Assembly (NCBI GenBank): GCA_018335015.1
Contig: JAGXKX010000001.1
Span: 1-54,027, forward strand
Reading direction: 5' to 3'
Length of the DNA: 54,027 bases
Source of the DNA: Candidatus Bipolaricaulota bacterium
Lineage (GTDB): Bacteria; Bipolaricaulota; Bipolaricaulia; M55B111
Below the pieces are notes generated by a model. The model was not told where the DNA came from, did not search any database, and saw only the letters and a list, made by a program, of their open reading frames with translations. The stretch's first letter is position 1; every line of letters begins with the position of its first letter. Position numbers and translations under genes: made by a program. Shown here in pieces: positions 1 to 54,027 of this stretch.

Positions 1-673
1 CCCTCACCCTGTCAGGAGGTCCTTCGATCAGTTTCTTCCCCTGATCGAATACGATAACTCTCTCGCAGAGCTTGAAGATGGACTCCATGTCGTGGCTAAT
101 TATTAGAAAGGTCTTACCGGCGTCGTAGAGCTCGTGGACGTGATCGTGCAGGTCACCTCTAAGCTCAGGATGCACACCGGCAAACGGTTCGTCCAGAACA
201 ATTATGTCCGGATCCAGCATCAGGACTCTCCCCAGTTCCAGCAATTTCTGTTGACCGCCCGAAAGATTCACGGATAGTTCTTCCTCAAGATGATCAATCA
301 GAAGAAAATCCATGATCTCGTCGGCTTTTCTTTCCACTTCCTTTCTGCTGGTAGCTTTTGACGCGAGGGCGGGTACGAGCAAGTTTTCCAGGACCGTCAA
401 TTGCTCAAACCCTCTCGTGATTTGGAAAGTACGGCCCAGGCCTCTGGCGGCGATCTCGTGAGAGGGCATGCCGGTGATGTCGATATCTCCTAATTTAATC
501 GTCCCACCGGTTGGCGATAATAGCCCCGTAATTACGTTTACGAAGGTCGTCTTGCCGGCTCCGTTTGGGCCAATCAACCCCGCTAGTTCTCCGCCCTTTA
601 CCGTCACCGTTACCCCGTCCAGGGCTTTAACACCGCCGAAATGTTTCTTCAAACCTTCCACGTAGAGGTTAAT
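1..673 (-). CDS. ABC transporter ATP-binding protein, LivG-like (partial, runs off window)
   Basis: About 224 residues are visible on the complement; the C-terminus lies outside the window. It is the cytoplasmic ATPase of a branched-chain amino acid/amide (HAAT family) importer. Walker A is GPNGAGKTT, the signature region LSGGQQKLLELGR, Walker B is followed by DEPFAGVHPE, and the switch histidine is in ISHDM. GVHPE in place of GLNP is typical of LivG-type proteins. It lies about 70 bp downstream of the binding-protein gene and should be part of the same transporter. No ATG or TTG fits the N-terminus. A GGAGG ends 7 nt before an in-frame ATT (673-671) that gives the expected NLYVEGLKKHFGG start; an in-frame GTG at 661-659 lies 19 nt from the Shine-Dalgarno. 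Family call is secure; the start is uncertain. Confidence 0.9.
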   Translation of the reverse strand, partial: MNLYVEGLKKHFGGVKALDGVTVTVKGGELAGLIGPNGAGKTTFVNVITGLLSPTGGTIKLGDIDITGMPSHEIAARGLGRTFQITRGFEQLTVLENLLVPALASKATSRKEVERKADEIMDFLLIDHLEEELSVNLSGGQQKLLELGRVLMLDPDIIVLDEPFAGVHPELRGDLHDHVHELYDAGKTFLIISHDMESIFKLCERVIVFDQGKKLIEGPPDRVR

Positions 674-698
674 TACGATACCTCCAGCTTAAAAGAAA

Positions 699-728
699 GC
701 AGAGGGAGGCGGTAAAACCTCCCTCTGC
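699..728 (-). terminator. Intercistronic hairpin (attenuator) between binding protein and ATPase genes
   Basis: A perfect 11-bp inverted repeat, GCAGAGGGAGG and CCTCCCTCTGC, surrounds an 8-nt loop. Read on the minus strand it is followed by CTTTCTTTT, so it looks like an intrinsic terminator just after the binding-protein stop codon. Partial termination here would make more binding protein than ATPase, a common arrangement in ABC importer operons. Confidence 0.75.
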
Positions 729-742
729 GATAGGGTGAATAA

Positions 743-2023
743 TTATTCCTCCATGTAAGGGGGAACCTCAAATTCACCTTCGGCCCAGTCCTGCGGCCAG
801 ATAACGGTTCCCTCTCCGCCATGATACTGGATAACCGGGTAGATGTAGAAGTCCTTTGCTACCTTTGGGTCAGGAACTGTTTCCGGGGTGTACTTGTACT
901 CCTTCATCAGGATTCCTTCCGTGAAGGACAGGTCCCCGGTCCTTACGAGGTAATGATTGACCTTCTGAATATTCTCCGAATTTACTTCTCCGTAAAGCTG
1001 GTGGGTTTTTCTCAAAATCTTTATCAAATAGTTAGCGCCGTCGTAAGCCAGGCCTGAGGAGGAAGCACTTGGTTCTACGCCCCACTGCTCTTCAAATCTA
1101 TCCCTGAACTGCTTTGCTTCTTCGCTCGCCCACTGTGGAATCTGGTCCAGTACGTAGTCAGAAGCATCGCCAGCGAGATCGTACCATTCACCCATCCAGC
1201 CCAGACCATCAGCTATTACCAGACTTTTAAGCCCCACCTCTCGAGCCTGTTTCACCAAGGCAGCAAAAGAAGCGGGTACGGTCGACGTACCTGCAATTAC
1301 GGAGACTTTTCTGTCCTGCCATTTCTGGAGTAGGGGGTAGAACTTCGTCTTCTGCATCTCGAAGTAATCCTTGGAGACTACATTCCAGCCAGCCTCCTCG
1401 AATTGTTCGGCGATGGAATTACCAAAGCTCCTTCCCCAGTCAGTGTTTTCACCGTAAATTGCCACGTTTTTCGTCTCGGGGTCCCACTTGCCGGCTTCCA
1501 CGGCCTCGGAAAGAGTTGTAACGTAAGCTATGGAGAGTTTTCTGGGGGTGGGCCAGAACTTACCACTGTCGTAATACTGATACTTCTCCGGCTCTTCGTG
1601 GTACTTGTCCAGGATCACCTGGGTTGCGGCTCCGCCGAAGAAATGAGGTATCTGGTACTGCGCCGCCATGTCCATCAAAGCGACGGACACTGAACTGTGC
1701 CAGTTGAAGGTAGTGACGTCTACTCCCTTTCTCGTTACTGCCTGGGTGTAGTTTCTGGTTGCCTTTTCCGGCTGCGATTCCGAGTCCACCTTCACCAGCT
1801 CAACTTCTACATCGCCTATCTTGTTGTTGATCTCGTTAAATGCCATTTGATAGGAATGCCATATTTCACTACCTACCCTGGCATTTGGACCGGTAAATGG
1901 ACCGATTACACCCACCGTAACATTGTCCTGGGCAACAGCGGTATTACTGAAAAGTCCCCCTAGCACGAGAGTTAAAATCAGCAGAAAAATTAAACCGGGG
2001 ATTTTTGGTCTATTCTTAACCAA
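743..2023 (-). CDS. Periplasmic substrate-binding protein of branched-chain amino acid/amide ABC transporter
   Basis: This is a Peripla_BP_6 (LivJ/LivK/AmiC-like) extracytoplasmic ligand-binding protein. A short basic N-terminus is followed by a hydrophobic signal segment ending near TAVAQ, then the family opening VTVGVIGPFTGPNARVG. The track starts at GTG 2032, but that codon abuts the AGGAG. TTG at 2023 lies 8 nt after GGAGG and is the better start, giving about 426 residues. The binding protein is the first gene visible in the operon and is followed by a hairpin and the ATPase; permeases must lie outside the window. Motifs alone do not decide between leucine-type amino acids, short amides and urea as ligand. 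Confidence 0.88.
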   Translation of the reverse strand: MVKNRPKIPGLIFLLILTLVLGGLFSNTAVAQDNVTVGVIGPFTGPNARVGSEIWHSYQMAFNEINNKIGDVEVELVKVDSESQPEKATRNYTQAVTRKGVDVTTFNWHSSVSVALMDMAAQYQIPHFFGGAATQVILDKYHEEPEKYQYYDSGKFWPTPRKLSIAYVTTLSEAVEAGKWDPETKNVAIYGENTDWGRSFGNSIAEQFEEAGWNVVSKDYFEMQKTKFYPLLQKWQDRKVSVIAGTSTVPASFAALVKQAREVGLKSLVIADGLGWMGEWYDLAGDASDYVLDQIPQWASEEAKQFRDRFEEQWGVEPSASSSGLAYDGANYLIKILRKTHQLYGEVNSENIQKVNHYLVRTGDLSFTEGILMKEYKYTPETVPDPKVAKDFYIYPVIQYHGGEGTVIWPQDWAEGEFEVPPYMEE

Positions 2024-2515
2024 GGAGTACACCTCCTGTTTGGTATACTTATCTTCTAACTAGAGAAAAAGTTTCACCTTCAATTTGAACCTTCTCTATC
2101 ACCTCCAACTCTGCTGGACAGGGAAAACGTCCGCTCAGAGTATAATATCGGTCATATATGATTATTATACTTATTTTGACAAATACTTCAAATTAGGTCC
2201 ATCGAGCTCCGCCTCCACGCTTGAACGTTTATATTGTATTACACGAAAAAGGGGTCTCCTCCCCACTTAAAATAGAAAGCTCGTAATCAGCTGGAAGAGA
2301 TGTTTGAAGAACGTTACGGGGGGAACCGAAACCAAAAAGATCGATCAACCTGGTATCTGGCATTGGTGTTGCCAGGGAGGTTACCAAAAGAGCAGCTCTG
2401 CCGAACGGAGGCCGTACAGAGTCAACGGGCCCCAATATCCATTTCAACCCGGTTCGGGAACACCTCATAGAACCTGGTTTACTGATCTATTAAACTTTTT
2501 CTGGAGGTTGAACCC
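2024..2515. other. Divergent intergenic region between the ABC operon and ctpA
   Basis: About 490 bp with no convincing gene. The left half is AT-rich and should carry the minus-strand promoter of the binding protein (a TTGTCA near 2185 on the complement, with TATAAT-like stretches downstream). The right half is GC-richer; one plus frame stays open from about 2300 to the TAA near 2492 without a start codon, ending close to the ctpA ribosome binding site. A small hairpin, CTGGCA/TGCCAG, lies in this half. The ORF-track entries here (2229-2468 minus, 2304-2519 plus) have no usable start signals. Confidence 0.4.
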
Positions 2516-3676
2516 GTGAACACGAATTTTAGAAGCAAATGGGTTTTCCTGATACCGGTTGTCCTGTTGGTTTGCCTTACTTTTCAGGTACCCGGGGAAG
2601 ACAGCCGACCGGAAAATGATGAGCTAAAACCGGTCCGAGAAGTTTACAGACTTATTCTGAACAATTACTACGATCCTGAGTCAATCGATAAGGACGAACT
2701 AATCCAGGGCGCAATAGAAGGTATGCTCGACCGGTTACCAGACGAGTACCACGAGGCTTACACACAAGAGGAATACAAAGAATATCGGAGAAGACAGGAG
2801 GGGAATTACGTGGGAATCGGCATGCAAATCGAAAAATCCGGCGACCGAGTTAGAGTTATTTCCGTGTTTCCCGATACCCCGGCTTCGCGCAATGGGTTAA
2901 CCTCAGGAGACGTGATCCTCGAAGTCGAGGGGAAATCCACCAGGAACTTGTCTTTCACGGAAGTATTCGAGGCTCTCGATGGAGAGGAGGGAACGACTGT
3001 ACGTGTTACGGTCAGGCACTTGAATGATAGTGAAGAAACGATTAACTTAACCAGGACGAATATAGAGATCACCCCCGTGGAACTGAAAATGATTGAGGGA
3101 GACAAGATAGCCCTAATCGACATCAACCTGTTCAACCGACAAACCGCGCGAGAACTTGAACAAGTTTTTAATCAACTAGACAACGAAAACCTTATCGGTT
3201 ACGTACTGGATCTGCGAAATAATTCCGGAGGCTGGCTAAATTCCGCCATTGAAGTCGCCAGCCAGTTCGTGGATAGGGGCTTAATAACAAAAACGGTCGG
3301 ACCTGACGGGACCAGAGAATACGAATCCAGGGGTAATTCCAACCCAAACCTGCCTCTGGTTGTGCTAATAAACGATGGGACGGCAAGCGCTTCCGAACTC
3401 GTTGCGGGAGCTGTTCGGGATCACGGTATGGGGGTCCTGGTCGGACGGCGGAGCTTCGGGAAGGGCCTCGTCCAGACCACTCACACAGTGGGCCGGGGAA
3501 TAAGGGTAAAACTATCTACTTCCGAATACCTAACCCCAGGGGGGACCAGGTTAAACGAAAACGGACTGGCACCTGATATAGAATCGGAGGAACGGAGTGG
3601 AGACCTTACCAGAGCAATAGAATGGATAAGGGAACATCGGGGAGGGATCATGCCCTTAGGAAAGAAGGAAGGCTAA
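2516..3676 (+). CDS. ctpA: S41 family C-terminal processing peptidase (CtpA/tail-specific protease type)
   Basis: A 386-residue secreted or membrane-anchored serine protease. The N-terminus has a signal/anchor segment (WVFLIPVVLLVCLTFQV). A PDZ domain spans about residues 95-175 (NYVGIGMQIEKSGD onwards), followed by the S41 catalytic fold. The Ser/Lys dyad is visible: serine in GTASASE near residue 291 and lysine in SFGKG near residue 315. Translation starts at GTG with GGAGG 8 nt upstream. Family members trim C-termini of secreted or membrane proteins. The next gene encodes an anchored extracytoplasmic protein, which might be functionally linked, but nothing in the sequence shows this. Confidence 0.92.
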   Translation: MNTNFRSKWVFLIPVVLLVCLTFQVPGEDSRPENDELKPVREVYRLILNNYYDPESIDKDELIQGAIEGMLDRLPDEYHEAYTQEEYKEYRRRQEGNYVGIGMQIEKSGDRVRVISVFPDTPASRNGLTSGDVILEVEGKSTRNLSFTEVFEALDGEEGTTVRVTVRHLNDSEETINLTRTNIEITPVELKMIEGDKIALIDINLFNRQTARELEQVFNQLDNENLIGYVLDLRNNSGGWLNSAIEVASQFVDRGLITKTVGPDGTREYESRGNSNPNLPLVVLINDGTASASELVAGAVRDHGMGVLVGRRSFGKGLVQTTHTVGRGIRVKLSTSEYLTPGGTRLNENGLAPDIESEERSGDLTRAIEWIREHRGGIMPLGKKEG

Positions 3677-3782
3677 AAATTTAACCGAGCCACGATGGTA
3701 TACCGGAACCTGGTTTATCCGAAACCATCTTTGCGAAAAAAATTCAGAAAGTTTAGTATGACTATAAAAGGAGGTACGCATC

Positions 3783-4355
3783 ATGGATAATGTGTGGATG
3801 TTATTGATTGTGGCAGGACTGGTGGTAGGGGTTGTACTGGTAAGCGGCACTTTAATGGACACTCAAACTGTTTCCCCGAGGGAGTCGGAAGAGCCGACCG
3901 CGGAAAGTGCACCCGAGGAAAGCCAGAGTACTTACGACCAAGAATCTAAGTCGGACCTGTCAGGTGAAGTGACGACTCTGGACTTTAAGGTAGACATCAC
4001 CAGGGACGGTGAAAGCTATACTCACCGGTTCAGAGTGAGACACCCCGACACAAAAGACGAGGACATCCGAATCGATTCTACCCGGAACGACGGGGCAGAA
4101 ATGACCATCATATTAAAAGGCAGCACGGACGAAGGGTGGGTAAATGATTATTCTTCCAATGAATGGACTTACTTTACGGGAATTGCCTTTACTCAGATGT
4201 GGCAGAACAGGAGCGACCGGTATCTCGCCTATAGAGTCAAGGAATGGCAGGAAATGGAAGGAGAGAAGTTCAAGGTGAAGGGCGAAGACGGAACCGCAAG
4301 GGTCTACGATATTAGGGTCAATCGAGATATGCCGAGTTCGGTGTTTACTCGTTAA
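3783..4355 (+). CDS. Membrane-anchored acidic extracytoplasmic protein of unknown function
   Basis: 190 residues preceded by a textbook AAAGGAGG 8 nt before the ATG. Residues 5-25 form one hydrophobic segment without a lipobox or clear cleavage site, so it is probably an N-terminal anchor. A low-complexity acidic linker rich in E, S and P follows (about 35-60), then a beta-rich domain of about 130 residues with Trp/Tyr-rich stretches. I recognise no family. It lies 106 bp after ctpA on the same strand and may be co-transcribed. The acidic linker is typical of halophile surface proteins. Confidence 0.75.
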   Translation: MDNVWMLLIVAGLVVGVVLVSGTLMDTQTVSPRESEEPTAESAPEESQSTYDQESKSDLSGEVTTLDFKVDITRDGESYTHRFRVRHPDTKDEDIRIDSTRNDGAEMTIILKGSTDEGWVNDYSSNEWTYFTGIAFTQMWQNRSDRYLAYRVKEWQEMEGEKFKVKGEDGTARVYDIRVNRDMPSSVFTR

Positions 4356-4422
4356 TCCTCTTGACTGAGGACTTAAGCCAAAAGCCCGCCTTATGTAGCA
4401 AAACTCGCCAGAAATTTTCATT

Positions 4423-4445
4423 ACCCCCAGGAAGGTCCTGGGGGT
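4423..4445 (+). terminator. Possible terminator hairpin
   Basis: A perfect 10-bp stem ACCCCCAGGA/TCCTGGGGGT with a 3-nt loop lies 68 bp after the stop of the anchored protein. It lacks a good T-run (TCTCAGTTC follows), so it may be a weak terminator or only an RNA-stabilising hairpin. Confidence 0.5.
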
Positions 4446-4637
4446 TCTCAGTTCATAACTTCATATTACCCGATTTTTTCTTACCCACTTATCCCATCCA
4501 GAGCACTCCCAAGTATAGTTAAAGCGTCTTTTGCGCCCTGTTGATATCCCTCCACATTCGGGCACCGAGCTTCTATTACTTTGACTTCTAAATATAATTC
4601 AAACTTGATACCAAATTGAGTTTAATCAGTTTCCTGG

Positions 4638-4651
4638 TTGATTTTGATCAT
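4638..4651 (+). promoter_or_regulatory. Candidate Crp/Fnr-family operator upstream of korC
   Basis: TTGATTTTGATCAT matches the Fnr-type consensus TTGAT-N4-ATCAA at 9 of 10 half-site positions. It lies 77 bp upstream of the korC start. A Crp/Fnr regulator with an Fnr-like recognition helix is encoded at 28076-28708. Confidence 0.4.
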
Positions 4652-4727
4652 GGAACGAGAAATCCGGGACCGCTAGTATATTAAGAAAGAAATCACGAGG
4701 ACAATCCAAGGTTTAGAGGGTGGTAAA

Positions 4728-5288
4728 GTGAGGAAGGAAATAAGATTTGGTGGATTCGGAGGCCAGGGAATAATCTCAGCGGGAAATATAACGGGAAAAG
4801 CAGCGTCGATCTTCGAGGACAAAAACGCGGTATTAATCCAATCTTACGGGCCGGAAGCAAGGGGCGGAGCCTGCAGTGCCGACGTAGTGATAGAAGACGA
4901 AAAGATCGATTACCCACAAATTAAAGTTCCCGAAATTCTGATCCTGATGTCTCAGGAAGCTTACGAGAAATACAGCGGGGAAATTAAGGACGGCGGAATT
5001 ATGTTGCTGGAAAAAGACCTTGTTGAAGAAGTGGAGCAACCCGGGGGAGTAAAACAGTACAAGGTACCCGCGACAAAGATCGCGGAGGACCTGGGACATA
5101 AAATAGTGGCCAACGTGGTCATGCTGGGTGCCCTCGTGGCTATAACGGAAGCTGTGGACAGGGCAAAGATGAAAGAGTCCGTTCTCTCTTCCGTCCCCGA
5201 AGGCACGGAAGACCTTAACGAACGAGCTTTTGAGAGCGGTTACGAGTACGGCTCAAAGCTAATCAAAGAAGAAGTTCCCGGGAGGTAA
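4728..5288 (+). CDS. korC: 2-oxoacid:ferredoxin oxidoreductase gamma subunit (KorC)
   Basis: 186 residues of the catalytic gamma domain of 2-oxoacid:ferredoxin oxidoreductases; it opens with FGGFGGQGI and contains YGPEARGG, both hallmarks. It would pair with the delta, alpha and beta subunits at 14032-16302 to convert 2-oxoglutarate and CoA to succinyl-CoA, CO2 and reduced ferredoxin, or the reverse. GTG start. It is the first gene of a run in which hdrA begins 1 bp after its stop. It is unusual that korC is separated from korDAB by about 8.7 kb of hydrogenase/Hdr/Frd genes. Confidence 0.93.
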   Translation: MRKEIRFGGFGGQGIISAGNITGKAASIFEDKNAVLIQSYGPEARGGACSADVVIEDEKIDYPQIKVPEILILMSQEAYEKYSGEIKDGGIMLLEKDLVEEVEQPGGVKQYKVPATKIAEDLGHKIVANVVMLGALVAITEAVDRAKMKESVLSSVPEGTEDLNERAFESGYEYGSKLIKEEVPGR

Positions 5289-5289
5289 C

Positions 5290-7251
5290 ATGGCTATTAA
5301 GCCAAGAATCGGGGTCTTTATCTGTCACTGCGGAGAGAATATCGCGGGGACGGTTGACGTGTCGGGTCTGGCTGAAGATATCATAGGGTACGACAACGTA
5401 GCGTTTAGTACGGATTACGAATACATGTGTTCCGACCCGGGCCAGAACAAAATAAAGGAGGCAATCGAGGAAGAAAATCTGACCGGAGTCGTCGTCGCGG
5501 CCTGTTCACCTTCGATGCACGAGGAAACTTTTAGGGGGGCTGTTGAGGACGTCGGGTTGAATCGTTACCAGTGCGAGATCGCCAACATAAGAGAACAGTG
5601 TTCCTGGGTTCATGGAGAAGACGGAGATAAGCCAACAGAAAAGGCACTTAAGATAATTAAGGGGGTAGTAGAAAAAGTAAAAAGAAACGTCTCCATGGAG
5701 CCCGTGGAGCGAGAACACGCCGACAAGTGCCTGGTTATCGGAGGGGGAATCGCCGGGATTCAGGCGGCACTTGACGTGGCCGAAGCCGGTAACGAGGTAA
5801 TCCTGGTTGAAAAAGAACCGACGATCGGAGGGCACATGGCACAGCTGTCCGAGACTTTCCCCACGCTGGACTGCTCCCAGTGTATTCTGACTCCTAAAAT
5901 GGTGGAATTAAATCAGCATCCCAATATCGAATTATTGGCTTACAGCGAGGTAAAAGAAATTTCCGGTTACGTGGGAAACTATAGTGCCCAGATAGAGAGA
6001 AAGCCTACCTACGTTGACACCGACGCCTGTAACCTCTGTGGGGATTGCGAGGACGTTTGTCCGGTGGAAGTTACCGACGAATTTAACCAGGGCCTTGACA
6101 CCCGTAAGGCAATAAACATTCCGTTTTCCCAGGCAATTCCATCCTCCTATACGCTGGATACGGATGCATGCCTCGGTCTGAATCCGCTCCGGTGCAGCGA
6201 GTGTGCCGAAGCGTGCGACGCCGACGCGATAGATTTTGACCAGAGTTCCGAGTACGTGGAGGAAGAGTTTGGCGCGGTTATCGTCGCAACCGGTTACGAC
6301 CTGTATCCGAAAGAAGAAATGGGAGAGTACGGCTACGGGAAATACGAAGACGTAGTAGACGGGCTTCAGTTCGAGAGGATGCTTTCCGCGACGGGCCCGA
6401 CTGGCGGTGTGGTCCGCAGGCCTTCGGACGGTAAAATACCGGAAAACGTCGTTTTCATCCAGTGTTCCGGGTCCAGAGATCCGGAAAACCACAATTCTTA
6501 CTGTTCTAAGATTTGCTGCATGTACACTGCGAAGCACGCCAAACTATATAAGGAGACCGTCCCGGACGGTAATGCATACGTATTCTACATAGATATTAGG
6601 GCGGGAGGCAAGGACTACGAGGAGTTCATTCAGGACGTCCAGGAAGAGGACAGAGTCCTTTACCTAAAAGGAAAGGTATCAAAGCTAAAGAGAGTCGACG
6701 AAAAGATGAGGGTATGGGGACTGGACGAGATAGCCGGCGAGCGAGTGGAGATCGATGCAGACCTCGTCGTTCTGGCTCAATCGATCGTTCCGTCCAAGGG
6801 AACTGACGAAACAAGCAAAAAGTTGAACTTGAACCTCGGGGCAAACGGTTTCTTCAAGGAAGCTCACCCAAAATTGAGGCCGGTAGAGAGTCTGACCGGG
6901 GGTGTCTTCTTCGCAGGAACGGGGCAGGGACCAAAAGATATTCCGGATTCCGTATCCCAGGGCAGCGGTGCCGCGGCCAAGGCGATAGACTTACTGTCCA
7001 AACCGACATTATCTCACGATCCTCAAGTAGTCGAAATAGACGAAGATCTCTGTAGCGGTTGTGGATTATGCGTGGGGCAGTGTCCTTACGACGCGCTAGA
7101 AATAAACTCTCGGGGCGTTGCCGAAGTAAACGAGATACTCTGCGAGGGCTGTGGTACCTGCGCCTCCGGATGTCCGACCAATGCGTTAAGTTTAAGGAAT
7201 TTAACAGACGAACAGTTAACGGAAATGATACACGCTCACATCGGTGATTAA
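5290..7251 (+). CDS. hdrA: Heterodisulfide reductase subunit A (HdrA), FAD iron-sulfur protein
   Basis: 653 residues, full length for HdrA, the flavin subunit at which electrons from H2 are split (or merged) between ferredoxin and a second acceptor. The N-terminal domain (IGVFICHCGENIAG) is followed by a Rossmann FAD motif at about 149-175 (VIGGGIAG) and the family motif GGHMAQL...TLDCSQCIL near 180-200. Iron-sulfur motifs are an inserted CNLCGDCEDVCP near 245, a second cysteine group (RCSECAEAC), and two C-terminal ferredoxin motifs, CSGCGLCVGQCP and CEGCGTCASGCP. mvhD begins 2 nt after its stop. The partners here are hdrC/hdrB and, unusually, frdB/frdA. Identity is secure; bifurcating activity is inferred from the family. 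Confidence 0.96.
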   Translation: MAIKPRIGVFICHCGENIAGTVDVSGLAEDIIGYDNVAFSTDYEYMCSDPGQNKIKEAIEEENLTGVVVAACSPSMHEETFRGAVEDVGLNRYQCEIANIREQCSWVHGEDGDKPTEKALKIIKGVVEKVKRNVSMEPVEREHADKCLVIGGGIAGIQAALDVAEAGNEVILVEKEPTIGGHMAQLSETFPTLDCSQCILTPKMVELNQHPNIELLAYSEVKEISGYVGNYSAQIERKPTYVDTDACNLCGDCEDVCPVEVTDEFNQGLDTRKAINIPFSQAIPSSYTLDTDACLGLNPLRCSECAEACDADAIDFDQSSEYVEEEFGAVIVATGYDLYPKEEMGEYGYGKYEDVVDGLQFERMLSATGPTGGVVRRPSDGKIPENVVFIQCSGSRDPENHNSYCSKICCMYTAKHAKLYKETVPDGNAYVFYIDIRAGGKDYEEFIQDVQEEDRVLYLKGKVSKLKRVDEKMRVWGLDEIAGERVEIDADLVVLAQSIVPSKGTDETSKKLNLNLGANGFFKEAHPKLRPVESLTGGVFFAGTGQGPKDIPDSVSQGSGAAAKAIDLLSKPTLSHDPQVVEIDEDLCSGCGLCVGQCPYDALEINSRGVAEVNEILCEGCGTCASGCPTNALSLRNLTDEQLTEMIHAHIGD

Positions 7252-7253
7252 CC

Positions 7254-7670
7254 ATGGAATTTGAACCTAAATTGGTTGGTTTTCTTTGCAAATGGTGTTC
7301 TTCCGCGGGAGCTGACCTCGCCGGGGTAAGCAGAAAGAGCTATCCCCCTAACCTTGTACCGATTACGGTCAATTGTTCGGGTAGAATAGACGTCAACCAC
7401 ATTGTCAGAGCATTAAAGGACGGCGCGGATGGCGTTCTCGTAAGCGGCTGTCACCCCGGAGACTGTCATTACACCAGCGGTAATTACAAAACCTGGAGGC
7501 GAGTAGCTCTGTTAAAACACGTTCTTGAAGATTTTGGGATGAACCCTGATAGGGTCAGGCTGGAATGGGTTTCGGCGACGGAAGGGGAAAAATTTGCCCG
7601 GACCGTCGAGGAATTCACTGACGAAATCAAAGAACTGGGACCGGGGCCGTTTAGCAATGCCAAAGAATAA
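7254..7670 (+). CDS. mvhD: MvhD, [2Fe-2S] protein linking hydrogenase to HdrA
   Basis: 138 residues matching the MvhD/FlpD family, which carries electrons between the [NiFe] hydrogenase (or another donor) and HdrA. Conserved cysteines are visible in FLCKWCSSAGADLAG near the N-terminus and in VSGCHPGDCHYTSGN near residue 65. The short acidic C-terminal tail overlaps the next gene by 14 bp. The ATG lies directly after the hdrA stop, implying translational coupling. Confidence 0.95.
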   Translation: MEFEPKLVGFLCKWCSSAGADLAGVSRKSYPPNLVPITVNCSGRIDVNHIVRALKDGADGVLVSGCHPGDCHYTSGNYKTWRRVALLKHVLEDFGMNPDRVRLEWVSATEGEKFARTVEEFTDEIKELGPGPFSNAKE

Positions 7671-8652
7671 GAAAAAAATAGGCGCCTACTGGGCTTCTTC
7701 CTGTGGGGGCTGCGACGTTGCTTTATTGGGGTTGCACGAAAAAATACTTGACCTGCTTGATTTCGCCGATATAGCTTTCTGGCCCGCGGCGACGGATTTC
7801 AAATACGAAGACTTAAAAGGTTACGGAAAAAACGAACTAGACCTGACCTTCTTCAACGGTGGTATCAGGACGACCGAAAACGAAGAGATAGCCGAGTTGT
7901 TGAGGGAAAAGTCCGAACTGCTCGTCGCCTACGGGACCTGCGCTCACCAGGGCGGAATACCTGGCTTGGCGAATATGAGCGAAGAAGTGGATTTGTTTGA
8001 CACGGTATATAAAGGAACACCGACTAGTACTAACCCCGAGAATATCTTCCCTCAGGAGTCTACGAAAAAAGACGGACAGACGCTTAACCTGCCAGGACTT
8101 CAGGAAAGGGTAAGAAGCCTGGACCGGGTGGTCGATGTCGATTACACGGTCCCCGGGTGTCCGCCTCCCCCCGATTTAACCGAGGACTTCCTTGATCTTT
8201 TAGTTAAAGGAGCGTTGCCCGAGAAGGGGTCCGTGGTGGCGGGAACTAAGTCGGTCTGTGACGAATGTTCCAGAGAGTGGAACCGGGAAACAATCGACGA
8301 ACTCGTAAGGCCCCAGGAAACGGAGATAGATCCCGATAAGTGCTTGCTGGATCAGGGAATAATTTGTATGGGGCCCGTAACCAGGAGCGGTTGTGACGGT
8401 AGCTGTCCGGAGGCAAACATGCCATGCAAGGGTTGTTTTGGCCCACCTCCGGAGGTCGAAGACCAAGGCACGGAGATGTTAAACAGCCTGGCCTCCGTGC
8501 TTCAGCTGGGAGAGGAAGGTCAGGCCCTGGAACAAGAAAAAGAACTACTGAGCGATCTTCCGGATCCAATAGGAACGTTTTATACCTTTTCCCTTTCCAA
8601 TTCGATCCTTGGCGGAAAAGTTTCTGAGGGGGGCGAGAATGACCGAACGTAA
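7657..8652 (+). CDS. mvhG: [NiFe] hydrogenase small subunit, group 3c (MvhG)
   Basis: About 331 residues. The track begins at an upstream in-frame ATG (7594) that adds an unrelated basic stretch read from mvhD sequence; ATG 7657 gives the expected PKNKKKIGAYWASSCGGCD opening with the proximal-cluster cysteines SSCGGCD. Further cluster cysteines appear in YGTCAHQGG, PGCPPPP, CDECS and MPCKGCFGPPP. There is no Tat signal, so it is cytoplasmic, as in F420-non-reducing (Mvh) enzymes. It overlaps mvhD by 14 bp and mvhA by 14 bp. Confidence 0.95.
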   Translation: MPKNKKKIGAYWASSCGGCDVALLGLHEKILDLLDFADIAFWPAATDFKYEDLKGYGKNELDLTFFNGGIRTTENEEIAELLREKSELLVAYGTCAHQGGIPGLANMSEEVDLFDTVYKGTPTSTNPENIFPQESTKKDGQTLNLPGLQERVRSLDRVVDVDYTVPGCPPPPDLTEDFLDLLVKGALPEKGSVVAGTKSVCDECSREWNRETIDELVRPQETEIDPDKCLLDQGIICMGPVTRSGCDGSCPEANMPCKGCFGPPPEVEDQGTEMLNSLASVLQLGEEGQALEQEKELLSDLPDPIGTFYTFSLSNSILGGKVSEGGENDRT

Positions 8653-10096
8653 GATATCCATCGATCCAATTACCAGGCTGGAAGGCCATGGAAAGATAGA
8701 AATCTTTCTGGGCGACGATGGCAGGCCGGAGGACGCCGTGCTTCAGGTCCCCGAACTTAGAGGCTTCGAGGAGTTTTCCCGGGGGCGAAAAGGGGAAGAA
8801 ATGCCCAGGATAACGGAAAGAATTTGTGGAGTTTGCCCGGAAGCTCATCATTTCGCATCGACGAAGGCTCTGGACGCAGCTTTCTCCACCAGCCCACCAC
8901 CGACAGCACTGAGCCTAAGAGAGCTTCTTTATAACTCCTATATATTTGCCGATCACCTCCTCCATTTATTCTATCTCGGAGGACCTGACTTCCTTGTCGA
9001 GGACGGAAATAAAGCGGAAAGAAACATAGTCGGGGTAATAAAGGCACTGGGAGAGGAGGCCGGTAAGAAGGTTATCAGAGCCCGGAGGCTGGGACACGAA
9101 GCGATCGAAATAATTGGCGGGCACCAGGTCCATCCCGTCACGGGCGTACCCGGCGGCCTGTCTCAGGGAATAACCTCCGAGGAAAGAGAGGAATTGGTCT
9201 CCATAGGGGAGTCGGCTGTCGATTTCGCCCGGGAAACGCTGGAGCTGTTCCGGGAAAAAGTAATAAATACGGAAAAGTTTGGTTCGTTGGTGGACGACCC
9301 GGAATACTCGCTGAACTCCTACTACATGGGCTTGGTCGACGAAAATGGAGAGGTCTCGTTCTACGACGGAGACGTCAGGATAGTAGATCCATCGGGGGAA
9401 GAATACCTTAAAACCAGCTCTGCGGAGGTAATGGAGCTACTCGAAGAAAGAGTTGAACCCTGGACTTACGTTAAATTCCCCTACCTGAAAGAAGTCGGCT
9501 GGAAGGATTTCCAGGTAGGGAAAGATAGCGGGGTATTTAGAGTCGGACCATTGGCGAGGTTAAACGTCGCCAATGGTATGAAAACGGACCTTGCCCAGGA
9601 AGAGTACGAAAGGTACGTCGATCATTTCGACGGCACCCCCGTTCACCAGACTTATGCATACCACTGGGCAAGGTTGATAGAAATGGTTCAGGCCGCGGAA
9701 AGGATTAACGAACTAGCGTCCGAAGAAGGAATCACCGGTGATGACCTAAGAACACCCGTCGAAGAGCCCGGCGAAGGAGTTGGAGTAATTGAAGCCGCTC
9801 GAGGGACGCTCATCCACGGTTACAGTCTGGACGACGAGGGCCTGGTAGAAAGTTCAAACATGATCGTTCCTACAACGAGCAATAGCGCGGCTCTTTCCAT
9901 CTCTATAAAACAGGCGGCCCTCGGCGCTCTGGAAGACGGAATGAACGACGATCAGGTGTTAAATCAGGTAGAGATGGGGTTTCGACCCTACGATCCCTGT
10001 CTGGCATGTGCAACTCACAGCGTGGACGGTGGTTTGGATATCGGTTTAAAAATTTACGATAACGAAGGGAAATTAGTAAAAGAAATTGAAAGATAA
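8639..10096 (+). CDS. mvhA: [NiFe] hydrogenase large subunit, group 3c (MvhA)
   Basis: About 485 residues carrying the NiFe active site. The four metal-binding cysteines lie in RICGVCPEAHH (residues 61-71) and in DPCLACATH near the C-terminus. ATG 8639 follows GAGGGGGGCGAGA; the track's TTG 8609 lies inside mvhG and is less likely. About 25 residues follow the final His, so a maturation endopeptidase should trim it; none is encoded in the window. With MvhG and MvhD it would exchange electrons between H2 and HdrA in the cytoplasm. Confidence 0.96.
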   Translation: MTERKISIDPITRLEGHGKIEIFLGDDGRPEDAVLQVPELRGFEEFSRGRKGEEMPRITERICGVCPEAHHFASTKALDAAFSTSPPPTALSLRELLYNSYIFADHLLHLFYLGGPDFLVEDGNKAERNIVGVIKALGEEAGKKVIRARRLGHEAIEIIGGHQVHPVTGVPGGLSQGITSEEREELVSIGESAVDFARETLELFREKVINTEKFGSLVDDPEYSLNSYYMGLVDENGEVSFYDGDVRIVDPSGEEYLKTSSAEVMELLEERVEPWTYVKFPYLKEVGWKDFQVGKDSGVFRVGPLARLNVANGMKTDLAQEEYERYVDHFDGTPVHQTYAYHWARLIEMVQAAERINELASEEGITGDDLRTPVEEPGEGVGVIEAARGTLIHGYSLDDEGLVESSNMIVPTTSNSAALSISIKQAALGALEDGMNDDQVLNQVEMGFRPYDPCLACATHSVDGGLDIGLKIYDNEGKLVKEIER

Positions 10097-10371
10097 TTCT
10101 GGAGAAGTTTCAGAGGAGGTTCAACCGAACATGACGAGCCTTTTTGCCAACCTTTCGATAAAACCGCAGGTTAATTCCCCAGCGTGGAATTCACTGCTTC
10201 CAATCTCAGCCTCGCTCTCCATGCTTTCGGAGAAAGCATGGAACCATGCCCGCTCGGCCTCCGATAGGATTTTCCTGAAAGGTTGTCAAAATGCTCGTCG
10301 TTTAGAAGAGAAGCTACTTCAATTAAAACTTCCGAACCCTATAAAAAAGGATATGAGAAACCGGAGGCAAT
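10097..10371. other. Non-coding gap inside the operon, with hairpin and possible antisense gene remnant
   Basis: This 275-bp gap is exceptional in an otherwise gapless operon. A perfect hairpin CCATGCTTTC-GGA-GAAAGCATGG lies at 10219-10241. The plus-strand ORF (10086-10397) encodes a basic peptide unlike the acidic proteome. On the minus strand two adjoining frames read like one protein broken by a frameshift (VLIEVASLLNDEHFDNLSGK, then ILSEAERAWFHAFSES and onward to a stop near 10130). I do not recognise it; it may be a decayed insertion. Confidence 0.35.
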
Positions 10372-10755
10372 ATGGACTTAACCAATTCCGACCGTGAACT
10401 CACGGCAGAAGTAGAAGAACTAAGCGGGGAAAATATTTTTTCCTGCTACCAATGTGGTAAGTGTTCCGCCGGGTGTCCGTTTACGGATGAGATGGATCTA
10501 TTGCCCAATCAGGTCCTTAGAAAGGTTCAGATGGGCGACGAATCCGTTCTGGACTCTAACACCCCCTGGACCTGCGCATCCTGTCTCAGCTGTGAAGTCG
10601 ATTGTCCGAAGGGCAACAACGTACCGGCGATAATGGAGGCAATTAGGGAGATAAGCCTGAGGAAAAATCTGGACAGGGTTGACCTTAACGAGCTAAAGAC
10701 AAAGGAACTGCCCGAAATAGCCCTGGTTAGCAACCTCCGGAAGAAGACCGGTTGA
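10372..10755 (+). CDS. hdrC: Heterodisulfide reductase subunit C (HdrC)
   Basis: 127 residues, a small soluble two-[4Fe-4S] protein. Motifs CYQCGKCSAGCP (near residue 25) and CASCLSCEVDCP (near residue 65) are canonical for HdrC, which wires HdrA to HdrB. ATG follows GGAGG after 4 nt. Its stop overlaps the hdrB region. No transmembrane helix is present, so this is the cytoplasmic HdrABC form rather than HdrDE. Confidence 0.94.
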   Translation: MDLTNSDRELTAEVEELSGENIFSCYQCGKCSAGCPFTDEMDLLPNQVLRKVQMGDESVLDSNTPWTCASCLSCEVDCPKGNNVPAIMEAIREISLRKNLDRVDLNELKTKELPEIALVSNLRKKTG

Positions 10756-10760
10756 TAGAG

Positions 10761-11648
10761 ATGAGAGAAATTACGTATTACCCGGGTTGCAGCTTGAAAG
10801 ATACAGCAAAAGGCTTCGAGGATTCCGCGTTGAAGGTATCGAAAGAACTGGACGTTAACCTAAAAGAACTTTCCCGATGGAACTGCTGTGGAACGGTATA
10901 CTCCCTGACCGACGATAACCTTATGAAACAACTCGGTCCGATAAGAAACCTGATCAGGGCTCGAGACGAAGGGTCGGATGAACTCTATACGTTGTGTTCG
11001 ATGTGTGACAATACCCTAAAACGGGCGAACTCGCTTATAAGGGGAGAAGAGGATAAGAGAGACAAGATAAACAACTTCATGGACCAGGAGAGGGATTACG
11101 AGGGTAGTGTAGAAGTTCATCATTACCTGGAATTACTCCGCGACATCCTGGGCTGGGATGAGGTCCGGGACAGGGTCGTTGCCCCACTGGAAAGCCTAAA
11201 CGTAGCTCCTTATTACGGTTGCATGCTTACCAGGCCAAAAGAGATCGGACTCGACGATCCCCATGAACCGACGGTATTCGACGAACTGGTGGAGAGTCTA
11301 GGAGGTACGCCGGTAGATTTTCCTTACGAAACGGAATGTTGCGGCTCCTATAATACTGTCGACAACGAAGAGATGGTTCTAAACAAGGCCCAGACGATAA
11401 CCGCCGGTGCAAAGAAGTCCGGGGCAGACGTTATTATCACTGCTTGCCCTCTCTGCCATTTCAACCTGGACAGACGCCAGGCCGATTTACTCGAAGTGGC
11501 TCCGAACCATAAACCAGTGCCGGTTATCTACTTCACTCAATTAATGGCGGTCGCGTTTGGGTATCCCGAAGTTAACAATTTTGACGAACACGCAATAGAT
11601 CCGAGAGAAGCTCTCGAATTAAAGACTAAAGCGGGCAGCAAGAGGTGA
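10761..11648 (+). CDS. hdrB: Heterodisulfide reductase subunit B (HdrB), two CCG domains
   Basis: About 295 residues with two cysteine-rich CCG domains, which in HdrB hold the unusual [4Fe-4S] clusters that reduce disulfides. First set: YYPGCS, NCCGT and CSMCD; second set: YYGCM, ECCGSY and CPLC. The track opens at TTG 10752; ATG 10761 gives the usual MREITYYPGCS start, although its ribosome binding site is weak. In methanogens the acceptor is CoM-S-S-CoB. Here the next genes encode a fumarate-reductase pair 4 bp downstream, so HdrB may pass electrons to FrdB or reduce another disulfide. Confidence 0.94.
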   Translation: MREITYYPGCSLKDTAKGFEDSALKVSKELDVNLKELSRWNCCGTVYSLTDDNLMKQLGPIRNLIRARDEGSDELYTLCSMCDNTLKRANSLIRGEEDKRDKINNFMDQERDYEGSVEVHHYLELLRDILGWDEVRDRVVAPLESLNVAPYYGCMLTRPKEIGLDDPHEPTVFDELVESLGGTPVDFPYETECCGSYNTVDNEEMVLNKAQTITAGAKKSGADVIITACPLCHFNLDRRQADLLEVAPNHKPVPVIYFTQLMAVAFGYPEVNNFDEHAIDPREALELKTKAGSKR

Positions 11649-11652
11649 TATC

Positions 11653-12342
11653 GTGCCTGATAAACCGGAAGCTGAAACTGTGGAAATTTTCATAATGGGG
11701 AAGAAGTACGAGGTCCCCAAAGGCCTGACGATAATGAAGGCGATGGAGTATAGCGGTTATCAATATATCCGAGGGGTAGGCTGCCGAGGGGGTTTTTGCG
11801 GTGCCTGCGCGACGATCTACAGGCTGGAGGGGGATTATAAGCTCCACACAGACCTAGCTTGTCAGACGACGGTCCAGGATGGAATGTACTTGACCCAGCT
11901 ACCTTTTACTCCTGCCGGGAGGAAAGAATACGACCTGGAAGAGTTGCAAGTCTCCAACAATCCTTTACTCGACCTTTATCCGGAGCTGGCAAGGTGCGTT
12001 TCCTGCAATACCTGCACGAAGACGTGTCCTCAGGACCTGGAAGTCATGGATTTCGTCAACGAGGCGATAAGGGGAAACGTAGGGAAAGTAGCCGAATTAT
12101 CCTTCGACTGCATACAGTGCGGTCTTTGCGCTGCCCGCTGCCCGGCCGAGATCCCTCATCACCACGTGGGGCAGCTCGCCCGGAGGATATACGGACGATA
12201 CCAGGCACCGGAATCCGAACACCTGGAAGAGAGAGTTGAAGAAATAAAAAATGGCGTGTTCGACGACGATTTAGAAGAATTGGTCAACCTGCCAGAGGAG
12301 GAACTTAGAGAAAGATATGAGAACCGGGAAATTGAATCGTAA
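11653..12342 (+). CDS. frdB: Fumarate reductase/succinate dehydrogenase-like iron-sulfur subunit
   Basis: 229 residues. An N-terminal plant-type ferredoxin domain carries the [2Fe-2S] ligands (GCRGGFCGAC, then LACQT). A C-terminal domain carries two complete motifs, CVSCNTCTKTCP and CIQCGLCAARCP, which predict two [4Fe-4S] clusters rather than the usual [4Fe-4S] plus [3Fe-4S]. GTG start with GAGGTGAT upstream, 4 bp after hdrB. There is no membrane-anchor gene, so the enzyme should be soluble. It resembles the iron-sulfur half of methanogen thiol:fumarate reductase without the fused Hdr-like domain, which here is supplied by hdrB/hdrC next door. Confidence 0.85.
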   Translation: MPDKPEAETVEIFIMGKKYEVPKGLTIMKAMEYSGYQYIRGVGCRGGFCGACATIYRLEGDYKLHTDLACQTTVQDGMYLTQLPFTPAGRKEYDLEELQVSNNPLLDLYPELARCVSCNTCTKTCPQDLEVMDFVNEAIRGNVGKVAELSFDCIQCGLCAARCPAEIPHHHVGQLARRIYGRYQAPESEHLEERVEEIKNGVFDDDLEELVNLPEEELRERYENREIES

Positions 12343-13996
12343 CGACGACCTAGAAGAGGACCCATATCCCGAATCGATGCGGGAGTCCATTAAGAAGGTG
12401 GAGGAAACTCGGGAAGAAAGGCTCGAGGAAGAGGTAGACATGATGGACCCGGAAGAGCGGGACGAGGTCTTAAACAGGTTCCACCCCGATTATAAAGAAG
12501 AGGGAATGAGGTCGTTAAAAGTCGGGCCCAACCGGGGCGACGAGATGCCGCTCGAACTGGCCGATCTCCTGGAAGCCTATCCTGCCGTGGATCCTTCGGA
12601 AGTCGACCTAACCAAGGTGGATTACGAAACTGACGTACTGGTTATCGGCGGCGGAGGAGCGGGTACGGTCGCTTCACTCTGGGCAATCAAGGAAGGAATA
12701 GATCCCTCCGATATACTCATTGCCACGAAGCTGCGCCACGGGGACGCCAATTCGATGATGGCACAGGGCGGCATCCAGGCGGCGGACAAAGAAAACGACA
12801 GTCCGTCAGCCCACTTCCTCGACGTAATAGGAGGAGGGCACTTCGCAAACAAGCCGGAACTGGCCAAAGCACTTGCCGAAGACGCCCCCGAAATCCTTAA
12901 CTGGCACGAGGACCTGGGAATAATGTACGACAAGAACGAGGACGGTTCCATGAAGACGCTCCACGGAGGAGGCACTTCAAGGAAGAGACTTCACTCGGCA
13001 AAGGACTATACCGGAATGGAGCTAATGCGTACTATCAGGGACGAAGCGAGAAACCAGGACGTTCCGGTGGTAGAATTCTCCCCGGCGATAGAATTGTTGA
13101 CGGATTCCGACGGTAAGGTAACCGGGGCCTTGCTCTACAACATGGAGACGGAGCAGTACTACGTCGTCAGAGCCAAGTCCGTCGTTATGGCGACCGGGGG
13201 TTTTGGCAGATTGCACATCCAGGAATTCCCAACCACCAACCACTACGGCGCAACTGCCGACGGTCTGGTCATGGCGTACCGGGCGGGGGCAAACCTGCTC
13301 GACATGGATTCGGTCCAGTATCACCCCACAGGAGCGGCTTTTCCCGAACAGATTGTTGGGTTGCTGGTGACCGAGAAAGTTCGGGGTTCGGGAGCTATTC
13401 CCGTAAACCGAAAAGGAGAAGCTTTCGTCTACAACCTCGAGCCGAGGGACGTCGAGGCAGGCGCATTGATCAGGGAATGCTACGGAAGGAATAACGGAGT
13501 TGAAACGCCTACCGGTATGAAGGGAGTATGGCTGGACACGCCGATGATTGACATGTTACACGGAGAAGGAACGTTTGAGGACAACCTCGCTTATATACAC
13601 AGGCTTTACACCCGGTTTGGAATCGATCCAACAGAAGATCCGTTACTGGTCTTCCCCACGCTCCACTACCAGAACGGAGGAATAGAGATAAACGACGAAG
13701 GACGAACGGCAGTTGAAGGACTCTTTGCGGGCGGCGAAGTAGAAGGCGGCGTTCACGGAAAGAACAGGCTGATGGGGAACTCTCTACTGGATTATAACGT
13801 ATTTGGGAAGCGAGCGGGAATTGCAGCAGCCAAGCGAGCCAAGGAGAGCGGCTGGGGCGAGCTGACGCTGGACCACGCGGTAAAGTACGCCGACCAGCTC
13901 GACGACGCGGGAGTTGACGAGAAGAGAAAGTCTCCTATGCTGGTTCCTGAATACAGAGGCGAGGAGACATTGTCGCGATCTATTGACGTTTTGTAG
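12317..13996 (+). CDS. frdA: Fumarate reductase/succinate dehydrogenase flavoprotein subunit
   Basis: 559 residues. The FAD Rossmann motif VLVIGGGGAG lies at about 107-117, after an unusually long acidic N-terminal extension of about 100 residues. Family motifs follow: ATKLRHGDANS, HGGGTSRKRLHSA, the active-site region QYHPTGA, EKVRGSG, the catalytic-arginine helix region RDVEAGALIRE, HYQNGG, and GGVHGKNRLMGNSL near the C-terminus. It should interconvert fumarate and succinate. It overlaps frdB by 26 bp. An aspartate-oxidase-like role is possible, but pairing with FrdB and the Fum/Suc genes favours fumarate/succinate. Confidence 0.88.
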   Translation: MRTGKLNRNDDLEEDPYPESMRESIKKVEETREERLEEEVDMMDPEERDEVLNRFHPDYKEEGMRSLKVGPNRGDEMPLELADLLEAYPAVDPSEVDLTKVDYETDVLVIGGGGAGTVASLWAIKEGIDPSDILIATKLRHGDANSMMAQGGIQAADKENDSPSAHFLDVIGGGHFANKPELAKALAEDAPEILNWHEDLGIMYDKNEDGSMKTLHGGGTSRKRLHSAKDYTGMELMRTIRDEARNQDVPVVEFSPAIELLTDSDGKVTGALLYNMETEQYYVVRAKSVVMATGGFGRLHIQEFPTTNHYGATADGLVMAYRAGANLLDMDSVQYHPTGAAFPEQIVGLLVTEKVRGSGAIPVNRKGEAFVYNLEPRDVEAGALIRECYGRNNGVETPTGMKGVWLDTPMIDMLHGEGTFEDNLAYIHRLYTRFGIDPTEDPLLVFPTLHYQNGGIEINDEGRTAVEGLFAGGEVEGGVHGKNRLMGNSLLDYNVFGKRAGIAAAKRAKESGWGELTLDHAVKYADQLDDAGVDEKRKSPMLVPEYRGEETLSRSIDVL

Positions 13997-14031
13997 AACT
14001 TATAAAAACACATTTTAATTAAAGGGTGAAT

Positions 14032-14301
14032 ATGAGTACAGAAATAGAAAAGGAAAAGACTACCGAGAAATGGCCTACTGACCAAGGATACCTTTACATA
14101 AGAGAAGATTACTGCAAGGGATGCGGGTACTGCATTGAATTTTGCCCCCAGGAAGTACTCGAGGAGTCGGAAGGGTTTAACGAGAAGGGATACCATCCGC
14201 CAGAGCCAACGGCAATCGATAAGTGCGTAAACTGTGGTTTCTGCAGTATCATCTGCCCGGACTTTGCAATATGGGACGAAAAGGAGGGGTCAAATGAGTG
14301 A
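14032..14301 (+). CDS. korD: 2-oxoacid:ferredoxin oxidoreductase delta (ferredoxin) subunit (KorD)
   Basis: A two-[4Fe-4S] ferredoxin subunit of about 89 residues with motifs CKGCGYCIEFCP and CVNCGFCSIICP. ATG 14032 fits AAGGGTG better than the track's GTG 14026, which overlaps that motif. It begins 35 bp after frdA and overlaps korA by 8 bp, so it belongs to the same operon. It passes electrons from the TPP centre to external ferredoxin. Confidence 0.93.
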   Translation: MSTEIEKEKTTEKWPTDQGYLYIREDYCKGCGYCIEFCPQEVLEESEGFNEKGYHPPEPTAIDKCVNCGFCSIICPDFAIWDEKEGSNE

Positions 14302-15439
14302 CGAAGCCATTATGACGGGTAAACACTTCATGAACGGTGACGAAGCCTGTGCCGAGGGGGCTCTTGCCGCGGGCTGCAGGTTTTTCGCCGGTTACCCGAT
14401 AACTCCTCAATCCGAGATAGCGGAAAGGATGTCGAAGAGGATGCCAGAAGTCGGAGGCAGGTTCATCCAGATGGAGGACGAGCTAAGTTCAATTGCCGCC
14501 GTTCTCGGGGGTTCCTGGGGAGGTTCGAGAGCAATGACAGCTACGTCCGGTCCAGGGTTCTCACTGATGATGGAAAATATCGGGCTTGGCATGATGACGG
14601 AGACTCCGTGCGTTATTGCAAATATACAGCGTGGTTCCCCAAGCACAGGCCTACCAACTGCAGTTGGGCAAGGAGACATGATGCAGGCACAGTGGGGGTC
14701 TCACGGTGATTACGGAGTCATTGCTTACGCCCCCACCTCCCCGCAGGAAATGTTCGACTTCACGGTAAAAGCATTTAATAAAGCCGAACAGTACATGATG
14801 CCGGTATTCGTTATGGCCGACGAGAAAATCGGCCACATGCGAGAACGAGTGGAGATAGACGAAAGCAAGGTGGAAATTTATCCCCGGCGGAAACCCGAAG
14901 TAGACCCTGACGAGTTCAAACCATACGAACCCGACGACGACCTTGTTCCTCGCATGGCTTCGGCGGGAGAAGGTTACAGAGTGCACGTAACTGGTCTAAC
15001 CCACAACCAGCAGGGCTATCCCCAGCTCGACGTAGAAACCCAGCAGGAAAAAGTCGGGAGGCTCGTTGATAAAGTAGATAAAAACAAGGACGATATCGTC
15101 GAACTCGACACGATAGGCATAGAGGACGCCGAGGTATTGATTGTTTCCTACGGGATGGCGTTTAGAACGGCTATGGGGGCTTACAAACAAGCAAGAGAAA
15201 AGGGGATAAAAGCGGGTATCGTTCGACTGGTAACTGTCTGGCCTTTCCCGGAAGACGAGATAAAAGAGTTTAGCAAACAGGTAAAGGGAATAGTCGTTCC
15301 CGAAATAAATCTGGGACAGATGGTCAGGGAAGTCGAGAGGGCGAGCGCCGGTAATACCGAAGTAAAGCTAGTACCTCATCCCGGGGGAGGATTGCACGAG
15401 CCAGAACAGATACTTGAAAGCCTGGAGGCTTTGTTATGA
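14294..15439 (+). CDS. korA: 2-oxoglutarate:ferredoxin oxidoreductase alpha subunit (KorA)
   Basis: About 381 residues. ATG 14294 follows AAGGAGGGG; the track's 14234 start lies within korD. The N-terminal pyrimidine-binding domain contains GYPITPQSEI, QMEDELSSIA and TATSGPGFSLM, and the middle carries QRGSPSTGLPT with GQGD, a pattern typical of the 2-oxoglutarate enzyme. The C-terminal half is the transketolase-C-like domain (PEINLGQM). The ATGA overlap with korB signals translational coupling. 2-oxoglutarate specificity is supported by sucC/sucD nearby. Confidence 0.93.
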   Translation: MSDEAIMTGKHFMNGDEACAEGALAAGCRFFAGYPITPQSEIAERMSKRMPEVGGRFIQMEDELSSIAAVLGGSWGGSRAMTATSGPGFSLMMENIGLGMMTETPCVIANIQRGSPSTGLPTAVGQGDMMQAQWGSHGDYGVIAYAPTSPQEMFDFTVKAFNKAEQYMMPVFVMADEKIGHMRERVEIDESKVEIYPRRKPEVDPDEFKPYEPDDDLVPRMASAGEGYRVHVTGLTHNQQGYPQLDVETQQEKVGRLVDKVDKNKDDIVELDTIGIEDAEVLIVSYGMAFRTAMGAYKQAREKGIKAGIVRLVTVWPFPEDEIKEFSKQVKGIVVPEINLGQMVREVERASAGNTEVKLVPHPGGGLHEPEQILESLEALL

Positions 15440-16302
15440 CGACAGAACTCAAGCAAAAAGAAGAAGTGAAACCGGAACTAACCTCAGCAGAGCACCCCGC
15501 AACCAAATACCTCAGGGAAGAAAGATTACCGCACATCTGGTGTTCCGGCTGCGGGCTCGGATCCGCCGTAACAAGCTTAACGAACGCTTACGAGAAACTT
15601 GAAATTCCGATAGACGATATCGGGGTGGTATCCGGGATAGGCTGCACCGGAAGAGCCGCTGGTTATTTCGAAACGGATTCTTACCACACGACACATGGCC
15701 GGGCAATTCCGTTTGCCACGGGATTAAAACTCTCCAACCCGGAAATGAACGTAACCGTATTTAGCGGTGACGGTGATCTATTCGCCATTGGCGGTAATCA
15801 TTTTATCCACGCGGCTCGCCGTAACGTGGACATGACTGTAATCTGCGTGAACAATTACAATTTTGGAATGACAGGCGGTCAATTTGGCCCCACAACACCC
15901 CAGGGAGCAACCGCGACGACGTCCCCCTACGGCAACTACGAAGATCCATTTAACCTCCCTGACCTGGCCGCTTCCGCTGGAGCGATCTACGTCGCTCGGT
16001 GGACTTCCGTCCACGCCAGAAGGATCCAGCAAGCAATGGAAGAGGCCCTCTCGAAAAGGGGATTTTCCTTTGTCGAGATACTGTCACCCTGCCCTACCGG
16101 TTACGGTAGGAAGAACGATCTCGGAGAAGGAATTGACGAACTGAAAAGCTACCAGGATCGAACCGTTATAAAGCACGGATCGGACCCGGGCGATGCGGAG
16201 ATAGAACGGGATCCTGAAGCGGAGATCGTCGTGGGGAAATTCGTCGAGGACGATAGACCTACCTACTGCGACGTTGCAGACGATTACCTGCAGGGTCAAT
16301 AA
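15436..16302 (+). CDS. korB: 2-oxoglutarate:ferredoxin oxidoreductase beta subunit (KorB), TPP-binding
   Basis: 288 residues. WCSGCGLG near residue 35 and CTGRA supply conserved cysteines. The TPP-Mg motif is GDGDLFAIGGNH near residue 105, continuing to NNYNFGMTGGQ. The C-terminus is acidic. It is the last gene of the korC-korB run; a 99-bp gap precedes malic enzyme. It forms the catalytic core with KorA and KorC. Confidence 0.95.
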   Translation: MTTELKQKEEVKPELTSAEHPATKYLREERLPHIWCSGCGLGSAVTSLTNAYEKLEIPIDDIGVVSGIGCTGRAAGYFETDSYHTTHGRAIPFATGLKLSNPEMNVTVFSGDGDLFAIGGNHFIHAARRNVDMTVICVNNYNFGMTGGQFGPTTPQGATATTSPYGNYEDPFNLPDLAASAGAIYVARWTSVHARRIQQAMEEALSKRGFSFVEILSPCPTGYGRKNDLGEGIDELKSYQDRTVIKHGSDPGDAEIERDPEAEIVVGKFVEDDRPTYCDVADDYLQGQ

Positions 16303-16401
16303 CCCCAAATTCCTGGGAATGGAGTGGTGATTAGACCTTTTTGCCTGGGCGATTTTCATCCGGTTAAATGAGGCTTAAAAAATATTAAAGGAGGTTAAGT
16401 T

Positions 16402-17757
16402 ATGGAAGAAGAATTTAGCGAAGAAGAACTACTGAGAAAGGCGAAAAAACCTGGAAAGGACGCGCTAAGGTTACATCCTTTCTACAAAGGAAAGATCCAA
16501 ACAAACCCCAAGTGTTCGATCAGGAGTTTTGAGGATTTTGGCATCTGGTACACACCGGGAGTTGCCGAACCGTGTCGGGAAATAGACGAGGACCCGGAAA
16601 AGGTTTTCGAACATACGAATAAGGCGAACATGGTGGCAGTAGTCTCGGACGGTTCAAGGGTCCTTGGATTAGGTAATATAGGCCCGAAAGCCGGCTTACC
16701 GGTTATGGAAGGAAAAGCATTGTTATTTAAGTACCTGGGCGGCGTTGATGCCTTCCCAATCACCCTGGACACGGAGGACCCGGAGGAGATAATCAGAACC
16801 GTAAAAATCCTGGAACCTTCCTTCGGCGGAATCAATCTGGAGGACTTCGCAAAACCCAAATGTTTCGAGATTCTTGACACTTTACGAGAAGAGATGAGCA
16901 TTCCGGTCTGGCACGATGACCAGCAGGGCACAGCCTCTATAGAGCTTGCCGGTGTAATTAATGCCCTCAAAATAGTAGGAAAGGACCTGGAAGAAGTGAC
17001 CTACTCCATTATCGGAGCCGGGGCGGCAAACGTCGCGCTAACGCGGGTAATGTTCACTGCGGGCGTTCCCCCGGAAAACGTGATAATATCGGACAGTACG
17101 GGAATTCTCCACGAAGGCAGAGAAGACCTTGAGGAAAACAAGGACTACAATCCCTACAAGTGGGATCTGGCAAAGAAGACGAACGGCGAGGGGAGAACCG
17201 GCGGCCTGGAAGAAGCAATACGCGATACTGACGTATTGGTTGCCGCTTCTGCACCGGGACCGGACACGTTGAAAAAGCGATGGATCGAAAAGATGAACGA
17301 CGACGCGATCGTCTTCGTCGTCGCGAATCCTATTCCTGAAATTTGGCCCTGGAAGGCAAAGGAGGCCGGAGCACGGATCGTAGGAACCGGTAGATCGGAC
17401 TTTCCAAATCAGATCAATAACTCTATCGGCTTTCCCGGGATCTTCCGCGGTACTCTGGACGTAAATGCAAAGACGATCACTGACGAAATGGCAATTGCTG
17501 CGGCACACGCCATCGCTGACACGGCAGAAGAAAAGGGACTTAAAGAAGACTACGTGGTTCCCACTATGGACGAGTGGGAGGTCTTTATCAACCAGGCTGT
17601 GGCGGTCGGCCAGAAGGCAATCGAACAAGGAATTGCCAGAAACGAATTAACCAAGAAAGAGCTGGAAGAATCCGCTCGCTCCAGGATCGAAAAAGCGCGA
17701 AACTGGACCCAGAGTGCTATGGAGGAAGGACTGATCGAGGAGCCACCGGAGGAATAA
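16402..17757 (+). CDS. Malic enzyme (oxaloacetate-decarboxylating type)
   Basis: 451 residues; converts malate to pyruvate and CO2 with NAD(P) reduction, or the reverse. The N-terminal malic domain shows YTPGVAEPC, the metal/catalytic stretch SDGSRVLGLGNIGP, and LEDFAKPKCFEI with VWHDDQQGTA. The NAD-binding domain begins at SIIGAGAANVA near residue 200. AAAGGAGG 7 nt before the ATG. It lacks the phosphotransacetylase extension of MaeB. It joins the fumarase product malate to pyruvate in this locus. Cofactor choice cannot be told by eye. Confidence 0.95.
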   Translation: MEEEFSEEELLRKAKKPGKDALRLHPFYKGKIQTNPKCSIRSFEDFGIWYTPGVAEPCREIDEDPEKVFEHTNKANMVAVVSDGSRVLGLGNIGPKAGLPVMEGKALLFKYLGGVDAFPITLDTEDPEEIIRTVKILEPSFGGINLEDFAKPKCFEILDTLREEMSIPVWHDDQQGTASIELAGVINALKIVGKDLEEVTYSIIGAGAANVALTRVMFTAGVPPENVIISDSTGILHEGREDLEENKDYNPYKWDLAKKTNGEGRTGGLEEAIRDTDVLVAASAPGPDTLKKRWIEKMNDDAIVFVVANPIPEIWPWKAKEAGARIVGTGRSDFPNQINNSIGFPGIFRGTLDVNAKTITDEMAIAAAHAIADTAEEKGLKEDYVVPTMDEWEVFINQAVAVGQKAIEQGIARNELTKKELEESARSRIEKARNWTQSAMEEGLIEEPPEE

Positions 17758-18205
17758 ACTTTTTCTTTGACATCGCTTACTAGAGACCCCCGGGCTTCCC
17801 GGACCGAGAAATTTCCGACTCGCGTGTAAAGTAATCATTTACTAGAATCTAAGTTCACTTAGAACCATTATTAATTACTGAAATGGAAGCCCAGCACTCA
17901 ATTGGAGCCTCCATATGTAGACTGGGAAATTTTGTACTAAGTTGTCAATAAAACAACACCTTGCCTCTTCGAGGATTTAGTGCCCAATTGAGTGCTGGGC
18001 TGGTTCGGTCAGACATATGCGCCGCGTCGCTGAAATTTTCTCGGCCCGGAGCCCTTTCTGGCCTAATACAAACAGAAAGGTAGCAAACTATGCCAGGAAA
18101 AGCATTCAATCTAAAGTGAGAAAACGATCCATATACTCAGGGCAAAAGAGAATAAAACAATTAACCCCGGATAGAATGGGGTTGAAATTATGAGAGGTGA
18201 AAGAT
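17758..18205. other. Intergenic region between malic enzyme and fumarase genes
   Basis: 448 bp without a gene. It holds the 18-bp inverted repeat described at 17888-18001. The last 200 bp is AT-rich and should carry the fumarase promoter, but no hexamer pair is convincing. Confidence 0.6.
17888..18001. repeat. Long intergenic palindrome A (18-bp arms)
   Basis: Arms AGCCCAGCACTCAATTGG and CCAATTGAGTGCTGGGCT are perfect reverse complements around a 78-nt interior. The arm sequence is unrelated to elements B-F. The interior, however, contains GACTGGGAAATTTTGTACTAAGTTG, which resembles the core of elements D and E (TCGGGTTTTTG...CTACTAAGTT). It may be a distant member of that family or an unrelated terminator-like structure 3' of the malic enzyme gene. 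Confidence 0.7.
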
Positions 18206-19081
18206 ATGAATCCGGAGAGACTCGCGCGGGATTTGGTTGGTCCGATTAAAAAGGCGGTCACCACGCTCCCGGAACCGACGCTGGCAGCGCTGAAAGAGGC
18301 GCGAGAAAAGGAGGAAGATGGGGCACGCGTCCAGCTGGACGCGATACTCGAGGCCGTAGAAATCGGCCAGAAAGAAGAGATACCGATATGTCAGGACACC
18401 GGAACACCTACTTTTTACGTTCAACTGGGAGCCGATTATCCGGCCATCAACCAGCTGGACGAGATCAAGAAGGCTTTCAGGGAGGGGGTCCAGCGGGCCA
18501 CCGAAGAGGTACCAATTCGGCCTAATACTGTCCATCCAATTTCAGGGAAAAACCCTGGAGACAACACTGGACGCTCCATTCCCTGGATAAACTGGGATAT
18601 TACTGACGGAACTGACCTCAAGGTTACGTACCTCCCGAAGGGCGGGGGCAGCACGAACATGAGTCAGTTAACTATGATGACTCCAGGTAAAGGGATCAAA
18701 GGAGTAAAGGAACTGGTCCTGAAAAGAATTGCTTCCATGGAAGGTAAGCCCTGTCCGCCGACCGTAGTTGGAGTCGGTCTGGGAGGATCGGCATCCATAT
18801 CGATGAGTCTGGCAAAAAAGTCTCTATTAAGACCTGTGGATGAACGCCATGAAGATCCGGAGATAGCGGACCTGGAGGAAGAGTTAAAAGAAAGAGCAAA
18901 TAATCTCGGCGTTGGTCCGATGGGAGTCGGAGGGGAGACGACAGTACTGGACGTAAAGGTCGAACACGACCACCGCCATCCAGCCTCCTATCCAGTGGGT
19001 ATCACGCCCCAGTGCTGGGCAAACAGGCGGACCTCGTTCCGAATCACCCCGGAAGGGGATCTCGTGGAGGTGGGAAGATGA
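18206..19081 (+). CDS. fumA: Fumarate hydratase class I, alpha subunit
   Basis: About 291 residues of the iron-sulfur-dependent fumarase alpha domain; hydrates fumarate to L-malate. PICQDTGTP near residue 75, GKNPGDNTG near 110, the cysteine in GKPCPPTVVGVGLGG and the C-terminal TPQCWANRR supply the conserved [4Fe-4S] cysteines. ATG 18206 follows AGAGGTGA; the track's GTG 18197 is part of that ribosome binding site. It overlaps fumB by 4 bp. Two-subunit class I fumarases are typical of anaerobes and archaea. Confidence 0.94.
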   Translation: MNPERLARDLVGPIKKAVTTLPEPTLAALKEAREKEEDGARVQLDAILEAVEIGQKEEIPICQDTGTPTFYVQLGADYPAINQLDEIKKAFREGVQRATEEVPIRPNTVHPISGKNPGDNTGRSIPWINWDITDGTDLKVTYLPKGGGSTNMSQLTMMTPGKGIKGVKELVLKRIASMEGKPCPPTVVGVGLGGSASISMSLAKKSLLRPVDERHEDPEIADLEEELKERANNLGVGPMGVGGETTVLDVKVEHDHRHPASYPVGITPQCWANRRTSFRITPEGDLVEVGR

Positions 19082-19668
19082 AAATACTGGAGACGCCTTT
19101 GAAACCAGAGGTAGTTGCTGACCTACGAGTAAACGAACCGTTTAAAGTAACCGGCAAGATATTCACCGCCAGAGACGCGGCGCACGAAAAACTTCTGGGG
19201 CTCGCAGAGGAAGGTAAAGAGGCTCCATTCGACCTTTCGGCCTATCCCTGCTTTCATTGCGGCCCAGTAATGAAAAAACGGGATGACGACTGGCAGGTCG
19301 TCTCTGCCGGTCCCACGACGAGCATCAGGATGGAGATCTTCGAAGAAGAATTCATGGAGGAATTTGGAACGAAGATCTTCATTGGCAAGGGTGGTATGGG
19401 TGAAACGACCTCGGAAGCACTGGTAGAGCACGGAGGGGTTTACGCCCAGTTCACGGGAGGGGCCGGATCACTAATGGCCGGTTCGGTCGAGGAGGTAGAA
19501 GACGTACATTATCTTGAGGAACTGGGAGTGCCTGAAGCAATCTGGGTCTTAAAAGTAAAAGAATTCGGCCCGTTACTCGTGACTATGGATTCAACAGGGG
19601 AGTCCATCCACAGGGATATTTCAGAAGAGATAGAAAGTAACTTACAGAAAGAACTAGAAACTCTTTAG
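19078..19668 (+). CDS. fumB: Fumarate hydratase class I, beta subunit
   Basis: About 196 residues. ATG 19078 follows GGAGGTGGGAAG; the track's 19012 start lies inside fumA. Conserved stretches include TARDAAHEKL, YPCFHCGPVM, GPTTSIRME, IGKGGMG and a C-terminal EFGPLLVTMDS. It forms the active site with the alpha subunit. Confidence 0.94.
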   Translation: MKILETPLKPEVVADLRVNEPFKVTGKIFTARDAAHEKLLGLAEEGKEAPFDLSAYPCFHCGPVMKKRDDDWQVVSAGPTTSIRMEIFEEEFMEEFGTKIFIGKGGMGETTSEALVEHGGVYAQFTGGAGSLMAGSVEEVEDVHYLEELGVPEAIWVLKVKEFGPLLVTMDSTGESIHRDISEEIESNLQKELETL

Positions 19669-19880
19669 TCTAACCCCGGGATAGCAGTTTAACGACGCTA
19701 CAATCCCCGTTAAGGTTTATTATCATCATGACGTTCTCGGGCCTCAGTCGTCACTCGGGGCCTGGCCCACACGCTATTTCACCGTTCAGGCTGGAATACA
19801 ATTGATGGGGGGACTAACACGGCAAAGTGGGAGCCCGGGGATCGATATAGATTAACATACTAGATACTGGTGATTCGACT

Positions 19881-21365
19881 TTGATAAAAGATAAGGAATC
19901 AAACGCTAGATATAACCTACGACAGCGAATTGGATTGGTCTTCGGATTGGTCCTTTTTGGCCTGATCTTGTTTTTACCTTTCGAGATACACAGCCCCGCG
20001 GCAAAAAGGACTCTCGCTATTGCTGTATTGATGGCAACCTGGTGGGTAACCGAGGCGCTCCCTATACCCGCCGTGTCTCTTTTACCTCTAGTCCTTTTTC
20101 CTTCTTTTGGGATCATGGATTCGAGTGAAGTTGCCTCTCAATACGGCCACAGACTAATATTTCTTTTCATGGGAGGATTCCTTATTGCCGTGGCAATGCA
20201 GAAGTGGGACTTACACAAACGAATTGCACTATACATTATCAGGACAATAGGTACCGGTCCCAAAAGGCTAATCCTGGGGTTTATGGTTGCTAGTGGGTTT
20301 CTATCAATGTGGATATCAAATACCGCAACAACCATGATGATGGCTACTATTGGTTTAGCAGTAGTGTCCTACGTCGCATCGGCCAGCCAGGAAGAGATGG
20401 AATTAGACGGTAAGCTAAAAACCAACTTTGGAGTAGCTTTGATGCTGGGAATAGCCTATTCCTGTAGCATTGGTGGCATAGGTACGATAATTGGGACCCC
20501 TCCAAACGCACTCCTGGTAGCCTTCTGGGAGAGTAACTTTAACCAAAGTATATCCTTCCTGGAATGGATGATAATGGGAATTCCTCTTGTGGTAATTCTG
20601 CTACCGATCGCCTGGTGGTACTTAACGAATATCAGCAGCCCAATAGGGCTGGACCGGATCCCGGGAGGAAGTGACCTAATAGAGGATAAACTTCGGGAGC
20701 TAGGCCCCATAGATAAGGGAGAGAAGAGAGTCCTAATTATTTTTACGCTGACAGCTTTCCTCTGGATAATCAGAAGCTTTTTGATCACCCCTCACCTACC
20801 AATGGTCGGGGACGCGACTATCGGAATGGCTATGGCAATACTGCTTTTCCTGATTCCGGTAAATGCCAGTGAAGGCGAATTCGCCCTCGACTGGGAATGG
20901 GCGGTAAAAATACCCTGGGGCACGTTGATCTTATTTGGAGGTGGGCTGGCTCTCGCCAGTGCGATTGAAAAGACGGGATTAGCAGCCTGGTTGGCAGAAA
21001 AACTGGACTGGTTTACCACCATGCCTTTGCTGGTTTTCCTCCTCGTAACTATAACGCTAATGGTGTCCCTAACTGAACTGACTTCGAACACGGGAACGGC
21101 GGCAATGATGCTTCCGGTGCTGGCACCACTTGCTTCCGCCATGGGCGTCAACTTTCTAACCCTCGCCGTTCCAGCAATAATCGCCGTATCGGGGGCTTTC
21201 ATGCTTCCGGTGGCGACTCCGCCGAACGCTATCGTATTCGGCACTGGCCATGTAACTATTCCTCAGATGGTCAAAAACGGGGTAGGCTTGAACGTAATTG
21301 CTCTTTTTCTCGTAACCGGGCTTGGCTATTTTGTATTGAGACCATTAATCGGGTTGATTCTTTAG
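19881..21365 (+). CDS. SLC13/DASS-family sodium:dicarboxylate symporter
   Basis: 494 residues with about 11-12 hydrophobic segments. Both signature repeats are present: SNTATTMM near residue 148 and SNTGTAAMM near residue 408, each in a sodium/substrate hairpin, plus GTPPNALL and ATPPNAIVFG. Family members import succinate, fumarate, malate or, less often, citrate or sulfate. Position between fum and suc genes argues for a C4-dicarboxylate. The start is a TTG with a weak GGTGAT upstream, so the N-terminus is uncertain by a few residues. Confidence 0.92.
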   Translation: MIKDKESNARYNLRQRIGLVFGLVLFGLILFLPFEIHSPAAKRTLAIAVLMATWWVTEALPIPAVSLLPLVLFPSFGIMDSSEVASQYGHRLIFLFMGGFLIAVAMQKWDLHKRIALYIIRTIGTGPKRLILGFMVASGFLSMWISNTATTMMMATIGLAVVSYVASASQEEMELDGKLKTNFGVALMLGIAYSCSIGGIGTIIGTPPNALLVAFWESNFNQSISFLEWMIMGIPLVVILLPIAWWYLTNISSPIGLDRIPGGSDLIEDKLRELGPIDKGEKRVLIIFTLTAFLWIIRSFLITPHLPMVGDATIGMAMAILLFLIPVNASEGEFALDWEWAVKIPWGTLILFGGGLALASAIEKTGLAAWLAEKLDWFTTMPLLVFLLVTITLMVSLTELTSNTGTAAMMLPVLAPLASAMGVNFLTLAVPAIIAVSGAFMLPVATPPNAIVFGTGHVTIPQMVKNGVGLNVIALFLVTGLGYFVLRPLIGLIL

Positions 21366-21409
21366 GAGTTCACGTGATGGCAGGAAGGATTAGTTGAAAG
21401 GAGGTCCGA

Positions 21410-22555
21410 ATGAGGTTACTGGAATACCAAGGTAGGCTTTTGTTGAAGGAAGCGGGTATCACGGTTCCCGAGGGAGCCGTGACTGAATCTCCCGAGGAGG
21501 CTTTCAGGATCACCTCCGAACAGCTGAACGGTAAGGCCGTGGTTAAGGCCCAGGTACCTGTGGGAGGAAGAGGTAAAGCAGGCGGGATTAAGATAGTCGA
21601 CAGCCCGGAAGAGGCCCGGGAAGTTAGTAAGTCCCTGCTGGGTTCCGAACTGAAAGGAGAGGAAATCTCTCGACTCCTGCTGGTAGAACCCGTAAATATT
21701 GACCGGGAATTCTACACCTCCGTGCTCCTCGACAGGGGTACTAAAGGTCCCATAGTCATATTTTCAGTCGAGGGTGGAGTAGACATCGAAGAAGTGGCAG
21801 CCGAGACCCCTGAGAAAATTCACAAAGTCCGGCCCGATCCAATCATGGGCCTACAACCCTACATGATAAGGGAGTTGCTCTACGAAGCTGAAATCGAAGA
21901 TGAAGTCTTCAAGGGATTTTACGGCCTCGTGGAAAAGCTCTTTCGGGCCTATCAGGAGTACGGTGCGACACTCGTAGAAATTAACCCCGTCGGCCTGACG
22001 AAAGGAGGGGAACTACTGGCGCTGGATTCCAAGGTAAAGATAGACGACGATAGTCGCGCGATGGAAGAAGTAAAGAGGGTCCTTCCCGAGGGTGAGGAGA
22101 GAAGAGACAAAACGGAACTCGAGCGCAAAGCGGCCGACGCCGGGCTACAGTACGTAGAGCTTGACGGAACAATCGGCGTTATAGGCAACGGAGCGGGGCT
22201 CGTAATGGCGACTCTGGACGTCCTGGACCAGAAAGGTGGACAGCCGGCGAACTTCCTCGACGTAGGAGGTGGTGCGGACGCCGACCTGATGGCAAAAGCT
22301 TACGAGATAGTAACGGAAAAAGAGGGCTTAAATGGGCTCTTCATCAATATCTTTGGGGGAATCACCCGGTGTGACGAAATAGCAAAGGGTATAGTAAAGG
22401 CGCTGGAGGAAAAAGAGGCAGAATTGCCACTCGTAGTGAGGCTGACCGGCACCAACGAAAAACAGGGGCGGAAAATTCTAGAGGAAAACGGTATCCATGC
22501 TGCAGAATCCTTAGACGAAGGCGCGGATAATATCATAGAGAAGAGTTCTAACTAA
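21410..22555 (+). CDS. sucC: Succinyl-CoA synthetase (ADP-forming) beta subunit
   Basis: 381 residues, standard length. An N-terminal ATP-grasp domain (MRLLEYQGRLLLKEAGI; VKAQVPVGGRGKAGG) is followed by the C-terminal CoA-ligase domain (NGAGLVMATLD, FLDVGGGAD, INIFGGITRCDEIAKG, RLTGTNEKQG). GGAGG 6 nt before the ATG. It links the Kor product succinyl-CoA to succinate with ATP formation. Its partner sucD lies beyond a 374-bp gap in the opposite orientation, which is unusual. Confidence 0.95.
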   Translation: MRLLEYQGRLLLKEAGITVPEGAVTESPEEAFRITSEQLNGKAVVKAQVPVGGRGKAGGIKIVDSPEEAREVSKSLLGSELKGEEISRLLLVEPVNIDREFYTSVLLDRGTKGPIVIFSVEGGVDIEEVAAETPEKIHKVRPDPIMGLQPYMIRELLYEAEIEDEVFKGFYGLVEKLFRAYQEYGATLVEINPVGLTKGGELLALDSKVKIDDDSRAMEEVKRVLPEGEERRDKTELERKAADAGLQYVELDGTIGVIGNGAGLVMATLDVLDQKGGQPANFLDVGGGADADLMAKAYEIVTEKEGLNGLFINIFGGITRCDEIAKGIVKALEEKEAELPLVVRLTGTNEKQGRKILEENGIHAAESLDEGADNIIEKSSN

Positions 22556-22929
22556 AACTCTCGGCTTAGTTAGACCTCAGGGGCTCAACCAGCTTGGTTA
22601 TTCCTGGCAAATTAGACCGGCTTTAGCTTGACCGTGAAAGATGCGGGTAGTTCACGACTAAGGATTTATTTTGAGCCCTCCCTGTTGCCCCTTACCGGAC
22701 AACTGATTTAACTTCAACAAATTGAAAATATGCTAAATCCCGGCAGTCCGGTAAGGGGCAACAGGGAGTTATTTTGACTTAATAGTTAAGCGTAAACTAT
22801 CAAAAGAATTGAGCGCGATAGCTTTACCCATTGCATGAACTTCAGGGCTTTCATTCTTAAATTAGATAACAACTATTCCGCAATGTATGTCGCGCAGGGC
22901 AGTTAAACTATAAGCCAAATCGTCTACTT
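22556..22929. other. Intergenic region between convergent sucC and sucD
   Basis: 374 bp with no gene; dominated by palindrome B at 22678-22768, with element-like flank sequence continuing to about 22813. Confidence 0.7.
22678..22768 (-). repeat. Palindromic element copy B
   Basis: A perfect 23-bp inverted repeat (outer part CTCCCTGTTGCCCCTTACC) surrounds a 45-nt loop. Read on the minus strand, the loop edges CTGCCGGGATTTAG and TTAAATCAGTTG match the cores of elements C, D and E. It separates the convergent sucC and sucD genes, so it may also act as a bidirectional terminator. Outside the palindrome only the side towards 22813 (CAAAAGAATTGAG) still resembles the family terminus. Confidence 0.85.
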
Positions 22930-23805
22930 CTAGGACCCCATCGCCCGGGCAGCCAAATCGGCCAGCTCTGAAGGGCTTCTACCAACCGGAATCCCTTGCT
23001 CCTCAAGGACTTTCGCTTTCGTCTCCGCGGTACCTTGCTCTCCGGATACTATAGCACCGGCGTGACCCATTCTCTTACCCTTGGGCGCACTAAACCCGGC
23101 AATATAACCAACTGCCGGTGTAGTCAAGTTTTCCTCGATGTACTCGGCTGCCCGCTCCTCTTCCGAGCCTCCGATTTCACCGACGAGAACGATCAATTCC
23201 GTCTCCGGATCGTCATCGAAGTCATCGAGCACGTCGACGAAGTTCGTACCGACGATCTGGTCTCCACCGATTCCCACGACAGTGGATTGACCCAACCCGT
23301 TGTCAGTCAGTTCGGAAGAAATTTCGTAGGTCAGGGTGCCGCTCCGGGACACGATACCAATATTCCCCTCTTCGAACACATCTCCGGGCAGGATACCTAC
23401 CTTGCTCGCCCCGGGAGAAATTACGCCCGGACAGTTAGGACCGATCAACTGAGAGTTGGTGTAGTTCATGACGTAGTGGTAAACTTCCGACATGTCGTGG
23501 ACCGGTATGTTTTCCGTTATACAGACTACAAGGTCCACCCCGTTATCTACGGACTCGAGAATCGCGTCCTTGGCGAACTTTGCCGGAACGAAAATAACGG
23601 AAACGTCTACCTCGTGGTTTGAACTTGCCTCTTTGACGCTATTATAAACTGGAACTCCTACAGCTTCGCTCCCTCCTTTACCGGGAGTGACTCCTGCCAC
23701 GACGTTCGTTCCGTATTGCTTCATCTGCCTGGAGTGAAACTTCCCTTCCCCGCCGGTAACCCCCTGGACCATGACGTTTGACGAACTGTCTATCAGTATA
23801 GACAT
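22930..23805 (-). CDS. sucD: Succinyl-CoA synthetase alpha subunit
   Basis: About 291 residues. Residues VQGVTGGEGKFHS near the N-terminus begin the CoA-binding domain. CPGVISPG, SRSGTLTYEI and the phosphohistidine loop MGHAGAIVSG are all present. ATG 23805 follows GGAGGGG; the track's upstream start at 23823 adds six residues that overlap the ribosome binding site. It is transcribed towards sucC rather than with it. It must have its own promoter in the 244 bp up to the tRNA-Ser gene. Confidence 0.95.
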   Translation of the reverse strand: MSILIDSSSNVMVQGVTGGEGKFHSRQMKQYGTNVVAGVTPGKGGSEAVGVPVYNSVKEASSNHEVDVSVIFVPAKFAKDAILESVDNGVDLVVCITENIPVHDMSEVYHYVMNYTNSQLIGPNCPGVISPGASKVGILPGDVFEEGNIGIVSRSGTLTYEISSELTDNGLGQSTVVGIGGDQIVGTNFVDVLDDFDDDPETELIVLVGEIGGSEEERAAEYIEENLTTPAVGYIAGFSAPKGKRMGHAGAIVSGEQGTAETKAKVLEEQGIPVGRSPSELADLAARAMGS

Positions 23806-24007
23806 CTTCCCCTCCTTAAACACTAGGTAGGTTTTGCATTTGGGTTATTTTAGCAATCCAAATCCCGGTTTACAACATAACAGTTCACATAGGGTAAAAT
23901 CCGCCAGCTGGAACTCCTGGTCTTTCTATCTATGAATAAATTTCAAAACCATCTCTTGGAGCAAGTTATGCTAAGGATATTCACGGAAACACTTATTAAG
24001 AACCGGG

Positions 24008-24036
24008 TTGAACTGATTGACCTCCGGCGCTACTAT
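24008..24036 (+). promoter_or_regulatory. Sigma70-type promoter of tRNA-Ser
   Basis: TTGAAC and TACTAT are separated by exactly 17 bp, with the -10 ending 13 nt before the mature tRNA 5' end. Confidence 0.65.
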
Positions 24037-24049
24037 AAGTTTTAGAAAA

Positions 24050-24138
24050 GGAGGAGTGACCGAATCTGGCAAGGAGCCGGTCTCGAAAACCGGTAAGGCC
24101 TTATGGCCCTGTGGGTTCGAGTCCCACCTCCTCCGCCA
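24050..24138 (+). tRNA. tRNA-Ser (anticodon CGA)
   Basis: The acceptor stem GGAGGAG/CTCCTCC, discriminator G and encoded CCA are present. The anticodon stem CCGGT/ACCGG has loop CTCGAAA, giving anticodon CGA (codon UCG). A long variable arm (AAGGCC...GGCCCT region) and the T-arm GTGGGTTCGAGTCCCAC follow, as expected of a class II serine tRNA. It converges on the MOT1-type gene. Confidence 0.95.
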
Positions 24139-24147
24139 CTCTCGTCG

Positions 24148-25254
24148 TTAGAGTTTTTGTCTGTAGCTAATCGCTTTTTCGAGCACCAGCCCGGCTCCAA
24201 AACCTGTAGCTATATTCGTGAACAGCGAAACTATCCCCACCGTTAACGTGATATGCCATTTGTCGGTTTGACTCGCTGCCAGGCACAACTCGAGGCCGAT
24301 GAATACTAACAGCGCACCCAGTACAGACAGGGGAAAGAAGCTTAAAAAACCGGCCGAGCCGGCGATGAACGCTATTCCCAGGTAGACCGTTCCCAGGATC
24401 AGATTGGAACCGCCCGTTCGAGCACCGAACCTGTACTGCCCGGAAAGGCCCCCGGACCCGTGGCAGGCGGGAAAGCCTCCAAACAGGCTGGAAACTATAC
24501 ACATAACCCCCATTGATTGCGACAGCCTGTCAGGATCGACCTCCCTGTCAAGTAAGTCCTTGAATAACAGCGAAGTGGCCAGTATGGCATTACCGACGCT
24601 AAGAAAGAACTGCGGCAAAGCTCCAAGGGCGAGAGCTCTGGGAAAATCAGCCAGGTTCGGGAAATGGAACTCGGGTAGTTCCATAATAGCGATATCGGGC
24701 GCTCCGTGGAAGTAAACTCCGTAGACAACCCCCAACAGGAGAACGATGAAGGCGGAAAGATCCGGAGCAGAGTATTTTCTTTTCAGGAAGAGGAAGGCAA
24801 GCACGATCCCTATTCCGGCGGCGGACAGCCAAACTTTATCGGTTATGTATCCAAATGAGGTCCGCAAAAGGAGAAAACCGAGACCGAGCTGAACTCCACG
24901 AACCACGCTGACGGGGACGAATTCGTCAAGCCATTTCATAACCCCCACGGACCCAGTGGTCAGGAGGATAATGCCAAGCACAAGCCCTGCCGCTACAGCC
25001 TGTTCATAGGTTAGCGTCCCGGCAATTGTTAGCCCTGCGAGCGCTTTCATTGGTTCCACCGGCATCGGTAGCCGGTAAAATAGTCCGGACGCTATCTGGA
25101 AAACGGCGAAAAACAGAAGCAGGTGTGATAACCCCACTTCGGTAGTAATACCGATACCTATTAGTAGCGGGATCACAGTTATGGAATCCCCGAAAGCTCC
25201 GGAAAATTCCTCGAGGGTGAACCGAAAATTCTGCCTTGAAGATTGATCTTCCAT
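24148..25254 (-). CDS. MOT1-type molybdate/tungstate (sulfate-like) transporter
   Basis: About 368 residues with roughly 10 hydrophobic segments. The MOT1/SulP-like signatures are clear: FGDSITVIPLLIGIG in the first segment, PMPVEPMKALAG near residue 65, and PACHGSGGLSGQYRFGARTGGS near residue 265. Family members move molybdate and related oxyanions. The window also encodes a pterin-tungsten/molybdenum enzyme (47519-49357), so molybdate or tungstate uptake is plausible. ATG 25254 is preferred to the track's GTG 25266, which is part of the GTGGAG ribosome binding site. Confidence 0.88.
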   Translation of the reverse strand: MEDQSSRQNFRFTLEEFSGAFGDSITVIPLLIGIGITTEVGLSHLLLFFAVFQIASGLFYRLPMPVEPMKALAGLTIAGTLTYEQAVAAGLVLGIILLTTGSVGVMKWLDEFVPVSVVRGVQLGLGFLLLRTSFGYITDKVWLSAAGIGIVLAFLFLKRKYSAPDLSAFIVLLLGVVYGVYFHGAPDIAIMELPEFHFPNLADFPRALALGALPQFFLSVGNAILATSLLFKDLLDREVDPDRLSQSMGVMCIVSSLFGGFPACHGSGGLSGQYRFGARTGGSNLILGTVYLGIAFIAGSAGFLSFFPLSVLGALLVFIGLELCLAASQTDKWHITLTVGIVSLFTNIATGFGAGLVLEKAISYRQKL

Positions 25255-25270
25255 CAAGATCTCCACTTAT

Positions 25271-25395
25271 CTCAAATCTTTCACCATCTGATGAAGTTGT
25301 AACTTAATTTACAAAGGTTAAATTAATTTTTTCACTACTGGCTCTCTGCCCTTACCTGGTTGCCGGATTTTTCTCAGTTAATGATAAGTTTTCAG
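25271..25395 (+). repeat. Palindromic element copy F (truncated)
   Basis: The left end CTCAAATCTTTCACC matches the terminal repeat of copy C at 14 of 15 positions. TAACTTAATTTAC and then GGCTCTCTGCCCTTACCTGG and TTGCCGGATTTTT match copy D. The right arm and right end are missing, so no long hairpin can form. It lies between the stop codon of the ABC-2 permease and the start of the MOT1-type gene. Confidence 0.75.
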
Positions 25396-25406
25396 GTTTA
25401 CCGATC

Positions 25407-26147
25407 CTACAATCTCTTTGGAAGCGTCCTTTTGTGAACAAATACTGCAAGGAGCAAGGAAAAAATCGCAAATAGAGCCAGTATTCCGAGGTTCACCCAG
25501 AGTTGCCCGGTCCCTCCAAATGAAACCCGAACTAACTTTACGAAATATGTAAGAGGACTGAACCTGGAGATCAACCTTCCCCAGCCGGGCAGGTTGCCAG
25601 CAGGAATAAACACACCGCTCACGAATACTACCGGGAATTTTATCAATAAAGCCAGCATCATTACGTCAGAAGGGGTATCGGTTGGGAGTGCCGACATAAG
25701 GACTCCAATCGCGGAGAAACAAAAGCTGGCCATAACTATCCCCAGAGCGAGTGGAAAGAAATGAACCAAGTTCAGGTTCAGAATAGCCCCGATTATCGAA
25801 ATTGGAATCGTCGAAAGAACTGCACCCACGGCCATGGAGGCCAAAATATCGCCCATCAGCATTTCTGATACCGATATCGGCATGGAGACCAGTCTTTCCA
25901 GCGTTCTGGTTCTTGTTTCCATGGGGGCAATAACGGGACTTATTGAGGTCGCCGTAAACCAGATGGCCATTCCTCCGAGACCCGAAATAAGGGAAAGAGG
26001 GGGCATGTTTCGCCCAATTAGAAACGAAAAGAAAAAGAAGAAGGGAAGCAAAATTCCAAAGATCACTACGGGCCCTTTTCCGTAATAAACCCGTAAGTCC
26101 TTCCTGGCTATCGCGATCGATTTGCGCAGACTTGAGGGGTAATGCAT
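25407..26147 (-). CDS. ABC-2 type transporter permease
   Basis: 246 residues with about six hydrophobic segments and the ABC-2 pattern: an amphipathic N-terminus (IAIARKDLRVYYG), then ERLVSMPISVSEMLMGD near the middle and FVSGVFIPAGNLPGWGRLISRFSPLTY near the end. It forms an exporter with the ATPase 14 bp upstream. ATG preceded by GGGAGGAGAA. The substrate is unknown; regulation by the adjacent ArsR-type repressor suggests a drug, lipid or stress-related role. Confidence 0.9.
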   Translation of the reverse strand: MHYPSSLRKSIAIARKDLRVYYGKGPVVIFGILLPFFFFFSFLIGRNMPPLSLISGLGGMAIWFTATSISPVIAPMETRTRTLERLVSMPISVSEMLMGDILASMAVGAVLSTIPISIIGAILNLNLVHFFPLALGIVMASFCFSAIGVLMSALPTDTPSDVMMLALLIKFPVVFVSGVFIPAGNLPGWGRLISRFSPLTYFVKLVRVSFGGTGQLWVNLGILALFAIFSLLLAVFVHKRTLPKRL

Positions 26148-26161
26148 TTCTCCTCCCTAAA

Positions 26162-27088
26162 TTAGTTCTGGTTTTTAGTTAGGTGGGTAAAGGTCTCTTC
26201 CAGGCTGGGCCCAGTAGTGTTCAGCGAGAGGATTTCTCCCCCCTCATCCCGGGCAAAGTTGACGACCTCTTCTATTATCTTCCCCGGCTCCGGCCCGTAT
26301 AGCCGCCACTTATCCCCTTCCTTTTCTATTTCCTCCACGCCTTCAAGTACCCTCAAATCCTCCGGCTGAAAGTTTTTGGAGCTAAAACTGACTAACACGG
26401 ATTGGGTGCTTTTAATGGTTGTCTTAAGCCTTTCCGGAGAATCTATCGCAGCTATTTTGCCCCGATTGATTACGGCAACACGGTCACAGAGCCGGTCTGC
26501 TTCGGCGATATCGTGAGTCGTCAGAAAGATAGTTTTACCTTCCTCATTTAACTCTTTTATTCGGTCTTTGATAAGTCTCTGGCTTTCCACGTCCAATCCC
26601 GCCGTGGGTTCATCCAGAAATAGTATTCCGGGATCGTTTATCAAAGCCATTGCAAGAATCAATCGCTGCTTCATCCCCTTGCTAAAACCTTTTACTTTGG
26701 AGTCTGACCTGTCAAGCAATCCGAAAGCGGCAAGAAGGTCGTCCACCTTATTCCTTAATTGACTGCCTGGTACGCCGTAGATCTCTCCGGCGAGGTTCAT
26801 ATTTCCACGGGCAGTTAGGTCAAGGTAGGCATTTGCTTCCTCGGGCGCTATACCGATTTTTTCTTTTGCGGCAGTAGGGTTTTGAACCACGTCAATCCCT
26901 TCTATAGTGGCCGTTCCGGAGTTCGGCTTGATCACGCCAGTAATCATCCGCGTTGTCGTAGTTTTGCCGGCCCCATTGGGTCCCAAAAAGCCAAATATCT
27001 CACCTTCTTCCACCCGAAAGGACACTTCATCCACAGCACGAAGACCGTCAAATTCTTTTACCAGTTTCCTGGATTCTATCGCGCTCAA
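26162..27088 (-). CDS. ABC transporter ATP-binding protein (drug/multidrug-type exporter)
   Basis: 308 residues. Walker A is GPNGAGKTT near residue 36, the signature is the variant FSKGMKQR near 135, Walker B gives ILFLDEPTAGLD and the switch is TTHD. A C-terminal extension of about 90 residues matches the DrrA/CcmA-like subfamily (RLKTTIKSTQSVLVSF onwards). The start is TTG, 7 nt after GAGGG. It is the middle gene of regulator-ATPase-permease on the minus strand. Confidence 0.93.
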   Translation of the reverse strand: MSAIESRKLVKEFDGLRAVDEVSFRVEEGEIFGFLGPNGAGKTTTTRMITGVIKPNSGTATIEGIDVVQNPTAAKEKIGIAPEEANAYLDLTARGNMNLAGEIYGVPGSQLRNKVDDLLAAFGLLDRSDSKVKGFSKGMKQRLILAMALINDPGILFLDEPTAGLDVESQRLIKDRIKELNEEGKTIFLTTHDIAEADRLCDRVAVINRGKIAAIDSPERLKTTIKSTQSVLVSFSSKNFQPEDLRVLEGVEEIEKEGDKWRLYGPEPGKIIEEVVNFARDEGGEILSLNTTGPSLEETFTHLTKNQN

Positions 27089-27165
27089 AGCAATTCCCTC
27101 AATTACAGATGTAATTTCGATTCATCACTTTTTCCTTCAGGGATTCTTCTTCTCGTTTCATCTCT

Positions 27166-27495
27166 TCAATTGTCGCAGTCATCCTTTAACTCCCCCTTTA
27201 ATAGGTCTACAGTGATTTGTTCTACGGCTAATTCCCAGACTTTTTCTGGCGCCCCGCCACCCTCCTCCCTGTAATTTGCCATTTCTATAATACCCGCAGA
27301 ACTTAGTTCTGAAAGGTGATAATAGAGGTTCTGTTTGCCCGTGGAATGGCAGCCTTCACCCAGGTGATTTCTGATTTCCTTAGTTGGTTTATTGCCATCA
27401 GCCAATAAGCGGATGATCCTCCATCGCGTAGGGCAATGAAGGGCACGAGAGTACTCGTTAATCTCATCCAGGCTAATTTCTATCTTTTTGCTCAT
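27166..27495 (-). CDS. ArsR-like winged-helix transcriptional regulator
   Basis: About 109 residues from ATG 27495. The core is a winged HTH (SRALHCPTRWRIIRLLADG; QNLYYHLSELSSAGII). The track's start at 27570 would translate through a perfect 11-bp dyad and AT-rich promoter sequence, so the later ATG is preferred, though its ribosome binding site is weak (AGGG directly adjacent). It heads the exporter operon and probably represses it, with release by the exported compound or a stress signal. The HTH has no obvious metal-binding cysteine pair. Confidence 0.85.
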   Translation of the reverse strand: MSKKIEISLDEINEYSRALHCPTRWRIIRLLADGNKPTKEIRNHLGEGCHSTGKQNLYYHLSELSSAGIIEMANYREEGGGAPEKVWELAVEQITVDLLKGELKDDCDN

Positions 27496-27518
27496 CCCTA
27501 TATCTCGTTTGACTAAAG

Positions 27519-27541
27519 TATTATAGTAATTTACTATAATA
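27519..27541 (-). promoter_or_regulatory. Operator dyad of the ArsR-like regulator
   Basis: A perfect inverted repeat TATTATAGTAA-T-TTACTATAATA with 11-bp arms lies 24 bp upstream of the regulator start. The half-sites also contain TATAAT-like -10 sequences, so a bound dimer would block RNA polymerase and autoregulate the operon. Confidence 0.75.
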
Positions 27542-27986
27542 TTAACAAGGTAATAAGGTTTAAACCTCAACCCACTGCAGAGTGTATTGGAGCGATGATT
27601 GCGGTTCAGCGCAAGAAAAGGTTACTTTCTTACCGTGCTGAGATCTCTGGGGAATAGAAACGGGGGCATGTTAGCGAATAAACTTGACTGAAAACTGATG
27701 GTTGTTGGCGAAAGTGCTTTTCTAATACCTTTTTTACTTGTAAATCTTTTGGTCCACTTTTATGAGAGCATTTTCTACATCTCTACCTCGGTAGGGCTTC
27801 AATGGCTTCAACGCTTTCATCTGGTTGATCATTTCTGGTTAAACTTGTACCATCTTCGTGGCCGAAAGAGATACGATGGATTAGAAGAATTAATATCTGC
27901 ACCATTAGTCGAACCACCAATAAACAGGAAGGCATTTGTTTTTCCGGGGCAACAAACGCAATCTATGAACCCAAATAGATATTCAT
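27542..27986. other. Intergenic region upstream of tRNA-Arg
   Basis: About 445 bp without a supported gene. ORFs on both strands (27698-28072 plus, 27829-28110 minus) run through the tRNA and are shadows. A minus frame ending near 27789 reads HRISFGHEDGTSLTRNDQPD, then ESVEAIEALPR and a stop; its acidic composition hints at a gene remnant, but it has no start. Confidence 0.4.
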
Positions 27987-28063
27987 GCGCCCGTAGCTCA
28001 GTGGATGAGAGCGACGGATTGCGGATCCGTAGGTCGGGGGTTCGAATCCTCCCGGGCGCACCA
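27987..28063 (+). tRNA. tRNA-Arg (anticodon GCG)
   Basis: 77 nt. The acceptor stem GCGCCCG/CGGGCGC, discriminator A and encoded CCA are present. The D-arm is GCTCAGTGGATGAGAGC and the anticodon stem ACGGA/TCCGT has loop TTGCGGA, giving anticodon GCG (codon CGC). The T-arm GGGGGTTCGAATCCTCC follows. Most bacteria decode CGC with an ACG (inosine) tRNA, so a genomic GCG anticodon is uncommon. A Crp/Fnr regulator starts 13 nt downstream. Confidence 0.95.
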
Positions 28064-28075
28064 AAGATATAGAAG

Positions 28076-28708
28076 ATGACACCAGGCAGGCAGTACTCAA
28101 GTCTAGGCAAGTTATTCGACGACCTTGCTGAAAACGAAGGTGCTACGGTTAACTACGACCACGGGGAAACAATTTACAAGGAAGGTGAGCCGGACAATAA
28201 GGTCTACCGGATAAAATCTGGAGGGGTTTCTCAGTCCCAGAGGATACCGAACGGCAATTTGCTTACCTATCAAATACTTCTACCTGATGACATTTTCTCC
28301 ACTTATCATTTATCATCCAGCGTAGTAAACCAGCCCTGCACGGCGAAATCGCTGGTTGACTCCACGCTCCAGGAAGTCCTTCGAGATTCATTCAAAGAAC
28401 AACTATTAAATAATCCAGAGCTCGCACTCCAGGTAATGGACATGATATCGGACGAACTTCAGTCCAGAGACAGGACCCTCGAAAACCAAATATCAATGAC
28501 CGCCAAGGAAAGGATATACTCTATCTTAAACAAAGTTGCACCGCTCGGCGAAAAGAAGGGGGACCGGCGAATTATTAGGTTTCTAACCCGTAAGGAACTT
28601 GCCGAAATGGCTGGAATGACCGAAGAAACTGTAACGAGAAGTCTCGGAGAGCTCGAGAAAGAGGGGCTACTAAAGAAAAATCGTGGCGAAGTTGTTTTGC
28701 TTCCATAA
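28076..28708 (+). CDS. Crp/Fnr-family transcriptional regulator
   Basis: 210 residues. A cyclic-nucleotide-type sensor domain (about 20-110; ETIYKEGEPDNKVYRIKSG) is followed by a dimer helix and an FNR/CRP HTH (TRKELAEMAGMTEETVTRSL, about 172-191). The recognition helix pattern E-x-x-[ST]-R resembles that of Fnr, which favours TTGAT/TTGAC half-sites. Only one cysteine is present, so an Fnr-type oxygen-sensing cluster is excluded. It begins 13 nt after tRNA-Arg with only a weak AGAAG ribosome site, so it may be co-transcribed with the tRNA. Two matching palindromes occur in the window (4638 and 32172). Confidence 0.9.
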   Translation: MTPGRQYSSLGKLFDDLAENEGATVNYDHGETIYKEGEPDNKVYRIKSGGVSQSQRIPNGNLLTYQILLPDDIFSTYHLSSSVVNQPCTAKSLVDSTLQEVLRDSFKEQLLNNPELALQVMDMISDELQSRDRTLENQISMTAKERIYSILNKVAPLGEKKGDRRIIRFLTRKELAEMAGMTEETVTRSLGELEKEGLLKKNRGEVVLLP

Positions 28709-28770
28709 GCTATTATTTTCTTTATTCAAAAGAGAAGTTTAAGTACTCCGGTAAAAACCTCTCAGAAACT

Positions 28771-28818
28771 TTGACAGTCGCCCGAAAGTAGTATATTATA
28801 AAATTGGTTAACCAATTT
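28771..28818 (+). promoter_or_regulatory. Promoter plus GntR/FadR-type operator
   Basis: TTGACA and TATTAT are separated by 17 bp, a near-consensus promoter. Directly after the -10 lies the perfect 18-bp palindrome AAATTGGTTAACCAATTT, with a TGGT-TA-ACCA core like FadR-subfamily operators. It covers the expected transcription start 20 bp ahead of the GntR gene, so autorepression of the transporter operon is likely. Confidence 0.85.
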
Positions 28819-28837
28819 ACCGAATTGGGGTGGCTCG

Positions 28838-29560
28838 ATGGGGTTCGAAAAAGTAGAAGAAGAAAAAAAGGTATTCATAAAAGTCTCCGAGCAGATTCTC
28901 CGGTCTATAATAGAGGGTAATTACGAGATCGGGGATAGACTCCCCCCGGAACGAGAACTTTCCAAGCAAATGGGGGTCAGCAGGAATTCCATCCGCGAGG
29001 CTCTCGGAACGTTACAGGCGTTAAACATAGTTAGCTCTCACGCTGGATCGGGCACTTACATAGAAAATTTGCCGGACTCCAAAGAGTTAGAAGCTTTAAT
29101 CCTACCCGTTATCGAGGAAGGCGAAAACCCCACGGTGGTCTTTGAAGCGAGAAAGGTCTTCGAACCGGGCGTGATAGAACAGGCCATACATTCCCTTGAA
29201 GATAGGGATTTTGGTGTATTAAGGCAAATTCTAACCGACATGGAGAACCTGCTGGATTCGGGCAACTACGAAGAGGCCTACGAGGTAAACGCGAGATTCC
29301 ACCTGTATATTGCTAACGCGGTCGAAAACCCTATTGTAAGAAACAGCATGAGTAGCCTCTGGAAACAAACGCACAACGAACTTTTACGGGAGGCGGTCGC
29401 TAACTACTGGAAAGATAATAAAGAAAAAGCAAATGAACTCCACTGGCAGCTCCTGGACGCGATGGAAAGAAAGGACGTCAAGGCTTCAAAGAAAATAGTT
29501 CGTCAGCACTACGAGGGACCGAGAAAATTTTTTCTGAACAATTACGACGGAGACGAATAA
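28838..29560 (+). CDS. GntR-family regulator, FadR subfamily (FCD domain)
   Basis: 240 residues. The winged HTH spans about 15-80 (IIEGNYEIGDRLPPERELSKQ, SRNSIREALGTLQALNIV, SGTYI). The all-helical FCD ligand domain follows (about 95-215), with potential metal-binding histidines in NARFHLYIA and near the C-terminus. GGGGTGG before the ATG. First gene of the operon that continues with the quaternary-amine ABC transporter; a substrate-responsive repressor of that operon is the simplest reading. Its own operator is at 28801-28818. Confidence 0.92.
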   Translation: MGFEKVEEEKKVFIKVSEQILRSIIEGNYEIGDRLPPERELSKQMGVSRNSIREALGTLQALNIVSSHAGSGTYIENLPDSKELEALILPVIEEGENPTVVFEARKVFEPGVIEQAIHSLEDRDFGVLRQILTDMENLLDSGNYEEAYEVNARFHLYIANAVENPIVRNSMSSLWKQTHNELLREAVANYWKDNKEKANELHWQLLDAMERKDVKASKKIVRQHYEGPRKFFLNNYDGDE

Positions 29561-29615
29561 AGTGCTTTAGTTCAAACTGGGGATCAGTATTCAAAGATGT
29601 GTGTAGGGGGTGGAA

Positions 29616-30275
29616 ATGGAAGTTTGGCAGTATATTAACAGTCACTGGGTCACAATCGGTAGTTGGACGATGGATCACCTCTGGTTAATTCTCGTTTCTA
29701 ATTCTTTCGCAGTTTTCATCGGTGTTTCGCTTGGCATATTTATCTCCGGAAAAGGCAGGGAAGAAGTCGCGGACACGGTTCTTTACCTGGCGGGCATTAT
29801 GATGACCATCCCGAGTCTGGCCCTCTTCGGCCTGCTCATGCCTCTACTTTCAGCATTGAACCTACCTTCGCTCGGGTTCCTACCCGCCGTTATCGCTTTA
29901 ATACTGTACGGACAATTACCCATCCTGAGGAATACTTACACAGCGATCAGGGAGGTGGATCCTGCCATGATAGAAGCTGGAAGAGGAATGGGTATGACGT
30001 CCAGACAGATACTTCTTAAAATCAAACTTCCCCTGGCAGTTCCAGTTATAATGGCCGGTCTCCGAAACGCGGTCGTTATAAACATCGGCATAGCGACTAT
30101 TGCTGTCTTTATCGGTGCAAGGGGGCTAGGAGTACCAATCTTTCGAGGTCTAAGAACGTCCCGAACGGACATGATAATAACCGGGGCGGTTTTCGTTTCG
30201 GTGCTGGCTTTGTTGGTTGACGGTTTGTTGGCCCTGGCAGAGAGAAAATTTACACCAGAAGGGTTGAAAAAATGA
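29616..30275 (+). CDS. Osmoprotectant/betaine ABC transporter permease 1
   Basis: About 219 residues, 5-6 membrane segments, with the BPD-type EAA loop MIEAGRGMGMTSRQILLKIKLPLAVPVIMAGL. The family is OpuBB/OpuCB or YehW/YehY (quaternary amine uptake). ATG 29616 follows AGGGGGTGGAA; the track's GTG 29610 is inside that site. It overlaps the ATPase gene by 4 bp (ATGA). Gene order permease-ATPase-permease-binding protein matches OsmU/Yeh systems. Confidence 0.92.
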   Translation: MEVWQYINSHWVTIGSWTMDHLWLILVSNSFAVFIGVSLGIFISGKGREEVADTVLYLAGIMMTIPSLALFGLLMPLLSALNLPSLGFLPAVIALILYGQLPILRNTYTAIREVDPAMIEAGRGMGMTSRQILLKIKLPLAVPVIMAGLRNAVVINIGIATIAVFIGARGLGVPIFRGLRTSRTDMIITGAVFVSVLALLVDGLLALAERKFTPEGLKK

Positions 30276-31411
30276 TAAAACTAGAGAACGTAAAGAAAGT
30301 CTATCCGGACGGCACGGAAGCGGTAAAAGGCATAACCTTCGAAATAAATGAAGGGGAACTGTGTGTCCTGCTCGGTCCTTCGGGCTGCGGTAAGACCACG
30401 ACGATGAAGATGATCAATCGACTTATCCCGATCACCGAGGGCCACATCTATATCGACGGTACCGACAACCGGGAAATGGACGAGAACGAGCTAAGGCGCG
30501 AAATGGGTTACGCCATCCAGGAGATAGGCCTTTTCCCTCACATGACGGTCAGGGAGAACATAGCCACGGTGCCAACTCTGAAAAACTGGTCGGACGATGA
30601 AAAGGAAGAGAGGGCCAGAAACCTCCTTAACTTAATGGGAATGGACCCGGACGAATTCATCGACAAGTACCCTACTGAGCTTTCCGGCGGCCAGAGACAG
30701 CGAGTTGGGGTTGCCAGATCACTTGGAGCTGATCCCCCGATAATGCTCATGGACGAACCGTTCGGCGCGATTGACCCGATAACCAGAGACAGACTTCAGG
30801 ACGAATTTTTGAAGATTCAAAACGAGATACAGAAGACCATCGTCTTCGTCACCCACGACATCAACGAGGCAATAAAGATGGGCGACAAAGTGGCGCTACT
30901 CAAAGAGGGAGAGTTAATTCAATACTCCCAACCGGCGGAACTACTCGCGGCCCCCAAGAACAGGTTTGTCCGGGACTTCGTAGGAAGCGATAGGACCCTG
31001 AAGAGCCTTCGGTTAATGAAAGTCGATGAAGCCATGAAGGAATCACCAAGGGTTGTAAAAGAGGACCAGGATCTCGAATCCGTAGGCCAAATAATGAGGG
31101 AAGAAGGAGTCAATTACCTGATAGTCGTCGAGAACGGCAACAAGTTAAAGGGCTGGATCAACCGAGAAGACGTCGAGGAAGCAGGCCAGGGAAGGGTGGC
31201 CGACGCTATGGTTCGGGACACGGAAGCGGCAGAAACAGGGACGAGTCTGGCCAACGCCCTGACTGTAATGCTCGAACGCGATGTAGCGAACTTACCGGTA
31301 GTCGATGGTGACAACAATTTGAAGGGGCTGTTGACCTTCAACGACCTGCAGAGCTTAATCGGTGAAACATATACCGAAAGCGGTGGAAAACACCCTGAGG
31401 TATCAAAATGA
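30272..31411 (+). CDS. Osmoprotectant/betaine ABC transporter ATPase with tandem CBS domains
   Basis: 379 residues. Walker A is GPSGCGKTT at 35-43, the signature LSGGQRQR is near 140, Walker B is IMLMDEPFGAID and the switch is VTHD. Residues about 255-375 form two CBS domains; in OpuA these sense ionic strength or nucleotides and gate transport. Substrates of the family are glycine betaine, choline, carnitine and related compounds. It overlaps both flanking permease genes by 4 bp. Confidence 0.95.
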   Translation: MIKLENVKKVYPDGTEAVKGITFEINEGELCVLLGPSGCGKTTTMKMINRLIPITEGHIYIDGTDNREMDENELRREMGYAIQEIGLFPHMTVRENIATVPTLKNWSDDEKEERARNLLNLMGMDPDEFIDKYPTELSGGQRQRVGVARSLGADPPIMLMDEPFGAIDPITRDRLQDEFLKIQNEIQKTIVFVTHDINEAIKMGDKVALLKEGELIQYSQPAELLAAPKNRFVRDFVGSDRTLKSLRLMKVDEAMKESPRVVKEDQDLESVGQIMREEGVNYLIVVENGNKLKGWINREDVEEAGQGRVADAMVRDTEAAETGTSLANALTVMLERDVANLPVVDGDNNLKGLLTFNDLQSLIGETYTESGGKHPEVSK

Positions 31412-32124
31412 GACGAAGAATTGTTCTAGTAATTCTCCTGAGTATCTTCATAGGCGTGACAATATGGATTACGGAGATGGGAAGCCTGAAGTACATGGAA
31501 CCGAAAACTTACACCGATATAGGAAGACAGGCGTGGAACCACCTAAAGATGGTCGGTATAGCGGAGTTGCTCGCGATTGGCGTGGGAGTCCCCCTTGGGA
31601 TATTCGTGACCAGACCGGGGATGAAGAAGTTTGCCACCCCGATAGTCGGGACCGCGAATGTCGGGCAAACAATACCAAGCCTGGCAGTTATTGCCATAAT
31701 GGCGCCGATACTGGGTTACGGCTTTAACTCGGCGATAATCGCCTTGTTTGTTTACTCCCTCCTCCCCGTGCTTAGGAACTCTTACGCCGGGATAAACGAT
31801 ATCGATCCGGCAATAATCGAATCCGCCAAAGGCATGGGAATGTCCCGAACCCAAATCGCTTTGAGAATAGAATTACCCCTCGCCCGACCGGTGATAATGG
31901 CCGGTATAAGAACTTCAACCGTGATATGTGTAGGGACCGCCACTCTTGCGGTACTCGTCGGGGGAGAGGGTTTAGGAAAAATAATTCTAACTGGTCTCTA
32001 CACGCAGATTCCGCTACTGATAGTCCAGGGTGCTGCCCCGACTGCCGCTCTAGCGGTTATTCTTGATACTTTACTCGGTGGATTTGAGGCGGCAATGACA
32101 CCCAGAGGACTGAAGAAAGGATAA
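31408..32124 (+). CDS. Osmoprotectant/betaine ABC transporter permease 2
   Basis: 238 residues with an N-terminal membrane segment and about five more. The EAA loop is IIESAKGMGMSRTQIALRIELPLARPVIMAGI. It is homologous to permease 1 and probably forms the heterodimeric channel with it. ATG overlaps the ATPase stop; 90 bp separate it from the binding-protein gene. Confidence 0.93.
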   Translation: MRRRIVLVILLSIFIGVTIWITEMGSLKYMEPKTYTDIGRQAWNHLKMVGIAELLAIGVGVPLGIFVTRPGMKKFATPIVGTANVGQTIPSLAVIAIMAPILGYGFNSAIIALFVYSLLPVLRNSYAGINDIDPAIIESAKGMGMSRTQIALRIELPLARPVIMAGIRTSTVICVGTATLAVLVGGEGLGKIILTGLYTQIPLLIVQGAAPTAALAVILDTLLGGFEAAMTPRGLKKG

Positions 32125-32171
32125 ATCAAACTACTACAACGGGAGGTGACAGGGTTAGTTAAGAAAACATT

Positions 32172-32185
32172 TTGACCAAAGTCAA
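32172..32185 (+). promoter_or_regulatory. Candidate Crp/Fnr-family operator before the binding-protein gene
   Basis: TTGACCAAAGTCAA is a perfect palindrome with the TTGAY-N4-RTCAA shape. It lies 30 bp upstream of the binding-protein ATG within a 90-bp gap in the operon. It may give the binding protein an extra, separately controlled promoter. The Crp/Fnr gene at 28076 is 4 kb upstream. Confidence 0.4.
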
Positions 32186-32214
32186 TTCAACTCTCCAAAT
32201 AAGGGGGTTTTATT

Positions 32215-33165
32215 ATGAAGAAGCTTTCAGTATTCGTGCTGGTGACACTCTTTCTGGTGGGTACGTGCCTCGGGGCAATCGCCGCGAACAAAAAAGTGGT
32301 AGTCGGAAATAAGAACTTTACGGAACAATACGTAATAGGGCAGTTAATGAAACAGGTTCTGGAGGAACACGGTTTCAACGTTCAATTGAAGGCAGACTTA
32401 ACCTCGATGACGATGAGGAAGGCACTGGAAAACGGCAGTATTGATATCTGCGCCGAATATACTGGTACGGCCTGGATGACCCACCTGGGTTATCCCTATA
32501 ACCCTGCCATCGGCCATGAAGCGCTACACGCTGCCGTAAAAGCGATTGACAAGACGGACAACAACCTGGTCTGGCTGGACCCCATCTGGAACCACAATAG
32601 CTACGCGCTCGCGGTGTGGCCCGAATTTGCAGAAGAACACGACCTCGAGACCATGTCCGACCTGGCGGAACTTTATCGGGAAAACGACGGAAAAGTAAGT
32701 ACGTTTATTGACTTCGAGTACTCCCAAAGACCTGACGGTCTTCCCGCATTAGAAGAAACCTACAATTTCGAAATAGCGGATAGCCACCTGAAAACCGGAG
32801 CTCCTGGAGCTTCCGTGAACGCTCTCGAGAACAGACAAGTCGACGTCGGTATGGTTTTTGCCACGGATTCCCCGATTGCGGAGAACGATTGGGTCGTGCT
32901 CCAGGACGACAAGCGATTCTACCCGCCTTATGACTTAACTCCGGTCGTCCGAAGCAAAGTCCTGGAGGAATACCCTGAGATCGAGGAGATACTCGACGAA
33001 CTCGTTGCCACCTTCCCCGGTGGAGGTGAAGACTGGACCTCCGAACGGATGATGGAAAGTCAGAAGGCCTGGTCGGCACTGAACGGCATGGTCGATATAG
33101 AGAAGATGGATGCTGACGAAGCAGCCCACGAGTACCTGGTAGAACACGGTTTGATAGAGGGTTAA
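32215..33165 (+). CDS. Quaternary-amine (glycine betaine/choline-type) substrate-binding protein
   Basis: 316 residues of the OpuAC/OsmX/YehZ type. A signal peptide ends near GAIAA; there is no acceptable lipobox (VGTC). The mature protein opens VVVGNKNFTEQYVIGQLM and contains CAEYTGTAW, LDPIWNHNSYAL and DVGMVFATDSPI, typical of the family. Several Trp/Tyr residues could form the aromatic box that holds a quaternary ammonium. Good AAGGGGG site before ATG. Exact ligand is unproven; two MttB homologues downstream favour a methylated amine used as a methyl source as well as an osmolyte. Confidence 0.93.
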   Translation: MKKLSVFVLVTLFLVGTCLGAIAANKKVVVGNKNFTEQYVIGQLMKQVLEEHGFNVQLKADLTSMTMRKALENGSIDICAEYTGTAWMTHLGYPYNPAIGHEALHAAVKAIDKTDNNLVWLDPIWNHNSYALAVWPEFAEEHDLETMSDLAELYRENDGKVSTFIDFEYSQRPDGLPALEETYNFEIADSHLKTGAPGASVNALENRQVDVGMVFATDSPIAENDWVVLQDDKRFYPPYDLTPVVRSKVLEEYPEIEEILDELVATFPGGGEDWTSERMMESQKAWSALNGMVDIEKMDADEAAHEYLVEHGLIEG

Positions 33166-33190
33166 TAAAATTTCGACGAAAATTCGCGAG

Positions 33191-33222
33191 AAAGGGGCCG
33201 GATAGTTTCTGGCCCCTTTTTA
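33191..33222 (+). terminator. Intrinsic terminator after the betaine transporter operon
   Basis: Stem AAAGGGGCC/GGCCCCTTT with an 11-nt loop, followed by TTT. It lies 26 bp after the stop of the binding protein and 33 bp before the alcohol dehydrogenase gene, so the downstream genes depend on readthrough or a further promoter. Confidence 0.85.
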
Positions 33223-33254
33223 ATCGTTTCAAACTCTTTAAAGGGGCAGGATAT

Positions 33255-34388
33255 ATGAACCGGAAAGAAGACTACTTCGATTTTATACTCCCCACCAAAG
33301 TGAAGTTCGGTCCGGGATTAAGGAACCATGTTGTAAAAGAAATCGTTAGCCGGGATTTTCAGCGTGTAGGGATAGTGACAACCGAAGATATCCTGGAACT
33401 GGGGTTACCCGAGGGAATAACCGAGGAATTAAAATCAAAGGGTAGGGTGATTGAGGTCTTTTCAAACGTAACCAGCAACCCTCATCTATCCACTATTTCC
33501 GAGGGGTACGAAGCCTTTCGTGGTTTTCAACCCGACTGCTTGATCGGCCTTGGCGGAGGAAGTGCTATTGACGCGACAAAAGCTATAAGTCTGTGCCTTG
33601 CAAATGACGAACCGGACATCGTCCAGCTGGACCGACGGGACGAGCGCCCAAAACCATGCGTCCCATTTTTTGCCGTTCCGACAACCTCCGGTACCGGAAG
33701 CGAAGTCGATTACTGGGCGGTGATTTCCGACTCAAGGTCGAACAGAAAACTATCGATAGGGTCACCGGAAATGGCCCCATTAACCGCTGTAATAGATCCC
33801 GAGCTCACCCTGACACTACCACCCGAACTCACGTTTTTTACGGGAATCGACGCTTTTTCCCACGCCCTGGAGGCCTACTTTTCTTCAGCAAGCAACGAGC
33901 TCTCGGACACGCTTTCTATTAAGGCCATGGAGCTCGTCTTCAGGTCGCTTGAAACGGCCGTCGAAAACGGGGAAGACTTATCCGCCAGAGGTGATCTGTC
34001 TCTGGCAAGCACATTAGGGGGAGCTTCAATGCAACACGTAGGGCTTGGGTTGATACACGCAATGTCCCATCAGGTAAGCGGCTTTTACGATACCAATCAC
34101 GGGTTGGCCAATGCCAGACTGACGCTTCCCGTACTAAATTTCAACCAGGCCGAGGTCCCCGAAAGGTTTGAGAAGCTCGAACGGCAACTGGGGGGAAATC
34201 TCCGGGGTAAAATAGAAAGAATCTTTGAAATCCTTGATCTATCGCAATACCGGGTGACGATAAAGGAAGGGGACCTGGACGAGATGGTGGACAGAGCCAT
34301 TACAAATGTAAACGCGGAGACGAACCCTCGCCAGCCTGTCCGGAGCGAAATCGAAAAACTCTACAGAGAGAGTTTTATTGTCGAGTGA
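33255..34388 (+). CDS. Iron-containing alcohol dehydrogenase
   Basis: 377 residues of the group III Fe-ADH family. The NAD-binding GGGSAIDATKAISL is near residue 95, PTTSGTGSEV near 138, and metal ligands include D and H in FTGIDAFSHALEAY (about 200) and H in HAMSHQVSGFYDTNHG (about 263-280). It interconverts an alcohol and an aldehyde. Its position between a quaternary-amine importer and GS/MttB genes suggests a substrate derived from that pathway (for example an amino-alcohol or aldehyde), but family members are too varied to assign one. Confidence 0.93.
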   Translation: MNRKEDYFDFILPTKVKFGPGLRNHVVKEIVSRDFQRVGIVTTEDILELGLPEGITEELKSKGRVIEVFSNVTSNPHLSTISEGYEAFRGFQPDCLIGLGGGSAIDATKAISLCLANDEPDIVQLDRRDERPKPCVPFFAVPTTSGTGSEVDYWAVISDSRSNRKLSIGSPEMAPLTAVIDPELTLTLPPELTFFTGIDAFSHALEAYFSSASNELSDTLSIKAMELVFRSLETAVENGEDLSARGDLSLASTLGGASMQHVGLGLIHAMSHQVSGFYDTNHGLANARLTLPVLNFNQAEVPERFEKLERQLGGNLRGKIERIFEILDLSQYRVTIKEGDLDEMVDRAITNVNAETNPRQPVRSEIEKLYRESFIVE

Positions 34389-34473
34389 AGCTGGGCCAAA
34401 GTTCTTAAGCCGGTGACGGGCAAGCAAGAACCTGTTCCTGAAATATTTGACGATCCGCCGAGGGAGGTACAGC

Positions 34474-35919
34474 ATGATCAAGGGTGACGAAGGCTCTTTT
34501 GACCGACTGAGAGAAAAGCTCGACGAATCTGGAGTTGAGTTCATAGACGTCAAAGCTGTCGACCCAATTGGCAGGTGGCGTCATATTACAATCCCGAAGT
34601 CCAGCTTCACCAGGGAGTTGGTATCGCGAGGGATTGGATTTGACAGCTCTTCTTACGGATATAGCTCGGTTGAAAACAGCGACATGCTTCTGGCGCCCGA
34701 TCTGGAGACCGCAAAGCTTGAACCCACTGAGGAGGGGGAAGTACTTAGCTTAATCGGGGACATTTACCAGATTGACGAGGAAGGTAATAGAAGAAGATTC
34801 CCCCGTGACCCCAGGAGAACTATCGTTCGAGCGAGAAACTATTTAAGAGAAACCCAAATCGCCGACGACTTTTTGGTAAGTCCGGAATTCGAGTTCTACC
34901 TGTTCAACGACGCCCGGTTTTATTACGGAACTTCTCGTGGTGGGTTCGAGGTAGATTCCGTGGAATTGTCCAACCGAAAAAAGTCCGAGACTGACGAAGA
35001 ACCACATCATCCCTTGCCAAACACTGGCGGGTATCACGCTCCCCGCCCCGGTGACGACGGCATTGAATTGAGAAACAGGATGGTTGCCTTTCTGGAGCGA
35101 GAGGGGATTCCCGTAAAGTATCACCACCACGAGGTCGGTGGGGCTGGCGAATCGGAGATAGAAGTGGGTTTTGACGACCTCCTGACCGCCAGCGACAATA
35201 CACTTTACATAAAACATATAGTTCGAATAATGGCGAAACTTTCTGGCATGTCGGCCACTTTTATGCCCAAGCCGGTAAACGACTTTCCCGGCAACGGAAT
35301 GCACTTACACCAGTACATGGTAAAAGACGGCGAGAACCTGTTTTCAGGCGACAAGTACGGCGGTTTGAGCGAACTAGCCCTACATTTCATCGGCGGTCTA
35401 TTGGAACACGGAAGGAGTATTATGGGTTTAACCAACCCTACTACAAACTCCTATAAAAGGCTAATACCAGGTCACGAAGCTCCAGTTGATCTGGTTTTCG
35501 CCCGGTCAAATAGAAGCGCGGCTGTAAGAATTCCGGGCTACGTTCAGTCCGGGGACAGGAGAAGGGTCGAGCTCCGGACGCTCGATGCCACCTGCAACCC
35601 TTATCTTGCTTACTCGGCTATTCTTATGGCCGGTCTGGACGGGATAGAAAGGGAACTGGACCCGCAAGACCTGGGGTACGGCCCGATAGAGAAAAACATC
35701 TACGATCTACCGGAAAAGGAGAAAAAAAGAATCAAACAGGCTCCGGAGTCGTTGAGCGCGTCTCTCAATGCACTGGAGAAAGACCATGGGTACCTGCTAA
35801 AAGGAAATGTGTTTGAGGAGTCACAGATAAAAAACTGGTTAAGAATCAAGCGGAATGAGGGAAGTTTGTTCGACGACAAACCCCACCCGTTTGAATTCAT
35901 GCTCTATTACGATCTATAA
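34474..35919 (+). CDS. Glutamine synthetase family protein (type I-like)
   Basis: About 481 residues from ATG 34474, 6 nt after GGGAGG; the track's TTG 34447 lies upstream of that site. GS motifs run in order: SPEFEFYLF, HHHEVGGAGESEIEVGF, GNGMHLHQ, TNPTTNSYKRLIPGHEAPV, FARSNRSAAVRIP and ELRTLDATCNPYLAYSAIL. Changes from housekeeping GS (GAGESE for AGQNE, HLHQ, LRTLDATCNP for FRxPDxxxNP) suggest a paralogue, possibly a gamma-glutamyl-amide synthetase acting on an amine. No adenylylation-site motif seen. True GS activity is possible; context favours an amine-related role. Confidence 0.88.
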   Translation: MIKGDEGSFDRLREKLDESGVEFIDVKAVDPIGRWRHITIPKSSFTRELVSRGIGFDSSSYGYSSVENSDMLLAPDLETAKLEPTEEGEVLSLIGDIYQIDEEGNRRRFPRDPRRTIVRARNYLRETQIADDFLVSPEFEFYLFNDARFYYGTSRGGFEVDSVELSNRKKSETDEEPHHPLPNTGGYHAPRPGDDGIELRNRMVAFLEREGIPVKYHHHEVGGAGESEIEVGFDDLLTASDNTLYIKHIVRIMAKLSGMSATFMPKPVNDFPGNGMHLHQYMVKDGENLFSGDKYGGLSELALHFIGGLLEHGRSIMGLTNPTTNSYKRLIPGHEAPVDLVFARSNRSAAVRIPGYVQSGDRRRVELRTLDATCNPYLAYSAILMAGLDGIERELDPQDLGYGPIEKNIYDLPEKEKKRIKQAPESLSASLNALEKDHGYLLKGNVFEESQIKNWLRIKRNEGSLFDDKPHPFEFMLYYDL

Positions 35920-35945
35920 AACCAGAAAATTTACTGGAGGAAATT

Positions 35946-37397
35946 ATGAACCGAGCGGGATTAGTTGGCGACAAACTTAAATTACTTAACGAAGACGAAG
36001 TAGAATTGATACACGAATCCGCCTTAAAACTTTTGAAAAACCTGGGTGTAAAGGTCGACTCTGAAGAATTTCTTGAAATCCTTGAGGGAAACGGCGCTCG
36101 GGTCAACTACGAGAACGGACGAGCGAAACTGTCTCCTGAACTGGTCCGCGATTACCTCGAAATTGCTCCTTCCAGGATAACTCTGCACGGAAGAAAAAAA
36201 GAATACGATCTTAGCCTCGAGGACAGAAAAGTCCACTACGGGACGGGGGGAGCAGCAGTAAAGATACTGGACCTGAATTCCGAAGAGGTTAGATCATCAA
36301 CCCTCGAAGATCAGGCAAGACTGGCTCGACTTGTCGAAAATCTAGACAACGTTCACTTTTTCCAGGCTCCAGTGGTTCCCACGGACGTACCCGAGGAAGA
36401 TCTGAGCCTCAACAGTGTCTACGCGAGCCTTACCGGAACCCACAAAAACGTCCAGGAATCCGTGACGAGTCCGGAGAAAGTGGATGAAATCGTCGATATG
36501 GGGGCAATAATAGCCGGATCAAGAGAGGAGTTCCTTGCTCGTCCTTTCGTTTCCTTCGTAACTAGCTGGATGGTAAGCCCGTTAAAATTAGATATCGAAA
36601 CCACGAAAGTTCTCAGGAGAATAACCAACTATAAAATCCCGGTTGCCCTGTCAACGGCACCGGTTACCGGCTCTACAGCGCCCGCGACGTTATCCGGGCT
36701 ACTGGTTCAGGTCCACGCCGAAGAGCTATTTGGAATCACCCTGGCTCAAATGTTTTCCGAGGAAACACCCGTTCTTTACGGGCCAGTACCGGCTGCAGCC
36801 AATATGAAGAACATGGCTTACCTGGCGGGAGCTCCGGAGACGGGGATGATGAACGCAGCAACCGTTCAGCTGGCAAATCACATCGACGTCCCGATCTATT
36901 CCGACGCTGGAGAGACGGACTCAAAATTACCCGATACACAGGCAGGAGCGGAAGCCGCGCTTAACCTCCTTCAGGTCGGCCTTGCGGGTGGTAACTATAT
37001 CCACCACGCAGCTGGAATGATGGAGTCGATGCTCTGTGTTGCCGACGAGAAGTTCGTCATCGACAACGATATTATCGGCATGGCCCTTAGAGTTCTCCAG
37101 GGGATAGACGTAGACCAGGATAAGCTTGGCCTGGACGTAATAGAAGAAGTAGGTCCGGGCAATAATTTTCTTACTCAGCCCCACACCGTAAATTACTCTC
37201 GCTCGGACGAATTTTACAAACCCAGCGTCGTTGATCGCGAAGACAGAACTACCTGGGAAAATAACGGGTCAATGGAAACCCGACCCCGCGCCAGGAAACG
37301 TGCAAGAGAGTTGCTGGAAGACGTAGAGGATAACCTTTTGCCGGAAGACGTGGACGAAAAAATCAGGGACAGGTTTAACATTCACTTACCCAAATAA
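35946..37397 (+). CDS. MttB-family corrinoid methyltransferase, non-pyrrolysine (copy 1)
   Basis: 483 residues of the trimethylamine-methyltransferase superfamily. The N-terminal helix region (LIHESALKLLKNLGVKVDSE) and central barrel motifs (GTGGAAVKILDL, LTGTHKNVQES, STAPVTGSTAPATLSG, GPVPAAANMKN, IPIYSDAGETDSK-like) are typical. The frame has no internal TAG, so it is the non-Pyl branch, which includes glycine betaine, proline betaine, carnitine and gamma-butyrobetaine demethylases. It would move a methyl group to a corrinoid protein; none is encoded in the window. GGAGGAAATT before ATG, 26 bp after the GS gene. Confidence 0.9.
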   Translation: MNRAGLVGDKLKLLNEDEVELIHESALKLLKNLGVKVDSEEFLEILEGNGARVNYENGRAKLSPELVRDYLEIAPSRITLHGRKKEYDLSLEDRKVHYGTGGAAVKILDLNSEEVRSSTLEDQARLARLVENLDNVHFFQAPVVPTDVPEEDLSLNSVYASLTGTHKNVQESVTSPEKVDEIVDMGAIIAGSREEFLARPFVSFVTSWMVSPLKLDIETTKVLRRITNYKIPVALSTAPVTGSTAPATLSGLLVQVHAEELFGITLAQMFSEETPVLYGPVPAAANMKNMAYLAGAPETGMMNAATVQLANHIDVPIYSDAGETDSKLPDTQAGAEAALNLLQVGLAGGNYIHHAAGMMESMLCVADEKFVIDNDIIGMALRVLQGIDVDQDKLGLDVIEEVGPGNNFLTQPHTVNYSRSDEFYKPSVVDREDRTTWENNGSMETRPRARKRARELLEDVEDNLLPEDVDEKIRDRFNIHLPK

Positions 37398-37449
37398 CGA
37401 ATGAAAACGCTGTCTAAATATCGTAACAGGACAACAGAGGTGATTTACT

Positions 37450-38880
37450 GTGAGAAAAGGGATCAGGGGCGGACAACTCAACTTGGTTTCCCGCGAGAAG
37501 GTAAAAACTATCCACCAGGCTGCGTTAAGAATTCTGGACGAAAAAGGAATTAAGGTAGAAGATCCGGAATCCAGGCAAATTCTTGATGAAAACGGCTGTC
37601 GAGTGGATCCGGAAAGTCACGTGGTCGAGTTCCCGCCCGAGATTGTGAAGGATTCGCTGGAGAAAGCACCGTCGTCGTTCACGATGGGTGCAAGAGACGA
37701 AGACAACGAATTTGACCTTGGTTACGAAAAATCGTACTTTACGGCCGGCACGGGGACTACTTCAGTGCTCGACCTCGACCGAAGGGAACGGCGAAAAGCT
37801 ACCAGAGAAGATTTGTCCGATGCCGTAAAGCTCGGGGATCAGCTTTCGAATATTGACGTGGTCTGGTCCATATTTACCCTTACTGACGACCCTATGCTTG
37901 GCTTTTATCAGCTATACGCGGTTCTGACCAACAGCAGCAAGCACGGGGCTATCGTAAACTGGTACGGCGGGGAGTTGACCGACAAACTAATTGACATGAT
38001 TGCCGTCGTAGCGGGGGGCAGAAGCAAATTATCTACTAATCGACTCGTTACCATGTACGCCGAGCCCGTATCGCCGTTGACCTTCAGGAAAGAGAACCTG
38101 GAGGTCCTCCTTCGGTGGACGGACGTGGGTCTGCCTTTACTCTGGTACCCAGCTCAAAAGGCGGGGGCTACCGCACCGATGACTCTGTCCGGTTCTCTCG
38201 CTCAGGCCTTCGCTGAGTCACTCGGAGGAAACGTCATCGCTCAACTTAACAACCCTGGTACTCCGGTAATTCTTGGGGCCTCACCGCTCGTGATGGACAT
38301 GCGAACTGCCCTGAATACTTACTTTTCTCCCGAAATGTTGATCATTCAATCTGCGACGGGACAATGGGGAAATATGATAGAAATGCCGATATACGGAACG
38401 GGCGGCTGCACGAACTCCTACGATCTCGACTACCAGGCAGGTGTCGAGTCCTCTCTCTCGCTCTACGGGGCCATTCTGGGCGGCCAGAATTTGATCCACG
38501 ACCTGTCCTTCGCCGGAGCAGGGGATCTGGGGAGCCTGGAGCTCCTTACCCTGACCGACGAGATAGCAGGCATGGCAAAACGAACCGTAAGAGACCTATC
38601 AACCGACGAGGAGGCAATCGCCTTCGACGTTATAGACCAGGTCAATCACGGAGGGGATTACTTGAGGGAGAACCATACTTTCCAACATTTCAAGGAGGAG
38701 TTAATGGCTCCCGAACTGATCCGGAGAATCGGCGAGGACAAGTGGGAAGAAAACTTTTCCGTAAATAAAGCCAGGGAACTGACGAGCCAGCTAGTCGAGG
38801 AATCCGAAGTAAAGCCTTTACCGGAAGACGAGGACAACCAGCTTAAAGAAATCATCGAAAAAGCAAAATCAATGATTTAG
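37450..38880 (+). CDS. MttB-family corrinoid methyltransferase, non-pyrrolysine (copy 2)
   Basis: 476 residues, clearly paralogous to the preceding protein but well diverged. Motifs include KTIHQAALRILDEKGIKVED, TAGTGTTSVLDLDRRERRKAT, PAQKAGATAPMTLSGSLAQ and YGTGGCTNSYDLDYQAG. No in-frame TAG except its terminal stop, which is followed within 30 bp by a strong terminator, so readthrough as pyrrolysine is unlikely. GTG start with AGAGGTGAT upstream. Either it acts on a different quaternary amine from copy 1 or the two act in sequence or as a hetero-oligomer. Confidence 0.9.
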   Translation: MRKGIRGGQLNLVSREKVKTIHQAALRILDEKGIKVEDPESRQILDENGCRVDPESHVVEFPPEIVKDSLEKAPSSFTMGARDEDNEFDLGYEKSYFTAGTGTTSVLDLDRRERRKATREDLSDAVKLGDQLSNIDVVWSIFTLTDDPMLGFYQLYAVLTNSSKHGAIVNWYGGELTDKLIDMIAVVAGGRSKLSTNRLVTMYAEPVSPLTFRKENLEVLLRWTDVGLPLLWYPAQKAGATAPMTLSGSLAQAFAESLGGNVIAQLNNPGTPVILGASPLVMDMRTALNTYFSPEMLIIQSATGQWGNMIEMPIYGTGGCTNSYDLDYQAGVESSLSLYGAILGGQNLIHDLSFAGAGDLGSLELLTLTDEIAGMAKRTVRDLSTDEEAIAFDVIDQVNHGGDYLRENHTFQHFKEELMAPELIRRIGEDKWEENFSVNKARELTSQLVEESEVKPLPEDEDNQLKEIIEKAKSMI

Positions 38881-38910
38881 CAAAAATATGGAGCGCCAGC
38901 AGACCGGAAT

Positions 38911-38947
38911 AAATGTCCCGTCATAGCGACGGGACATTTATTATTTT
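38911..38947 (+). terminator. Intrinsic terminator after the MttB genes
   Basis: A perfect 12-bp stem AAATGTCCCGTC/GACGGGACATTT with a 5-nt loop is followed by ATTATTTT. It closes the ADH-GS-MttB-MttB cluster. Confidence 0.92.
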
Positions 38948-39246
38948 ACCCGGTTAACAGATATTTAAGCTCGGTGACACAATCTATACCAACACTCGGA
39001 CTCAAACTAGGTTATCTCATCTTTAGAACGGGAATATTTGACAAATAGGCCAAAGTATCCATAATGTAGATTAGCGTGGAGCTGCCAAATAATACTTTTA
39101 CAAAAAGGTTTGTTCGGTTTTTAATAAAAAAACCGTGGTTGTTTTCTTTTTTCCTTCTGCGGTGACTTCTGAAAGGAACGTATGAGGTATTCCGGTCTTA
39201 TGAGAACCGGTTAACTAGGTGGGTTATCCAAGGGGTGGAGGTAAAA
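38948..39246 (+). promoter_or_regulatory. Leader region of the coiled-coil gene: promoter and internal hairpin
   Basis: TTGACA (39038-39043) with ATAATG/TAATGT 17-18 bp downstream is a plausible promoter. About 50 nt past the expected start lies a hairpin CGGTTTTT-AATA-AAAAAACCG (39115-39135), followed by TGGTTGTTTTCTTTTTT, which looks like an intrinsic terminator inside the leader. It might attenuate the long downstream gene or end a short leader RNA. The first part of the region, after the upstream terminator, holds nothing I can identify. Confidence 0.5.
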
Positions 39247-41517
39247 ATGACAAGATTTAGCAAGATCGTCCTTTACGGTTCAGTCCTAATGCTTATAGGA
39301 GGCCTGTTATACGTCGGTTTTAGTTTTAACGGCAGGTTGGCTAGTTTAAATGACACAACCAGCAATATTGAAGAAAAACTTGAAGAAGTAGAGTCCAAAA
39401 ACAGCGCTCAGGATGAATCTTTAACAAACCTAGAACAAACAAACCAACAACTGGCCGATAAGTTCAAAGAGGTCGGAGGTTCTCTGGAGAGTTTCGACTC
39501 TCAATTCAACCAGTTAAATACCAACTTAACGAACCAGATAACCGAATTAGAATCCAGAACTGAGAAACTGAGCAACCGCGTGGACAACCTGGGCAACGAC
39601 TTCGAGTCAACCGACACGGTGATCAATGGCCTGAGAGAAGATTATTCAAGTTTGAAGGAGATCACTTCGAACCTCACGAAAAAAATTAAGGCGCTACGAG
39701 AACGGGTTGAGACCAACCTATCCCAGTTAAACACAAATGATCAAACAATTCAGGCAAGAATTGATTCTCTAAAAAGTAACCTCCTGAGCGAAATAACCAC
39801 CCTCGAAAAGCGGTCGGACGATCTGACGGGTAAATTTGACAAAAGAGAAACCGAACTAAAAAACCTTACGAACAGAGTTTCCCAGCTGGAACAATCCGAC
39901 GATCAATACGGATCGGCCCTCGGGGAAATTGAGAAGAAATTTAACCAGCTAGAAAGTAGCCAGGAGAAGCTCATCACCCAAGTCAATTCTTTATCAAGAG
40001 ATTTTAACTCCCTCTCCGGTGATTTGCAGAAAGAAGTAAGCGCAGCAGAGAAGCTAAATGATCGCGTAAACAATTTAGGTACCGATCTCCACTCGGCTAA
40101 CGAACAGATAAGTAGTCTAAAAGACAACTATTCGAGCTTGAAGGGGGTTACTTCGGATCTGTCCGAGGAGTTGAAGTCCCTGCAGGATCAGGTTGAATCA
40201 GAGCTATCCCTGTTAAACACAAACGACCAGGCGATCCAGACCAGGATGGACTCTCTGAAGGAAGATCTGCTGAGTCAGATCGGCGGTCTTCAAAAGAGAT
40301 CGACCGCCCTTACCGGCAGTCTAGACGAACAAGGATCCGAACTTGAAAAACTCACAAGTCGAGTCTCGGAATTGGAGGAATCGGACACCCAGCTCGGATC
40401 AAGCCTCAAGGAAATAAAAGACGAATACGATCAAGTCAAAGCTAGCCAGAGTGACCTCCTGACCCGGGTTAGTTCGATATCGGAAGACCTTAATTCCCTA
40501 TCAGAAGAATTACGGGAAAAGTTAGAGTCCGTAAGTGCAGCTTCCAGGGAAGAGGACGAAAGATTACAGACAAAGATAGAGAATATTCAAGGAGAGAATA
40601 GCGAGCTAAACACCCGTCTGAACTCTGTGGAAGAGAAGTTAGCCGGTGAACTCGATGATCTCAGGGCTATGAACAAAAACCTGCGGGGAAGAGTGGAAAA
40701 ACTTGAAGGTAAACTTTCTGCCCTTTCAACCAGCCACAATAAATTCACAGAAAAAATTGAAGAAGAGATCGGTAAGCTAAAAAATCGTGACGAAACCCTT
40801 TCAACCAAAATCGAAAGTATCGACGGTAGGCTGGAGGATAACTTGGCTCAACTCAACAAAGTAGACGAAGACTTGAGGAAAAAATTGACCCAATTCATTA
40901 ATAAGACGGACTCATCGTTCAGTGATATCACGAAAAAGTTAAATGGAATCGAAGACCGAACAAATTCTCTGGCTGAAAAGATAGCTCAAACCAACCAGGA
41001 AGTGCGTGACGAGATAGAAAGAGCAATGGAAAAAGAGGCCGCCCTGGAAGATGAATTAAATAAATTTGAGGAAGAAATCAACCTGAAAGTTTCCGAATTA
41101 AAGAAAAAAGACGAGTCCATTGAGGACAGAATATCCTACCTTGAGTCCGGTCACACAAAATTGAACGAGAGTTTAGCCAGCTTGACCGAAAAACAAAAAA
41201 GCCTCGATCAGGACCTGTCAAAAGTAACGAGCAATCTCAAAAAGGAAATTGAGCTACTACAGCAGGCAAAAGAGAACCTCACAAGCACGGTTAGCGAGTT
41301 AAACTCCTCTCTGGACCAGAAAATAGACGACCTTGGCGATAAAGTAACCAAACTCGACGAAGAAACAGTCAGCAAAAAATGGGCGATTCAACAGATTAAA
41401 GCGAGAACGCAGGAGGAAATTTCTAAACTCACTTCGTCTCTAAACGATAAGATACAAACGCTTAAATCATCCATGAATGACTTCAAGTTGCTTAAAAACA
41501 GCCTCTATTCGAGATAG
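39247..41517 (+). CDS. Long membrane-anchored coiled-coil protein with internal duplication
   Basis: About 756 residues from ATG 39247 (GGTGGAGG upstream; the track's GTG 39235 overlaps that site). Residues 5-28 form a single transmembrane helix; everything after is heptad-rich coiled coil (L/I at a/d positions, K, E, D, S, N elsewhere) with no Cys and very few aromatic residues. A segment of about 162 residues is duplicated in tandem: LSNRVDNLG...YSSLK...LNTNDQ...KRS recurs as LNDRVNNLG...YSSLK...LNTNDQ...KRS. I recognise no family; envelope tethering, cell-shape or SMC-like scaffold roles are all possible. The Lys/Asn/Ser-rich composition is less acidic than its neighbours. Confidence 0.8.
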   Translation: MTRFSKIVLYGSVLMLIGGLLYVGFSFNGRLASLNDTTSNIEEKLEEVESKNSAQDESLTNLEQTNQQLADKFKEVGGSLESFDSQFNQLNTNLTNQITELESRTEKLSNRVDNLGNDFESTDTVINGLREDYSSLKEITSNLTKKIKALRERVETNLSQLNTNDQTIQARIDSLKSNLLSEITTLEKRSDDLTGKFDKRETELKNLTNRVSQLEQSDDQYGSALGEIEKKFNQLESSQEKLITQVNSLSRDFNSLSGDLQKEVSAAEKLNDRVNNLGTDLHSANEQISSLKDNYSSLKGVTSDLSEELKSLQDQVESELSLLNTNDQAIQTRMDSLKEDLLSQIGGLQKRSTALTGSLDEQGSELEKLTSRVSELEESDTQLGSSLKEIKDEYDQVKASQSDLLTRVSSISEDLNSLSEELREKLESVSAASREEDERLQTKIENIQGENSELNTRLNSVEEKLAGELDDLRAMNKNLRGRVEKLEGKLSALSTSHNKFTEKIEEEIGKLKNRDETLSTKIESIDGRLEDNLAQLNKVDEDLRKKLTQFINKTDSSFSDITKKLNGIEDRTNSLAEKIAQTNQEVRDEIERAMEKEAALEDELNKFEEEINLKVSELKKKDESIEDRISYLESGHTKLNESLASLTEKQKSLDQDLSKVTSNLKKEIELLQQAKENLTSTVSELNSSLDQKIDDLGDKVTKLDEETVSKKWAIQQIKARTQEEISKLTSSLNDKIQTLKSSMNDFKLLKNSLYSR

Positions 41518-41524
41518 GGTATGT

Positions 41525-41728
41525 CTCAGATCTTTCACCAACGGCGGAATTAGCTATCTGGTTCGGATAACTGCTCTCTACCCCTTAGCTGGCAACTGAT
41601 TTAACCTTCAAATCCTACCAGTAGACTAAATCCCGGCAGCCAGGTAAAGGGTAGAGAGTCTGTAGTGAAAAAAAGAAATCAATACTCACAATTAAGTTTC
41701 GCTTTCATACGCCGGTGAAAGATCTGAG
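41525..41728 (-). repeat. Palindromic element copy C (complete, with terminal inverted repeats)
   Basis: Terminal repeats CTCAGATCTTTCACC and GGTGAAAGATCTGAG are perfect over 15 bp and bound 204 bp. Inside, arms CTCTCTACCCCTTAGCTGGC (41574-41593) and GCCAGGTAAAGGGTAGAGAG (41639-41658) pair with two mismatches, and the loop contains AACTGATTTAACCTTCAA and CTAAATCCCGGCA. Orientation is opposite to copies D, E and F. It fills the gap between the convergent coiled-coil and NUDIX genes. A 4-bp TATG occurs near both ends and could be a target duplication, but this is weak. Confidence 0.9.
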
Positions 41729-41862
41729 TATGGGTTAAAAGAGAATTTTTAATACTTGTTCTTCGCCTGAATCGGTAAATTTGGAATTGCTTATCTTGAG
41801 CTAGCTTTCGGGGGTCTGTTTCTAGTAGTTAAGTGCCATCTCATTAGTTAGGTGCAGCCCTT

Positions 41863-42510
41863 TCAATTATCAAATATTTGCCGAAATCCTTCTTGCATAA
41901 GGGGGCTATGAATTACCTCGGCCGCCTTACCGGGTGCGAACCACTTAAGTTGCTTGATTTCGTGGCTCGGCTGTAAATCATCGGGAGCGCCGGGAACCTC
42001 AGCGGAAAAATAGAATATTACCCACTGATAGCTGTTTTCCGCCCCTATCGCGCTATGAACGTTTAATAATTCAGCAATGGTCGGTTTGAGACCAACCTCT
42101 TCCTCAACCTCCCTTCGAACGGCGTCAGCAGGCGTCTCCCCGTAAACCATGAAACCTCCGGGCAGGGTCCAGCGATCTTTGTTGTATCCTCTCGAGGGTT
42201 TTACCAGCAACACTCCGTTCGGTCCCCGAATGACTGCCTCCACGACAAGTCGGGGCAGCGAAAAATTTACAGCTTTTCTAACGATTGGATCCACTTCGTC
42301 CAGAACCGGGATATCTTCTTTGTTCAACCAGCGCTGGGGGTGATAAGATAGAACGGGTTCCGCATAGATAATCTCCTCTGACTCTACTACCATCTTTGCC
42401 TTTTGCCGAACTTCAAAAGGTATTTCATCCCGCGATCGGGGAAAGCTCAAGACATTTCCCGATTCAATCAGATAAATTTTTCCGTCTGTTTCAACGTAGT
42501 ACTGAGTCAT
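41863..42510 (-). CDS. NUDIX hydrolase
   Basis: 215 residues. The complete Nudix box GFMVYGETPADAVRREVEEE plus VG lies at about 119-140 and provides the Mg-binding glutamates; the enzyme should hydrolyse a nucleoside diphosphate linked to another group. The 85-residue N-terminal part (metal-free, acidic, no zinc ribbon) is not one I can name. Weak ribosome binding site before the ATG. Substrate cannot be predicted; a monocistronic housecleaning or NADH/ADP-sugar role is possible. Confidence 0.9.
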   Translation of the reverse strand: MTQYYVETDGKIYLIESGNVLSFPRSRDEIPFEVRQKAKMVVESEEIIYAEPVLSYHPQRWLNKEDIPVLDEVDPIVRKAVNFSLPRLVVEAVIRGPNGVLLVKPSRGYNKDRWTLPGGFMVYGETPADAVRREVEEEVGLKPTIAELLNVHSAIGAENSYQWVIFYFSAEVPGAPDDLQPSHEIKQLKWFAPGKAAEVIHSPLMQEGFRQIFDN

Positions 42511-42810
42511 ATTACCGGAAAGTTTAAAGCAGGGACGTTATTAAGACAACCGGTTGGCCCTTTCACCAGGAGCAACCAAAAAAACGACGATACCGACATT
42601 TAAACTTGAATTTGGCGTCTACTCCGCTGGATAACTATTCCAACATTAATTCCCGACCTTGGTTCTTGACTTCCCTGTAGAAGGATATTATAAGATATAG
42701 CTCATCGAATAAGCGGGTCACACGTGGTCACACGAATACCGCCGGTGAAACGCCCAGCTTGTTTCATTTTCCGCTTTGAATAAACTTTATTTATACCGAG
42801 GTGGCAAAAA
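42511..42810 (+). promoter_or_regulatory. nrdJ upstream region with promoter and direct repeat
   Basis: TTGACT (42666-42671) and TATAAG (42689-42694) are separated by 17 bp. About 17 nt past the expected start, GTCACACG occurs twice with a 10-bp period (42717-42724 and 42727-42734), a possible binding site for a regulator such as NrdR, although it does not match the usual NrdR box. No convincing cobalamin riboswitch box is visible. The part towards the NUDIX gene should also hold that gene's promoter. Confidence 0.55.
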
Positions 42811-45450
42811 GTGGAAATTAACAAAGTAAAAAAACGAGATGGGTCCATTGTAGATTTCGACCAAACCAAAATACGAGACGCGATTATAAAGGCTGCTCAG
42901 GCTTCCGGGTCGTCAGCGATAAACAAGGCGGACGAACTAGCTAAAAAAGTAACCGAAGACCTGGAGGAGATCTACGGGGAAGTAGACTTCGGGAAAGAGG
43001 AGTTCCCGGAGGTCGAAGACATTCAGGATATGGTCGAGAAGGTTCTAATTGAAGAAGGTCATTACTCTACAGCTAAGGCTTACATTCTGTACCGGCAGGA
43101 ACATCGGCAAAAAAGGCGAGAGAAGGAGAAGCTCCTCGACCGAGCGAAAGTTGGTAGCGTAGGAAAGAAGTTTAGTTTAAAGGCACTCCGTGTTCTGGCT
43201 TCTCGGTATCTCCTCAGGGACGGGGAAGGTAAGATAGTAGAATCTCCGAAGGAGCTTTTCGAAAGGGTAGCAACGACTGTAACCATACCGGACTTAATGC
43301 GAGATGAACGGGTATTCGATCGTCAGGGAGGAGGTTCAGCAGCCGGCAAACTTACCGAAAAATACATTTCTTCATTTCGGGATTACGGCAACCGTTACAA
43401 TTTTGCCGACCATAGAATCAACCAGTGGGCTTTTAAGGCCATGACCGAGCTTTTTGCAAACATGGCAGAAGACGGTCATGTTAAAGTAGACTATTCGAAA
43501 TTTCTGGATTTGCTGGACAACGGGTACTTCGATAAATATCACGATAACTGGCAGACCTATCTCGACATGATGGTTGATCAAAAATTCCTGCCCAATAGCC
43601 CAACACTGATGAATGCCGGCACCAGACTGGGTCAATTAAGTGCCTGTTTCGTACTTCCCATGGAAGACGACATGGGCAGGATAATGGACGCGTCAAAAGA
43701 CGCGGCGCTAATCTTCCAGAGTGGTGGCGGAGTGGGAATCAACTACTCCAGTCTGAGACCGGAAGGGGACATAGTAGCTTCCACTTCCGGAGTCGCTTCC
43801 GGACCGATATCTTTCATGAGAATTATCGATACCGTTACGGACGTAGTGAAGCAAGGGGGTAAGAGACGGGGAGCCAACATGGGTATAATCAACGTCGATC
43901 ACCCCGATATAAAGGACTTTATCAACGTGAAGGGGAAAGAAGGTAAGCTGGAGAATTTCAATATCTCCGTCGGTACGTTAGAAGATTTCTGGGATTCGTT
44001 AAAAGGGCAGGATGACTCGAAGTTCGAACTAGTTAACCCCCGGACCGAACAGGTGGTTTCGCGCGAAGATCCTAAAGCTTTGCTTGAATTGATAGCTCAC
44101 TCGGCCTGGGAGTCCGCCGACCCTGGTATGATATTCTTCGACAGGATAAATGAGTACAACGTGCTTGAGCCGGCCAAAGGTAAAATCAACGGGACAAATC
44201 CCTGCGGCGAGCAGCCGTTATACGACTACGAATCCTGCAACCTGGGTTCGATTAATCTCCACAACTTACTCAAGGAAGACGGATTCGATTGGGACGAGTA
44301 CGAGAAGACGATCCGGAACGCAACACGCTTTCTCGATAACGTCCTTGACATGAACAACTTCCCCCTGGAAAAGATAGAACAGGCAACAAAGTCGACCAGA
44401 AAAATCGGACTGGGCGTAATGGGGCTTTCAAATTTACTTTACGATACCCGAACGCCCTACAATTCCGAGACCGGTTACAAGGAAATGGAAAAGCTGGCCG
44501 AATCGCTCTCTTACTATTCCATGGATGAATCCGTGAAACTCGCCCGGGAACGAGGCACATTCCCGGTTTACGAGGATACGGAGTATCCGGAAGGCGAGAT
44601 TCCTATAGCGGGTTACTACGAGAGGGACCAACACCAGAAAGACTGGGACGGATTGATAGAGAAAATCAAGGAAAACGGTATCAGGAACGGCATGACGACA
44701 ACTATCGCCCCCACGGGAAGTATCTCGATGATCGCCGATACCTCCCACGGGATAGAGCCGGAATTTTCGCTTGCCTACGAGAAAAACGTGACTGCGGGTG
44801 ACTTTTACTACGCCAACGAAGTTTTCGAGAAAGCCTTAAAGGACGAAGGCATATACACCGAGGAGTTACTCCAGAAGATAAACGAAAATTACGGAAGCCT
44901 GAAAGGGTTGGAAGAAATACCGGATAACCTGAAAGAAGTTTTTGTAACCGCGCTCGACATTCACTACACCGACCATCTTGCCGCCCAGGCGTCCTGGCAG
45001 GACTGGGTTACCGCTTCGATCTCCAAAACGATCAACATGCCCAGAAGCGCTACTCCGGACGAAGTACTGAACTCGTTCATGCTGGGCCACAAACTTGGGC
45101 TTAAGGGACTTACCGTTTACAGGGACGGCTCGAAGTCTCGCCAGGTCCTGAATATGGACGGGGAAAGTGCTACGGAAAGAAATCTGGAACCCAGCGAATA
45201 CGTCAAAAATTACCTCGAGCAGGAATTCGCCAACACGCCCGAAGGAGAAAATTACTGGGAGGCCCAAAGCTTCAGGGAGTCACTACGGAACGACAAGCCG
45301 AATAACAAGGATCTCCTGGAGGACGAGACCCATCCCCTGAACCAGGTAGAAGACCTGGAAGAATGTCCGGACTGCGGGGGTAATGTCATCCACGAAGGTG
45401 GCTGCAATAAGTGTGTAGAATGTGGATGGAGCACCTGTTCAATCAGCTAA
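42811..45450 (+). CDS. nrdJ: Adenosylcobalamin-dependent (class II) ribonucleotide reductase
   Basis: 879 residues; makes deoxyribonucleotides independently of oxygen. An N-terminal ATP-cone occupies about 1-95 (KVKKRDGSIVDFDQTKIRDAI). The catalytic barrel includes PNSPTLMNAG, LSACFVLPMEDDM, SGGGVGINYS, the active-site NPCGEQPL near residue 463 and TTTIAPTGSISMIA. A C-terminal zinc-ribbon-like tail has CPDCGG, CNKCVECGWSTC; its cysteines re-reduce the active site. GTG start after GAGGTGG. It implies cobalamin synthesis or uptake, consistent with corrinoid methyl transfer. Confidence 0.96.
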   Translation: MEINKVKKRDGSIVDFDQTKIRDAIIKAAQASGSSAINKADELAKKVTEDLEEIYGEVDFGKEEFPEVEDIQDMVEKVLIEEGHYSTAKAYILYRQEHRQKRREKEKLLDRAKVGSVGKKFSLKALRVLASRYLLRDGEGKIVESPKELFERVATTVTIPDLMRDERVFDRQGGGSAAGKLTEKYISSFRDYGNRYNFADHRINQWAFKAMTELFANMAEDGHVKVDYSKFLDLLDNGYFDKYHDNWQTYLDMMVDQKFLPNSPTLMNAGTRLGQLSACFVLPMEDDMGRIMDASKDAALIFQSGGGVGINYSSLRPEGDIVASTSGVASGPISFMRIIDTVTDVVKQGGKRRGANMGIINVDHPDIKDFINVKGKEGKLENFNISVGTLEDFWDSLKGQDDSKFELVNPRTEQVVSREDPKALLELIAHSAWESADPGMIFFDRINEYNVLEPAKGKINGTNPCGEQPLYDYESCNLGSINLHNLLKEDGFDWDEYEKTIRNATRFLDNVLDMNNFPLEKIEQATKSTRKIGLGVMGLSNLLYDTRTPYNSETGYKEMEKLAESLSYYSMDESVKLARERGTFPVYEDTEYPEGEIPIAGYYERDQHQKDWDGLIEKIKENGIRNGMTTTIAPTGSISMIADTSHGIEPEFSLAYEKNVTAGDFYYANEVFEKALKDEGIYTEELLQKINENYGSLKGLEEIPDNLKEVFVTALDIHYTDHLAAQASWQDWVTASISKTINMPRSATPDEVLNSFMLGHKLGLKGLTVYRDGSKSRQVLNMDGESATERNLEPSEYVKNYLEQEFANTPEGENYWEAQSFRESLRNDKPNNKDLLEDETHPLNQVEDLEECPDCGGNVIHEGGCNKCVECGWSTCSIS

Positions 45451-45466
45451 TCTAGCGCCGATAACT

Positions 45467-45498
45467 CAGGGGAAAGTCCTTCTTGGGATTTTCCCCTG
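45467..45498 (+). terminator. Terminator-like hairpin after nrdJ
   Basis: CAGGGGAAA pairs with TTTCCCCTG across a 14-nt interior that can itself pair (TCC/GGA). Only a short TT follows, so termination strength is uncertain. Confidence 0.6.
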
Positions 45499-45511
45499 TT
45501 AGAAACAAAAA

Positions 45512-45714
45512 CTCAAACTTTTCACCATCGTATAAAAGCGAAACTTAATTTATTAAGGTTGGATTCATTCTTTACCAGTGGCTCTCTGCCGCTTACCTGG
45601 CTGCCGAAAATTTGCCTTCTACTAAGCTTTAAAGGTTAGATCAGTTGCCAGGTAAGTGGCGGAGAGCAGTTATTCGGCCCGGACAGCCAAATCCGACCCT
45701 GTGTGGGAACTGAG
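45512..45714 (+). repeat. Palindromic element copy D (complete)
   Basis: 203 bp, the same length as copy C. Left end CTCAAACTTTTCACC, right end GTGGGAACTGAG. Arms CTCTCTGCCGCTTACCTGGC (45582-45601) and GCCAGGTAAGTGGCGGAGAG (45647-45666) pair throughout if two G-T pairs are allowed. The loop carries TGCCGAAAATTTG, CTACTAAG and AAAGGTTAGATCAGTT, matching copies C and E; the right flank CAGTTATTCGG matches C. It fills the gap between the convergent nrdJ and HAD phosphatase genes. Confidence 0.9.
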
Positions 45715-45798
45715 AAAGACCGGATTATTCAAATGGTCACTTTCGAGCCTTCCCAAAACCTGTCAGGATAGACTCGCAGCTTGCCCCAGGGCTATTGG

Positions 45799-46587
45799 CT
45801 AATGAAATTCAACCAGTTCTCGAAGATCGTCAAAAACGTAGGTAGGCTCAATATCGCTTTCCTCAAGGCTTTCTCGGGTTTCTACCCCCGTCAGAACTAG
45901 AGCGGAATCCATTTCTGCCCTTTCGGCCATCAATATATCCGTTTCCAACCTATCACCTATTACCAGGCAATCTTCCGGATTGTCCGTGCCCGCTATCTCC
46001 ATAGCTATTTCAGCAGCCACGCTCGACGGTTTACCGACAATTCTTTCCGGCTCGAACCCCATCCCCTTGATCGCGCCCACTGATGCCCCGGCACCGGGAG
46101 ACTCTCCTTCGGGAGTAGGAAATGTCCTATCGGCGTTTGTCCCGTAGAATTCCGCCCCGGAAAGCAAACCGGTCAGGGCATCGTCTAACTTGTCGTAACT
46201 AAGATTTCTGTCCATACCGACCGCGATGACTTCCGCCTCCGCCGGCCCTACGACCTCATGCCCCATCAGTTCCAGTTCTTCACCCAGTCCCTCTTCACCG
46301 ACGACGAAAGCGTTCGTGGTCCCTCTAAGCTCCCGCAAATACTTGGCGAGAACGAATGCACTGTTTATTATCGAACTATGAGGTAAGTCTATTCCCAGGT
46401 CGGTAAGATTTGCAGCGAACTTCTGCCGGGTTCGAGTAGAATTGTTCGACAGGATAAATACATCCCCAAATTTTCCCAGTTCAGCTAGCGCCTCCGGAGC
46501 ACCTGAGATCAGCTGGCTAGACATCACAACTACTCCGTCCATATCGACGAAAATGGACCTATAATTACTCAAGTTAAATTCGGACAT
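45799..46587 (-). CDS. HAD-superfamily IIA phosphatase (NagD/phosphoglycolate-phosphatase-like)
   Basis: 262 residues. Motif I is FVDMDGVV at 13-20, motif II ILSNNSTRT near 45-53, the C2 cap covers about 75-175, and motif III/IV lie in VGKPSSVAAEIA and VIGDRLETDILMA near 203. Members dephosphorylate small phosphates such as phosphoglycolate or nucleotides. The ATG has an AAGGGGGG about 15 nt upstream, longer than usual. Downstream of the DUF456 gene on the minus strand, 33 bp apart, and probably co-transcribed with it. Confidence 0.92.
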   Translation of the reverse strand: MSEFNLSNYRSIFVDMDGVVVMSSQLISGAPEALAELGKFGDVFILSNNSTRTRQKFAANLTDLGIDLPHSSIINSAFVLAKYLRELRGTTNAFVVGEEGLGEELELMGHEVVGPAEAEVIAVGMDRNLSYDKLDDALTGLLSGAEFYGTNADRTFPTPEGESPGAGASVGAIKGMGFEPERIVGKPSSVAAEIAMEIAGTDNPEDCLVIGDRLETDILMAERAEMDSALVLTGVETRESLEESDIEPTYVFDDLRELVEFH

Positions 46588-46620
46588 CAGAAGAAAAAGG
46601 TACCCCCCTTAAGCTTTTAA

Positions 46621-47118
46621 TCAGAGAAAGTTTATCATTACTTTAACTATCATTCCCATTCCAATTGCCACTTTAACTATTGAACCAAATATCTTACCAA
46701 AAAGGACTCCCATCCCGCTTCTCGTTGCCTGCAGGGTATCGCTTCCGAGGATGAATTCAGTAATAAAGGCTCCGACAAAAGCACCGAGGAATGCACCAAG
46801 CAGGTTACCGATAACGGGCAACGGAAGGCCCAGAATTGAGCCCGCTACCGCCCCAATAAAGGAACCCACCAGACTGTACTTGCTCGCACCGTACTTTTTC
46901 CCACTGGCTATGCTGAATAGGTAATCGCCGACTTCTCCAAAGATCGCGAGTCCCAGAAATATCAGTAAAAGGGAGGGTCTGACTAATTCCCATCCTGTCA
47001 TTAACCCCGTAAAACCGGAAGCTGCAACAACTATAAAGGTCCCAGGGATTCCAGCGGGAATTACCAGTAAACCGGTCAGAGAAAGTAGTAAAAATATTAC
47101 TATCGCTAAAATATCCAT
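46621..47118 (-). CDS. DUF456-family small membrane protein
   Basis: 165 residues with four or five hydrophobic segments and Gly-rich helices (SFIGAVAGSILGLPLPVIGNLLGAFLGAFVGAF). The N-terminal segment IPAGIPGTFIVV and the loop EVGDYLFSIASGKKYGASKYSLVGS are typical of DUF456. Its function is unknown; the Gly-zipper-like helices suggest membrane packing or small-molecule permeation. It is divergent from the aldehyde oxidoreductase gene. Confidence 0.88.
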   Translation of the reverse strand: MDILAIVIFLLLSLTGLLVIPAGIPGTFIVVAASGFTGLMTGWELVRPSLLLIFLGLAIFGEVGDYLFSIASGKKYGASKYSLVGSFIGAVAGSILGLPLPVIGNLLGAFLGAFVGAFITEFILGSDTLQATRSGMGVLFGKIFGSIVKVAIGMGMIVKVMINFL

Positions 47119-47518
47119 GGTTTTCCAGCCGACGAGGTTAGTAATAGTTTTGCTATCGGTCCCCTAGCTCCTAGAGTTAAGACCTTTTAACTGCGTTTAC
47201 ATAACGATGATTAGGTAGAATGTAAGCGATAAAAATCTTTTTTGCAAAATATTTTTCAGAGTTCTTTTAATAGGTAGCGAGGAACATGTACCGTTTTAAG
47301 GTTTTTTCTCGAAATATATTGCAAAAGCATTTTTCTAATTTATTGTTTCTTATGATAGGTCGGTGAAAGTTTCATTATCGCTGCCGCTGGAAATTACAGA
47401 TAGGGTAATCTTAAAGAGAAAGAACAAAGGTGTTGACTCAGCGTGAGAATGGGAATTATAAAATTTCTATAGGCCAGGCAAACAAAAAGAAATATGAGGT
47501 ATCAGAAAGGAGTGAAAC
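47119..47518 (+). promoter_or_regulatory. Divergent promoter region upstream of the aldehyde oxidoreductase gene
   Basis: 400 bp, AT-rich. TTGACT (47433-47438) with TATAAA 18 bp downstream (47457-47462) is a good promoter 56 bp before the ATG. Further up, an imperfect direct repeat TTGCAAAATATTTTTC (47242-47257) and TTGCAAAAGCATTTTTC (47319-47335) is spaced 77 bp apart and could be paired regulator sites. No gene is supported. Confidence 0.6.
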
Positions 47519-49357
47519 ATGAACGGCGTAAGTGGCAAATATCTGGACGTCAACCTCTCTAATGAAAAAATTACTGACTATAACGTACCCGAAAAGTGGT
47601 ACGAACTTTTCCTTGGAGGCAGGGGAATAGCGGCTAGAATAATGGCAGAGGAACTCCAGGGGGGAGAAAAACCCCTGGGCCCGGCAAACTTATTGGTATT
47701 CTCGGTTGGCCCCCTTCAGGGGACTAATTTAGGTGGAGCAGGCCGCCACTGTGTAGCGGCAAAATCACCCAAGACAAATAGTATCTCCGATTCATACGCG
47801 GGCGGATTTTTCGCTCACGAACTCGCGCTTTCTGGTTACGACGGCATTATCGTCAGGGGTAAGTCCGAATCCCCCGTTTACTTGACCCTGGTTGACTCAG
47901 AGAGAGAAGTTAAACCAGCAGATGATCTATGGGGTAAAACCACTTACGAAACGGAATCAATACTTAAGGAACGCTATGAAGGAAGTAGAGTCAGTTCTAT
48001 TGGCCCGGCTGGGGAGAACAAGGTTTACTTCTCCTGCATTATAAACGACATGGGGAGAGCAGCCGGCCGTCCAGGTTTTGGCGCCGTCATGGGGTCGAAA
48101 AACTTGAAAGCCGTAGTCGTAAGAGGTTCCAGGGACAAAGATTATTACGACAAGGAAAAATTCTCCAAGGTTCGTAAGGACTTCACCCGAAAATTAGCGG
48201 ACGAAGAGGGCCAGGAGTTCGGTAAATACGGAACCGCTGGAGGAGTTCTGGGATTAAACGAGACGGGAATATTGCCCACTGAGAACTTTCGTAGGGGGGA
48301 GTTCGAAGGAGCCGAGCAAATCAGCGGAGAAAGGCTGTACGAAGATTACCTCGTTGAGCGGGATACTTGTACTGGGTGTCCTGTGAGATGCAAAAGGGTC
48401 GTGAAAACTAAATTCCTGGACGAGGAAGTAGACGGAGCCGGGCCGGAATACGAGACCGTCGCCGCCCTGGGCTCTTTAATTTTAAACGACGACCTGTCAG
48501 CAATATTACTTGCAAACAAGAAGTGCAACGAATACGGAATAGATACAATATCCGCCGGAGTGACTATCGCTTACGCCATGGAAGCTCACGAAAAAGGTTA
48601 TCTCGATGCTCCTGATGGCCTTGATCTATCCTGGGGCAAAGCTGAAACAGTTATTGGATTGATAGACAAGATTGGGAAAGGGGAAGGATTCGGTAACCTC
48701 CTGGCGAAAGGGATTCAAAGTATCGAGGGGGAACTCGGGACGAATTTCGCCCAGCAAATAAAAGGTCAGGAGCTACCGATGCACGACCCCAGAGGCAAGA
48801 AAGGGTTCGGGCTGAGTTACGCTACCAGTCCCCGAGGTGCTACCCACGTTGAAGGAATGCACGATACTGTATTTGAGTCAAACGAAACTGCGAGCGAGCT
48901 CGGTCTTGGTGAAAAATACGACAGGCTGTCACTGAAGGACAAGGCAAAACTGGCAAAAGTTTACGAGGACCTCATGTCCTTTACGAATAGCGCAATCACC
49001 TGCCGGTTCACGACGTTCAACAGGGCCGGCGATCGGTACAATTATCCAGAATTGAGAGAGGGTCTCAATGCTTTAACGGGTAGAAGTATTGGGCCGGAAG
49101 AGATGCTCGAGATTGGAGAACGAGGGCTCCTCTTGTTAAAACTACTGTCCTTCCGTGAAGGATATGTGAGAGAAGACGATGACCTCACGGATAGACTGAA
49201 AAGTCGACTGCCATCGGGTGGAAGCAGGGGTGAAGGACTACCCCAGGAGGATCTGGACGCCATGAGGGAAGAATACTACGAACTCAGAGGGCTAGAAGAA
49301 GAATGGGTATCGAAAGAAAAGCTAAAGGAACTGGGCATGGAAGAGTTGGATCTATAG
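47519..49357 (+). CDS. Aldehyde:ferredoxin oxidoreductase (tungsten/molybdenum bis-pterin)
   Basis: 612 residues, full length for the AOR family; oxidises an aldehyde to the acid with ferredoxin as acceptor, or the reverse. The N-terminal pterin-binding fold (FLGGRGIAARIM; GRHCVAAKSPKT; SYAGGFFAHEL; GPAGENKVYFSCIINDMGRAAGR in two parts) is followed by the [4Fe-4S] ligands in CTGCPVRC (about 283-290) and the distal cysteine in AITCRFTTF (about 494). GGAGTGAAAC before the ATG. Tungsten is the common metal in anaerobes; the MOT1-type transporter at 24148 could supply it. Substrate unknown. Confidence 0.94.
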   Translation: MNGVSGKYLDVNLSNEKITDYNVPEKWYELFLGGRGIAARIMAEELQGGEKPLGPANLLVFSVGPLQGTNLGGAGRHCVAAKSPKTNSISDSYAGGFFAHELALSGYDGIIVRGKSESPVYLTLVDSEREVKPADDLWGKTTYETESILKERYEGSRVSSIGPAGENKVYFSCIINDMGRAAGRPGFGAVMGSKNLKAVVVRGSRDKDYYDKEKFSKVRKDFTRKLADEEGQEFGKYGTAGGVLGLNETGILPTENFRRGEFEGAEQISGERLYEDYLVERDTCTGCPVRCKRVVKTKFLDEEVDGAGPEYETVAALGSLILNDDLSAILLANKKCNEYGIDTISAGVTIAYAMEAHEKGYLDAPDGLDLSWGKAETVIGLIDKIGKGEGFGNLLAKGIQSIEGELGTNFAQQIKGQELPMHDPRGKKGFGLSYATSPRGATHVEGMHDTVFESNETASELGLGEKYDRLSLKDKAKLAKVYEDLMSFTNSAITCRFTTFNRAGDRYNYPELREGLNALTGRSIGPEEMLEIGERGLLLLKLLSFREGYVREDDDLTDRLKSRLPSGGSRGEGLPQEDLDAMREEYYELRGLEEEWVSKEKLKELGMEELDL

Positions 49358-49755
49358 ATTTAGGTGTGTTCATAAAATCCAATTTTTTATATCCAGTTCT
49401 TTCACCATTATAGGGAAGGTGGTCGTAGTTTGTGACCAACCTGTTCACTTAAAATACCAAGTCCTCGGCCGCTTACCAAGCTGTCGGGTTTTTGTCTGCT
49501 ACTAAGTTAAAAAGGTTAAATCAGTTGCCGGGTAAGCGGCCGAAGGAAAACAAGTCTTGATAATTAAGTGCAACACCGATCAAAAAACTGATTAATATCA
49601 AATACCACCATATCCAAGAGACCGTGCCAATCGCAGCACTTGCCACGTATAATCTCGAAAGAGCCCGTTGGTAGTGGCAAATTTGTCCGAATCCCTGCGA
49701 TTAATTATAGTTATAGCGACAAAATCACTAACATTTAGACCAAAAGGGGGGAATC
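49358..49755. other. Intergenic region between the AOR and tldD genes
   Basis: 398 bp with no gene. It holds palindromic element E (49392-49591) and then a nested inverted repeat: outer AATCGCAG (49629-49636) with CTGCGATT (49695-49702), inner TTGCCAC with GTGGCAA (ending at 49680). The latter lies 55-130 bp upstream of tldD and could be a leader structure or operator. Confidence 0.6.
49392..49591 (+). repeat. Palindromic element copy E
   Basis: The hairpin arms TCGGCCGCTTACC (49465-49477) and GGTAAGCGGCCGA (49531-49543) are perfect over 13 bp. The core between them, CTGTCGGGTTTTTG, CTACTAAGTTAAAAAGGTTAAATCAGTTGCC, closely matches copies C and D. The left end CAGTTCTTTCACCATTA resembles the family terminus; the right end is diverged and the boundary is approximate. 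Confidence 0.8.
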
Positions 49756-51132
49756 TTGCTCAACAAAATCAAAGAAGGACTAAAAGTAAGTAAGGGCGAA
49801 TTTACTGAAATAAGGGTCGAAAAAGCCCAGAGAACAAACATCAAGTACGAAAAAGAAAAGTTGATGAATTTGGATTCGTCCGAGGAGATAGGCGGTATCG
49901 TAAGGACTCTCGTCCAGGGAGGTTGGGGTATAGCTACCTTCAATTCCTTAGAGGAGATACCGGAAAAAGCGAAAAAAGCTCAGGAGGTAGGCAAGGAAGT
50001 CGCGTCACACTTGAACGAATCCATAAAACTGGCCGACGTGCCATTGGAAGAGGACGAAGTCAGGTCGGACCAGCAGAGGGACTTCCGCGAGGTTGCGCTG
50101 GAGGAGAAGCGCGATACGTTAAAAGCTTACAATCGGGAAATGCTTGACTACGACGACAGGATCGAATCGACCAAAGCAGTATACAGCGATTCTTTCCGAG
50201 AACTAAGATACGTCAATTCCGAAGGTACGGAATTGTACCAGGAAATCCCTGACATCACTATGCTCCTGATGGCCATTGCAAAAGGTGATAAAAACAACGT
50301 CCAGACGGCACTCGACAGTATAGGCGAAGCTTCGGGGTTTGAGCTGGTTCTGGATAGGGAGGAAATGGCCCAGGACGTGGCTTCTCAGGCAATATCTTTG
50401 CTCTCTGCCGATTCTGTAAGGGGCGGACAGTACACTGTATTACTGAATCCAAAACTTGCAGGGGTCTTTATTCACGAGGCTTTCGGACACCTCTGCGAGG
50501 CGGACCATTTTTACAAAAACGATCGACTGCAGGAGATCATGACCCTGGGCAGGAAATTCGGTCCCGAAAACCTCAACGTGGTAGACGAAGGCTTCATAAG
50601 AGGTCGCAGGGGGAATATCCCTTACGACGAGGAAGGGGTATCCAGGCAAAAAACCTACCTAATAAAAAACGGTAAGTTAAATAGCTTTCTTCACAACAGG
50701 GAAACGGCAGCAAAAATGGGCCAGGAACCGACGGGAAACGCGCGAGCTATATCTTACCGTCACGAACCGATAGTCCGAATGACCAATACTTACATAGAGA
50801 AGGGAGAAAAGTCCTTTGAAGACCTGATCGGGTCGATAGACCACGGAATTTACGCAAAAGACGCTTACGGAGGTCAAACCCAGCTCGAACAGTTTACCTT
50901 CAGCGCCGGCCACGGGTTTCTCATAGAAGACGGTGAAATCGGCCCGATGGTGCGGGACGTTGTCCTCACCGGAAACATCTTCAAATCCTTAGAAAACATA
51001 TCGGGCATTGGTAACGATCTCGACATAATAGGATCTGCCGGAGGTTGTGGAAAAGGAGGCCAGATGCCTCTACCGGTGACGGACGGATCTCCTCATCTCA
51101 GAATTGAAGACGTCACAATAGGAGGAAGATAA
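49756..51132 (+). CDS. tldD: TldD metalloprotease-like protein
   Basis: 458 residues of the TldD/PmbA family (peptidase U62). The zinc-site motif HEAFGHLCEAD is at about 239-249. Conserved GIYAKDAYGGQTQ and a C-terminal GNDLDIIGSAGGCGKGGQ-type glycine stretch are present. TldD with TldE forms a cytosolic heterodimer that trims peptides such as microcins and modified peptides. TTG start, with AAAGGGGGG 4 nt upstream. Stop overlaps tldE (TAATG). Confidence 0.95.
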   Translation: MLNKIKEGLKVSKGEFTEIRVEKAQRTNIKYEKEKLMNLDSSEEIGGIVRTLVQGGWGIATFNSLEEIPEKAKKAQEVGKEVASHLNESIKLADVPLEEDEVRSDQQRDFREVALEEKRDTLKAYNREMLDYDDRIESTKAVYSDSFRELRYVNSEGTELYQEIPDITMLLMAIAKGDKNNVQTALDSIGEASGFELVLDREEMAQDVASQAISLLSADSVRGGQYTVLLNPKLAGVFIHEAFGHLCEADHFYKNDRLQEIMTLGRKFGPENLNVVDEGFIRGRRGNIPYDEEGVSRQKTYLIKNGKLNSFLHNRETAAKMGQEPTGNARAISYRHEPIVRMTNTYIEKGEKSFEDLIGSIDHGIYAKDAYGGQTQLEQFTFSAGHGFLIEDGEIGPMVRDVVLTGNIFKSLENISGIGNDLDIIGSAGGCGKGGQMPLPVTDGSPHLRIEDVTIGGR

Positions 51133-52454
51133 TGGAACTCCTGGATGAAGCAAGGAAAAAAGTAGAAAGCGCAGAAGTTTTTCAGAAGACCGGGAACTCC
51201 ATGCCGGTTAGTTTTAACGCAGGCGAACTGGAATCCGTAAAACACGTGGAGACCACGGGAGTAGCCCTTAGAGTAATCGATGGGGGGAAGCTCGGCTTCT
51301 CTACTACGACCAACTTAGATGGATACTCGGATGTGGTGGAAAAGGCCGTGGAAACAGCGAAATTTGGAGAATCGGCCGAATTCGTATTTCCAGAAGCTAC
51401 CAAAACGAACAAGGTTGAGACGTTTGACTCGGACGTAGCTGGCCTCACGGCAAAAGAACTTATCGAGTACGGAGAAGAAGTAATAGCGAAACTAGAGGAA
51501 TTCGATCCCGACCTCGAGGTAAATGTCGACTTAACTAAATCCGTCGGAAAAAGGAGGATCGCAAACAGCAACGGGCTGGACGTAGAAGAGGAAAAGACGG
51601 GACTTTCGCTGAGCCTGGAAGTAAAGAAGGTCGGGGAAGACGACATCTTTACTTTCCACGAATCCCGCTCGGCCCAGAAACTTGATCAATTCGACCTCGA
51701 TAAACCCGCGGAAAAAGCTATACAAAAGGTCAAGTGGGCTCAGAGGGAATCAGGTATCGAAAGCGGAACATATCCGGTAATTCTTACGCCGAGAGGCACT
51801 CTGGTACTCCTGGTTTCATTGATATCCGGACTCAACGGTCAGAACGTCTATCAGGGAACGTCACCGTTGAAAGAAGACCTGGGCGAGGAAGTATTCTCCG
51901 AAAACCTGACAGTAGAAGATTACGGGGGGGTAGAAGATTCGCCATCAAGGCGAAGTTTTGACGACGAAGGGACCCCGGCTCTTAGAACGAAACTAATCTC
52001 AAACGGCAAGTTAAAAAGTTTCCTCTACGACCTCAAAACAGCGGGGCAGTCTGGGAAGAAACCAACCGGTAACGGCGTCAAGGGTGGTTTGCTGGGCAGC
52101 TCCGACTTCAGATCACCGCCAAGCATAAGCCCAACTACGCTCGTGATAAGCCCGGGAGAAAAAAAGATCGGAAAGCTCATCTCAAATATCGATAAAGGAT
52201 TGATGGTTGACCAGGTGCTGGGGCTGGGCCAGGGCAACCCCCTTTCCGGCGAGTTTTCAAACAACGTCTCAGTCGCGTACAAGATAGAGAACGGGACGAT
52301 TACCGGCAAGGTTAAGGATACCATGATCGCCGGAAACGTATACGAACTTCTGGGAAGGAAAATCGAACTCGGCAAAGAGCTGGAGTGGGTGGGTAGCGTG
52401 CTGAAGGCACCAGCCATTGCCCTGGAAGACGTAAACGTGGTTCGAAAAAGCTAA
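51132..52454 (+). CDS. tldE: TldE/PmbA-like protein, partner of TldD
   Basis: 440 residues of the same family but lacking the HExxxH motif, as expected of the non-catalytic partner. Typical stretches are SRRSFDDEGTPALRTKLISNGKLKSFLYDL, given here as the family landmark around residue 280, and a C-terminal region equivalent to that of TldD. Translationally coupled to tldD by a one-base overlap. No peptide substrate gene is visible close by. Confidence 0.93.
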   Translation: MELLDEARKKVESAEVFQKTGNSMPVSFNAGELESVKHVETTGVALRVIDGGKLGFSTTTNLDGYSDVVEKAVETAKFGESAEFVFPEATKTNKVETFDSDVAGLTAKELIEYGEEVIAKLEEFDPDLEVNVDLTKSVGKRRIANSNGLDVEEEKTGLSLSLEVKKVGEDDIFTFHESRSAQKLDQFDLDKPAEKAIQKVKWAQRESGIESGTYPVILTPRGTLVLLVSLISGLNGQNVYQGTSPLKEDLGEEVFSENLTVEDYGGVEDSPSRRSFDDEGTPALRTKLISNGKLKSFLYDLKTAGQSGKKPTGNGVKGGLLGSSDFRSPPSISPTTLVISPGEKKIGKLISNIDKGLMVDQVLGLGQGNPLSGEFSNNVSVAYKIENGTITGKVKDTMIAGNVYELLGRKIELGKELEWVGSVLKAPAIALEDVNVVRKS

Positions 52455-52512
52455 TTACCTGAATTGAACTGATACCAAGCCTCCTTTACCATTAGCGCGA
52501 GGAGGACTGATG

Positions 52513-54027
52513 ATGACAAGAGAACTTGGAATTTCGGATTTGAGAAGAACTTGTTCACCGGATAATTTTTCTTTTGAGACGACGAAAGAACTGGAACCAT
52601 TGAAGGAGATAATCGGGCAAGATAGGGCACTCGATGCCATAGAACTGGGTTTGGGGGTTAAGGACGACGAAAACCGTTACAATATCTACGTAGCAGGGCA
52701 GCCCGGTACAGGCAAGAATTCAGCCGTAAATAATTTCCTGAAGAAAGTAAGCAAAGAGGAAGAAGCACCACCGGATATTTGTTACATCCACAACTTCGAA
52801 AATCCGGATAGGCCCCAGTATCTCCAGCTCGAAGCGGGCAAGGGTTGCGAGTTCAAGGACGACATGGATGAACTAGTGGAGCACCTGGAAGACGGGGTTT
52901 CCGATACATTCGAGACGGGGGAATACAAGAAACGGAAAGAAGCAATCGACAAGCAATTCAACCAAAAAAAGAAAGAGTTGTTTGAGCAACTCGAGGAAGA
53001 AGCCTCCGAAAAAGGATTCATACTCCAGAGAACTCCTTTTGGGCTAAATACAGTACCCAAGGCGGAAGACGGAGAGCCGATGGACCAGCAGGAATTTAGC
53101 GAACTGGAAGACGAAAGAAGAGAAGAGCTGGAAGCCCGACAGGAGGAACTCCAGTCCAGGATACAGGAAACCATGCAGAAGGTAATGGAGGCCGAGGAGG
53201 AACAGAACGAGAAGATTCAGAACCTAAAGAAGGAAGCTATATCGTTCCTTCTGGATCCAATGTTTCGCAAACTTCAGGAGAAGTACAAGGAAAACGAAAA
53301 GGCGGTAGAATACCTTCGCGATGTCAAAGAGGATATACTGGAAAATATAGACGATTTTACGAATCAGAATTCCGGCGGTCAACCGGCCGCGATGGCCCAG
53401 ATTACCTCAAACCAGGACCAGTTTGTCAAATACCGGGTAAACGTCCTGATCAACAACGGTGAAACGGAAGGAGCACCCGTCGTTACAGAGGATAATGCCA
53501 CTTACCCAAATCTATTCGGTGCCGTCGAGAAAAAAGCTCAGTTCGGCATGATGTCGACTGACTTTACGATGATCAAACCTGGAGCCCTTCACGAAGCTAA
53601 CGGAGGTTACCTGGTTGTAAGAGCAAATAACCTTTTCCGGTACGGCTTAAGCTGGGAAGGGTTGAAGGTAGCTCTGAATCAGGGAGAAATTACCATAGAA
53701 GACCCGGCGCAGATGCTGGGCTACGCTTCTACCAAGGGGCTTCAACCCGAACCGATTCCTCTCAATATCAAGGTCGTTATCATCGGGAATCGAAGAATCT
53801 ACAATATACTGAATAATCTGGAAGAGGACTTTCAGAAGCTATTCAACGTGAAATCCGATTTTGACTTTGAAATGGACTGGGAAGAAGATGAAGAGATAAA
53901 AATTGCCAGGTTTATCCGCGACCAGGCGGACAACAGCTCAGAGATAAAACACTTCAATAACTCGGGAGTTGCCAAGGTAGTAGAATACTCCTCGGAGATG
54001 GCGAGGGACAAAGAGAAACTATCGACA
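52513..54027 (+). CDS. Lon-like ATP-dependent protease (AAA_32 type), partial
   Basis: 505 residues visible; the C-terminal S16 protease domain lies beyond the window. The N-terminus (EPLKEIIGQDRALDAIELGL) leads into Walker A GQPGTGKN near residue 70. A long charged helical insertion spans about 130-275. TDFTMIKPGALHEANGGYLV and IPLNIKVVIIGNRRIYN correspond to the Walker-B/sensor region of the Lon-related AAA_32 family (YcbZ/LonB-like). Two adjacent ATGs follow GGAGG; the second, 7 nt away, is preferred. It follows tldE by 58 bp, grouping three proteolysis genes. Confidence 0.92.
   Translation, partial: MTRELGISDLRRTCSPDNFSFETTKELEPLKEIIGQDRALDAIELGLGVKDDENRYNIYVAGQPGTGKNSAVNNFLKKVSKEEEAPPDICYIHNFENPDRPQYLQLEAGKGCEFKDDMDELVEHLEDGVSDTFETGEYKKRKEAIDKQFNQKKKELFEQLEEEASEKGFILQRTPFGLNTVPKAEDGEPMDQQEFSELEDERREELEARQEELQSRIQETMQKVMEAEEEQNEKIQNLKKEAISFLLDPMFRKLQEKYKENEKAVEYLRDVKEDILENIDDFTNQNSGGQPAAMAQITSNQDQFVKYRVNVLINNGETEGAPVVTEDNATYPNLFGAVEKKAQFGMMSTDFTMIKPGALHEANGGYLVVRANNLFRYGLSWEGLKVALNQGEITIEDPAQMLGYASTKGLQPEPIPLNIKVVIIGNRRIYNILNNLEEDFQKLFNVKSDFDFEMDWEEDEEIKIARFIRDQADNSSEIKHFNNSGVAKVVEYSSEMARDKEKLST

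Follow-up and report, generated by a model that had tools for sequence, protein, structure and literature searches.

In non-autonomous miniature transposons (MITEs), what is conserved is usually the ends, to which the transposase binds. MITEs described in bacteria, such as the Correia elements, Chunjie and QMITE, are shorter than 500 bp, have inverted ends, make short target duplications, and occur as many intergenic, hairpin-folding copies with no gene (PMC10969869). The roughly 204-bp repeat described here resembles them in each of these respects, but its interior hairpin is conserved like the ends, is common to another vehicle, and inverts in place. In the literature that we searched, no MITE was described with such a conserved, vehicle-sharing, inverting interior hairpin.

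Three other systems bear comparison. The insertion sequence ISAba11 is a member of the IS701 family. Its characteristic target duplication is 5 bp (PMC7885321). IS701-like insertion sequences, whose transposases carry a DDE_5 domain, make 5-bp duplications like those of our element, and a probable one in the sister genus has the same 15-bp ends; our element, in contrast, has no transposase gene, and past the ends we saw nothing in common. REPINs, or REP dimers, and their RAYT transposases (PMC3116915; PMC3733652) recall a second vehicle of the hairpin, in which what look like REP-type ends (GYAG plus a hairpin) surround a structured spacer. The 204-bp element differs from them in its DDE-type duplications and its lack of REP ends, and the resident RAYT has a REP other than the core hairpin. 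Repeated inversion of hairpin loops is known from chloroplast DNA (Kelchner and Wendel, 1996, cited in PMC6005162), where hairpin-associated minute inversions likewise involve a loop between inverted stem arms that flips repeatedly in place. Compared with these, ours is a bacterial repeat family with many copies in one genome, a loop of roughly 50 nt and a stem of 20 bp.

Copies of the repeat in the window

The window, by which we mean the whole 54,027-nt stretch of DNA that was analysed, belongs to a draft genome of 1.96 Mb, 86.7% complete and in 152 contigs, whose host falls in one genus of Candidatus Bipolaricaulota. It contains the features below, where the strand of a copy is the orientation of its core, plus reading CTGCCGG first.

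About 22610-22813 (approximate limits), minus strand: copy B, a decayed MITE whose left end is not recognisable, with an intact core hairpin at 22678-22768
25271-25395, plus strand: copy F, a left end and arm (CTCAAATCTTTCACC...) that breaks off within the core; 13.5 bits in the covariance-model search
41525-41728, minus strand: copy C, an intact MITE of 204 bp, with the near-duplication TATGT/TATGG (4/5)
41525-41539, plus strand: left terminal inverted repeat of copy C, CTCAGATCTTTCACC, a perfect 15 bp
41571-41661, minus strand: conserved core hairpin of copy C; covariance model 97.8 bits, E 6e-25
41714-41728, minus strand: right terminal inverted repeat of copy C, GGTGAAAGATCTGAG (the same letters as the left repeat on the minus strand)
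45512-45714, plus strand: copy D, a MITE of 203 bp, core at 45579-45669
49392-49592, plus strand: copy E, a MITE of 201 bp, core at 49459-49549, with the near-duplication TTATA/TAATA (4/5)

The original prediction, made from the letters of the window, was of a family of about 204 bp with at least four copies and a truncated one. The family is real, and its coordinates stand with small corrections. Copy C is 204 bp long and has the perfect 15-bp terminal repeats ascribed to it, which are inverted; copy D, thought to be of equal length, is 1 bp shorter; and copy E starts at 49392 as given but ends at 49592, not 49591. The core of copy B was correctly placed and is intact inside a decayed element, and copy F is indeed truncated, its left end stopping inside the core. 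Covariance-model matches also agree with the proposed orientations, B and C being minus and D and E plus. In the window, these four copies have E-values of 1e-21 to 1e-25, well past anything expected by chance; because the model was trained on C, D and E, or on copies like them, it is the genome-wide count that serves as independent evidence.

Copy D occupies a spacer with a B12-dependent ribonucleotide reductase gene on one side and a HAD phosphatase gene on the other. Elsewhere in the window, at 36912-37011, we noted a borderline match to the Rfam model PYLIS_3 (38.2 against a cut-off of 38) inside an MTTB-family gene. This gene is one of two adjacent family members (35946-37397 and 37450-38880), and as both frames are open with no internal TAG, they are probably non-pyrrolysine relatives.

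Ends, duplications and insertion sites

We consider it very probable that the 201-204 bp copies are a non-autonomous miniature transposon and that, in addition, their core inverts in place. The element has 15-bp inverted ends, CTCAGTTCTTTCACC. We used the 50 copies with both ends recognisable to analyze target duplications, length and inversion. These intact copies measure 192-207 bp, with lengths peaking at 201-202, contain no gene, and lack the length needed to encode a transposase. An exact 5-bp target duplication flanks 24 of the 50, where shuffled sides would give 0.72, and none of the other duplication lengths tested on the same copies showed a comparable excess. The duplicated 5-mers are 82% A+T, compared with 64% in the flanks, and by a crude gene call none of 49 copies lies inside an open frame.

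Target duplications and empty sites were among the checks first proposed for the family, and both were found. In two related species (G002 and G003), the spacer orthologous to that of copy D is a shorter one with no element in it, the exact junction not being alignable. Inverted ends, 5-bp duplications, the absence of coding capacity, and a sister-genus insertion sequence with the same ends uphold the MITE among the readings originally offered.

One complete MITE with the duplication TACTA (L199, G000:C69:18461-18742) is nested within another copy, at the tip of the core, and one copy in G000 directly adjoins the RNase P RNA gene (L002:1709-2047). A 101-bp copy (L259:257-357; G003:C52:64956-65056) retains ends and arms and lacks the core hairpin, which was probably deleted. 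Two longer candidates were set aside: a 2148-bp candidate autonomous element (G000:C55) is really two separate MITE copies, and an 896-bp element of G003, with perfect ends and the duplication ATTTA, is without a transposase.

Copy number and spread among genomes

A covariance-model search of the whole genome and of relatives had been suggested, and the family proves to be much larger than four copies. When DNA, covariance-model and pattern searches were merged, the window's own genome held at least 101 distinct core places, this and our other core copy numbers being lower bounds. With at most 2 mismatches allowed, the end sequence has 141 matches in the genome, and a reversed control pattern has 0.

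Among the 100 closest genomes, the covariance model matched only in the five genomes of the host genus, with no match in any other genus under strict filters. Many copies occur in three of the five (G000, G002 and G003). G001 has 10 core matches, but it has identical contigs in common with G003, and since the two are 100% identical where compared, we did not count G001 as independent. In stretches of these two Tobar drafts, which pass as different species, the identity is 100% for 3 kb or more (L154, L163, L237), which suggests shared or misbinned contigs. G004 has three weak core matches, with E of 0.001-0.005; these suggest decayed copies, on which we do not rely. An independent scan of named genomes placed the pattern in drafts of Candidatus Bipolaricaulota that are labelled Tobar or GSL, the latter taken to mean Great Salt Lake; two further matches in other organisms were taken as chance. 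A scan of viral contigs with TTAAATCAGTTGCC gave chance matches, the query sequence being too short.

A conserved core hairpin in two vehicles

The core is a hairpin of about 90 nt with a 20-bp stem and a roughly 50-nt loop. Mean pairwise identity is 86% in the ends, falls to 60% in the arms, and rises again to 80-82% in the stem; for the core, it is 84%. Two-sided changes are found in 15 of the 20 stem pairs, a level that 0 of 500 shuffles reached, and when the structure is taken as a whole, 94.5% of cells are paired, against 82.9% in shuffled and 31-51% in slid controls. This covariation could in part reflect correction of the palindrome instead of selection. The inner letters are asymmetric, with CCGG on one side and TTG on the other; their conservation extends over the species and over the two vehicles, and they persist in both orientations of the core.

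A second vehicle, about 225 bp long, carries the same core between other arms and REP-type ends (G000:C5, G002:C266), and we therefore treat the core as a separate module. The ends of this vehicle, AAGCAG...CTGCTT with hairpins, have, as judged by eye, the layout of the REPs around the RAYT gene of the same genome. It stands at orthologous places in two species, in the spacer between the PheS and GlmS-like genes and in the PGK/FabF spacer. Short flanks by the stem, GGTTCGRATAAC and GTCTG, are common to both vehicles, so the module may extend slightly beyond the hairpin. REP-like units also lie inside some elements with MITE ends (L245 in G004, L242 in G003).

RAYT-like genes are present in G000 and G003. 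The one on G000:C118 (L274, gene at 171-917, minus strand) encodes a RAYT-type Y1 transposase with its own REP hairpins (GGCCGGGCACGGGGACCCGGCC, GYAG tag) flanking it. We rejected this RAYT as the core's mobiliser, as its flanking REPs are others and its 2.1-kb locus contains no core.

In-place inversion of the core

Oriented by their arms, 11 of the 50 MITE copies carry the core reversed. A tree of the arms needs 10 orientation changes, about as many as random labels give (10.2), and well-supported branches force at least four of them. At the orthologous PheS locus of two species, the arms are collinear at 88-90% identity, and the core is 60.6% identical when collinear but 98.4% when flipped; at PGK, the core is 63% identical collinear and 75% flipped, between arms of 68-76%. 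Although these loci come from draft assemblies, in which repeats are hard to assemble, both are embedded in unique housekeeping genes, and on these assemblies the core turns around in place, recurrently. The most likely cause appears to be template switching or recombination between the stem arms.

A candidate mobilising enzyme

In the five genomes of the host genus, all incomplete, we found no DDE_5 or DDE_Tnp_1 gene; DDE_Tnp_1 (PF01609) was also not found in the sister-genus genome searched. The sister-genus genome G005 offers a candidate. Contig C126 has the start of a DDE_5 transposase gene with the end CTCAATTCTTTCACC at its 5' side, and on C65 an end of the same kind comes after a C-terminal transposase piece. 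As the flanks of both pieces give ATGTT, they look like a single insertion split in two, with 5 bp duplicated. The transposase matches Pfam DDE_5 at 49.8 (cut-off 27), and its best NCBIfam matches are IS701 models, at 73 against a cut-off of 170 for a protein that is broken between contigs.

From the sister-genus insertion sequence, we infer that the copies were moved by a transposase of the IS701-like (DDE_5) kind, the tie between copies and insertion sequence consisting of the 15-bp ends and the duplication length only. Other DDE_5 genes of the class were considered as mobilisers and set aside, their ends being different. In G003, G004 and G005, the same ends are also found on elements with other interiors, so the ends are spread more widely than the core.

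Alternative explanations for the core

The core could be a structured RNA (a regulator, a processing site or a small RNA) captured by mobile elements and kept for its RNA function, as the original prediction had allowed. Beyond the covarying stem and the conserved asymmetric letters, the core of copy C folds stably as RNA (z-score -4.8), and many copies are placed immediately downstream of a gene; of 37, 18 are between convergent genes and 5 between divergent genes. Rfam, however, gives no meaningful match for the core, neither strand is preferred where the neighbouring genes are in tandem (5 same, 9 opposite), the core flips freely, and the alternative inner hairpins are poorly conserved, the three-way-junction fold having 71-77% of cells paired; we regard an RNA function as unlikely. 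It is also conceivable, if somewhat doubtful, that the core has no function, with covariation and inversion both coming merely from replication template switching that perfects the palindrome. Template switching at hairpins is expected to yield both perfect stems and loop inversion. Loop inversion at hairpins has a precedent in minute inversions (PMC6005162). Yet the asymmetric inner letters, conserved across species and vehicles, are not what simple palindrome perfection would preserve, and the identity of the orthologous core is 98%, against 88-90% for its arms.

Alternatively, the core may itself be a tiny mobile element, a hyper-parasite that inserts into other non-autonomous elements. Its presence in two unrelated vehicles, its varying orientation, and ends that resemble imperfect inverted repeats (CTTACCTGGC...) would fit, but no duplication is seen around it, no linked enzyme was found, the only clear core-less MITE is the single 101-bp copy (L259), and the outer stem and short flanks common to the vehicles leave the module without a sharp boundary. 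On balance, this seems quite improbable. Least credible of all is a REPIN/REP family moved by a resident RAYT (Y1) transposase, despite the RAYT-like genes in G000 and G003 and the REP-type ends of the second vehicle. The REPs that flank the G000 RAYT are different, its locus lacks the core, and the 5-bp duplications of the MITE copies are DDE-type and unexpected for REPINs. They already contradict this reading for the 204-bp element, leaving the REPIN-like comparison first made for the family to the second vehicle.

We therefore return to the MITE with an inverting core. An IS701-like transposase of the DDE type would recognize the 15-bp inverted ends and insert the element into A+T-rich spacers, with 5 bp duplicated. 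The core hairpin would travel as a separate module, also in the REP-ended repeat, and would flip via template switching or recombination between its own stem arms, as a hairpin-associated minute inversion. Because the asymmetric letters are conserved in both orientations and neither orientation is preferred relative to genes, our tentative working guess, which may well prove wrong, is that the core is kept as folded DNA, for example for protein binding or to promote mobility, rather than as a strand-specific RNA. A bolder proposal, in which we place little confidence, would make the core a genetic parasite of the third level or a domesticated DNA module, indifferent to orientation, carried by at least two unrelated non-autonomous vehicles (MITE and REP dimer), and selected while flipping.

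The element itself is an ordinary MITE; what is unusual is a conserved hairpin common to unrelated vehicles and its recurrent inversion. Here, a hairpin in mid-element is as conserved as the ends, occurs in two unrelated types of repeat, and differs by inversion between orthologous loci of two species. This raises the question of what keeps the core unchanged in either orientation, and the more than 100 natural copies make it possible to count hairpin-driven inversions within a bacterial genome.
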